Shown here in pieces: positions 1-32,124 of a stretch of 32,124 nucleotides of DNA; position 1 is the stretch's first letter, and each line of letters begins with the position of its first letter. The stretch is from a bacterium. GTDB taxonomy: Bacteria; Patescibacteriota; Saccharimonadia; Saccharimonadales; SZUA-47. Under the pieces are notes generated by a model, which made no database searches, was not told the origin of the DNA, and saw only the letters and a list, made by a program, of their open reading frames with translations. The DNA is taken from NCBI GenBank assembly GCA_030427365.1, contig JAUHWW010000009.1, forward strand, positions 1 through 32,124, in the 5' to 3' direction. The position numbers and the translations under genes were made by a program.

Positions 1-1
1 T

Positions 2-334
2 TTTAAACTTCATGAAGAAGACAAGGATCTCATCGAAGATTTGCAGCTGTCTGCCAGTGAGCTGATGGAGCTCACAAAATCACGCCTGAAAACAATCCAG
101 AACATCCGTGAAGCCTACAACACGATTGCCACGAACAACCTAAACCGCGTCTTCAAACGCCTCACGAGTATCGCGATTTTTATGTCTATCCCAACGATTG
201 TCGGTGGACTATACGGGATGAACGTCGTCTTGCCGCTGGCTGATAACCAAAATGCATTTTGGATTGTCCTACTGATTATCTTTGCGATCACGCTCGCCTT
301 TGTTGGCTACTTTCGCTTCAAAAAATGGCTTTAA
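2..334 (+). CDS. CorA-like Mg2+/Co2+ transporter, C-terminal part (5' truncated by window)
   Basis: Open frame continues upstream of the listed ATG to the window edge; YGMN motif between two C-terminal TM segments. Confidence 0.85.
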   Translation, partial: FKLHEEDKDLIEDLQLSASELMELTKSRLKTIQNIREAYNTIATNNLNRVFKRLTSIAIFMSIPTIVGGLYGMNVVLPLADNQNAFWIVLLIIFAITLAFVGYFRFKKWL

Positions 335-339
335 GCTCT

Positions 340-765
340 TTAGCAACAGTTTGAACAAAGGCCTTCGAGCTCGAGGCTATGTGACTGCATAGTGAACCCA
401 TGCTTTTGTTCGATTTTATGCAGCTCGGCGAGCAAGCTAGGTTGTTCGTCAAAAGAAATAACGTCCCCACAATTACGGCAGGTCATGTGGTGGTGATGCC
501 CGCGGAACATGTCGCTGAGTTCAAGTTTGTAGCGCCATCCTGAGTAGACGCGGGTAACAGCCCCAATTTCTTCAAAAGTCTCGAGATTTCTATACACCGT
601 GGTTTCGTTCATGCTGTTTTTTACCAAATCAATTAGTTCCTGGATAGAGCAGGGAGATGACTGTCTAAGCATAGTTTCGAAGAGTAGCCTCCTCTCCGGT
701 GTGTTTTTATACTTATTTCGCTTAAGGAGTTCTTTAAATTGTTGTAGTTGTTTTGTTTCGTTCAT
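340..765 (-). CDS. Fur-family metal-responsive transcriptional regulator
   Basis: Winged-helix N-terminus, HHHHMTCRNCGDV and terminal CSNCC zinc-site pattern. Confidence 0.9.
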   Translation of the reverse strand: MNETKQLQQFKELLKRNKYKNTPERRLLFETMLRQSSPCSIQELIDLVKNSMNETTVYRNLETFEEIGAVTRVYSGWRYKLELSDMFRGHHHHMTCRNCGDVISFDEQPSLLAELHKIEQKHGFTMQSHSLELEGLCSNCC

Positions 766-784
766 ATACCTGCAAGTATACCGC

Positions 785-807
785 TAATTGCAAGAAATTT
801 GCAATTA
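785..807. promoter_or_regulatory. Candidate Fur/Zur-family operator, perfect 9-5-9 dyad TAATTGCAA-GAAAT-TTGCAATTA
   Basis: Exact inverted repeat between the divergent fur-like and ZIP genes, over the presumed -35 regions of both. Confidence 0.7.
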
Positions 808-833
808 CAAGTCGGGCTATTTATCATTAAGAT

Positions 834-1619
834 ATGCTTGAAGTTGTATTTTATTCATTACTGGGCGGGGTGATATCGCTTGTAGGTGGCTTGCTACTTA
901 TTCGTAAGGAGTCAACTGCCCAGGCACTTGCGACGTATGCGACGCCGTTTGCCGCTGGCGTTTTACTGGCTGCAGCCTTTGTCGATCTGCTGCCCGAGGC
1001 ACTCCACGAGGCGAATGAGCCTTCGGCTATGTTGCAGTGGGCGCTGCTTGGCTTGCTCAGTTTCTTTATCTTGGAGCGGTTTTTACGCTTTTTCCATCAT
1101 CATCACGATCACGGAGGCAAAGACAAAGCATCGAACGCCCTTATCATCATCGGTGATACGCTCCATAACGCGTTAGATGGCGTGGCAATTGGAGCTGCAT
1201 TCAGTATTAGTTCATCCACTGGCATTGTGGCAGCGATTGCGGTGGCAGCACACGAAATCCCGCAAGAAATTGGCGACTTTGGTTTGCTGCTCAAAAACGG
1301 CATGGAACGTATGAAAGTGCTTGTTGTGAATGTCATCAGTGCGCTCGCCACAACAGTGACAGCGGTTATTACATTTGCGCTGGGCGAACGATACGATGTG
1401 TCTGTCGCACCGCTCCTTGCGCTCACGGCCGGGTTCTTTATCTATATTGCAGCCAGCGACATCATTCCTGAAATCCATGAAAAACTGCAAAAAGGCCACC
1501 GCGATATTCGGCCGTGGTTACTGGTACTGGGAGCCGTTATCGTGATGATTATTTCACCAATTGCTCATGAGTATATTGATGCAGAGCACGATCACGCTTC
1601 TGCTCATCACGACGAATAA
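834..1619 (+). CDS. ZIP family divalent metal transporter
   Basis: HNALDGVAIG and HEIPQEIGDFG ZIP motifs; His-rich loop HHHHDHGG and His-rich C-terminus. Confidence 0.9.
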   Translation: MLEVVFYSLLGGVISLVGGLLLIRKESTAQALATYATPFAAGVLLAAAFVDLLPEALHEANEPSAMLQWALLGLLSFFILERFLRFFHHHHDHGGKDKASNALIIIGDTLHNALDGVAIGAAFSISSSTGIVAAIAVAAHEIPQEIGDFGLLLKNGMERMKVLVVNVISALATTVTAVITFALGERYDVSVAPLLALTAGFFIYIAASDIIPEIHEKLQKGHRDIRPWLLVLGAVIVMIISPIAHEYIDAEHDHASAHHDE

Positions 1620-1634
1620 CGTACAATAGACGTA

Positions 1635-2687
1635 ATGGATATCATTATTATTGTGCTTTTGGCTGTTAACGCGCTAGTGCTGGTGTTTTTGCTATCACGA
1701 AACAGGCCAAAACAGTCTGAAGATTCGTCATTATTGCAGCAAAACCTGAATCATCTGTCCGACAATGTACTGAAACTGCAGGAAAATTTGCGTACGCAGA
1801 TAGATACGAAAATGGACAAGAACCAAGAGTCGATGCAGCGGCAGCTTCAATCAAGCGCGAAATTGATCGCAAATGTCACCGAGCGATTGACAAAACTTGA
1901 TGACACGAACAAGCGCGTTGTCGATGTGGCTGATGAGCTGAAGCAGCTGCAGAATGTCTTGCAGAACCCGAAGCAGCGAGGTGTGTTGGGCGAATTTTAT
2001 CTCGAGCAGATATTGCAGAATTTGCTACCTCCGAGTGCGTATTCGCTGCAGCATAAAATCGCTGATGGCAATATCGTCGATGCTGTTATTCATCTCGACG
2101 GCAAAGTACTGCCGATCGACAGCAAATTCTCGCTGGAGAACTATAATCGTTTGCTCGAGGCGAAAGATGGAGAGCGAGCGGGATTTGAAAAGGCATTCAA
2201 GGACGATTTGAAAAAGCGTATCGATGAGACAGCGAGATACATTAACCCGAAAAAGGGTACGCTCGAGCAGGCGTTGATGTTCATCCCGAGTGAGGCAATT
2301 TATTATGACTTGCTGGCGAATAAAGTCGGCGCAGCGGGTGTGTCTGGACGCGACTTGATGCAATATGCAGCCGTTGAGAAACGCGTCGTCATCGTCGGCC
2401 CGAGTACGCTGAGTGCGATGTTGCAGGTCATCGTGCAGGGGCTGAAGAGCTTAGAAATTCAGAAAGATACGGACAAAATTCGTAAGAATATTGAGCAGCT
2501 GCAACGACATTTGATAGCCTATAACGGCTATTTCAAGAAGATCGGAAACTCATTGAGTGCAACGGTTGGCCACTACAATAACGCTGATAAAGAATTTGTG
2601 AAAATTGACAAAGATATCGTCAAAATCGGTGGCGGCGAGCAGGTCATCGAATCTGAATCAATCGACCGCCCAAAGACAGGTGATTAG
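1635..2687 (+). CDS. rmuC: RmuC-domain DNA recombination protein
   Basis: N-terminal TM and coiled coil, then RmuC core (GVLGEFYLEQIL, PIDSKFSLENYNRL, MFIPSEAIYYDLL). Confidence 0.85.
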   Translation: MDIIIIVLLAVNALVLVFLLSRNRPKQSEDSSLLQQNLNHLSDNVLKLQENLRTQIDTKMDKNQESMQRQLQSSAKLIANVTERLTKLDDTNKRVVDVADELKQLQNVLQNPKQRGVLGEFYLEQILQNLLPPSAYSLQHKIADGNIVDAVIHLDGKVLPIDSKFSLENYNRLLEAKDGERAGFEKAFKDDLKKRIDETARYINPKKGTLEQALMFIPSEAIYYDLLANKVGAAGVSGRDLMQYAAVEKRVVIVGPSTLSAMLQVIVQGLKSLEIQKDTDKIRKNIEQLQRHLIAYNGYFKKIGNSLSATVGHYNNADKEFVKIDKDIVKIGGGEQVIESESIDRPKTGD

Positions 2688-4018
2688 TTCTCTTGCTTCA
2701 TGGCGATGATGAGTGCGGCGGTCCAGGAGAAGTTTTTGGCGCCGGCAGGCTGGCCAGTTTGCGCTGAGAAGTATTCGTAAGGGCCGTGTTCTTCGACGGC
2801 TTTTATCGATTGCGCGCGAATATGTTCAGCCTCTTTCTCGTAGCCGTAACGGTCGAGGCCATCGGCAATGAGCCAATTTGTGTTGATCCATGTTGGGCCC
2901 TGCCAGTAGCCAAGTTCCTTGTACCATTCGCTTGAGAACGGCACGCTTGGCACTGGATATTTCCCAGCGAATTGTTGAGCGGAGGAGAGTAATTTTACCA
3001 GCTCTTCAGCACGTTCCTTCGTAATGCAGCCAGCGTACAGCGGCATGAGTGTCGCAATCGATGGCTCCTTTACCAATTTGCGGGTGATAAAGGTACGTGA
3101 ATAGTATTGTTTGTAGAAGCCATCCCAGCAGAGTTCAAGTGCCTCTTCGGCTTTTTCCATGCTTGTTTGTAGATCTTCCGGCAATTCACGACCTATGAAT
3201 TTTGCGATGTCTTTCAGGTGCGAGTTCGCACGGATAAGGACGCAGTTGAACGTGAGATCCTGCAGCGTGAAGTGAGAGCGTGAGAGAATCTTTTCAATAT
3301 CCCAATCTTTGCGCTTCAGGCGTTGTAAAACCGTGAAGTACAGCAGAGAGTCAATTGCGCTGAGTCGCTGGCCAGGCGGCACGTGCTTTGTATCGCGCCG
3401 AAAAAGTAGGAATACTTTGTCCAAGCGAAGTTTCTCAACAATCGTGACCCAGAGTGGGCGTGAATGCATATGTAGTTGATCAATCCACGGCGGTGAGTTA
3501 TCAAGTCCGCTCTCCCACGGGTGGATAAGCAGCGCGAGGCCTTCGTCATGAGGATCGCGTTCGCGGTAGAGCCACGAGTGATACTGCACGAGCGCGGGGA
3601 ACATATCCTGATACCAGCCACGCCGCTCGACCTTATCGAGCTTTTCGCCGATGCGTACGACTGCTTCGGCCAGCATCGGTGGCTGTGTCATCCCCGAGGT
3701 CGACAGGCGATCAGGCGCGTGTGGATTACGCCACGATTGCCAGATGTTGCGATCACGTTTATGGGCGTCGCTGTCATCGAATATCATATGCGGAAGCATG
3801 CCATTTGACCACTGTCCGCGCAGGAGGCTGCGGATTTCTGTCTGAGCTCTTTGCACGTCGTACTTGGCGAGGCCGATTGCGATAAAGCAGCTGTCCCAGA
3901 GCCATTGATGTGGGTAGAGGCCATCAGCCGGCACAGTGAATCCGTCGCGCCAGTTTTTCTCAAGCACGTCACGGCACACGTCTTCGACGGATACAACTGG
4001 CGTTTCTATTTCATCCAT
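2684..4018 (-). CDS. MGH1-like / GH63-like glycoside hydrolase
   Basis: LYPHQWLWDSCFIAIGLAKYD, WESGLDNSPPW, YWQGPTWINTNWLI motifs of the (alpha/alpha)6 GH63/mannosylglycerate-hydrolase-like family. Confidence 0.75.
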   Translation of the reverse strand: MDEIETPVVSVEDVCRDVLEKNWRDGFTVPADGLYPHQWLWDSCFIAIGLAKYDVQRAQTEIRSLLRGQWSNGMLPHMIFDDSDAHKRDRNIWQSWRNPHAPDRLSTSGMTQPPMLAEAVVRIGEKLDKVERRGWYQDMFPALVQYHSWLYRERDPHDEGLALLIHPWESGLDNSPPWIDQLHMHSRPLWVTIVEKLRLDKVFLLFRRDTKHVPPGQRLSAIDSLLYFTVLQRLKRKDWDIEKILSRSHFTLQDLTFNCVLIRANSHLKDIAKFIGRELPEDLQTSMEKAEEALELCWDGFYKQYYSRTFITRKLVKEPSIATLMPLYAGCITKERAEELVKLLSSAQQFAGKYPVPSVPFSSEWYKELGYWQGPTWINTNWLIADGLDRYGYEKEAEHIRAQSIKAVEEHGPYEYFSAQTGQPAGAKNFSWTAALIIAMKQEN

Positions 4019-4114
4019 TCCAATTAGTATAACGAAATTCGCTTACGCTTGCTTATAACAATATCCAGGGAAGGAGATATTGCTAAAACCACATAATGTA
4101 TTATAATATTTATA

Positions 4115-4780
4115 ATGAGCGCTTTTACTTTATCTCCAGTCCAAATGACTGATGCTTTTCCGTGCATTGAAAGTGGTTTAGAGTTAGCTCCGAACGTTGA
4201 TCTTATTGAGCAGTACAAGTGGGAGGAGCGAGAAGATAGAGTCTCTAGCTGTGCAGTTGCGGCCGAGCTCAATGCAGCTATTCTCAGTGGAGCGCTGTCG
4301 ATTGACATTGCTCGCTCCGTGCATGAGAAAGTCGCAGCGCTACCGGCACTTTGGGTTGATTTAGACCTCGACGGCCAAGAGAGAGTGAAGGCCTTTGATA
4401 ATGGAAGAGATATTGCTGATATTGCTTACATAATGTACGGCTCAGGGCAAAGACTTCCATATCGTATGGTGCTCGCCACAGACTATTACTTGGATTCACG
4501 TCAGCTCGTATTCGGTAAAACGCCCGCATCAGATGACATGAAAACAACTCTAGAGTTTTTACTAGGTCGGAATTATTCGTTCGTGCTTGGTGCCGATAAA
4601 CACGCAACGACAATTACATGTCTTGGCAGTGATGTAGTTGAAATTGATCCACGCAGTCCAGGCCAACCGAAATTGACTACTGTAGAAGAGTTACTACACC
4701 GTTCAACGTGTCGCAAAGACGTATTGGCGCCCTTACCAGTACTACGTACCTGTGTTGTACTCGATCCTATCGAAAGTTAG
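4115..4780 (+). CDS. Hypothetical protein
   Basis: 221-aa ORF preceded by TATAAT 7 nt before ATG; no family recognised. Confidence 0.6.
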   Translation: MSAFTLSPVQMTDAFPCIESGLELAPNVDLIEQYKWEEREDRVSSCAVAAELNAAILSGALSIDIARSVHEKVAALPALWVDLDLDGQERVKAFDNGRDIADIAYIMYGSGQRLPYRMVLATDYYLDSRQLVFGKTPASDDMKTTLEFLLGRNYSFVLGADKHATTITCLGSDVVEIDPRSPGQPKLTTVEELLHRSTCRKDVLAPLPVLRTCVVLDPIES

Positions 4781-5261
4781 TGAAGTTGACCGGGAAGTCG
4801 AAATTGGCTTCGCGGATGACTTGCATGGCTTGCTGCAGATCATCCTTTTTTGGGCTCATGACGCGGATGCCTTCGCCCTGAATTTGGGTTTTGACTTTCG
4901 GAAGCTTTTCCTTAAGTAGCTTGGTAATTTTCTTGGCGTCGTCTTGCTTGAGGCCGTTTTTGAAGGGCACTTCCCAGATCATACGTAAGTTTGTTGTTTC
5001 GGGGTCGCGGCTGACGTCAAAGGTCTTTTGGCTGACACTGCGTATAGCGGCCTTTTTGCGCAACATGTCAATAATTGCGTCGAGGTGATATTGATTGTCG
5101 CCGTAGATTTTCACGCCCTTCTTGTCATCAAGCCATTGCAGTTCGGCGTGAGTGCCTTTGAGGTCGTAGCGGTTACCTAATTCCTTCTGCACCTGGTCGT
5201 AAACATTATTCATTTCACCAACATCATAGGTGGATTCAATATCGAATGAAAAACTTGCCAT
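4767..5261 (-). CDS. yajQ: YajQ family protein (nucleotide/c-di-GMP binding family)
   Basis: MASFSFDIES start, NRYDLKGT and GEGIRVMSPKKDDLQ motifs. Confidence 0.92.
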   Translation of the reverse strand: MASFSFDIESTYDVGEMNNVYDQVQKELGNRYDLKGTHAELQWLDDKKGVKIYGDNQYHLDAIIDMLRKKAAIRSVSQKTFDVSRDPETTNLRMIWEVPFKNGLKQDDAKKITKLLKEKLPKVKTQIQGEGIRVMSPKKDDLQQAMQVIREANFDFPVNFTNFR

Positions 5262-5334
5262 GTGAATCAGTATAAACTATTCGCTGTTATCGCGTGTTTA
5301 AGTGTATACTTAAACTAACAAAGAGGAATATCAG

Positions 5335-5922
5335 ATGAAAATTGCAGTAATTAGCGCTAGTATGCGCGGCGAATCACAAAGTTTAAAGGTCAGCCAGTGG
5401 CTGGTCGACCACCTAAAAGCTCTCGGGGCCGAGGCTGAACTCGTTGATCTACACCAGCTGGATTTGCCGATGTATGATGTCGGCGAGACCGAGGCTCCGG
5501 ATAAAGAAAAATTACTTAAAACACTTGGAGAAGCAGAAGGAGCCGTGTTCGTCAGCCCGGAATGGGACGGCATGATGAGCCATGGCTTAGTAAGCATGTT
5601 GCATTATCTTGGAAAAGAGTTGGCTCACAAACCAGTGATGCTGGTTGGTGTGTCTAGTGGCCGTGGTGGGCATTATCCACTCATGCAGATGCGGACGATG
5701 GGCTACAAAAACAATCACTATGTCATTAGCCCTGAAGCGCTGCTTGTGCAAGGAGTGAACGACATGATGAATAATCATGAGCCGGAAGCTGGCTCTGTAG
5801 ATGAATCCGTGCAACGGCGCGCTGACTATGCACTGCGCAACCTGATCGAATATGCGAAGGCGCTCAGGAATGTGCGCGAGTCTGGGGTTGTCGATTTCGA
5901 AGAATTTAAGAACGGCGTCTAA
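5335..5922 (+). CDS. NADPH-dependent FMN reductase family protein
   Basis: Flavodoxin-like: ISASMRGESQSLK N-terminus, SPEWDGMMSH, GVSSGRGG. Confidence 0.8.
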   Translation: MKIAVISASMRGESQSLKVSQWLVDHLKALGAEAELVDLHQLDLPMYDVGETEAPDKEKLLKTLGEAEGAVFVSPEWDGMMSHGLVSMLHYLGKELAHKPVMLVGVSSGRGGHYPLMQMRTMGYKNNHYVISPEALLVQGVNDMMNNHEPEAGSVDESVQRRADYALRNLIEYAKALRNVRESGVVDFEEFKNGV

Positions 5923-5963
5923 CCGTCATAACTCTATCAATACAAACGTGTTAAGATAGCGTT

Positions 5964-6896
5964 ATGGTTATGCTCAAGCTCTCAGCGTTCATGCTGACTC
6001 TGGGCGAATACGAGGTAAATGGGACAGGATTCCTTATAATCGCGCTCGGCGGTATTGCGCTGTTTTTGCCATTTTGGTTTCTGCGGGATTGGTTTTTACA
6101 GCGTTGGCGAATAAAACACACCATGATCACGGTAAAATATGAGCCGCCAAGTGGCTTAAGTCCGGCGGAGATGCAGCACCTTTTCGGTAGTTTGCCGTTC
6201 GAGAGGACGCTCGCAGCAACGCTCGTTAGTATGTTGCACCAGAGTTACATCCATATTGAGGTGAAGGGGGAGCGAAAACTTTTCAAGCTTGGTCCGAAAA
6301 GCTCGGCATCAGCAAACAGTTATGAGAAATTAGTTCTCGAACATATGGGTGAGCACGGAGTTACCTTCGATGACTTGGCCTCGTCGATGGCAAGCGATGC
6401 AACAGCTCGTGCTTTTCGCCGCGGCGTGCATGATGTACTTAGAGAAAAAAAGCTTATTGCTGGTAAGCAGGTAAACCAGTTCTTCATTCGTTCGCTAAAA
6501 ATAACGATTGTACTACTGCTCACAGTCGTCTGGTGGCCGCTGTTTGTCTTTGCGCTAGTCCACACTTTAAGTGTTAGCGTTTCGGACTTCTCATCAATAG
6601 CGGATTTTGCAAGCTACGGCGCGACGTACTCCGCCATTCTACTATTACCACTCATAATTGCGAGTGTCTTCGTAATGAAGTACCGATCGCAGCTGCTTGG
6701 CAGGCGATGGATGGCGACGCCGAAGCTAGACAGGCAGTGGCCGCAAATAATTGGATTTCGGGAGTTCACTGTGCACTGTTACCGGAGTAAGCTGAAATTT
6801 TCCAGCGATGAACTGAGCAAAAAAGCCCGAATAAGTATCCTGCCGTATGCCATCGCATTTGGCGCTGCACGAAACTGGCGTGATATTGTCAGCTAG
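5964..6896 (+). CDS. Membrane protein resembling the C-terminal part of DUF2207 proteins
   Basis: Two TM regions; EFTVHCYRSK...LPYAIAFGAARNW resembles the C-terminal half of the 14693-16435 protein. Confidence 0.6.
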   Translation: MVMLKLSAFMLTLGEYEVNGTGFLIIALGGIALFLPFWFLRDWFLQRWRIKHTMITVKYEPPSGLSPAEMQHLFGSLPFERTLAATLVSMLHQSYIHIEVKGERKLFKLGPKSSASANSYEKLVLEHMGEHGVTFDDLASSMASDATARAFRRGVHDVLREKKLIAGKQVNQFFIRSLKITIVLLLTVVWWPLFVFALVHTLSVSVSDFSSIADFASYGATYSAILLLPLIIASVFVMKYRSQLLGRRWMATPKLDRQWPQIIGFREFTVHCYRSKLKFSSDELSKKARISILPYAIAFGAARNWRDIVS

Positions 6897-6934
6897 CTTG
6901 TGGTGCAGCTGATTTCCAGATAGAATAGAAGTCA

Positions 6935-7951
6935 ATGGAACAGATTGATGATGCGCGGAAACATCTGCGTCATACGTTTGAGGGATTAGCCGATAAGCGG
7001 GCTATTCTGCGCGCTCCAGAGCTTCGTGCGTTGTTTGACGGAATACGCGAGATAGCACCAGAAAAGCGGGGTGAGTACGGCCAAGCGGTCAACGCCCTCA
7101 AGCAAGAGGTGCAGGGATGGGTTGATGAGTCAGAGCAGTTGAGTGAGAGCGATGATGTGACACCGATAGACATCACCGCGCCGATGGATATAAACGGCAG
7201 TATGCCGCAGTTTTTACCCGCCAGCCAGGGCTCGCAGCATCCGCTCACGACAGAGATGAATGACATCTGTGACATCTATCAGCGGATGGGATTTGTCGTT
7301 GAAGAATCGCGCGAAATTGATGACGACTACCACATGTTTGGCTCGCTTAACTTCCCAGAGGATCACCCGGCGCGCGATGATTACGATACATTTATGACCG
7401 AGGAGGGGCTGATTGCGCCAGCGCACACCAGCACGATGCAAAACCGCGTCCTGAAGAAATATGCGGACAATCTCAAAAATGGCGAGCCGATTGCCGTGGT
7501 GGTGCCGGATCGGGTCTTCCGCAACGAGGATTTGGATGCGACGCACGAGCATACGTTTTATCAGATTGAAGGGGTGTATGTGAACAAGGGCGTGAACGTC
7601 GGCAATTTGATAGCGACGCTATCTAGCTTTATGAATGAGTATTTTGGACAAGAGCTAAAGACAAAACTGCAGCCGTTTTATTTTCCGTTTACCGAACCGA
7701 GCTTTGAGTTCGCCATTGAACGTCCAGATGTGCTGAAAAAGGACGATAGTGAGGAGCAAAAATGGCTGGAGCTATTGGGCTGCGGCATGATTCACCCGAA
7801 TGTATTGCGCGAGGCCGGCATTGATCCAGAGGTGTACACTGGGTTTGCATGGGGGAATGGTATCGAGCGCATGGTGATGATGAAGCACGGCATCGAAGAC
7901 GTCCGCCACTTTGAATCTGCAAATTTGAAATTCTTGAGGCAATTTCGATGA
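6935..7951 (+). CDS. pheS: Phenylalanine--tRNA ligase alpha subunit
   Basis: Class II aaRS motifs: HPLTTEMNDICDIYQRMGF, HTSTMQNRVL, FRNEDLDATHEHTFYQIEG, GFAWGNGIERM. Confidence 0.95.
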   Translation: MEQIDDARKHLRHTFEGLADKRAILRAPELRALFDGIREIAPEKRGEYGQAVNALKQEVQGWVDESEQLSESDDVTPIDITAPMDINGSMPQFLPASQGSQHPLTTEMNDICDIYQRMGFVVEESREIDDDYHMFGSLNFPEDHPARDDYDTFMTEEGLIAPAHTSTMQNRVLKKYADNLKNGEPIAVVVPDRVFRNEDLDATHEHTFYQIEGVYVNKGVNVGNLIATLSSFMNEYFGQELKTKLQPFYFPFTEPSFEFAIERPDVLKKDDSEEQKWLELLGCGMIHPNVLREAGIDPEVYTGFAWGNGIERMVMMKHGIEDVRHFESANLKFLRQFR

Positions 7952-8649
7952 GTCGTGAAACTGATATCCAGTGTCTTGGCTATTCAGTGAAAGCTGATGT
8001 CTATGATGGTGGCAGCGGTAATGTGACACTGATGCTTATTGGCTGGACATCGGAAAAGAAAAAGTATGTAAAGTTCGCCGAAGCTATTGTGAAGCAGCTT
8101 GGTGATACGGTCGTTGTGCTTGATTATTCTGGGCATGGGGTTAGCCCTTATAACATTGATGATGTCATGCCAGCAGAGAATTTCGTTGAGGTTGTGCGAA
8201 CATTTGATTGGATGAAGCGAGAGTTGCAGCCAAATGAAATAACGGTTATCGGTGCAAGTTATGGCAGTTTCATGGCGACGCAACTGACGAAGTATCGCGT
8301 GTTCGACAAGATAATTTTGCGTGTGCCTGCGATCTACGAACCTGCAAACTTCTATACCAAGTGGGCAGATTATGATCACGACGAGGGGCTTCGATATCGC
8401 TCTGAGACGAAAGGTCTCGTTAATCATCCTTTGCTTAATCGAGCAAAAGATTTCAAGGGCAAATCACTAGTCGTACTGCACGAAAACGATGAGCGCTGCC
8501 CGCTGAATTCGACCCAGGCTTTCATCGATGCGTTCAATGCAGAATCGTGGACATGGCCAGATCTTGTCCATGGTTTCGCCAGCAGTGGTATTAGCCCGGA
8601 AGATGAGCAGGCTTATTATAAGAAGATCATAGATTGGATGAAACGATGA
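7948..8649 (+). CDS. Alpha/beta hydrolase
   Basis: GASYG nucleophile elbow, HENDERCPL acid region, DLVHGF His; ATGA overlap with pheS. Confidence 0.8.
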   Translation: MSRETDIQCLGYSVKADVYDGGSGNVTLMLIGWTSEKKKYVKFAEAIVKQLGDTVVVLDYSGHGVSPYNIDDVMPAENFVEVVRTFDWMKRELQPNEITVIGASYGSFMATQLTKYRVFDKIILRVPAIYEPANFYTKWADYDHDEGLRYRSETKGLVNHPLLNRAKDFKGKSLVVLHENDERCPLNSTQAFIDAFNAESWTWPDLVHGFASSGISPEDEQAYYKKIIDWMKR

Positions 8650-9308
8650 TAGTTATAACAGGGGCGAGTGATGGACTAGGGTTGCAGCTGGCAAGGTTGT
8701 ACCAGGAAGCTGGCAAGAAAGTTGTTAATATCTCTCGGCGTCCATGCAAATACGCTGACGTAAATATCGAGTTAAGTCTTCGTGAAGGACCAGACATCAA
8801 AAAGGCAGCCGATGCTGTAACAGCGCTTGATGATGAGATTGAGGCAATCGTATATTGTGCCGGTGTTTTATCTGTCCAGCCCCTTGGTGAAATAGACGAG
8901 TCTGAGATAAAGCGCTTGATGTCAACGAATGTAAAGTCACAGATATTACTAACATCTTACTTGCTGGAGAGGATTGAACACGATGTTGCGGATATTGTTT
9001 GTGTCTCATCTACGGTAGGGACAAAGGCATATTTAGACCAAGCGGTTTATGGTGCCTCAAAGTGGGCAGTACGCGGGTTCGCCAAGAATTTGCAGGAAGA
9101 GTTCAGGAACAAGGCCAACCGTGTAATTAGTTTCTGTCCAGGTGGATTCGAGTCTAAAATATTTGAGAAGGCGACAGGGAAAAGTAACCAAGACTTTACT
9201 CATTGGATGAAAGCTGAAGATGTGGCGAGGTTTATGAAACAAATTCTCGATTTACCTAAGAACATGGAAGTGAGCGAAGTGATAGTGAACAGAAAGGCAA
9301 TAAAATGA
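8646..9308 (+). CDS. SDR family oxidoreductase
   Basis: ITGASDGLG nucleotide-binding motif and YGASKWA (YxxxK); internal ATG at 8646 gives ATGA coupling and a canonical N-terminus. Confidence 0.85.
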   Translation: MIVITGASDGLGLQLARLYQEAGKKVVNISRRPCKYADVNIELSLREGPDIKKAADAVTALDDEIEAIVYCAGVLSVQPLGEIDESEIKRLMSTNVKSQILLTSYLLERIEHDVADIVCVSSTVGTKAYLDQAVYGASKWAVRGFAKNLQEEFRNKANRVISFCPGGFESKIFEKATGKSNQDFTHWMKAEDVARFMKQILDLPKNMEVSEVIVNRKAIK

Positions 9309-9796
9309 AGATAAAGTTATTTATAACCGGCGGGTCGATTGATAAGAAATACAATGAAATTTCTGAGAAGATGTCGCTTGATGAATCACATCTGCCGAAG
9401 CTTCTTGAAGACTCTCGCAACCGATTAAAGGTTACTAGTGAAGAGCTGATGCTGATTGATAGCCTAGACATGAAAGACGCTCAGCGAAAGCTCATCATGG
9501 AAGCGTGCATGAATGATCCCGCAAAGCACATTGTGATCTCTCATGGGACAAGTACGATTGTAGAGACAGCAAAGATGCTTGGTGAAAACATTCAGAATAA
9601 GACAATCGTACTTTTTGGCGCAATGATACCGGCGTCACTATGGGGGTCTGATGCGATGTTTAACCTCGGAAGTGCCCTGACAGCAGTCCAGACATTAGAC
9701 AAAGGCGTGTATATCACGATGAATGGCCGCATCTTCTCATGGGATAATGTCATGAAGAACGTAAAACTAGGAGAATTCCGGGAGCTAGACGAATAA
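9305..9796 (+). CDS. Single-domain asparaginase-like protein (copy A)
   Basis: ITGGSID, SHGTSTIVETA, KTIVLFGAMIPA correspond to L-asparaginase N-domain motifs; 163 aa. Confidence 0.75.
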   Translation: MKIKLFITGGSIDKKYNEISEKMSLDESHLPKLLEDSRNRLKVTSEELMLIDSLDMKDAQRKLIMEACMNDPAKHIVISHGTSTIVETAKMLGENIQNKTIVLFGAMIPASLWGSDAMFNLGSALTAVQTLDKGVYITMNGRIFSWDNVMKNVKLGEFRELDE

Positions 9797-10842
9797 TGGC
9801 AAAAGCAAAATCTTACGCAGCAGAATCGAAAGATGCACCACTCAAGTATTACGAATTTGAACGCAGAGAGCCGACTGAAAACGACGTCGAGATAAAAATC
9901 CTTTATTCCGGTATCTGTCATAGTGACATACACAATGTACGAGGTGATTGGGACGACGTCGAATATCCGTGTATTCCGGGCCACGAAATTATCGGTAAGG
10001 TGACACGAATCGGAAAGAGCGTTAAGTCATTCAAACCTGGTGATACCGTCGGTGTCGGCGTGATGGTTAATAGCTGCGGTACGTGCAATGCTTGCAAGAC
10101 AAATTATGAGCAATACTGTGAAGAAGGAATGACCTTGACCTACAGCTCAGAAGATCCAATTGATGGGACTGATACAAAAGGCGGCTACTCTGATTTGATT
10201 GTTGTGACTGAGAAGTTCGTATTTGCTATGCCGGAAAAACTTGATATCACGAAGGCGGCACCACTGCTATGCGCTGGTATAACCATGTATTCGCCGCTTG
10301 TTCACTGGCAAACTGGACCTGGAAAAAAGGTTGCAATACTAGGCCTCGGTGGGCTTGGGCATATGGGCGTAAAGCTGGCGAAAGCGATGGGTGCAGAGGT
10401 GTGGGTGTTCACGTCTTCTCCTGAGAAGTCTGAAGATGCGAAAAGCTATGGAGCAGACGGTGTTATCGTCTCAAGCAACGAAGAAGAGATGGAAAGTGCT
10501 TATCGGAAGTTCGATTTGATTGTTGATACCATTCCGGTCAAACATGAGCTAGAGGACTACTTGAAAACGCTCAAGATCAATGGAACGATTTGTATCGTTG
10601 GACAGATAAATCCTATGCCTGGTTTTCATGGTGGTGATCTTATAGGTGGACGAAAGTCAATTGCCGGCTCAGGAATCGGTGGCCTTAAAGAGACTCGTGA
10701 TATGTTGGAATTTTGTGCTGAGCATAACGTACTTCCAGATGTCGAAGAGATAACAATGGAAGAGGTCAACGACGCATGGGACAACATGCTTAACAAATCA
10801 ATGTCCCATAGGTACGTAATTAGTGTGAAGGATTCCTTCTGA
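9796..10842 (+). CDS. Zinc-dependent NAD(P) alcohol dehydrogenase (CAD/YahK-like)
   Basis: CHSD, GHEIIG, structural-Zn CGTCNACKTNYEQYC, GLGGLGHMGVKLAKAMG. Confidence 0.9.
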   Translation: MAKAKSYAAESKDAPLKYYEFERREPTENDVEIKILYSGICHSDIHNVRGDWDDVEYPCIPGHEIIGKVTRIGKSVKSFKPGDTVGVGVMVNSCGTCNACKTNYEQYCEEGMTLTYSSEDPIDGTDTKGGYSDLIVVTEKFVFAMPEKLDITKAAPLLCAGITMYSPLVHWQTGPGKKVAILGLGGLGHMGVKLAKAMGAEVWVFTSSPEKSEDAKSYGADGVIVSSNEEEMESAYRKFDLIVDTIPVKHELEDYLKTLKINGTICIVGQINPMPGFHGGDLIGGRKSIAGSGIGGLKETRDMLEFCAEHNVLPDVEEITMEEVNDAWDNMLNKSMSHRYVISVKDSF

Positions 10843-11219
10843 TGAAAAAAGTATACGGCGATCTGTCGAAGGCTCCTGTCGCACCTGTTCCGTTATCAGA
10901 AGCGGTAGAAGCTAATGGGCTTGTCTTCTTGTCGGGACAAATACATTTGGATGAGAATACTGAGCTGCTTGAGGGTTCAACAGCGGACAAAACGCATCAG
11001 ACGATGAAGAATGTGCAGACTATTCTGGAAAAAGTGGGATTGAGCTTTGCAGACGTGGTCAAAGCGACAATCTATGTGACTGAAATGTCAATGTTTGGCG
11101 AGTTGAATAAAGTGTATGCAAGCTATTTTGAGAATGAATATCCGGCTCGGGAAGTCGTTTGTGTCAAAGAATTACCTCTTGGAGCGAGTTTAGAAATCAG
11201 CATGGTGGCAGCTCGATGA
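10842..11219 (+). CDS. RidA family (YjgF/YER057c/UK114) protein
   Basis: FLSGQIHLD, NVQTILEKVGLSFADVVKATIYVTEM, PAREVVCVKELPLGASLEI with conserved Arg and Glu. Confidence 0.9.
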   Translation: MKKVYGDLSKAPVAPVPLSEAVEANGLVFLSGQIHLDENTELLEGSTADKTHQTMKNVQTILEKVGLSFADVVKATIYVTEMSMFGELNKVYASYFENEYPAREVVCVKELPLGASLEISMVAAR

Positions 11220-11722
11220 ATCGGCGGCATTTTCATATTATAAAAATGGGCGGAACGATCGAGTTTAAAGATCCAGCCTACCAAGAGATTAATCAGAAAC
11301 TAATGAAGCTTGACTCTTCAATCGAAAGCTACTTAAAAAATCTGATAAAGCCGCACTTTACGTATAGCATAGAGGTTGTCTGCGAAAAGGACAGTCGTGA
11401 CGTTGACGAGAAGGATAGAGAAACCCTCGTCAATGCAGTAAACAGTTCAGACCACGAAAATATCGTGATAACTCATGGAACATTCACAATGAAAGAAACA
11501 GCTTTGTATATAAAAGAGCGAATAAATCCAGGTAAAAAAGTAATTTTCACTGGATCGATGGTACCAATAATTGGTTTTACGGTTTCTGATGCAGGCTTCA
11601 ATTTAGGATTTGTTATGGGTTCATTTGGCTCAATCGAAGATGGAGTTTATTTGAGTATGAATGGAATTGTCGTTAAACCGGAGATGGTTGAAAAAAATAT
11701 AGAAGAATTTAGGTTCGAATAG
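11216..11722 (+). CDS. Single-domain asparaginase-like protein (copy B)
   Basis: IIKMGGTIEF, ITHGTFTMKETA, KKVIFTGSMVP; start set at ATG 11216 (ATGA overlap with RidA). Confidence 0.75.
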   Translation: MNRRHFHIIKMGGTIEFKDPAYQEINQKLMKLDSSIESYLKNLIKPHFTYSIEVVCEKDSRDVDEKDRETLVNAVNSSDHENIVITHGTFTMKETALYIKERINPGKKVIFTGSMVPIIGFTVSDAGFNLGFVMGSFGSIEDGVYLSMNGIVVKPEMVEKNIEEFRFE

Positions 11723-12178
11723 ATGAGCGAGACGATTTTTGACAAGATTGTTGCTGGTGAGATGGATGCGTATGTCGTCTGGGAAGACGATGACTATATG
11801 GCGTTCTTGACGCCATTTCCAAATACGCCTGGACACACGGTTGTTATACAGAAGCAAAACCCGGGTGACTATGTATTTAGTGTTGATGATGCATCTTTCC
11901 ACGGAATTATGGAGGCAGCCCGCAAGGTTGCAAAAAAGCTCGAAGTCGCATTCGGTACGAACAGAGTGGGAATGCTATTCCATGGATTGGGCGTTCCTCA
12001 TTTGCACGCGCAACTTATACCATTTCATGCTAATTTAGATCCTAACGAAGACAAAGCTTTAGCCTTCAGAAAAGAACATCCAGAGTTTGCACATGAATTA
12101 ACTGCATCAGATGGGAAGAAGATGGATGACGAAGATCTAAAAAAATACCAAAAGATGATTCAGGGGGCTGAGGTATGA
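11723..12178 (+). CDS. HIT family protein (HxHxQ variant)
   Basis: FPNTPGHTVVIQK, GLGVPHLHAQLIPFH. Confidence 0.85.
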   Translation: MSETIFDKIVAGEMDAYVVWEDDDYMAFLTPFPNTPGHTVVIQKQNPGDYVFSVDDASFHGIMEAARKVAKKLEVAFGTNRVGMLFHGLGVPHLHAQLIPFHANLDPNEDKALAFRKEHPEFAHELTASDGKKMDDEDLKKYQKMIQGAEV

Positions 12179-14709
12179 AGTTTAGTTTGAACCTGGCTCA
12201 GTATTACAGCGATGTTGATTTCAAGTCGCTTGATGTTGATGAGCTTGTTGAAAAAATGGGGTTGCAGCTTGGGGCGATTGAGTCAGTTGAAAAATATGCT
12301 GAAAAATATGAAGGCGTTGTGGTCGCGAAGGTCGTTTCATGTGAGAAGCACCCGAACGCTGACAAGCTAAGTCTGTGCATGATTGATGACGGCGGCGCAG
12401 TATCGGGCGTGCAGCGAAACGAACAGGGTCATATACAGGTTGTGTGTGGCGCACCAAATGTTCGTGAAGGATTGACGGTAGCGTGGATTCCACCTGGGGC
12501 AACGGTGCCGAGCACGCGAAATAAAGATCCGTTTGTGCTGGAGGCGCGCGAGCTGCGCGGCAAGATCAGCAACGGTATGATTGCGAGTGAGGCAGAACTC
12601 GATATGTCAGACGACCATGATGGCATCCTAGAAATTACCGCAGAGGACGTCGGAGAAGAGCTAACGAATCCTGGCACGGCTTTCTCAAACCTCTACGGAC
12701 TCGATGACATCATTATCGACTGCGAAAACAAGATGTTCACCCATAGGCCAGATTGCTTTGGCAATATCGGTATCGCACGTGAAGTTGCTGGGATTTTTGG
12801 CCAAACATACCACAGCCCAGACTTCTATACAGAGAAGCCGGCATTTAAAACGGCAAATGGCGTAGTGCTCAATGTGCATAATGACGCACCAGAGCTTGTA
12901 CCGCGTTTTATGTGTGTCGCGATGAGTGGCATCTCGGTGGGTAAGAGCCCCATGTGGATGCAGGGTTTCTTGAAGCGCGCAGGTATAAAGCCAAAAAACA
13001 ATGTCGTTGATATCACAAACTTCATCATGCATTTTCTTGGGCAACCGGTGCATGCCTTTGACTACGATAAGTTGCAGCAGTGCTCATCAGAACCGTCGTT
13101 GTTTCCGCGAATGGCAGAAAAGGGTGAAGAAATTACCTTGCTCGGCAATAAGAAAATAACACTCGATGAAAACGACATCGTGATTAGTACCGATTCCAAA
13201 GCAGTTGCGCTGGCAGGTGTGATGGGCGGTATGGACACGGAAGTTGACGAGAACACGAAGGCAGTGGTACTTGAAATTGCGAATTTTGATATGTATGCGG
13301 TTCGCCGAACGTCGATGAGGCACGGACTATTCACTGATGCCGTGACGCGGTTCAACAAAGGCCAGAGCCCTCTTCAGAATGATCGAGCGCTCGCGTACTG
13401 CATGAAATTGATGCGAGATTATGCCGCTGCGGAGCAGGCCTCCGAAGTGTATGACCTCGCAACATTTGATACGAACGCAGATAACCTCAATCATGTCAGT
13501 GTCACGATTGATTTTGTGAACTCAAGGCTTGGGAGCTCGCTCGTTGCAGAGGACATGAAGCAGCTACTTGAGAATGTTGAATTTAACGTGGATATTGAAG
13601 GAGATTCGCTCAATATTACCGTACCGTTTTGGCGTATGGACATCGCAATTGCTGAAGATATTGTCGAAGAGATTGGACGCTTGCACGGCTACTTTAATTT
13701 GCCAGTTGAACTGCCACCGCGAAGCTCGAAAGCGGCACCGACGAACAAAGTACGCGTGTTTAGACAAAAATTGCGAGACCAGCTGACGAGGGCTGGAGCG
13801 AATGAAGTACTGACCTATAGCTTCGTTCACGGCGACTTGCTGCAGAAATCGGGCATTGAGGCCGACAAGTGGGCAATCAAATTGCGCAACGCACTCAGTC
13901 CAGACTTGCAATACTACCGCCCGAGTCTCGTGCCAAGTTTGCTCGCAAAGGTGCATGGTAATCTCAAAGCAGGAGCTGGCTCAGAAGAAAATATAATTGC
14001 GTTATTTGAGCTCGGTAAAGCTCATGTCAAAGGCCATCAAGAAGAAGCTCCTGAAGATAACTTGCCGAAGCAGATGCGCCGGCTAAGCATCGTCATTGCA
14101 GCTGACAGCAAAACAGCAAAAAAACACCCAGGTTCCGCCTACTACCATGCGAAAAAATATGTTGATACTATCACTAATGGCAAGGCGAGGTATCAGGCGC
14201 TTGATACAAATGATTATCCAATCACTGCTCCGTATGCGAAAGGACGCAGCGCTGTCATAACACTCGCTGATGATAAGCCACCGATTGGCGTTATCGGAGA
14301 GCTGCGACCAAGTGTTCGCAAAGCCTTAAAGTTGCCTGATTACTGCGCCGCCGTTGAAATCGATACTGATTACTTGATGCAAGAAATTAGCCCGGCTACA
14401 TACCAGCCACTATCAGAGTACCCAGCCTCATCGCAGGACATCACGTTCGAGGTAGCTGAAGACACGGCATGGGCTAAGCTCGAAAAGCTTCTCCACGCAG
14501 AGCTAGCAGTCGCGAAAGGCGAAAGTGGCTATGACTATGAGTTGGAGCCTGGAGCGATCTATCAAGAAGAAGGGTCAAAGAAAAAGCGCATGACGTTTCA
14601 CGTGGGCTTGTCGCATCCCGATAAGACGCTGAAAACCGACGAAGTAACAAGTCTGGTTGACCAACTTGCGAATGCAGCCAAGGAGAACTTGGATGCTGCG
14701 CGTATCTAG
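12175..14709 (+). CDS. pheT: Phenylalanine--tRNA ligase beta subunit
   Basis: 844 aa with tRNA-binding domain (CEKHPNADKLSLCMID), B5/B3-B4 regions and C-terminal anticodon-binding domain. Confidence 0.95.
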   Translation: MKFSLNLAQYYSDVDFKSLDVDELVEKMGLQLGAIESVEKYAEKYEGVVVAKVVSCEKHPNADKLSLCMIDDGGAVSGVQRNEQGHIQVVCGAPNVREGLTVAWIPPGATVPSTRNKDPFVLEARELRGKISNGMIASEAELDMSDDHDGILEITAEDVGEELTNPGTAFSNLYGLDDIIIDCENKMFTHRPDCFGNIGIAREVAGIFGQTYHSPDFYTEKPAFKTANGVVLNVHNDAPELVPRFMCVAMSGISVGKSPMWMQGFLKRAGIKPKNNVVDITNFIMHFLGQPVHAFDYDKLQQCSSEPSLFPRMAEKGEEITLLGNKKITLDENDIVISTDSKAVALAGVMGGMDTEVDENTKAVVLEIANFDMYAVRRTSMRHGLFTDAVTRFNKGQSPLQNDRALAYCMKLMRDYAAAEQASEVYDLATFDTNADNLNHVSVTIDFVNSRLGSSLVAEDMKQLLENVEFNVDIEGDSLNITVPFWRMDIAIAEDIVEEIGRLHGYFNLPVELPPRSSKAAPTNKVRVFRQKLRDQLTRAGANEVLTYSFVHGDLLQKSGIEADKWAIKLRNALSPDLQYYRPSLVPSLLAKVHGNLKAGAGSEENIIALFELGKAHVKGHQEEAPEDNLPKQMRRLSIVIAADSKTAKKHPGSAYYHAKKYVDTITNGKARYQALDTNDYPITAPYAKGRSAVITLADDKPPIGVIGELRPSVRKALKLPDYCAAVEIDTDYLMQEISPATYQPLSEYPASSQDITFEVAEDTAWAKLEKLLHAELAVAKGESGYDYELEPGAIYQEEGSKKKRMTFHVGLSHPDKTLKTDEVTSLVDQLANAAKENLDAARI

Positions 14710-16435
14710 ATTAGCCAGTATTGCCGTGACGGCGATTGCATTGAGTGTGTTTTTTATGTCTACGAGTGCATATGCGCAGGGGGTTAATGATTTCGTTATT
14801 ACCGATTTTGACGCAACATACAACTTGACCAATGACGACCCGCAAGGCTTGCTCACAGTCAGTGAGACGATTTCCGTTGATTTCAGCGGGCAGAATCAAG
14901 GAATATTGCGGGCGATTCCGAACGAGTACGAAGGAAATGACCTGAATCTTAAGGTCTTGAAGACGCAGCGCGATGGCAACGTTGAGCCGCATATTACATA
15001 CGGAGAGAACGGGAATACCGTCTTGCGAATCGGTGAGGCTGGCGTGTTTATTACCGGTGAACATACGTATGTCATCGAGTATCAAGTGGAGAATGTTATA
15101 AGGTTTTTTGATGGCTACGATGAATTTTTCTGGGACGTGAACGGCGACCAATGGCTGCAGCCGTTCGAATCGGTAAAGACGCTGATTAGCAGCCCAGCGA
15201 CGACTGATAGTGAGCGGCAGCCTGAGTGTTTTACCGGCGCTTTTGGGTCGACTGAGCGCAGCTGCAGCGTCACGGTTCAGTCATATGGCACAGAAGTAAC
15301 TACTACTGAGACGCTCGCAGCAGGAGAGACGCTGACGGTCCTGCAGGCGTATGAAAAAGGCTATTTTACGCCGCCGCCGTTCTGGGAAAAGTATCGTGAC
15401 TTGCTTATCGCTGCGCCTATTGTGGCGTTGCAGCTGCTGACACTCCGCTCAGCATACAAAAAGTGGCAAAAATACGGCAAAGACTATAAGCAGCGTGCCG
15501 TTGCACCATTCTTTGGCCGTCCAGAAAAAGTAAGTGTCATGCTGGCTGGGTATGTTGCGAACAATCGATTGTCTACAAAAGATATTAGCGCGGGGATCAT
15601 CGACCTTGCGGTGCGAGGCTACCTAAAAGTGATTGAGACGAAGGATGGCCGCAAGACGAAGCATACGCTTGAGCTGGTGAAGCCTGGTGATAATAAGCTA
15701 ACAAGCGATGAGCTGTATCTGCTGCAAAAACTTTTTCCGTCTCAGACCATCGGCAAACAATTTGTCATTGAAGATAAAAAGCACAAACTCTCTTCCACTA
15801 TGACTAGTTTGACCAAACAGCTGGAAACGGCCGCAAACAGCAAAGGCTTTTATGAGATTTCCCCCAGTTCTGCTGGCAAACATATCGGTAAACAAATCGG
15901 ATTGCTTTTGCTGTTGCTGATAGTGAGCTTCTTCATGGTGAACGTTGCAACGGCTTTGCCGCTTATCATCGGCATCATTACATTTGTTGGCGTTTTGATA
16001 TTGGCTGGCCTCATGACGAAGCGTAGCCGAGACGGCGTCATGCTAAAGGAGCACGTCGACGGACTCAAGCTCTACCTCAGCAAGGCTGAGAAAGATAGGC
16101 TTGAAATGCACGATGCAGTCGCAGCGCCACTGTCGACGAGAGGCCGTCCGCCGACGTATGACCGTAAGTTTTTCGAGAAACTGCTGCCTTTTGCGATTGC
16201 TGCAGGTGTTGAGAAGTCGTGGGCAAAAGCGTTTTCTGATATTTATACGCAGGAGCCTGATTGGTATAGCGGAACGTCGCGTAATCTGACAGCTGCCACG
16301 CTCGCCAGCTCACTTGGAGACACCGTCAAGGCAACCTCACAAACATTCACGTCACCATCAAGTTCAGGTAGCTCTGGTTTCTCTGGTGGTTCTGCCGGCG
16401 GTGGAGGCGGCGGCGGTGGAGGCGGCGGCTGGTAA
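14693..16435 (+). CDS. DUF2207-family secreted/membrane protein with Gly-rich C-terminus
   Basis: Signal peptide MLRVSRLASIAVTAIALSVFFMSTSAYA; DUF2207-like ectodomain, TMs, GGGGGGGGGGGW tail; aaggag SD before ATG 14693. Confidence 0.8.
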   Translation: MLRVSRLASIAVTAIALSVFFMSTSAYAQGVNDFVITDFDATYNLTNDDPQGLLTVSETISVDFSGQNQGILRAIPNEYEGNDLNLKVLKTQRDGNVEPHITYGENGNTVLRIGEAGVFITGEHTYVIEYQVENVIRFFDGYDEFFWDVNGDQWLQPFESVKTLISSPATTDSERQPECFTGAFGSTERSCSVTVQSYGTEVTTTETLAAGETLTVLQAYEKGYFTPPPFWEKYRDLLIAAPIVALQLLTLRSAYKKWQKYGKDYKQRAVAPFFGRPEKVSVMLAGYVANNRLSTKDISAGIIDLAVRGYLKVIETKDGRKTKHTLELVKPGDNKLTSDELYLLQKLFPSQTIGKQFVIEDKKHKLSSTMTSLTKQLETAANSKGFYEISPSSAGKHIGKQIGLLLLLLIVSFFMVNVATALPLIIGIITFVGVLILAGLMTKRSRDGVMLKEHVDGLKLYLSKAEKDRLEMHDAVAAPLSTRGRPPTYDRKFFEKLLPFAIAAGVEKSWAKAFSDIYTQEPDWYSGTSRNLTAATLASSLGDTVKATSQTFTSPSSSGSSGFSGGSAGGGGGGGGGGGW

Positions 16436-16443
16436 AGCTGGCA

Positions 16444-17286
16444 CTAAAGATCTAGAGCCTTCACTGTATCAATCATTGCAAAGCTGAACGCGTTTCTTAA
16501 ATCACGGGCTCTCTCAGGATTGAAGTTAAGATTATGTTGCATGTGTGTTAACGCGGTATTGTATTCGAGCTGGAATGACTGCACATCGCAGGTGATTCCA
16601 AGAGACTGGAGTAATTCTGGATTACGACGAGAACTATAACGGCGTGTTATATAACCGCCTTTGTATACAAGATTGCGCTCTACACTATTTGGCAATTTAA
16701 AGAATGCCAAGTTGTCTTCGAATTTGGACGCTAGCGTCTCCATGATTTCAGGATCACAGCTGGCTTCCTCGTCTTCCAGAGGATCAAAGCTGCCCTCAAC
16801 GCCTCTGTTCGAAAGTATGAAATCTGGCATGCTTACCTTGTTTCCAGCTTCATCTGCGCCAATTTCATAGTCGGCAGTATTGTCCCAAGCAATAACGAAA
16901 GTAGGGCGATCACGAACGCTTAGATATTTAGTGATAACATCGTGATAAGGATTATAAAATGTTCGTTGGCAGAATCTTTTCTCGGCTTCTGTAAGTTCAC
17001 GTCCAGGCAACCAGATGTCATGACGCTCAGGCTTGCCGTAATCTTGATCCTGGAATCTGCCAGGGTCGTCCGGCGCCCTGTTGAGGTCACCGAGAGCACG
17101 GCTTTGTTCAGCAACCAGTGTAAATAATCCGTTTACAGGAACCGAATCAGCAGTGCCATAATCAGAAAAGCGAATTCCTTGCTCTGGCGTCAGTGCAACG
17201 CGCTCTGTGAACCTTTCAAAACCATGGCTAGCATGATGAGCAGAATAAATAGCAGGAACATCACAGGTGCCTATCCTAATTCGCAT
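16444..17286 (-). CDS. N-formylglutamate amidohydrolase-like protein
   Basis: SAHHASHGFERF, DLNRAPDDPGRF, YKGGYITRRY and QLEYNTAL resemble the FGase (PF05013) pattern. Confidence 0.65.
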   Translation of the reverse strand: MRIRIGTCDVPAIYSAHHASHGFERFTERVALTPEQGIRFSDYGTADSVPVNGLFTLVAEQSRALGDLNRAPDDPGRFQDQDYGKPERHDIWLPGRELTEAEKRFCQRTFYNPYHDVITKYLSVRDRPTFVIAWDNTADYEIGADEAGNKVSMPDFILSNRGVEGSFDPLEDEEASCDPEIMETLASKFEDNLAFFKLPNSVERNLVYKGGYITRRYSSRRNPELLQSLGITCDVQSFQLEYNTALTHMQHNLNFNPERARDLRNAFSFAMIDTVKALDL

Positions 17287-17361
17287 AATTTTATTATAAA
17301 ACTATTATATATTTAATGCAAATATATCGATTCCATCTCTCTATGATCCATTTCAGCGTGC

Positions 17362-17367
17362 TAAAAT
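17362..17367 (+). promoter_or_regulatory. Extended -10 (TGC TAAAAT) for the metK leader transcript
   Basis: TGCTAAAAT at 17359-17367; predicted TSS about 17373. Confidence 0.5.
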
Positions 17368-17373
17368 AGATAG

Positions 17374-17715
17374 CATTAACAATTAAACAATATACAGAGA
17401 ACCGGGAGAGAACTAGCTCGCTATAACCGGTCAGCAACCTTCCGGCGAATTTGCCACCAAGCCTGCTTGCTGCAGAGCAGCAACTCTGCTTGGCTCGCGA
17501 AAAAATTGCATTCTTTTTCCTGCGGATCCTCCCGCTACGTATTACTTATACGTTTTGGTCGGCGTCCTCAAAAAAATAACACAATTTTCCTCGCGCAAAT
17601 CCGCCTTAAGCTACAAGCGGAGTGGTGCTACGTCTAGCTTGTCCGGTCGGCCAAGAAAGATATTGTCCTTTAGTACATATCCTTTTGTCCTATATCCGGA
17701 CGGAAGGATATTTTT
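17374..17715 (+). ncRNA. Structured 5' leader of metK, candidate SAM-responsive cis-regulatory RNA
   Basis: Four-way-junction-like pairings 17395-17488 including CAGCAACC, and a 14-bp hairpin 17677-17711 covering the SD. Confidence 0.5.
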
Positions 17716-18825
17716 ATGTCATATCAACTATTTACCAGCGAATCGGTGGCGGCTGGTCATCCTGATAAGATCGCAGATGCTATCAGCGACGCGATCTTAG
17801 ACGCGATTTTGGAGCAAGATCCAGATGCTCGAACTGGACTCGAGACAATTGTCGGTGCGAATAAAATCGGGCTTTTTGGCGAAATAAAAACCTCAGCTAA
17901 GGTCGATTTTGAGAAAGTTGCGAGAGAAACGGTCAAACGCCTTGGCTATACCAATGCTGATTGGAACTTTTCAGACAGCTCACCGATTGACAACAACATA
18001 CATCAACAATCGCCGGAAATCGCTATCGGCGTTGATAACGACGGGGCGGGCGATCAGGGAATGATGTTCGGCTATGCATGTGAAGAAACGCCGGAGCTGA
18101 TGCCATTGCCAATTACTCTCGCACACACGCTGACCAAAACACTCGATCGAGCGCGAGAATCAGGTGCAATCAAATGGCTGCGGCCAGACGGGAAAAGCCA
18201 GGTAACCGTGGCGTATGAGGAAGGCAAACCTGCGTCAATCGAAAAGGTCGTGATGGCCGTAGCGCACAGTGAAGACGTTCAGCCAGAAGAAGTCCACGAG
18301 ACGATCATCAGCGCCATTATTAGTCCTACCCTAGAAAAATATGGCTATTCAGTGAACCCGGATAATGTGGTGATAAACGGCACCGGGCTCTGGCATATTC
18401 CCGGCCCTGACAGCGACGCTGGACTCACAGGACGTAAGATTGTTGTTGATGGCTACGGCGGATATGCGCGAGTTGGCGGCGGGGCATTTTCGGGGAAAGA
18501 TCCGAGCAAGGTCGATCGCTCAGCGGCCTATGCGGCGCGGTATCTGGCGAAAAACGTCGTCGCGAAGGGACTGGCCAGTGAGTGTGAAGTCGCGCTGGCG
18601 TACGTCATTGGTCGGGCAGAGCCGCAGATGAAGGCGTTTGATACCTTTGGGACAGAAACAGTTTCACTCGATGAGATTCAAAACTTTATTGATGAACTTC
18701 TAAACTGCAGCGTGAAGGGGATTGTCGAGGGATTAGACCTGAAGCGGCCAATCTATTCGCAGACAACGGCTTATGGTCATTTCGGTAAACCGGATCTGCC
18801 ATGGGAGCAGGTGGTTAGCTCGTAG
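17716..18825 (+). CDS. metK: S-adenosylmethionine synthetase
   Basis: LFTSESVAAGHPDKIADAISDAILDA, GAGDQGMMFGYA, GGGAFSGKDPSKVDRSAAYAARY. Confidence 0.97.
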   Translation: MSYQLFTSESVAAGHPDKIADAISDAILDAILEQDPDARTGLETIVGANKIGLFGEIKTSAKVDFEKVARETVKRLGYTNADWNFSDSSPIDNNIHQQSPEIAIGVDNDGAGDQGMMFGYACEETPELMPLPITLAHTLTKTLDRARESGAIKWLRPDGKSQVTVAYEEGKPASIEKVVMAVAHSEDVQPEEVHETIISAIISPTLEKYGYSVNPDNVVINGTGLWHIPGPDSDAGLTGRKIVVDGYGGYARVGGGAFSGKDPSKVDRSAAYAARYLAKNVVAKGLASECEVALAYVIGRAEPQMKAFDTFGTETVSLDEIQNFIDELLNCSVKGIVEGLDLKRPIYSQTTAYGHFGKPDLPWEQVVSS

Positions 18826-18847
18826 GTAGTAGCAGGGTGTTGAGCTA

Positions 18848-18905
18848 AATCCGCTTTATCTCAGTAGTAAGCTCTTGCGAGCTACTACGGGACAAGAAGC
18901 GGATT
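18848..18905. repeat. Nested inverted repeat: AATCCGCTT...AAGCGGATT enclosing GTAGTaAGCTC-TTGC-GAGCTACTAC
   Basis: 9-bp outer arms 18848-18856/18897-18905; inner 10-bp stem with one bulge, 18864-18874/18879-18888. Confidence 0.8.
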
Positions 18906-18929
18906 GTAGTACAGGACTAGCTATGCTAA

Positions 18930-18951
18930 AAAGCGGATTTAAAGCGGATTT
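18930..18951. repeat. 22-bp tandem repeat (AAAGCGGATTT)x2, copy 1
   Basis: Exact match to 19018-19039. Confidence 0.9.
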
Positions 18952-19017
18952 TAGGTTTTTAAAATACATCCGTTATTTTGCTGTAATGAGGTACAAGTCA
19001 TCGTACAGTCACGAGCG

Positions 19018-19039
19018 AAAGCGGATTTAAAGCGGATTT
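19018..19039. repeat. 22-bp tandem repeat (AAAGCGGATTT)x2, copy 2
   Basis: Exact match to 18930-18951, offset 88 bp. Confidence 0.9.
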
Positions 19040-19075
19040 CGGAACTTGGATGTACACCATTTTGGCATTCATTAA

Positions 19076-19091
19076 AGTGATGTATATCACA
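19076..19091. promoter_or_regulatory. CRP/FNR-like palindromic operator AGTGA-N6-TCACA
   Basis: Dyad GTGAT-gtat-ATCAC; close to TGTGA-N6-TCACA. Confidence 0.45.
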
Positions 19092-19126
19092 CAAAAAGTG
19101 GGTTCTAATTCATAAAATGCTCGTGC

Positions 19127-19132
19127 TATAGT
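19127..19132 (+). promoter_or_regulatory. Extended -10 (TGC TATAGT) for candidate small RNA
   Basis: CGTGCTATAGT, same CGTGCTA context as the metK leader promoter. Confidence 0.5.
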
Positions 19133-19137
19133 GGAGT

Positions 19138-19203
19138 CTGGAAGTGTGACGTGGAGACATGAGCGCATCTTCCGTAAACCGGGCCAAAATCGCCCGGTTT
19201 TTT
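19138..19203 (+). ncRNA. Candidate small RNA: GNRA-capped 13-bp hairpin followed by an intrinsic terminator
   Basis: 19140-19173 folds as GGAAG/TGTG/CGTG-gaga-CATG/CGCA/CTTCC; own predicted -10; terminator at 3' end. Confidence 0.5.
19176..19203 (+). terminator. Rho-independent terminator AAACCGGGC-caaaatc-GCCCGGTTTTTT
   Basis: Perfect 9-bp stem, 7-nt loop, 6-T run. Confidence 0.92.
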
Positions 19204-19233
19204 AATGCTATGGACATGCTAGAGTAATAGAAG

Positions 19234-21003
19234 ATGAAAGAGCTTATTGGGATATTGAAACTCGGCGGTAGCTTGCGTAAGAGCTACGTTGCTGTCAGCT
19301 TGATGACGATGCTGCTCAGTCTGCTGACGATTTTGCAGCCACTATTTTCTGGCTGGGCGATTGATGAGATTGGCAAGGGGGTAAATGCGAACGTTGCATA
19401 CGCGGGCATGCTTGCGGTTGGGATTTTTGTATTAGACGTGATGCAGACTGCACTGAGCAATGTGAGCGGCTATGTTGGTGATCAGATTCAAGTCAGATTG
19501 CAGAAAATTTTGAGCGAGAACTACTATCGCCACCTCATGACACTGCCGCAGAAGTATTTCGACGAAGAGCAGTCGGGCAAAATTATCGCGCGGCTGAACC
19601 GATCCATCGAGCAAATCGTGCGCTTTGTGCACATGATGACGAATAACTTCTTGCAGTTTATCTTTTCGACGCTATTTAGTCTGATCGTCGTCTCAATTAT
19701 CAGTTGGCAGATTGGATTGATGCTCGCGAGCCTCTACCCAATCTTTATTTGGATGACGGTGCGCACTAGCGGTACTTGGTTGGAATATCAGAATAAGAAG
19801 AACAAGCGCATTGATATTGCTGGCGGGCGCTTTGCGGAAGCCATCGGCCAGGTGAAGGTAGTAAAAAGCTATGGGCAAGAACAGCGCGAGCTTAGCTTCT
19901 TTCAAAAACAGCTATCAAAAGTCATCTACTACAACAAGCCTCAATCAAAGTACTGGCACGTGCGCGATGTGCAGCGCCGGCTCGTGCTCAACGTTATATT
20001 CCTTGCGGTATACGCGTTTATCTTTGTTAGAGGCGCGCAAGGAGCGTTTAGTCCAGGTGAAGCTGTCGCACTTATCCTATATGCGATGAATATTCGCATT
20101 CCTATTTTCACGATTAGCTTCCTGGTCGAGAATACCCAGCGGGCGGTAGCCGACAGTAAAGATTACTTTGAAATTATGGATGAGCTGCCAGAGGTTGATG
20201 ATGCTGGCGCTGAGCTGACCGTGAAAAAGGGCGCTATCACATTTGATGACGTGAGCTTTGGCTATAGTAAGAAAAATACTGTACTGAAAAATATTAGCTT
20301 TGATATAAAACCGGGAGAAAAAGTCGCTCTCGTCGGCGAAAGCGGCGAAGGCAAAACAACGCTAACGAATTTGCTGCTGCGTCTGTATGATCCGACAGAA
20401 GGGTCGATAACCATCGACAAGCAGTCAACGATCGGTGTGCGCCGCGCAAGTTTGAGAGAAGCCATTGGCGTGGTGTTCCAAGAGCCGAATCTATTCAGTG
20501 GCACAATCCGCGAGAACATAAGCTATGCCAATAATGACGCCAGCCAAAAGCAGATTGAGAATGCCGCCAAGGCTGCAAACGCACATGAATTTATCCGTGA
20601 GCTATCTGATGGGTATGACACCGAAATCGGCGAACGCGGCCTGAAGTTGTCCGGCGGGCAGAAGCAACGCATTGCGATTGCGCGGGCAATACTAAAAGAT
20701 GCACCGATACTTGTCCTTGACGAGGCGACGAGCAGCCTCGATAGTCGCAGTGAGCTGATGGTGCAAGAAGCCCTCGAGCGTCTCATGAAAGGACGAACGA
20801 CGATCATCATTGCCCACCGTCTCAGTACTATTCAGAACGTTGACACGATCGTTGCGCTCAAGAAAGGCAAAGTCGCAGAAGTCGGCTCGCCTGCAGAATT
20901 AGCTACATCAGGAGGCATCTATAGCAACTTACTCAAGGTGCAAACGGCGCGTTCAGCGGAGGAGCGTGAGGAAGCATTGAAGCGCTTCGGCATCGTTGAA
21001 TAG
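19234..21003 (+). CDS. ABC transporter, fused permease/ATPase (multidrug/lipid exporter type)
   Basis: N-terminal TMD; Walker A GESGEGKTT, LSGGQKQRIAIARAI, ILVLDEATSSLD. Confidence 0.93.
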   Translation: MKELIGILKLGGSLRKSYVAVSLMTMLLSLLTILQPLFSGWAIDEIGKGVNANVAYAGMLAVGIFVLDVMQTALSNVSGYVGDQIQVRLQKILSENYYRHLMTLPQKYFDEEQSGKIIARLNRSIEQIVRFVHMMTNNFLQFIFSTLFSLIVVSIISWQIGLMLASLYPIFIWMTVRTSGTWLEYQNKKNKRIDIAGGRFAEAIGQVKVVKSYGQEQRELSFFQKQLSKVIYYNKPQSKYWHVRDVQRRLVLNVIFLAVYAFIFVRGAQGAFSPGEAVALILYAMNIRIPIFTISFLVENTQRAVADSKDYFEIMDELPEVDDAGAELTVKKGAITFDDVSFGYSKKNTVLKNISFDIKPGEKVALVGESGEGKTTLTNLLLRLYDPTEGSITIDKQSTIGVRRASLREAIGVVFQEPNLFSGTIRENISYANNDASQKQIENAAKAANAHEFIRELSDGYDTEIGERGLKLSGGQKQRIAIARAILKDAPILVLDEATSSLDSRSELMVQEALERLMKGRTTIIIAHRLSTIQNVDTIVALKKGKVAEVGSPAELATSGGIYSNLLKVQTARSAEEREEALKRFGIVE

Positions 21004-21088
21004 GCAAGGAGAAACAAAAACAGCTTGCGGTTTCTCGCCTATCCATCGTAAGCTGAGGGTAACATTAGGGAAGTAAGAGGGTTCACAG

Positions 21089-23863
21089 ATGGTGAAGAAG
21101 AAAGTTAGTGCACGTGGTAAAAAACAAACGACGCAAACAAAAAAAGATTCGATGAATATGCTAACCCGAGGCGCACTGTGGTTCTTTGACCGGACACGGC
21201 TCACGGCTGTCTTGTTATCTGTTCTTGTTGCGAGCGGTATCTTTGTCTACACCAATGTTATCAAGCGTGAAGGCTTTCCAGCTATACAGTTCCCATTGAC
21301 CGTCGTAAGCGGGACGTATTTAGTCAATGATCCGGCTGCAGTTGATGCAGATGTCACGAAGCCGCTAAGCGATGCACTGCAAGACTACGAAGGGATCGAT
21401 AAGCTGCAGACCTCAGCCCAAGCGAACTTCTACAGCGTGATTATTCAATTTGAACAGTCAGTGAATGCCGAAATGGCGACACAAGAAGTGGAACAATACC
21501 TCGCCGACCAGCAAGTGCTGCCAGAATCGACGCAAGCAAGCTTCACGGTAGTGGATCCATCAGCCTTCCTCAATGAATATGATCTGTTGCTGAGCGTGTA
21601 CAGCGACAACCGCATGATTCCGGTCGCTGAGCTCGAGTTAGCTGGAGAGGCAGTTGCGACTGCTTTCTCAGATGTAGAAGGGGTCGAGAACGCTGAACTC
21701 GTCAAACAGACAGCGGTCGGCAAGAATCCAGCGACTGGCGAAGAAACAACTGTGCAGCGCAACTTTAACAGAATAGGTTTTCGTGATGAATCAGGTGACA
21801 TGCAGTTCTACCCGAGTGTATCAGTTGGTGTGAGCAGCACTGACGATGTCGATATCTTGCAGCTTTCTGATCTTGTCGACGAAAACATCATGCAGCTCTC
21901 GCTAGATGAATTTGACCAAATCAATGTCGTCGCAGGAGCCGATCAGGCCGACAGCATCGAGACTCAAGTGAGTTCATTGCAGAACAACCTGCTGTCGGGA
22001 CTATTAGCTGTTTCTGTTATAAGCCTGCTACTCATAACTTGGCGAGCATCAATCATTACTGCCATTTTCATGGTCAGCGTTGTGCTGGTCAGCGTTCTGT
22101 TGCTGTATCTGTTCGGCTACACCTTGAACACTATCACGCTGTTCGCACTCGTGTTGTCACTGGGACTGTTTGTCGACGATGCGACGATTGTCGTCGAGGC
22201 GATCGATGCGCAGCGAGGAAAGAAAAAGAAGACACGTGACGTCGTTGCACAAGCGCTAAAAAAGGTTGCGAGTGCAAGCTTTGCTGGAACGATGACCACT
22301 GTATTGGTGTTTGCGCCGTTGATATTTATCAGCGGTATTTTGGGTGAGTTTATTCGACTGATGCCGATTACCGTGATTATCGCTTTATTTACATCTCTGA
22401 CGCTTTCTTTGACGCTGATCCCGCTACTATCACGATTTGTGTTGCTCCGTTCGGATAAAATCTCATGGATCACTCGTGTTAATCCGATCGCAAAGTTTGA
22501 GAGGAAGGCTGGCGAATTCGTTGGCGGGCTTCTACTATCATTGCGCAAGAATAGAGTGCGCCGAATTTTGTTACCGACAGGAGCATTTTTGATAAGCTTC
22601 CTATTCTTGTTCGGGACTGGGTATTTTGCTAGTCAGATATCAACAAACATTTTCCCGCCGACCAAAGACAGCGATCAGATTGGGTTTACGCTGCTGTACA
22701 GCACTGGCACGTCGATAGAACGAGCGCAGGAGCTTTCGGATCAAGCGAACACCGCAGCAGCCGAGGCTTTGGGTGAAAATCTGCAGCGAGTCGTGTACGG
22801 AACCGCTGGGTTTGGATCCGGAGAGCCGAATGAACGCAGTGCTTCCGCACTCGTTGAGCTAGTATCGTTCAATGAGCGTGAGGTGAAGTCACCTGAATTG
22901 CTCGATCAGCTGCGGGCTGGACTTGAATCAGCACTACCTGCTGATGAAGTGAGCGTGCAGGTAACGCAGTTTGACGCCGGCCCGCCACTCGAGCGATTCC
23001 CTTTTAAAGTGCAGATTTATGGCGATGATATCGCGCAATCAGTCGTCCTGGCTGAAGAATTTGAAACCGTCCTAGCAGATATTACAGTTGATGTGCCAGG
23101 AGGTGATACTGCCCAGGTCGTTGAAACACGGATTGATAATGTGCAGGTAATCGTTCGCAATGATGGTAAGCGGTTCATAGAAGTCGGCGCAGCTTACGAT
23201 TCATCAGAGGTGACGACGTTGCTTGAAGACACGCGTGAGCAGCTCCAAGCAGTGTTTACCGAGGAGCGATTAGCAGATTTTGGATTTGAGGACAGTGCGG
23301 TCACCTACGACTTTGGTCAAGAAAGCGAAAACGAAGATTCATTTAGTTCGCTTGGACTAATATTCCCACTGGCACTGGCATTGATGTTCATTCTGCTAGC
23401 GCTGCAATTCCGTTCGCTGCTTCAGCCGCTACTTATCTTCATGGCGATTCCTTTTAGCCTCTTTGGCGTCATGGCAGGGCTGTACTTCACCGATAATGGC
23501 TTTAGCTTCTTCGTGATGGTTGGCCTCATCGGCCTCATCGGTATTGCGGTCAACAACACGATTTTGCTTACTGACTACATTAACCAAGAACGCCGAGCTG
23601 GTGCGCGAGTGATTGACGCGGTCGCTGCCGCGAGTGAAAAGCGCTTCCGACCGCTTCTGACGACCTCTCTCACCACAGTCGTGGCGCTGCTACCGCTCGC
23701 CATGAGTGATCCGTTCTGGGAGGCATTGGCCTATACCATCATGTTTGGACTGTTATCGAGCACATTCCTCGTGATTGTGTCGTTCCCATACTACTATCTT
23801 GCTGCCGAGTGGGTGCGTGCGCGAGTAAATCGAGGCTTCCGAAAACTATTCAAAAGAGCTTAA
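21089..23863 (+). CDS. RND family efflux permease (AcrB/SwrC-like)
   Basis: 924 aa, internal duplication, LGLFVDDATIVVEAIDA, GLIGLIGIAVNNTILLTDYI. Confidence 0.9.
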   Translation: MVKKKVSARGKKQTTQTKKDSMNMLTRGALWFFDRTRLTAVLLSVLVASGIFVYTNVIKREGFPAIQFPLTVVSGTYLVNDPAAVDADVTKPLSDALQDYEGIDKLQTSAQANFYSVIIQFEQSVNAEMATQEVEQYLADQQVLPESTQASFTVVDPSAFLNEYDLLLSVYSDNRMIPVAELELAGEAVATAFSDVEGVENAELVKQTAVGKNPATGEETTVQRNFNRIGFRDESGDMQFYPSVSVGVSSTDDVDILQLSDLVDENIMQLSLDEFDQINVVAGADQADSIETQVSSLQNNLLSGLLAVSVISLLLITWRASIITAIFMVSVVLVSVLLLYLFGYTLNTITLFALVLSLGLFVDDATIVVEAIDAQRGKKKKTRDVVAQALKKVASASFAGTMTTVLVFAPLIFISGILGEFIRLMPITVIIALFTSLTLSLTLIPLLSRFVLLRSDKISWITRVNPIAKFERKAGEFVGGLLLSLRKNRVRRILLPTGAFLISFLFLFGTGYFASQISTNIFPPTKDSDQIGFTLLYSTGTSIERAQELSDQANTAAAEALGENLQRVVYGTAGFGSGEPNERSASALVELVSFNEREVKSPELLDQLRAGLESALPADEVSVQVTQFDAGPPLERFPFKVQIYGDDIAQSVVLAEEFETVLADITVDVPGGDTAQVVETRIDNVQVIVRNDGKRFIEVGAAYDSSEVTTLLEDTREQLQAVFTEERLADFGFEDSAVTYDFGQESENEDSFSSLGLIFPLALALMFILLALQFRSLLQPLLIFMAIPFSLFGVMAGLYFTDNGFSFFVMVGLIGLIGIAVNNTILLTDYINQERRAGARVIDAVAAASEKRFRPLLTTSLTTVVALLPLAMSDPFWEALAYTIMFGLLSSTFLVIVSFPYYYLAAEWVRARVNRGFRKLFKRA

Positions 23864-23889
23864 CAGTCGAAAGTAATTGATAAAAAGAT

Positions 23890-23918
23890 TTGACAAAATA
23901 TCTCCATTAGCGTAAAAT
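23890..23918 (+). promoter_or_regulatory. Sigma70-type promoter TTGACA-N17-TAAAAT
   Basis: Perfect -35, 17-bp spacer, 5/6 -10, upstream of the 23965 ORF. Confidence 0.8.
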
Positions 23919-23964
23919 AAGCAAAAGAATATACGTAACCAATTAAGTTGAGGTATCAATTACT

Positions 23965-24927
23965 ATGAGTTTTAGAAGAATTGCTGGAATAACAGCTTTT
24001 ACAGCCGCAGCAGCCAGTTGTGGCGCACCTAGCGAGGCGAATCTTGCAGCACAATCAGAAATCATGCCAGCAGTCGCTGGTCTTAGCCCAGAGGCAATGC
24101 CGGAGACAGGTGGGCATCACCGTCCAAAATGTGGAGAGACAACAGTTTTTTACGGATGGAATGGTCTAAGCAGAGTAAATGTACCACCTTTCATTGCTAG
24201 TCAATACGAGACAATTGATTTTTATGGTGACTTGTCTGAAACGCCAGAAGTTGAAATTGGGGAATATCTTGGTACCGCTGAAGGAGCAGGATGGATTAGT
24301 CTGCCTGGCATTATCGATAGAACGGAAAAAAAACAGCCGGAATGTCCACCACCTCCTACGTCGTCTACAACTTCAACTAGTACTTCAACAACATCTACTA
24401 CTTCAACCACTTCGACTACCACCACAACATTAGCACCGACTAACACTTCTACAACTACAACATCGACTACCACCACGACTGAAGCACCTACAACGACAGA
24501 CGCTCCAACGACGACTGTTGCTGTAACTACACCGCCGACAATTCCAGCCCCTGAGAATGTTGTAACTGCTGACTATAGCCCTACTTGTGACAGTGTGGCT
24601 GTTCTCGTCGATGTTGTAAGCGGCCCGGCGCCATACGATATTCAGATTGGGGTAACTGATAATGGTGAGCCAGCTCCACTCATTCCACCAGTTGTAACAA
24701 ATGAACAAGGCGATGAACTCGCAACTTTTGCACTTAATCCAGACACTCGTTCAGTTGTTGACATTCGCGCCGTAATTATTCGCGGCGAGGATGGCGAGGA
24801 TATCAGCTCTCGATCTGGCCTACTTGTGCTAGATGAAGCAGGTGTCGTGATCAACGCCTGTGTTGATGACACTGTTGTCACAACGACGACTCTTCCAACT
24901 CCGGAAAAAACTGCGGATACTAAATAA
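23965..24927 (+). CDS. Secreted Thr/Ser-rich protein, possible lipoprotein
   Basis: Hydrophobic N-terminus ending AAAASC|GAPS; long TST/TTT low-complexity region; C-terminal beta-rich domain. Confidence 0.7.
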   Translation: MSFRRIAGITAFTAAAASCGAPSEANLAAQSEIMPAVAGLSPEAMPETGGHHRPKCGETTVFYGWNGLSRVNVPPFIASQYETIDFYGDLSETPEVEIGEYLGTAEGAGWISLPGIIDRTEKKQPECPPPPTSSTTSTSTSTTSTTSTTSTTTTTLAPTNTSTTTTSTTTTTEAPTTTDAPTTTVAVTTPPTIPAPENVVTADYSPTCDSVAVLVDVVSGPAPYDIQIGVTDNGEPAPLIPPVVTNEQGDELATFALNPDTRSVVDIRAVIIRGEDGEDISSRSGLLVLDEAGVVINACVDDTVVTTTTLPTPEKTADTK

Positions 24928-24975
24928 ATCTGCGAAGCAGTAGCATTTATTGCATATTTGTGATATAATATAAAT

Positions 24976-25893
24976 ATGAATGCAGCACCGACCTTTCCTG
25001 GTGAAACGTCCCCTGAACGCTTGTCAGGACGTCTATCGGAACTGCGCGCGGCGGTTCTAGCTGCGACAGCACTGAGCTTGCTTGCGGCTTGCGACACTGA
25101 TCAGGACACGCCAGTAGCAGCGGTTCAGATCGAGGCCGAAACCACAGTAGCGGAGGCCACGACAACTACTGATCTTGTCACTCCAGCAATCCCTACGACT
25201 GAAGTCGAAACTTCTTTACCGCCAATAACCGCTAAAGTAAACGCTCCAGCTGTGACTACAACACCAAGCACCACTACGCCTCCGACGACTGAGCCGTCAT
25301 TAACTTTGCCGCCTGTTGATGGGTCGGGGGTTTTTTCGCTCGACTCTTTCGCGCCAGCTATGGAGTTTGGGGTAGGGGAGCGTATTGGACGTATATTTAC
25401 CGATGATGGACACATTGATGACGTCGCGCTGATAATGACTGATTCACGCAACTACCCAAACCAATGGGTTCGAGAGCCAATTGAGAGTCCGGAGGAAGAC
25501 TACGTGATTGACGGCGCCGGATTATCACGTGACAACGGCTACCCAGGAAAGCCTGGCGTTCATTCGGTGATGCTCGCTCACAATACTAAGCCTGGAATCG
25601 ACTATTTTAGAAATCTTCGATTCGTAAAAGCTGGTGCCATCCTCACTGTGGAGTATGATTATGGTGATTACAAGGATATCTTGCAATTTGAGGCTGTTTC
25701 AGATCCGCTTATCATGCCAGATACTGTCGAGACGGCGCAATTTATCTACGGTCCAAAATCGGAGAATTACGGACTTAACTCTTCGCTCACATTGTATACT
25801 TGCAACACCGATGGTGGTGATTCAGACGATCGTGTCGTTATGATCTTACGACCAATCTCGCTTGAAGCTCACCAGTCTACGCTCGCCGGCTAA
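24976..25893 (+). CDS. Sortase-domain protein with lipobox and Thr/Pro-rich linker
   Basis: LSLLAAC lipobox; sortase fold signature GVHSVMLAHN...FRNLRFVKAGAIL...LTLYTC...DRVVMIL. Confidence 0.8.
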   Translation: MNAAPTFPGETSPERLSGRLSELRAAVLAATALSLLAACDTDQDTPVAAVQIEAETTVAEATTTTDLVTPAIPTTEVETSLPPITAKVNAPAVTTTPSTTTPPTTEPSLTLPPVDGSGVFSLDSFAPAMEFGVGERIGRIFTDDGHIDDVALIMTDSRNYPNQWVREPIESPEEDYVIDGAGLSRDNGYPGKPGVHSVMLAHNTKPGIDYFRNLRFVKAGAILTVEYDYGDYKDILQFEAVSDPLIMPDTVETAQFIYGPKSENYGLNSSLTLYTCNTDGGDSDDRVVMILRPISLEAHQSTLAG

Positions 25894-26019
25894 ACGTCTA
25901 AAACACAACGCTAACAGTCTTGGCTCAGGGCGCGATGAGCGCTATACTTTTAGTCACTAGCCAGCGCAAAACAAAGAATATAAAAAGGGCGCGCTGCTGA
26001 GAGATAAGAGGGTAACAAC

Positions 26020-26616
26020 ATGGCAGCTTCAAAAGGCCAACGCGTGGCCGCATTTTTGCTCGCACTCGGGTTTTTATTATCAACGATTGGCTTTACCGCC
26101 TACGTCATTATTGAGTTGAACAGCGAAGATCAAGGGATTATTGCAGAAGATGCACTGCCGATTGAGCAACCTCCTGAAGTAGCTGAGCAGCAACAAGAGG
26201 CTGAAGGGGACCTGCCATGTGGCCAAGAGACCTACGAGGCTGTCGGGGAACGCGACGTGCCTGAGACGGTGACAGCTGAGACGCCAGTGCAAGAGCTGCA
26301 GACAATTGACGTAAAAGAAGGTGATGGTGCTGAGGTGCAGCCGGGTGACTGTGTGGCGGCGCTCTATTACGGCACGCTCGCGACTACCGGGGAGACGTTT
26401 GACGGTAACTATGATTCAGGGTCGCCAATCGAGTTCTCGCTTAACGGCGTTATCCAGGGCTGGACGGAAGGCATCCCGGGTATGAAAGTCGGCGGCATCA
26501 GGCGGCTAGTCATCCCTGCAGAGCAAGCGTATGCCGCAAGTGAGCGTCCAGGCATCCCGGCGAATTCAGATCTAGTCTTCGAAGTAGAAATCGTAAACGC
26601 GCGGCAGGCGCAGTAA
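26020..26616 (+). CDS. FKBP-type peptidyl-prolyl isomerase, membrane-anchored
   Basis: N-terminal TM; ALYYGTLATTGETFDGNYDSGSPIEFSLNGVIQGWTEGIPGMKVGGIRRLVIP. Confidence 0.92.
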   Translation: MAASKGQRVAAFLLALGFLLSTIGFTAYVIIELNSEDQGIIAEDALPIEQPPEVAEQQQEAEGDLPCGQETYEAVGERDVPETVTAETPVQELQTIDVKEGDGAEVQPGDCVAALYYGTLATTGETFDGNYDSGSPIEFSLNGVIQGWTEGIPGMKVGGIRRLVIPAEQAYAASERPGIPANSDLVFEVEIVNARQAQ

Positions 26617-26628
26617 AGGAATAGGCGG

Positions 26629-27021
26629 GTGGCACAATTAGCTAATTTTGATCCTCCAGTCAAGGTCGACGAGCTTCGATGGGACGATAGTGTTGTTGGT
26701 GATGGCGCTGCAGCATTGCCTCACGCTGAGGTGACCATTCACTATACCGGCGCACTTGCGGAGACCGGTGAGATATTTGACTCGTCACAGAGAAGTGAAT
26801 TAGCTCAGCCAGTCACCTTTCCGCTCGACCGATTGATCCAGGGCTGGCAGCAGGGCATCCCAGGTATGAAAGTTGGTGGCAAACGTCGTTTGTACGTTCC
26901 ATACGAACTCGGCTACGGTGAACATGGCGGCGGACCGATTCCAGGAAAAGCAGATTTGGTGTTTGATATTGAATTATTTCATACGAAAGGAGGCGAGCCT
27001 TCAAACGACGAAAATACGTAA
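26629..27021 (+). CDS. FKBP-type peptidyl-prolyl isomerase
   Basis: GTG start; VTIHYTGALAETGEIFDSS...QGWQQGIPGMKVGGKRRLYVP. Confidence 0.92.
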   Translation: MAQLANFDPPVKVDELRWDDSVVGDGAAALPHAEVTIHYTGALAETGEIFDSSQRSELAQPVTFPLDRLIQGWQQGIPGMKVGGKRRLYVPYELGYGEHGGGPIPGKADLVFDIELFHTKGGEPSNDENT

Positions 27022-27124
27022 AAATTACTATATCTAGCGCCTTGATTTTTGGGAGAGACGCCAGGTATAGTAGTAAAGCATAAGAACCATAAACTAAATC
27101 AAAACCTATAAAAGGACTATCAAA

Positions 27125-27370
27125 ATGAAAAAAGTGACTGTTTTCACCACTAACACCTGCAGCTACTGCGCGATGGTGAAGAAATGGCTTGACTCAAAAG
27201 GGATTGAGTATAACACCGTCAATTTGGACGAAAACCCTGACATGCAAAAAGAAATCTATGCCAAAAGCGGTGCGTTGACCGTACCAGTGACGCTTATCGA
27301 AAAAGAAGATGGGCAAGAAGACGTCGTGATCGGCTTTAACTTGCCACGACTTGCAAGCGCAGTTGCCTAA
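27125..27370 (+). CDS. Glutaredoxin-like / NrdH-like redoxin
   Basis: 81 aa, TTNTCSYCAMVKKWL with CxxC, TVPVTLIE cis-Pro motif. Confidence 0.9.
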   Translation: MKKVTVFTTNTCSYCAMVKKWLDSKGIEYNTVNLDENPDMQKEIYAKSGALTVPVTLIEKEDGQEDVVIGFNLPRLASAVA

Positions 27371-27406
27371 CGAACGACTGCTGGATGAGAGATAACATCA
27401 AGAGGG

Positions 27407-27430
27407 GAGCTTGCAAACGCGAGCTCTTTT
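27407..27430 (+). terminator. Rho-independent terminator GAGCTTGC-aaac-GCGAGCTC-TTTT
   Basis: 8-bp stem (one G-T), 4-nt loop, T-run, just downstream of the glutaredoxin gene. Confidence 0.8.
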
Positions 27431-27477
27431 CATATAGAATGTTTAAGTAATCACTTAATAATATCGAAGGTGAATAG

Positions 27478-28443
27478 ATGCACGATGTGGTAATGATAGG
27501 TGCGGGCCCAACGAATTTGGCGGCCGCGGTGTATACAGCAAGAGAAGATATTGAAACCTTGCTGCTAGAGAAAGGCATCATTGGTGGCTTGGCCGCTATT
27601 ACTGATCAAGTCGATAATTATCCTGGTTTTCCTGAGGGTATTGTCGGGGCGGATTTAGCTGACAACCTCGAAAAGCAAGCCAAGCGCTTTGGCGCACAAA
27701 TTGAGCTCGATGAGGTGCAGTCGATTGAAAAAACTGACACAGGGTTCAAACTAAAGACAGCGATGGGTGAGCAGGAAGCCAAGGCGATACTTATCGGTAC
27801 TGGGTCACAGTGGAAAAAGCTTGGCATTCCGGGGGAAGACACCTATTACGGCCGCGGCGTTCATAACTGTGCGACGTGTGACGGGGCGTTTTATCGCGAT
27901 AAGAAGCTGGTCGTTGTTGGCGGCGGCAACTCAAGTGCACAGGAAGCATTATTCTTAACCAAATTCGCTAGTCATATCGACATATTGATTCGTGGTGATA
28001 GCTGGAAAGCATCGGAAGTGCTCGTCCACGAAGTAGAAAAAAATGACAAGATCACCGTCCATTTCAACACAACCGCTGATGAGATTATCGGTGGTGAGGT
28101 CGACGGTATGGACAAAGTTGTCCAGGTGAAAGCGACAAAAGATGGTGAAAAAGTCGATATTGATACCGATGGGATATTTGTGTTCATCGGCCTGTTGCCG
28201 GTGACATCATTCCTTGAAGGCTCAGGTGTTGAGCTTGATGAATATGGATTTGTCAAAACTGATAAAAAGCTCATGACCAATGTGCCAGGAATTTTCTGTG
28301 CGGGTGATGTGCGCAGCGGCGCTACCATGCAAATCGCCTCAGCTGTTGGTGAAGGCGCATCAGCCGCGCTGTCTATCCGTGAATACCTCGAGAACTACGA
28401 CCGCGAACATGCCCACGCTGCAGGTGCGAAAGCAACTGCCTGA
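27478..28443 (+). CDS. trxB: Thioredoxin reductase-like FAD/NAD(P) oxidoreductase
   Basis: GAGPTNLAAAVYTAR, CATCDGAFYRDKKLVVVGGGNSSAQEALFL, FCAGDVRSG. Confidence 0.9.
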   Translation: MHDVVMIGAGPTNLAAAVYTAREDIETLLLEKGIIGGLAAITDQVDNYPGFPEGIVGADLADNLEKQAKRFGAQIELDEVQSIEKTDTGFKLKTAMGEQEAKAILIGTGSQWKKLGIPGEDTYYGRGVHNCATCDGAFYRDKKLVVVGGGNSSAQEALFLTKFASHIDILIRGDSWKASEVLVHEVEKNDKITVHFNTTADEIIGGEVDGMDKVVQVKATKDGEKVDIDTDGIFVFIGLLPVTSFLEGSGVELDEYGFVKTDKKLMTNVPGIFCAGDVRSGATMQIASAVGEGASAALSIREYLENYDREHAHAAGAKATA

Positions 28444-28503
28444 ATAAAAGCAAAAACATTCACTCAAGATGTGATCAGATTGCGGGATAATGTTTCTGTT
28501 TGC

Positions 28504-28926
28504 TTAGTTTATGTTTCCGATTTGCAGTTGCGAGAGCTGGCGGGCGGCGTTTGAACTGTGAGCGCCACCTGAGCCGACTTCTTCGCCGTCGCTTGTGGTA
28601 CGTGAGTTGAATAGTGATGAGCCATCTGTGCCACACGCGCGCAGGATGTCATCCCCACCAGGGTGACGAGGGACGTATGACGTTATATCATAGACAGCAT
28701 CATTAATAATCGTCCAACAATCATCTTCGCTCGCATGTTCTGCAACTTCATCGGCTGAAATTTCTGGGAGAGTTGTATCTGTTTCGACAACTGGACCAGC
28801 AGTATCTAATTGATTCGATGCTTGTTGCGACGCTCCATCATCAGAGTCTCCAGTAGCGATAAATAGTATGCCACCGACGGCAATAATAAGTACGACAATT
28901 AACGCTGCAATGGCACTTGGTTTCAT
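28504..28926 (-). CDS. Membrane-anchored cytochrome b5-like heme-binding domain protein
   Basis: N-terminal TM; DDCWTIINDAVYDITSYVPRHPGGDDIL...F...HSSNAARQL. Confidence 0.85.
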   Translation of the reverse strand: MKPSAIAALIVVLIIAVGGILFIATGDSDDGASQQASNQLDTAGPVVETDTTLPEISADEVAEHASEDDCWTIINDAVYDITSYVPRHPGGDDILRACGTDGSSLFNSRTTSDGEEVGSGGAHSSNAARQLSQLQIGNIN

Positions 28927-28965
28927 AAACGATTCAACCCTCTATTAGTTAGCACCATTGTAGCA

Positions 28966-29556
28966 CTAGCGGCTTGTAAACATGTCCGGATAATCGGTGA
29001 AGATGCCACTGACGCCCCATTTTTTGAGCTCTTCTGCGCGCTCCACATCATTGACGGTATAAGCGTAGACGTCGAAACCTTGTTTCTTTGCAGCTGAGAT
29101 AAAGTTCTTCCACAGCCAGCGCTCGCCCATGTGTAGCCGCTTACTACCGAGCAATGCCGCTTCGGCGACTGCACGTGTGCCGGACCATTTTTCAAGCACG
29201 GCTATTTCAACATGTGGCAGGTGGTCATGGATCCGCTTCAGGATATTGAACTTGAAACTCGAGAAGATGATGTCGCCTTCGTAGCTTTCAAGGAGCTTCA
29301 ACGTTTTATTGACTGATCGTAATTCTTTCATGTCTAGATTAATTGGGACTTTACCCTTGATTTCTTGGAGTGCCTGCTTCAGTGGGCAATAAATCTGCCC
29401 TTCGAGGATTGGGTCGTGTGAGAGTACCGGAACGCCTTTCTGCAGACGAACATCAAGCTCAATCATATCAACGCCCGTTTGCAATGCTTTACGGATCGCA
29501 TCAATAGAATTCTCAGGTGCCAGCCCAGCTGCACCCCTGTGCCCAATAATCTCCAT
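28966..29556 (-). CDS. Glycerophosphodiester phosphodiesterase
   Basis: IGHRGAAGLAPENSIDAIRKALQTGVDMIELDVRLQKGVPVLSHD...AYTVND...GIFTDYPD. Confidence 0.93.
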   Translation of the reverse strand: MEIIGHRGAAGLAPENSIDAIRKALQTGVDMIELDVRLQKGVPVLSHDPILEGQIYCPLKQALQEIKGKVPINLDMKELRSVNKTLKLLESYEGDIIFSSFKFNILKRIHDHLPHVEIAVLEKWSGTRAVAEAALLGSKRLHMGERWLWKNFISAAKKQGFDVYAYTVNDVERAEELKKWGVSGIFTDYPDMFTSR

Positions 29557-29676
29557 AGTCTGCGTATTATAGCAACGCGCATGAGTGTGGCGTCAATACG
29601 TGATTTTTATTTGATGGAGAGTTCCTGCAAGATTATTACCCAATCAGGTACAATATGAGTAAATAGGAGATACATA

Positions 29677-30207
29677 ATGGATTACAATGCAATATTACAG
29701 CCATATGCTGAAGACAAAACGGTAAATGTCGTCATAGAGATCCCAATGGGGTCGAACATGAAGATTGAGTTTGACCGGAAGCGCAACATAATGGTGCTCG
29801 ACCGTGTTGAGCCGAACGTGTTCGCCAAGCCGACGAACTATGGCTTCATCCCAGGAACGCTTGATGATGATGGTGACGAACTTGATGTGCTGTTTGTGAC
29901 AGACCAAGCGGTGCCAACTGGCGTCGTTTCAGAGGCGACGGTTATAGGTGTGTTGGAGTTTGAGGATGACGGCGAGATGGATCATAAAGTCATTTGCGTG
30001 CCGGCAGATGATCGTCACAGCGGCAACCGTGTTGCTTCCCTCGATGATCTAGGCGAGCAATGGCAAAAGATGGTCAAGCATCACTTTACGCACTATAAAG
30101 ACTTGAAAAGTCCGGGAAGCACAAAAGTGCTTGGGTACGGTGACGCAGCAAAAGCGCACGAGGTTATCGCCGAGTGTATTGAGCGGTGGAATAAGGAAGC
30201 AGCTTGA
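29677..30207 (+). CDS. ppa: Inorganic pyrophosphatase (family I)
   Basis: IEIPMGSNMKIEFD, NYGFIPGTLDDDGDELDVLF, KVICVPADD. Confidence 0.96.
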   Translation: MDYNAILQPYAEDKTVNVVIEIPMGSNMKIEFDRKRNIMVLDRVEPNVFAKPTNYGFIPGTLDDDGDELDVLFVTDQAVPTGVVSEATVIGVLEFEDDGEMDHKVICVPADDRHSGNRVASLDDLGEQWQKMVKHHFTHYKDLKSPGSTKVLGYGDAAKAHEVIAECIERWNKEAA

Positions 30208-30962
30208 ACTCGCAGTATGAATTCATATCTCAGTTAGTGAGAGGTCTCCGAGAGGAGATTATGGCCGGCTATGGACAAGTAGATCACGAGGAAAAAGATG
30301 ACCGCACAGTGGTGACTGAGATCGACAAAGCAGTCGAACAAAAGATCGTCGATGCTTTGCTGGCAGAATTTCCAGATATTGGGGTTTACGGCGAGGAGCA
30401 TGGCAAACAAGGGAGCGAAGAGCGCTATTGGCTGATTGATCCAATTGACGGCACGGAAAGTTACGTACGTGGCTTGCCAGGCGTGACGACTATTATCGGG
30501 CTGGTTGAGGACGGCGAAGTGACACAGAGCTATATCTATGATCCAGTCGAGGACGTTCTGTATTCTGCATACAAAGGCCAGGGTGCATTTGCAGATGAAG
30601 AAGAAATTCACGTTTCCAAACGCCCAATTAATCGCGCGACGATATACGTTGGCAGCTCAACACCTCTACAACGCCCGGAAATTATGAGGGCCATCAAAGA
30701 TGCCGGTGTATTTTATGTGGGGTTGTTTTTTGGCGCTGGTATCAAGGCGCTGTATGTGGCGACTGGAAAAATTGAAGGGAATATCTACATTGAGCACGGC
30801 GGGCACGATTGGGATCACTTACCGACAAGAATGCTCGCAGAAGAAGCAGGTGCGATTTTTACCGAATTACCGAACGATCAAAACAAATGGTCGTACGCGG
30901 TGCTTGCACCAGGGATTAATGACACAATTATTGAAGCTGTTCAAAGAGAGTTGCATGCATAA
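30204..30962 (+). CDS. Inositol monophosphatase family protein
   Basis: GEEHG, LIDPIDGTESYVRGLP, GGHDWDHLPTRMLAEEAGA. Confidence 0.92.
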   Translation: MNSQYEFISQLVRGLREEIMAGYGQVDHEEKDDRTVVTEIDKAVEQKIVDALLAEFPDIGVYGEEHGKQGSEERYWLIDPIDGTESYVRGLPGVTTIIGLVEDGEVTQSYIYDPVEDVLYSAYKGQGAFADEEEIHVSKRPINRATIYVGSSTPLQRPEIMRAIKDAGVFYVGLFFGAGIKALYVATGKIEGNIYIEHGGHDWDHLPTRMLAEEAGAIFTELPNDQNKWSYAVLAPGINDTIIEAVQRELHA

Positions 30963-31551
30963 AATCGTCCCAGAGGCAGCGATTCTTGTACCGGATACGG
31001 CGCGTCTCGTTCATAAAGGTCAGATTTTTGAGTTTTACGAGTGGGATCAGGAGTTGTTTGATGGCTCGGTGGCAGTATTCGAGATGTTAAAGCGCAGCGA
31101 TACGCTACAAGTGATGGCAGTGCATGATGGCAAGGTAATTGTTCTGGAAGATGAGCAGCCAGGACAGGAAGGACCACACATCACACTACCCGGTGGCCGA
31201 AGTGAGCCGACGGACTCGTCATGGCTAGAGGGTGCAAAACGAGAATTATTGGAAGAGACGGGCATGCGGTTTAAGCAATGGCGGCTAATATCAGTGCAGC
31301 AACCAACCCCCAAAATTGAATGGTTCACGCCGCTCTATTTAGCGACGGAACTTGAGTCCGAAGCTGAACAGCAACTTGATGCCGGTGAAAGAATCACAGT
31401 AACGAGCATGAGCTTTGCGGATTTGCGAAAGCTGGCTCAGAGTGCAAGGGAGCCACGTCTGAGCTATTTGGCCGGTGTTATCGGAAGATTTGAGAGTCTC
31501 GACGAAGTGCTGCACGCCCCTGAGTTTAACGGAAAAGAAATCAATCGCTGA
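30955..31551 (+). CDS. NUDIX hydrolase
   Basis: Nudix box GGRSEPTDSSWLEGAKRELLEETGM; start trimmed to ATG 30955. Confidence 0.88.
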   Translation: MHKIVPEAAILVPDTARLVHKGQIFEFYEWDQELFDGSVAVFEMLKRSDTLQVMAVHDGKVIVLEDEQPGQEGPHITLPGGRSEPTDSSWLEGAKRELLEETGMRFKQWRLISVQQPTPKIEWFTPLYLATELESEAEQQLDAGERITVTSMSFADLRKLAQSAREPRLSYLAGVIGRFESLDEVLHAPEFNGKEINR

Positions 31552-31605
31552 TTCTAAAGCGCTTGTGCTACAATAATCGTTAAATAAGGGAGGGCAGACT
31601 TGCTC

Positions 31606-32124
31606 ATGAAAACAAAAGTGGCAATTAATGGCTTTGGGCGGATTGGGCGCAACGCCTTCAAAGTAGCATTTGATCGCAGTGACGTTGAGATCGTCGCAAT
31701 AAACGACTTAACTGATACGAAAATGCTCGCGCACTTGCTGAAATACGATACGAACTACGGCAACTATGCGCATGATGTATCATCTGACGAAAAGCACATT
31801 ATCGTTGATAAACACAAAATCCCCGTGTTTTCTGAGCGTGAACCAGGAAATTTGCCGTGGAAAGAGCACGACGTCGACGTTGTGATTGAGTCAACTGGCT
31901 TCTTTGTGAAAAGTGAGCTCGCCAAAGCGCATATTGATGCTGGGGCCAAGCGTGTGGTTATCAGCGCGCCTGCCAAAGATGACGGAGCTGAAACGATCGT
32001 GATTGGTGCAAATGAGGATGTGCTGGAGGGCAGCGACAAGGTTGTTTTCAGTAACGCGAGCTGCACGACCAACTCAATGGCGGCCGTCATGGATCTGATT
32101 GAGCGTGAGTTCGGTATTGATAAA
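31606..32124 (+). CDS. gap: Glyceraldehyde-3-phosphate dehydrogenase, type I (3' truncated by window)
   Basis: MKTKVAINGFGRIGRNAFK, VIESTGFF, SNASCTTN active site; open to window end. Confidence 0.95.
   Translation, partial: MKTKVAINGFGRIGRNAFKVAFDRSDVEIVAINDLTDTKMLAHLLKYDTNYGNYAHDVSSDEKHIIVDKHKIPVFSEREPGNLPWKEHDVDVVIESTGFFVKSELAKAHIDAGAKRVVISAPAKDDGAETIVIGANEDVLEGSDKVVFSNASCTTNSMAAVMDLIEREFGIDK

Follow-up and report, generated by a model that had tools for sequence, protein, structure and literature searches.

The leader of the S-adenosylmethionine synthetase gene metK in the window, by which we mean the whole 32,124-nt stretch analysed, is very probably a SAM-I (S-box) riboswitch that carries a repeated 168-nt element in its P3 loop, works in the SAM-OFF direction and has probably kept both aptamer and switch. 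As a riboswitch it belongs with the ordinary SAM-I members, and its insert is what makes it unusual and hides it from Rfam; the greater novelty lies in the family to which the insert belongs. An earlier note on this DNA had placed a SAM-I-clan aptamer in the leader, and that identification stands, with homologous leaders above the RF00162 gathering threshold and helices that covary.

Identity and layout of the metK leader

A search with positions 17380-17500 led to 14 other genomes of the order, every match lying just upstream of metK. The matches span roughly 60 bases from the start of the 121-base query, with 59 nt up to 90% identical and E values down to 6e-17. In the relatives' leaders AUAU..AGAG is followed by a P2 that contains GAG/CUC and loops with CUAG; CAGCAACC and a short P3 come next, then GGUGCU..UCUAG, P4 and GAAAGAUAU. 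The SAM-clan covariance search that the earlier note had named as a check succeeded for these homologous leaders and failed in the window itself. RF00162 (Rfam SAM) recognizes nine of the 14 leaders above gathering, and cmscan with same-clan competition found no other SAM-clan family in them, SAM-IV and SAM-I-IV included. In the window, no Rfam family reaches gathering, nothing relevant appears at E <= 10 over 17200-17700, and RF00162 has no match there even at that level.

The Rfam threshold is missed because of an insert of about 168 nt in P3 (17441-17608). The interval between CAAC and GGUGC measures 185 nt in the window versus about 15 in a genome of the same genus; since the window shares all other parts of its relatives' leaders, the true partners of P1, the pseudoknot, P3 and P4 could be assigned. 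The repeat moves the real 3′ half (GGTGCTACGTCTAGC..P4..GAAAGATATTGT) about 170 nt downstream, so the imperfect match that had been read as "a divergent variant or a distinct class" arises from an interrupted P3. A clade covariance model of the aptamer (R2) scores 36 bits on the window (E 2.4e-6) with the wrong 3′ half aligned, and the true 3′ half was placed via anchor motifs. An RF00162 match of 19 bits on contig 5 of the same genome lies inside coding sequence and was rejected. The layout drawn from the relatives' leaders spans 17387-17711, expression platform included, and its aptamer parts are given here with the flanking promoter candidate and gene:

17359-17367, + strand: extended -10-like TGCTAAAAT, a putative promoter; several relatives have similar TGCTATAAT strings at the corresponding point of their leaders
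17387-17393, + strand: P1 5′ strand ACAATAT, pairing with 17660-17666; AUAU:AUAU core in 36 of 36 aligned aptamers
17396-17399, + strand: J1/2 AGAG, G17397 being the counterpart of G11 (alignment)
17401-17431, + strand: P2a ACCGG/CCGGT, non-standard kink-turn region, P2b GAG/CTC and loop AACTAG (covariation in relatives)
17413-17416, + strand: pseudoknot 5′ strand CUAG in the P2 loop, pairing with 17634-17637 (compensatory variants in relatives)
17434-17444, + strand: P3 5′ strand GCAACCUUCCG (J2/3-P3 core GCAACC kept in relatives)
17618-17628, + strand: P3 3′ strand CGGAG-U-GGUGC (GGUGC kept in relatives)
17634-17637, + strand: pseudoknot 3′ strand CUAG in J3/4 (covariation)
17638-17655, + strand: P4, CUUG/CAAG (sequence; P4 covaries in relatives)
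17660-17666, + strand: P1 3′ strand AUAUUGU, preceded by J4/1 GAAAG (alignment, covariation)
17716-18825, + strand: metK, S-adenosylmethionine synthetase, 369 aa (TIGR01034, 468 bits, above cut-off)

Once the insert is recognized, every helix of the P1-P2-P3-P4 four-way junction is present in the window, as are the P2 loop-J3/4 pseudoknot (CUAG/CUAG) and the conserved GCAACC/GGUGC core and GAAAGAU (17434-17439, 17624-17628 and 17655-17661). The whole leader (17380-17716) folds better than its shuffles (z -3.99, 0 of 100 as good). Among 36 aligned aptamers of relatives, 90.3% of cells form standard pairs versus 35-45% with the partners slid, a percentage favored by the structure having been drawn from one member of an alignment made by MAFFT without structure. 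Compensatory changes on both sides occur in 12 of the 27 pairs, and those in P2, P2b and the pseudoknot, all of which covary, are independent of this bias. The covariation score is 0.212 versus 0.136 in shuffles, none of 500 reaching it. The pseudoknot appears as CUAG/CUAG, CUGA/UCAG and CUGG/CCAG in relatives, with CGAG/CUCG and UUGG/CCAA in leaders outside the 36-aptamer alignment.

These results divide the helices that the earlier note had proposed, all of whose named strings are present where it put them. Conservation and covariation in the relatives' metK leaders bear out its P2 (ACCGG/CCGGT, 17401-17405/17427-17431) and P2b (GAG/CTC with loop AACTAG, 17408-17419), and conservation alone upholds CAGCAACC after P2 (17432-17439). 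Its P1, P3 and P4 are not aptamer helices and use insert bases absent from relatives. The 3′ parts of the P1 (CAGAG/CTCTG) and of the P3-like GGC/GCC lie in the insert that the same-genus genome lacks; the P4 (TTGCTGC/GCAGCAA) belongs to hairpin 1 of the insert, as its inner stem; and the GCAGAG/CTCTGC hairpin suggested as a P1/P4 switch falls with them, as it too is made of insert bases. The true 3′ half of the aptamer (17618-17666) lies outside the interval then considered. That a distinct SAM-clan class or a new four-way-junction RNA is built from these helices and that switch is therefore scarcely credible: the pairings exist on paper and their order is S-box-like, but the relatives' leaders refute it, the note's 111-nt region has no folding advantage over shuffled sequence (z -1.24, with 27 of 200 shuffles as good), and the insert is a separate repeat present elsewhere.

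Like RF00162, the leader has the four-way layout, the GCAACC/GGUGC P3 core, the pseudoknot between P2 loop and J3/4, P4, GAAAGAU in J4/1 and metK as its target. It differs in the 168-nt repeat in the P3 loop, the non-standard kink-turn of its family, a weak AU-rich P1 and a Shine-Dalgarno-sequestering platform that ends in a U run just before the AUG. By alignment, the counterparts of G11, A45/A46 and U57-G58-C59 are retained in the window, likewise both P1 pairs adjoining the pocket; A45/A46 and U57-G58-C59 belong with G11 to the set of SAM contacts. G11 is a SAM contact in SAM-I (PMC3656099). The retained core suggests that the metK leader binds SAM. Another ligand for the same aptamer is very improbable. 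Spermidine-sensing SAM-I variants exist, one of them probed in a metK leader (PMC10853860), but these are altered at SAM-contacting positions, whereas the window and its relatives keep the SAM-I contacts and the relatives are recognized by RF00162. The reference C8-G86 pair has become A.G in the window, as in most of the clade. The kink-turn reads GCUAUAA rather than NNN-GA, most relatives having a bulge and GA opposite GA; non-standard kink-turns are common to several members of family f1 that have no insert, and such variants are able to fold inside SAM-I (PMC3651934). One relative (G006, L044) has an extra hairpin within the kink-turn bulge of P2.

Of 198 genomes of the order, 129 have a MetK match, and the aptamer is present in 67 of the 80 metK leaders examined. 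The enzyme occurs in two kinds, a longer one of about 365 aa that shares 55-81% identity with the window's and a shorter one of about 320 aa that shares 43-50%, and a match is absent in a third of the genomes, including 55 of 163 good-quality ones. In some relatives (L116 and L118, from G042 and G029) the aptamer precedes a short-type metK.

Expression platform and fate of the switch

Downstream of P1 lie three further features:

17659-17681, + strand: predicted anti-sequestor, GAUAUUGU with ACAUAUC (prediction in the window; folding of relatives' leaders)
17677-17711, + strand: Shine-Dalgarno-sequestering hairpin of 14 bp followed by UUUU, terminator-like (folding)
17704-17708, + strand: Shine-Dalgarno AAGGA, 7 nt before the AUG, within the sequestor's 3′ arm (sequence; same layout in relatives)

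The 14-bp hairpin formed by ACAUAUCCUUUUGUCC..GGACGGAAGGAUAUUUUUAUG pairs the AAGGA, and the 3′ strand of P1, GAUAUUGU, can alternatively pair with ACAUAUC at 17675-17681, overlapping the 5′ arm of the sequestor. An automatic folding test, which missed several leaders with the same hairpin because of a start-codon offset, found the Shine-Dalgarno paired in 38 of 60 scorable leaders and an anti-sequestor in 26 of the 38. The likely switch is modeled as a competition over 17659-17711 between the P1 3′ strand with its anti-sequestor and the Shine-Dalgarno sequestor. Binding of SAM would stabilize P1 (ACAAUAU/AUAUUGU), and P1, once formed, would keep its 3′ strand from the anti-sequestor. The freed ACAUAUCC arm would then enter the hairpin that hides the Shine-Dalgarno, and plentiful SAM would turn metK off. 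In this model, OFF control is probably translational; termination instead is possible, since the hairpin before the AUG ends in a U run. The SAM-I riboswitch of Xanthomonas campestris acts mainly on translation (PMC7270179), and the window shares with it a SAM-I aptamer and a probable control of translation. Nothing in the window suggests uncharged-tRNA sensing, and its leader is short, with the sequestor adjoining the AUG.

Whether the insert broke this switch has to be weighed. A decayed riboswitch, with SAM sensing lost, metK constitutive or driven from elsewhere and the aptamer a relic, might be argued from the 168-nt P3 insert, the longest among 67 aptamers, together with the non-standard kink-turn and the drop in clade-model score. 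We consider this unlikely: none of P1, P2, P2b, the pseudoknot, the P3 base, P4, the anti-sequestor and the sequestor has lost its pairing in the window, the ligand-contact positions are intact, the P3 loop lies distal to the pocket, six more leaders carry P3 spacers of 56-109 nt, and the f1 members described above have non-standard kink-turns without any insert. The switch with its insert most likely still works, as a translational OFF switch in which the element would form a folded P3 extension. The P3 of a SAM-I aptamer can thus house a whole foreign folded element, and insertions of this kind conceal riboswitches from standard covariance searches, so annotation pipelines miss them.

The structured repeat in P3

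The insert is itself a structured unit with three mapped features:

17441-17608, + strand: P3 insert, full-length copy of a three-way-junction element (covariance model R1, 52 bits, E 3.8e-14, model positions 1-167)
17457-17493, + strand: element hairpin 1, CCAAGC/GCUUGG, with inner UUGCUGC/GCAGCAA and a CUGC/CUCU internal loop (fold, R1)
17497-17594, + strand: element hairpin 2, with cap ACGUAU-UACUU-AUACGU at 17537-17553 (fold, R1)

A DNA search gave a 36-nt match (92%) in another genome, and its surroundings share the two-hairpin shape. Because a MAFFT alignment of the insert with its relatives misplaced the stems, a covariance model (R1) was used instead, built from three such elements with the window excluded. 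The insert with the P3 arms folds far better than shuffles (z -4.44). A repeated self-folding element would seem to have landed in the P3 loop, its own three-way junction sitting atop an intact P3 base.

No Rfam family covers the element. A second copy in the same genome lies between genes on contig 31 (48 bits). Within the order, 77 of 295 genomes have a match at E <= 0.1 (75 of 295 with a best E <= 1e-5), many of the 77 with at least nine each, and among 287 genomes across the phylum, nine outside the order match as well, two of them at about 1e-20. Three candidates were set aside: a weak R1 match at 19272-19406 (11.6 bits) in a coding region was taken as chance, as was a pattern match in G286 within an ABC transporter gene, and the hairpin cap proved not to be a phage signature, its IMG/VR matches being AT-rich palindromes unrelated to the element.

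The element consists of an outer stem interrupted by an internal loop, a hairpin 1 whose CUGC/CUCY internal loop is conserved, and a hairpin 2 capped by a GUAU..AUAC stem. Over 37 matches (33 full copies, the other four being weak or on the reverse strand), pairing holds in 90.9% of cells versus 28-35% with the partners slid, changes affect both sides in 56 of 58 pairs, and covariation reaches 0.707 versus 0.202 in shuffles, the covariation figures being somewhat inflated, though hardly to the extent observed, by the fitting of the alignment to the model. Complementarity stops sharply at the ends of the model. No target-site duplication was detected, the longest identity between flanks averaging 4.24 nt versus 3.86 in shuffles with a shuffle maximum of 4.24. 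The element is apparently mobile. We tentatively propose an undescribed mobile structured family of Patescibacteria in which selection acts on the folded form, be it RNA or single-stranded DNA, perhaps because processing, excision or copying of the element goes through that structure; selection on the folded form is proposed because 56 of 58 pairs covary alongside conserved loops. If this is true, proteins entered in frame, tRNA ends and a riboswitch aptamer all survive its insertion. With covariation this strong, what selects for the structure is directly testable.

The long P3 spacers of six other metK leaders (G016, G052, G082, G094, G131 and G182) gave no match to R1 and so are different sequences. 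The one in G182 (contig 108:10085-10165, L086) is another palindromic repeat (GGTAGATAGTAGATGG..), which has 17 more matches elsewhere in that genome, most of them partial. This second, unrelated repeat in P3 suggests that the SAM-I P3 loop is a recurrent tolerated landing site.

Genomic settings and known counterparts of the element

Copies of the element are found in frame in PcrA, MnmA, Fpg, Tgt, Der and a ZIP transporter, with protein-family matches on both sides, open frames throughout and both orientations represented (loci L134, L133, L123, L135, L146 and L148, respectively). The window's own ZIP transporter gene (834-1619) is an uninterrupted version of the element-bearing one. The gene-antisense orientation encodes a recognizable shared peptide (..GASEARTESYKRYGEGALESATP..). 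One copy stands directly 3′ of tRNA-Met (G069 contig 10, L028/L120, SLOC01000025.1), where it is part of a stretch of about 330 nt; at the end of that stretch the tRNA 3′ end recurs (GTCCTCCCCCCGCTACCA), as though the whole had integrated at tRNA-Met. The element appears to spread into protein-coding, tRNA-adjacent and regulatory RNA sequence. These settings bear on whether it is a functional RNA module of the switch, such as a second sensor or a processing site, instead of a passive repeat. Very strong covariation and conserved loop bases exceed what decaying repeat copies would be expected to show, but the copies occur in either orientation, within protein reading frames, beside a tRNA and between genes, with no common regulatory context, and only one of 67 metK leaders has the element, which makes such a role improbable.

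Bacterial MITEs (ERIC, RUP, Correia, BOX) are short, non-autonomous, folded repeats that lie between and within genes, and the element is likewise short, folded, intergenic and intragenic. It departs from them in having no detected target-site duplication, ends that vary yet stay complementary and no parent transposon or transposase linked to it. Its settings match those of the Rickettsia palindromic elements, interspersed repeats of 105-150 bp that lie in frame in conserved proteins and also in tmRNA and RNase P RNA (PMC2229807, PMC10969869). The window's element shares their character as an interspersed, multicopy palindromic repeat that lies in frame in conserved proteins; it differs as a three-way junction of about 168 nt with conserved loops, whose hosts are Saccharibacteria and a small number of other Patescibacteria, and with a riboswitch among its sites. 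Judged by analogy with those published descriptions, it looks like an independent counterpart in Patescibacteria. The open-access literature yielded no report of elements of this kind from Saccharibacteria or within a riboswitch, which does not prove their absence.

Element insertions cluster, as opposite-orientation copies lie at most a few hundred bases apart at two loci (L136:1223-1394 and 1501-1669; L132:1501-1671 and 1940-2108). The window also holds a second palindromic repeat cluster downstream of metK, where AAAGCGGATTTA / TAAATCCGCTTT recur several times, in direct and in inverted orientation, across 18846-19039.
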